Part shown: piece after piece, positions 1-6,335 of the stretch | How the letters are laid out: the number at the start of each line of letters is the position of its first letter | How positions within the stretch are numbered: position 1 is the stretch's first letter | Assembly: GCA_016927635.1 (NCBI GenBank) | Contig: JAFGMJ010000178.1 | Coordinates: 1 to 6,335, forward strand | Reading direction: 5' to 3' | Source: Actinomycetota bacterium | Lineage (GTDB): Bacteria; Actinomycetota; Humimicrobiia; Humimicrobiales; Humimicrobiaceae | Length of the DNA stretch: 6,335 nucleotides | Made by a program: the position numbers and the translations under genes | Notes under the pieces: model-generated | Told to the model about the DNA's origin: nothing | The model's database searches: none | The model's input: the letters and a program-made list of their open reading frames with translations, nothing else

Positions 1-11
1 GGTATAATTTA

Positions 12-42
12 AGTCTGGGTGGAATAAACTTTCATCCAGACT
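12..42. repeat. Imperfect inverted repeat downstream of tRNA-Leu
   Basis: Arms at 12-21 and 33-42 form a 10-bp stem around an 11-base loop. All ten positions pair if the plus strand is transcribed (one G-U); on the minus strand the same position is an A-C mismatch. No run of T follows on either strand, so it is not a convincing intrinsic terminator. It could belong to a gene ending left of the window. Between it and the tRNA (43-100) I see no gene, only a run of seven T on the minus strand at 92-86, just past the tRNA 3' end, which might help stop tRNA transcription. Confidence 0.3.
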
Positions 43-100
43 ATTTACATAAATTAGGAGTTTACACAGAATCTGTTACAGTCCCAAAAAAAGTCCATAA

Positions 101-189
<89 letters not shown>

Positions 190-211
190 CTTTCGATAGA
201 ATTGCATTAAT

Positions 212-240
212 ATTCTATTTATATTGCTTATATATGTCAA
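212..240 (-). promoter_or_regulatory. Sigma-70-type promoter of tRNA-Leu
   Basis: On the minus strand a perfect -35 box TTGACA (240-235) is followed after exactly 17 bases by TAGAAT (217-212), one mismatch from the TATAAT consensus. A start 6-8 bases further on, near 204-206, would give a short leader of about 15 bases before the mature tRNA 5' end at 189. A 7-bp AT-only inverted repeat (246-252 with 264-270) lies just upstream. The rest of the gap back to the lipoprotein stop codon (241-310) shows no gene and no clear terminator. Confidence 0.85.
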
Positions 241-310
241 TTAATATTATAAAAATGTTGGCCTTATAATCAAAATAAAAGACGGATTTATATTTGCAGG
301 CTTTTTTACA

Positions 311-2122
311 TCATTGTGTAGCCTGTTCCTGCTTTGGTTTCAGGCATATAGCCAGATGCTCCCAAAGATTACCTGGTTTTACAATAAGCCCAAGCTCTTC
401 ATCCTCTTCAATGCTCTGTAAAAGCTCAAGGTCTGCAGGAATATTTAAAATGTCTATACTTCCATCATTTAAAAGACTTATAAGGTTATTTATATCAGAA
501 TTAAATATAAATTTTATTGCATCTATTTGAGGTTTTTCATCTTCATAATAGGGATTTGACTCCACTATTATGTGTTCGCCTTTAATCCATTCTTTTAGCA
601 TATAGGGTCCGCTTCCAAAAATATTCTCAGAAAACATTTCACTTAATTTCCTTCCCTCAACCATTTTTTGTGGAAATATTATGCTGAAAAATTCTTTCCA
701 GTTTGAGCTGTACTGTTTAAGTGTTAGGCTGAATTCTTTGTCATCAATGGCTTCAAGAGAGCTTATATTATTAAAATCAAGGCTTTTATACAACAGGGAT
801 TCATCTTCTTTTATTGCATTAACTGTAGCCACTACATCATATGCAGTTATTGGATCGCCATCCTGCCAGTATATATTATCCTTAAGTTTTATTGTCGCTT
901 TTAAACTCAGCTTTAAATCATCACCCTTTTCAAGAAAATCATCAGTGTTTCCTGTGCCAACACTTTCAACAAGATCAGGTTCATAAACGCCAGAATCGTC
1001 TTTTTTCCATAACCCCCTTACTATAAGGTTTATTATCTGGTCCCTGTAAATATTATCCGCAACCAGGGGATTTAAAAGATAAGGCTCCTGCTGAAAACCT
1101 GTTACAAGGCTTTTAGGGTTATCTCCCTTTTCAGATTCTTCTTCATCATTATTCTCATCGCTAATAATATCGATTGTGCCAATAGATGAAAGAAAACTAC
1201 CTGTATCTGTATTTGGCTCTATGCCTGATATCTTTTTATTATAGGCTATACAGAAGACCCTGCTGTAAAGCGGCAGTATAAATGCACTTTCTGCAAGAAT
1301 ATTTTGTGCCTGGTTTGATATATCCATATCAATGACATCAGTATTTCCAGGTAAAAGACCATTTAATGCAGATTCAAATTCTTTATTATCATACCAGTAA
1401 TAATTATTACAATTCCTGTTTGTATCTGATTCAAGCGGTGGAATCTTATTTGAACTGAAATAATTTATAAGTGAGTTAAAATCCGGTGTATAAATAGCCC
1501 ACAGGCCCAGTTCATAATTACCAGATTTAACATATTCGACATACCACTCTCTTGACTCCTTAGCGGTATTCCATACCTTTATTCCAATGGCTTCCAGATT
1601 TTCTTTAACTATATCCTGTATTATCTGTCTTGAATTACTATCCTGGCTGGCGCCAAGAGTCAGATAAAGAGGATTATTTATATCATATCCTGCAGTTTTT
1701 AAAAGCTCTTTTGCTTTCCCGGGATTATAGGAATAAATGTCCCATGCAGGATAATAATATTTGCTGTCATTATTAAATATGCTGTTTAAAACTACATTAT
1801 AATTTCCAAAAAGCTCTTCTATTATTCTTTTTCTGTCAATAGCAAAAAATATCGCTTTTCTTATATTAATATCGTTTAAAGGGTTCTTATTTGCCTGTTT
1901 GCTTTTCAGTTCATAGAAATACTGTTCAGTAAAAATGCCAGATACTGCGTCTGTCGCCTCTGTCATTTCCTGTTGGCTTTCTTTCTGGCTTTCAACAGTA
2001 AGCCCAAGAGGCTCAAATTTGCATGCACTTAAAAAAATCCCTGATACTGCAGAAAAAACGAATGATATAATCACCAATAATGCAGCAGAAAATTTAAAAA
2101 ATCTGTATTTTTTATTTTTCAT
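311..2122 (-). CDS. Oligopeptide/dipeptide ABC transporter substrate-binding lipoprotein with circularly permuted domain order
   Basis: This is a probable extracytoplasmic solute-binding lipoprotein (SBP_bac_5, DppA/OppA type) of 603 residues. Residues 1-33 are a signal peptide with basic N-terminus and hydrophobic core, ending in lipobox LSAC with the lipidated Cys at 34. Residues 35-63 form a polar tether. Residues 64-316 resemble the usual C-terminal part of the family: NPLNDINIRKAIFFAIDRKR (80-99), the YNPGKAKELLKTAGY helix (132-146), and ILPLYSR (282-288) near the usual end. Residues 317-337 are an acidic linker. Residues 338-598 resemble the usual N-terminal part: GFQQEPYLLNPLVAD (342-356), EPDLVES (381-387), IYWQDGDPITAYDVV (417-431), GSGPYMLKEW (503-512), NPYYEDEKPQIDAIKF (523-538). 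The order is therefore inverted, while the sum (about 510 residues) equals one normal mature protein. The reading frame is open throughout with an ATG start. No good ribosome site is seen; a GGCGG lies about 17 bases upstream. It is the last gene of the operon. Function as a peptide binder is inferred; the ligand is unknown. Confidence 0.9.
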   Translation of the reverse strand: MKNKKYRFFKFSAALLVIISFVFSAVSGIFLSACKFEPLGLTVESQKESQQEMTEATDAVSGIFTEQYFYELKSKQANKNPLNDINIRKAIFFAIDRKRIIEELFGNYNVVLNSIFNNDSKYYYPAWDIYSYNPGKAKELLKTAGYDINNPLYLTLGASQDSNSRQIIQDIVKENLEAIGIKVWNTAKESREWYVEYVKSGNYELGLWAIYTPDFNSLINYFSSNKIPPLESDTNRNCNNYYWYDNKEFESALNGLLPGNTDVIDMDISNQAQNILAESAFILPLYSRVFCIAYNKKISGIEPNTDTGSFLSSIGTIDIISDENNDEEESEKGDNPKSLVTGFQQEPYLLNPLVADNIYRDQIINLIVRGLWKKDDSGVYEPDLVESVGTGNTDDFLEKGDDLKLSLKATIKLKDNIYWQDGDPITAYDVVATVNAIKEDESLLYKSLDFNNISSLEAIDDKEFSLTLKQYSSNWKEFFSIIFPQKMVEGRKLSEMFSENIFGSGPYMLKEWIKGEHIIVESNPYYEDEKPQIDAIKFIFNSDINNLISLLNDGSIDILNIPADLELLQSIEEDEELGLIVKPGNLWEHLAICLKPKQEQATQ

Positions 2123-2132
2123 AATCGTAAGA

Positions 2133-2155
2133 TTTTATTCCGCCTGGAAATAAAA
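2133..2155 (-). promoter_or_regulatory. Hairpin in leader of the binding-protein gene
   Basis: On the minus strand TTTTATT-T-CC-AGGC-GG-AATAAAA folds into a 9-bp stem with one bulged T and a four-base loop. It lies 10 bases upstream of the lipoprotein ATG and directly follows the inverted repeat at 2158-2180. The GGCGG in its loop and right arm is the only Shine-Dalgarno-like sequence near this start, but it is too far upstream to be ideal. A role in translation or mRNA stability is inference only. Confidence 0.4.
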
Positions 2156-2157
2156 GA

Positions 2158-2180
2158 GCATTATTTTAAAAAAATAATGC
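2158..2180 (-). terminator. Perfect AT-rich hairpin after oppF, possible weak terminator or processing site
   Basis: GCATTATTTT (2158-2167) and AAAATAATGC (2171-2180) are perfect 10-bp inverted arms around three bases. On the minus strand the hairpin begins at the last base of the oppF stop codon and is followed by a T-rich tail, TCTTTTATTT. The stem is mostly A-U, so any termination would be partial. The arrangement could separate expression of the binding protein from the ATPase and permease genes, or protect upstream mRNA from 3' decay. The structure is seen directly; the role is inferred. Confidence 0.45.
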
Positions 2181-3181
2181 TATATAGGCTTTCCTGCAAA
2201 GAAACAGGCAGCTAAATGCTCATTTCCGGATAAGTCATAATTTTTTAATTCAGGTTCACTTTTACTGCAGATTTCCTGGGCGTTTGGACAACGCGGATGG
2301 AACCTGCAGCCACTGGGCGGATCAATAGGACTTGGCACATCACCTTCAAGGATAATCCTTTTTCTCTGCTTTTCAGCCTCCGGGTCAGGTATTGGAACTG
2401 CAGAGAGAAGGCCCATAGTATAAGGATGCAGCGGTGATTTATATAAATCTTCGCTATTTGCAACTTCAACTATTTTCCCAAGGTACATGACAGCTACCCT
2501 GTTGCTGACATGTTTGACAACTGAAAGGTCATGTGCAATAAATAAATAAGTAAGGTCAAACTCTTTCTGGAGACCATTCATAAGATTTAAAATCTGTGCC
2601 TGGACAGACACATCAAGCGCTGATACAGGTTCATCGCACAAAATCAGTTTGGGAGTAAGAGCTAATGCCCTTGCAATTCCTATTCTCTGTCTCTGCCCTC
2701 CACTGAACTCATGCGGATACCTGTTTATATGTTCCGGGTTTAGCCCGACTGTTTTTAATAGTTCTTTGACCTTGCTTATCCTTGATTTCTTGTCGCTAAT
2801 GCGGTGTATCTCAAGAGGTTCGCTTATTATGTCTCCAACAGTCATCCTTGGAGAAAGTGAAGCATAAGGGTCCTGGAATATTATTTGTATTTCTCGCCGC
2901 ATTTTAAACAATTCATGATTATTCATCTTAAAAATATCTTCACCTTTATAATATGCATGGCCAGATGTTGGGGCAGTTAATTTAAGTATCACTCTTGAAG
3001 TTGTGGACTTGCCGCAGCCGCTTTCTCCTACAAGGCCAAATGTTTCGCCCTTTCTTATAAAAAAACTGATATCATCCACAGCTTTAACTGTGCCCTGGGA
3101 TTTCTGGAAAAGAAATCCACCGCGCAGATTGAAATATTTTTTAAGGTTTTTTACTTCAAGTAATTTATTATTATCTGTCAT
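2180..3181 (-). CDS. oppF: Oligopeptide/dipeptide ABC transporter ATP-binding protein, OppF/DppF-like
   Basis: One of the two cytoplasmic ATPases that energise peptide import. At 333 residues it has normal family length. Seen in order: Walker [10 protein letters not shown] (52-60), Q-loop with Gln103 in [13 protein letters not shown], signature FSGGQRQR (159-166), Walker B LILCDEP (179-185; Asp183, Glu184), D-loop SALD, and switch His217 in IAHDLS. The C-terminal oligopeptide-type extension starts around 248 ([11 protein letters not shown]) and carries four cysteines at 292, 298, 305 and 326, the pattern linked to a 4Fe-4S cluster in Dpp/Opp ATPases. The OppF rather than OppD assignment rests on the N-terminal [20 protein letters not shown] insertion, the [11 protein letters not shown] sequence, and its position after the OppD-like gene. 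Start at ATG 3181; the upstream region has only a distant GGA. Opp and Dpp cannot be told apart from sequence alone. Confidence 0.95.
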
Positions 3182-3196
3182 ATTTAAGTTTATTTT

Positions 3197-3213
3197 CCAG
3201 CCACTGGGTCTGG
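3197..3213 (-). repeat. Short hairpin upstream of oppF
   Basis: The minus strand here reads CCAGACCCAGTGGCTGG, which can form six pairs (CCAG/CTGG and CC/GG) with one bulged A and a four-base loop. It is the only GC-rich element in the 102-base gap between the two ATPase genes and ends about 15 bases before the oppF ATG. The rest of that gap is AT-rich with no coding potential. It may modulate oppF translation or mRNA stability, but it could be chance. Confidence 0.25.
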
Positions 3214-3283
3214 ATTTTTATAAATCTGATATTTACCTTATCTTTATTTAAAATAAATCAATATAATGTTTCATGCATAAACA

Positions 3284-4303
3284 CTACTTTTTTACCCTGG
3301 AAAGACTTCCGCTTAAAAACTCTTGCGCTCTTACACATGCAGCAAAGTGGCCCTTTTCTATCTCAACAAATGGCGGATATTCTTTCCTGCATTTTTCTAT
3401 AGCATATCTGCATCTCAGCCTGAATACACAGCCCTCAGGTAAGTCTATAAGACTTGGAGGAGTGCCTTCAATTGGTTTTAGCTGTTCACGTTTTGTCTCA
3501 TCAAGGCGCGTGATAGATTCCATCAGTCCAAGTGTGTAGGGATGACATGGTTTATAAAATATTGTACCAACATCAGAAAATTCAACTGCTTTCCCAGCAT
3601 ACATTACCATGACTCTGTCAGCATATTTTGCAACTACGCCAAGGTCATGGGTTATTATAATAATTGATGAATTTGTTTTTTCCTTGAGTTCCTCCATAAG
3701 TTCAAGTATCTGGGCCTGTATTGTCACATCAAGCGCAGTAGTGGGCTCATCTGCTATCAAAATGTCCGGGCTATTGGCAATAGCCATTGCAATCATTACT
3801 CTCTGCCTCATTCCTCCGCTGAACTCGTGAGGATAACTGGTAAACCTTCTTTTTAAATCCGGTATGCCTACCATTTCAAGAAGCTTATAACTTTCTATTC
3901 TTGCTGTTTTCTTATCAACATTTCTGTGAGCGATTATTGCTTCCATAATCTGGTTGCCTACTGTAAAAACAGGGTTTAAACTTGTCATCGGGTCCTGAAA
4001 AATCATCGATATTCGGTTTCCCCTGAAATCCTGGAGTTCCCTTATATTCATGTCCAGAATATTATTTCCGTTAAATAAAATCTCTCCCTCAACTATCTTG
4101 CCTGGAGGCTGCTTTATAAGACGTAGTATTGAAAGGGCAGTTACGCTTTTGCCTGAACCTGTTTCTCCTACAATACCGAGAGTTTCCATGACTTTAAGGT
4201 CAAATGAAACTCCATCAACAGCTTTTACTACTCCTCCATCGGTGTAAAAGTATGTCTTTAAATTTTTTACTTCAAGAATCTTATTATTATCTGTACTGTC
4301 CAT
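3284..4303 (-). CDS. oppD: Oligopeptide/dipeptide ABC transporter ATP-binding protein, OppD/DppD-like
   Basis: The second ATPase of the importer, predicted to pair with the OppF-like protein beneath the two permeases. Counting 339 residues from the ATG at 4303: Walker A GETGSGKS (46-53), Q-loop Gln103 in MIFQDPMTSLNP, signature FSGGMRQR (161-168), Walker B ILIADEP (181-187), switch His219 in ITHDLG. The C-terminal extension contains CHPYTLGLMESI and cysteines 292, 298, 305 and 323, matching the OppF spacing for the first three. The MRQRVMIAMAIANSP stretch is typical of the D-type subunit. A TTG at 4318 would extend the protein by five residues. I prefer the ATG because the resulting start, MDSTDNNKILEVKNL, parallels [13 protein letters not shown] of the paralogue, and neither start has a visible Shine-Dalgarno. 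The gap from oppC is 94 bases and very AT-rich. Confidence 0.95.
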   Translation of the reverse strand: MDSTDNNKILEVKNLKTYFYTDGGVVKAVDGVSFDLKVMETLGIVGETGSGKSVTALSILRLIKQPPGKIVEGEILFNGNNILDMNIRELQDFRGNRISMIFQDPMTSLNPVFTVGNQIMEAIIAHRNVDKKTARIESYKLLEMVGIPDLKRRFTSYPHEFSGGMRQRVMIAMAIANSPDILIADEPTTALDVTIQAQILELMEELKEKTNSSIIIITHDLGVVAKYADRVMVMYAGKAVEFSDVGTIFYKPCHPYTLGLMESITRLDETKREQLKPIEGTPPSLIDLPEGCVFRLRCRYAIEKCRKEYPPFVEIEKGHFAACVRAQEFLSGSLSRVKK

Positions 4304-4397
4304 ATATTTTAAAATCAATAATCGCTTTATTTTATATAAAAATTATTTTTCTGTTTTATTTTAAAAATCATCATTTTTCGGTATAAGAGCATTTATT

Positions 4398-5348
4398 TTA
4401 CTGCTTCATCTTTGGATCAAATGCGTCCCTTAAACCGTCCCCAAGAAGCACAAAACCTAAAACAGTTATCATTATCGCCAGTCCTGGAAATACCATCATC
4501 CAGGGAGCAATATCAATATAGTCAAGTGATTCTGAGAGCATTTTGCCCCAGGCAGGCGTTGGGGGCTGTACGCCAATGCCAAGGAAACTGAGTGCCGCTT
4601 CAACTATTATTGCTGTACCCACATTCATAGTTGCATAAACAATTATTGGTGCGAATGAATTGGGGAATATATGCCTGGTTATAATTCTGTAATTACTTGC
4701 ACCAAGCGCCCTGGCCGCCTCGACATATTCCTTATTTTTTATAGACAGTATAGAGCCCCTGAAAATCCTTGCAAATGATGCCCAGCCAAGAAGCCCTATA
4801 GCAATAAAAATATTTAAAATACCCTGGCCAAGCACCGTCATTATAGCAATGGCTCCTAAAATATAAGGGAATGCAAAGAATATATCAGCAATGCGCATTA
4901 TTACAGCATCAGATACTCCGCCAAAATATCCGCTTATTGCACCCAGCACCAGTCCTATAAGAACAGAAATGCCTACTGCAATAACACCTACTTCAAGTGA
5001 AATACGGCTGCCATATATTACCCTGCTTAAAATATCCCTGCCCAGTACGTCTGTTCCAAACCAGTAAGTGCCGCTGGGGCCAAGCATGGAATCTTCTTTT
5101 ACTCTATCAATGGGGTCATAAGGCGCTATAAAAGGCGCAAAAATTGCCAATACGATTAAAAAAATAACTATTGCCAGGCCCAGCATGGCCAGCTTATTTC
5201 TTTTTAATCTTTTCCATGCGTCTTTATAAAGAGAAGTCTTTGCATACTTCCTGCCCATAAAGAAATCCTGGGCAAGACCGATACTCACTTCTCCTTCTTC
5301 TACACTGCTGTCTATATTTACTTTTTTTGGGTTTTCTATGTCATCCAT
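4398..5348 (-). CDS. oppC: Oligopeptide/dipeptide ABC transporter permease, OppC/DppC-like
   Basis: One of two inner-membrane subunits forming the translocation path. At 316 residues it is slightly longer than classic OppC/DppC because of an acidic N-terminal tail (about residues 1-35). The OppC N-terminal region (SLYKDAWKRLKRNKLAMLG, 39-57) leads into the first membrane segment, about 54-76. A periplasmic part follows with YDPIDR and the hallmark HFGTD-like WFGTDVLGRDILSRVIYGSR (96-115). About five more membrane segments follow, roughly 116-140, 150-172, 178-196, 232-256 and 284-304. The EAA loop that docks on the ATPase is EYVEAARALGASNYRIITRH (207-226), followed by IFPN. The C-terminus has the family's GDGLRDAFDPK. 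It starts 34 bases after oppB, presumably on the same transcript; no Shine-Dalgarno is seen. Opp versus Dpp specificity is not decidable. Confidence 0.95.
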   Translation of the reverse strand: MDDIENPKKVNIDSSVEEGEVSIGLAQDFFMGRKYAKTSLYKDAWKRLKRNKLAMLGLAIVIFLIVLAIFAPFIAPYDPIDRVKEDSMLGPSGTYWFGTDVLGRDILSRVIYGSRISLEVGVIAVGISVLIGLVLGAISGYFGGVSDAVIMRIADIFFAFPYILGAIAIMTVLGQGILNIFIAIGLLGWASFARIFRGSILSIKNKEYVEAARALGASNYRIITRHIFPNSFAPIIVYATMNVGTAIIVEAALSFLGIGVQPPTPAWGKMLSESLDYIDIAPWMMVFPGLAIMITVLGFVLLGDGLRDAFDPKMKQ

Positions 5349-5382
5349 TGGTATTATTAATAATCATCACTATTTTAAAAAA

Positions 5383-6327
5383 TCATATGCTTGCTTCCTG
5401 TTTTTCATATCTTATTCTTGGGTCAAGCAATGCATATAGTATGTCTACAATAAGATTCATTATTACAAAAATACTCACCAGTATTATTGTTCCCCCGATT
5501 ACAACAGGAGCATCCCTCTGCAGCACTGCAAGATATAAAGTCCTCCCGACTCCCGGCCAGTTAAATACTGTCTCTGTAAGAATGGCGCCACCCATAAGTG
5601 CGCCAAGGTCAAGGCCGATTAATGTAACAACAGGTATAAGTGCATTTTTCATCGCGTGCTTTCCGACAACTTTTAACTGCGAAAGTCCCTTTGCATAGGC
5701 AGTAGTTATATAATCATTTGAAAGTGACTCAAGCATAGTGCTTCTCATCATTCTTGCAATATATGCAGTCGATACCGAAGCAAGCGTTATTGCCGGCAGT
5801 ATATAGTATTTTATGCTTCCGTCGCCATAGCCTGACATTGGCAGCCACCCAAGCTCCAGCCCAAACGTAACCTGCAATATCATACCCAGCCAGTATACAG
5901 GCACACATACGGCTATAGTAGTTGAAATCGTTACAAGAACATCCCAGAAAGTATATTTCTTGACAGCAGAAACAATACCGGCAAAAACCCCAATGATTAT
6001 TTCAATTACTATTGCTGCAAAAGCAAGCCTTATTGAATAAGGATAGTGCTCCGCAAGGATATCATTTACTGAGCGACCATAACGGTAAGATGTTCCAAGG
6101 TCACCTGAAAAAAGCCCCTTCATATATCTCCAGTACTGTACATAAAGCGGCTTGTCAATGCCCATTTTTGCTCGCAGGTTTGCAAGCGCCTCCGGGGTGG
6201 CGCCTTTCTGCAGGATAAGCTGGGCAGGGTCTTCAGGAATCACATACATAAGAATAAAAAGTATCAGCGTAACACCGATAACAACCGGAATAACCTGCAA
6301 TATCCTTCTTAAAATAAAATAAAGCAT
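5383..6327 (-). CDS. oppB: Oligopeptide/dipeptide ABC transporter permease, OppB/DppB-like
   Basis: The partner permease of the OppC-like protein, 314 residues, close to OppB length. It begins with the family's MLYFILRRILQVIPVVIGVT, giving a first membrane segment at about 9-29. The periplasmic loop holds IPEDPAQ (30-36), LRAKMGIDKPLYVQYWRYMK (51-70) and GDLGTSYRYGRSV (75-87), all typical. Further membrane segments lie near 101-122, 133-156, 175-193, 234-256 and 276-300. The ATPase-docking EAA loop is DYITTAYAKGLSQLKVVGKH (205-224) followed by AMKNALIP, and TETVFNWPGVGR (251-262) is a strong family signature. The C-terminus has YALLDPRIRYE. The ATG at 6327 is only eight bases (all but one A) from the window edge, so its ribosome site and any upstream gene or promoter cannot be judged. 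It is complete within the window if this start is correct, which the N-terminus supports. Confidence 0.95.
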   Translation of the reverse strand: MLYFILRRILQVIPVVIGVTLILFILMYVIPEDPAQLILQKGATPEALANLRAKMGIDKPLYVQYWRYMKGLFSGDLGTSYRYGRSVNDILAEHYPYSIRLAFAAIVIEIIIGVFAGIVSAVKKYTFWDVLVTISTTIAVCVPVYWLGMILQVTFGLELGWLPMSGYGDGSIKYYILPAITLASVSTAYIARMMRSTMLESLSNDYITTAYAKGLSQLKVVGKHAMKNALIPVVTLIGLDLGALMGGAILTETVFNWPGVGRTLYLAVLQRDAPVVIGGTIILVSIFVIMNLIVDILYALLDPRIRYEKQEASI

Positions 6328-6335
6328 TTTTTTTA

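Follow-up and report, generated by a model that had tools for sequence, protein, structure and literature searches.

Natural circular permutation has been described for bilobed substrate-binding proteins (SBPs) of several classes. The lipoprotein TpMglB-2 (Tp0684) is reported as a natural permutant SBP which still binds glucose and changes shape (PMC4990184). The protein studied here likewise appears as a natural circular permutant of a bilobed SBP lipoprotein; however, TpMglB-2 ('Type Ic / Cluster Bc') is a glucose binder of the Type I class, while ours belongs to the SBP_bac_5 family (Pfam PF00496), and in TpMglB-2 the first three N-lobe strands were moved to the C-terminal end, while here a whole half was moved, with the cut at the hinge (PMC4990184). 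Glycine betaine-binding proteins are reported to be related by permutation to one another and to molybdate-binding proteins (PMC2395249); the likeness again lies in permutation within bilobed binders, but these are of another SBP class and the relationship came from structure comparison. Among the matches listed from the open literature on circular permutation of SBPs, there was no permuted SBP_bac_5 protein. Use of several SBPs by one importer, as we propose here, has been described in Pseudomonas aeruginosa, where DppA1-A5, presented as orthologous SBPs, serve one DppBCDF; DppA5 did not complement (PMC4206461).

The closest canonical counterparts are E. coli DppA and other cluster C SBPs, with which our protein shares the fold part by part and the dppBCDF context, but not the order of the halves, and the AppA-like SBPs of Candidatus Hakubella thermalkaliphila (P0096/P0097; contig C3 of genome G001), to which both of its halves are homologous (40% and 31% identity to G001 for the two halves). 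The Hakubella-type proteins are also SBPs of dppBCDF-type operons, but they have the canonical order and their anchor leads into lobe I; moreover, the canonical gene of G001 heads its own operon, whereas the permuted gene sits at the tail of a dpp operon. Here, we analysed a stretch of 6,335 nucleotides (the window; contig JAFGMJ010000178.1) from an Actinomycetota bacterium that carries this permuted gene.

Inverted order of the two SBP_bac_5 halves

The gene occupies positions 311-2122 on the minus strand and encodes 603 amino acids in an intact frame; a public gene caller places the start at residue 17 (P0001, 587 aa). PF00496 matched the full protein with 211 bits (curated cut-off 32.4), residues 48-224 corresponding to profile positions 182-363 and residues 407-591 to positions 17-205, so that the later part of the profile comes ahead of the earlier one and there is no collinear match from N- to C-terminus. 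When the two parts were searched separately against the same cut-off, as the preliminary description had suggested, the first 330 residues matched profile positions 182-363 of 368 with 99 bits and the last 273 residues matched positions 17-205 of 368 with 117 bits. The inversion was also obtained against solved structures (for 1uqw, query 76-309 with chain 271-501; query 408-592 with chain 84-270) and with NCBIfam models. SBP_bac_5 was the sole Pfam family matched by the window protein or by any of the 54 members of its family (E up to 0.001), none of which showed Pfam homology to the Type I sugar-binding proteins of the TpMglB-2 kind. The DppA equivalog NF043070 gave 55 bits, below the required 1005.

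The preliminary description had read inverted family landmarks as a circular permutation, with parts at residues 64-316 and 338-598, an intact frame and a proper lipobox. All of this held: the limits agree with the half limits used here (76-312 and 338-595), 50 of 54 aligned rows carry the lipobox Cys (the remaining four are gapped at that column), and the homologues with the same order that it had proposed to seek were found as 53 further proteins. Natural circular permutation of an SBP_bac_5 protein is as good as certain. A remnant of duplicated hinge (profile positions 182-205 at both ends) was also considered, in a position-specific comparison of the N-terminal 26 residues of 51 permuted rows with 82 canonical hinge segments; it was unsupported, as shuffled columns scored equally high in 140 of 500 cases.

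Predicted fold, lipid anchor and tether

AlphaFold (AF2) models reached a pTM of 0.76 for the full-length protein and 0.82 for the mature protein without the signal and most of the tether. Each part superposed on the complementary part of E. coli DppA when compared part by part, and Foldseek and VIA report single parts because their alignment is sequential. The permuted protein is predicted to fold into one bilobed domain. LpqW, an SBP-fold protein with a non-transport role, was among the structural matches.

From the N-terminus, the protein starts with a signal peptide and lipobox (residues 1-34, ending in FLSAC34; 2021-2122, minus strand, as are all parts of the gene), as judged from the sequence and the conserved Cys. 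It is followed by a tether (residues 35-75; 1898-2020) with low pLDDT to about residue 62 and then a short helix at 66-74. The former C-terminal half (residues 76-312; 1187-1897), comprising lobe II plus the stretch that returns to lobe I, is defined by PF00496 positions 182-363 and, by structure, DppA 273-507. An acidic linker (residues 313-337; 1112-1186), recognized by its sequence and by low pLDDT at 323-333, joins the former C- to the former N-terminus, and its length was 13-43 residues in 51 members. The former N-terminal half, or lobe I (residues 338-595; 338-1111), corresponds to PF00496 positions 17-205 and, by structure, to DppA 1-263, and ends in the hinge strand ..LWEHLAICLK. A short C-terminal tail (residues 596-603) and the stop codon take up positions 311-337.

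The chain is cut in the loop that immediately follows the hinge strand. Where canonical proteins read ..WEHLAFNQK and then ..PLRDINVRKAI, WEHLAICLKPK is the C-terminus of the permuted protein and PLNDINIRKAI follows the new N-terminal tether; therefore, the predicted lipid anchor would enter lobe II at the hinge rather than lobe I. Both a lipobox and a dpp/opp-type transporter next door are present, and secretion and lipidation, the latter at C34, are predicted, which would make the protein a lipoprotein. In E. coli DppABCDF, the DppB scoop motif is described as entering the cleft between the DppA lobes (PMC12136057), so that the hinge would face away from the membrane. Anchoring at the hinge would then need a longer tether, and a longer tether was observed: the distance from the lipid Cys to the first lobe had a median of 42 residues in permuted proteins (39-80, n=50) versus 20 residues in canonical relatives (5-90, n=102). 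Linker lengths were taken from 51 of 54 rows, and the outliers near 80 are likely mis-picked because the Cys was located by a simple pattern. We propose that the anchor would now run to the hinge side of lobe II along a tether roughly double the canonical length.

Two further sequence features of the permuted proteins were also seen. A C-x(2-6)-LG[LIV] motif lies behind the lipid Cys (residues 34-41 in the window protein) in 39 of 50 members. The other is a pair of cysteines characteristic of the permuted family: Cys 238 (1409-1411, minus strand) occurs in 51 of 53 members, at a position that is Gly in 93% of canonical rows, and Cys 593 (344-346, minus strand) in 47 of 53, with both together in 45 of 53; a disulfide between them that pins the new C-terminus is conceivable.

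The permuted form is confined to one lineage among the genomes searched

A search of about 5.8 billion proteins, with 7,996 candidates scored, recovered the window protein and at least 53 others at E <= 2e-110, followed by a sharp drop to E 1e-20. Each of the 54 rows (P0001-P0054) had the swapped order, as had 24 ORFs from the fetched loci (genome G004 counted twice), which is far more than chance would give, while the remaining rows with two halves were all canonical (216, some of them repeats; none permuted) and 14 further rows carried one half only. A hunt with a family profile, again with 7,996 candidates scored, returned at least 120 rows, including 52 of the 54 known members (P0015 and P0053 were not listed), canonical-order proteins and four fragments with the former C-half only (P0215-P0218). 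It gave no new permuted relative among the listed longer proteins P0219-P0247, of which 29 of 29 were canonical, some on weak half-scores. Scanning of genome contigs gave 39 loci, 20 of the permuted family (L004-L023; L017 is cut before the second half); the other 19 held 13 ORFs with both halves, all canonical.

Within the class, 36 of 40 genomes showed some match to the query. The permuted form was found in 27 of 35 genomes of the window's family (f1), in three of these as a fragment at a contig end (G022, G032 and G034), and not in the five genomes of the class's other two families, where the matches were canonical. Of 396 genomes sampled from the phylum and scored at E up to 1e-15 with at most three candidates per genome, 79 had a match; there was no permuted hit outside f1, and the listed half-hit pairs outside f1 were all canonical. 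Named records among the loci include Candidatus Humimicrobium, Hydromicrobium and Calidifonticultor. NCBI assigns Candidatus Humimicrobium and Hydromicrobium to two families of a single order, Candidatus Humimicrobiales; since f1 is a grouping of our genome set, 'one lineage' is the safer wording. Source names of the permuted proteins, where given, are 'hypothetical protein' or 'substrate-binding protein', and annotation with a single profile hides the inverted order.

Both halves most likely derive from one ancestral type

AppA-like SBPs from Candidatus Hakubella and its kin were the best unpermuted relatives; their representative in the genome set is G001, which belongs to the same class as the window's genome but to another family. 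The next canonical relatives include named Rubrobacter and Aquicultor proteins. For either half, the best canonical profile scores were of the Hakubella type. Trees were built from the N-half, the C-half and the joined halves with 88 rows (28 of the 54 permuted rows, after thinning and removal of short halves, plus a chosen set of canonical rows) by a quick method with SH-aLRT support only. The 28 permuted rows formed one clade with SH-aLRT 100 in all three trees. The head SBPs of their own operons fell outside it and were distant by path (3.5 or more). In the joined tree, the permuted clade has a long stem branch of 0.95, and 41 of the 42 canonical rows chosen group with it (support 98). The nearest canonical rows by path were Hakubella-type in each tree, from 1.65 (N-half), 1.24 (C-half) and 1.52 (joined). 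The clade adjoined ten Hakubella-type rows in the C-half tree, and its immediate neighbour in the N-half tree was the long-branch row can_P0213, a join which the program flags as unsafe.

These sequence comparisons suggest that both halves most likely come from one ancestral type. Both are nearest to Hakubella-type proteins, so that a single permutation of one AppA-like protein is probable and also gives the simplest reading. We propose that this event would have befallen an AppA-like lipoprotein of the lineage's ancestor, whose gene was probably duplicated in tandem and fused in frame, with the outer halves lost. In a genome of a sister family (G036, L102 7389-11050), two canonical SBP genes lie behind dppF and overlap by four bases; they are 28% identical to each other and not close to the permuted protein, and another canonical SBP heads that operon.

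The permuted gene sits at the tail of a dpp operon

Upstream of the permuted gene, and also on the minus strand, the window encodes by Pfam match a dppF-type ATPase (2180-3181) and a dppD-type ATPase (3284-4318), both ABC_tran with oligo_HPY, a dppC-type permease (4398-5348; BPD_transp_1 and OppC_N) and a dppB-type permease (5383-6327; BPD_transp_1 and BPD_transp_1_N). A tRNA-Leu (gag) lies downstream of the permuted gene (101-189, minus strand). The layout in relatives is canonical SBP - dppB - dppC - dppD - dppF - permuted SBP; the window contig stops 8 bases upstream of dppB, where relatives carry the canonical head SBP, and the window's assembly (77% complete, 280 contigs) gave no second PF00496 hit.

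The whole layout was present in 14 of the 27 f1 carriers (in G022 with the permuted gene cut by the contig end). In two others the head SBP is cut by the contig end, and in eight, the window included, the contig starts inside the operon; of the remaining three, G005 is split between contigs, G014 lacks dpp genes and G004 has the gene before a different dppBCDF set. The permuted gene lay directly after dppF in 24 of 25 genomes with the window-type dppF and its downstream region on one contig, a count that leans upward because those 24 loci were found via the permuted gene itself, as does the share of operons with the permuted gene, since SBP hits led to the loci. The search for further dpp copies covered 14 genomes. 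Of 19 loci measured, 15 had fewer than 75 bases between dppF and the permuted gene, two had 156-201 bases and two an overlap, all approximate because each ORF was taken from its longest open start. Scans for promoters and terminators found sites no more often than in shuffles.

Eight f1 genomes are non-carriers. Contigs of G019 and G020 stop before the slot; G003, G007 and G018 have only other transporter types; and G013 and G016 gave neither an SBP_bac_5 nor a dppB hit. In the last five, neither a window-type dppB nor the permuted gene was found, and these double absences agree with joint loss of transporter and permuted gene. G025 (79% complete, 6% contaminated) shows dppF on contigs L140 and L141, followed by 520 and 281 bases in which there is no permuted gene; the two contigs carry near-identical dppCDF. 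In G007, one ORF (L139, 2859-4424) matches dppD over two successive stretches and also dppF, apparently a fused pair of importer ATPases.

Two carriers deviate from the usual context. G014 (94% complete, 220 contigs) has an intact permuted gene beside gpmI (L089, contig C45, 3923-5653); in this genome neither DppB (E up to 1e-20) nor DppF (E up to 1e-60) had a match, nor did BPD_transp_1_N and oligo_HPY. In G004, the permuted gene stands before a different dppBCDF set (dppB 38% identical), whose dppF reads as two overlapping ORFs. We considered the permuted protein as the sole SBP of the G004 transporter and rejected this, as the set is a different one and the contig ends there; in G003, of the same genus, a similar set has an SBP-like ORF after dppF, of which the contig contains just the start before it ends. 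In both genomes, diverged dppBCDF genes lie behind gpmI in place of the usual set (L074, contig C92 of G004; L142, contig C128 of G003).

The gene is under purifying selection, and its product lacks two ligand residues of DppA

The dN/dS ratios of the permuted gene were 0.07-0.21 in the seven usable of eight pairs (the saturated pair L077-L079 was left out), rough values because dS exceeded 1 in five of the seven, and indicate purifying selection as judged from the sequences. Head SBPs gave 0.045-0.091 in five pairs, and dN was higher in the permuted gene than in the head SBP in 5 of 5 pairs compared. The permuted family keeps 19 of 54 conserved canonical columns in lobe I and 23 of 42 in lobe II, and the EPxxLNP-type motif is absent from 15 of 54 members (partial rows included); these losses suggest that the function of the permuted protein may have shifted. 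In DppA, R383 and D436 are described as holding the dipeptide ends (PMC12136057). By sequence alignment, the permuted protein has no equivalent of either: both residues were absent in 28 of 28 permuted rows, and also in 42 canonical kin, whereas head SBPs had D436 in 8 of 9 and R383 in 0 of 9. Given these differing residues, the two SBPs of the operon probably bind different ligands.

Discussion

We consider it probable that this swapped-half lipoprotein, folded as one bilobed domain, is a second substrate-binding protein of the adjacent DppBCDF importer, a likely role in view of its operon position and conservation. The permuted protein would still bring its lobes together around a ligand and pass this on to DppBCDF, while the canonical DppA-like head SBP would serve other ligands. 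An unlikely but serious alternative is a transporter-independent lipoprotein (a sensor, scavenger or regulator, compare LpqW) that merely shares the operon. The gene kept in G014, where no dpp-type transporter was found, and in G004 without the usual dppBCDF would fit such a role, as would the long stem branch, the many lost canonical positions and the structural match to LpqW. However, the permuted gene follows dppF in nearly all readable genomes, even if those loci were found via the gene, and it is missing from the five f1 genomes without the window-type dppB; moreover, G014 is split into 220 contigs at 94% completeness, and in G012 dppB is hidden by nothing more than a contig break. We still prefer to read the protein as the importer's second SBP.

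The other two alternatives concern the origin of the gene. A hybrid of halves from two different SBPs might be imagined from operons with more than one SBP, from the tandem tail genes of the sister family and from the branch of can_P0213, not of the Hakubella type, beside the permuted clade in the N-half tree. That join, however, is flagged as long branches meeting, while the half trees agree on one fully supported clade with Hakubella-type rows nearest by path, and the profile scores of both halves point to the same proteins, which makes a hybrid very improbable. An assembly or gene-calling artefact, conceivable for one short contig of a fragmented assembly, has practically no probability left: the 53 other database proteins and many independent MAG assemblies with the same order exclude mis-assembly and have already refuted it. 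A single permutation of one AppA-like protein is thus retained as the simplest origin.

We tentatively suggest, as a possibility that is still doubtful, a new hinge-tethered 'cluster Cc' class, with two SBP geometries per importer and a permuted partner that, in one lineage or more, outlived its transporter and took on a function of its own. In the TpMglB-2 study, tethering was brought up as one conceivable reason for the permutation, but the authors did not settle the matter (PMC4990184). The permuted SBP_bac_5 proteins provide a second, independent case for this question. Within a single bacterial class there are the unpermuted relative, the permuted form and, encoded in the operon of the latter, a canonical partner SBP, so that the effect of the tether point and of the chain cut is directly testable.
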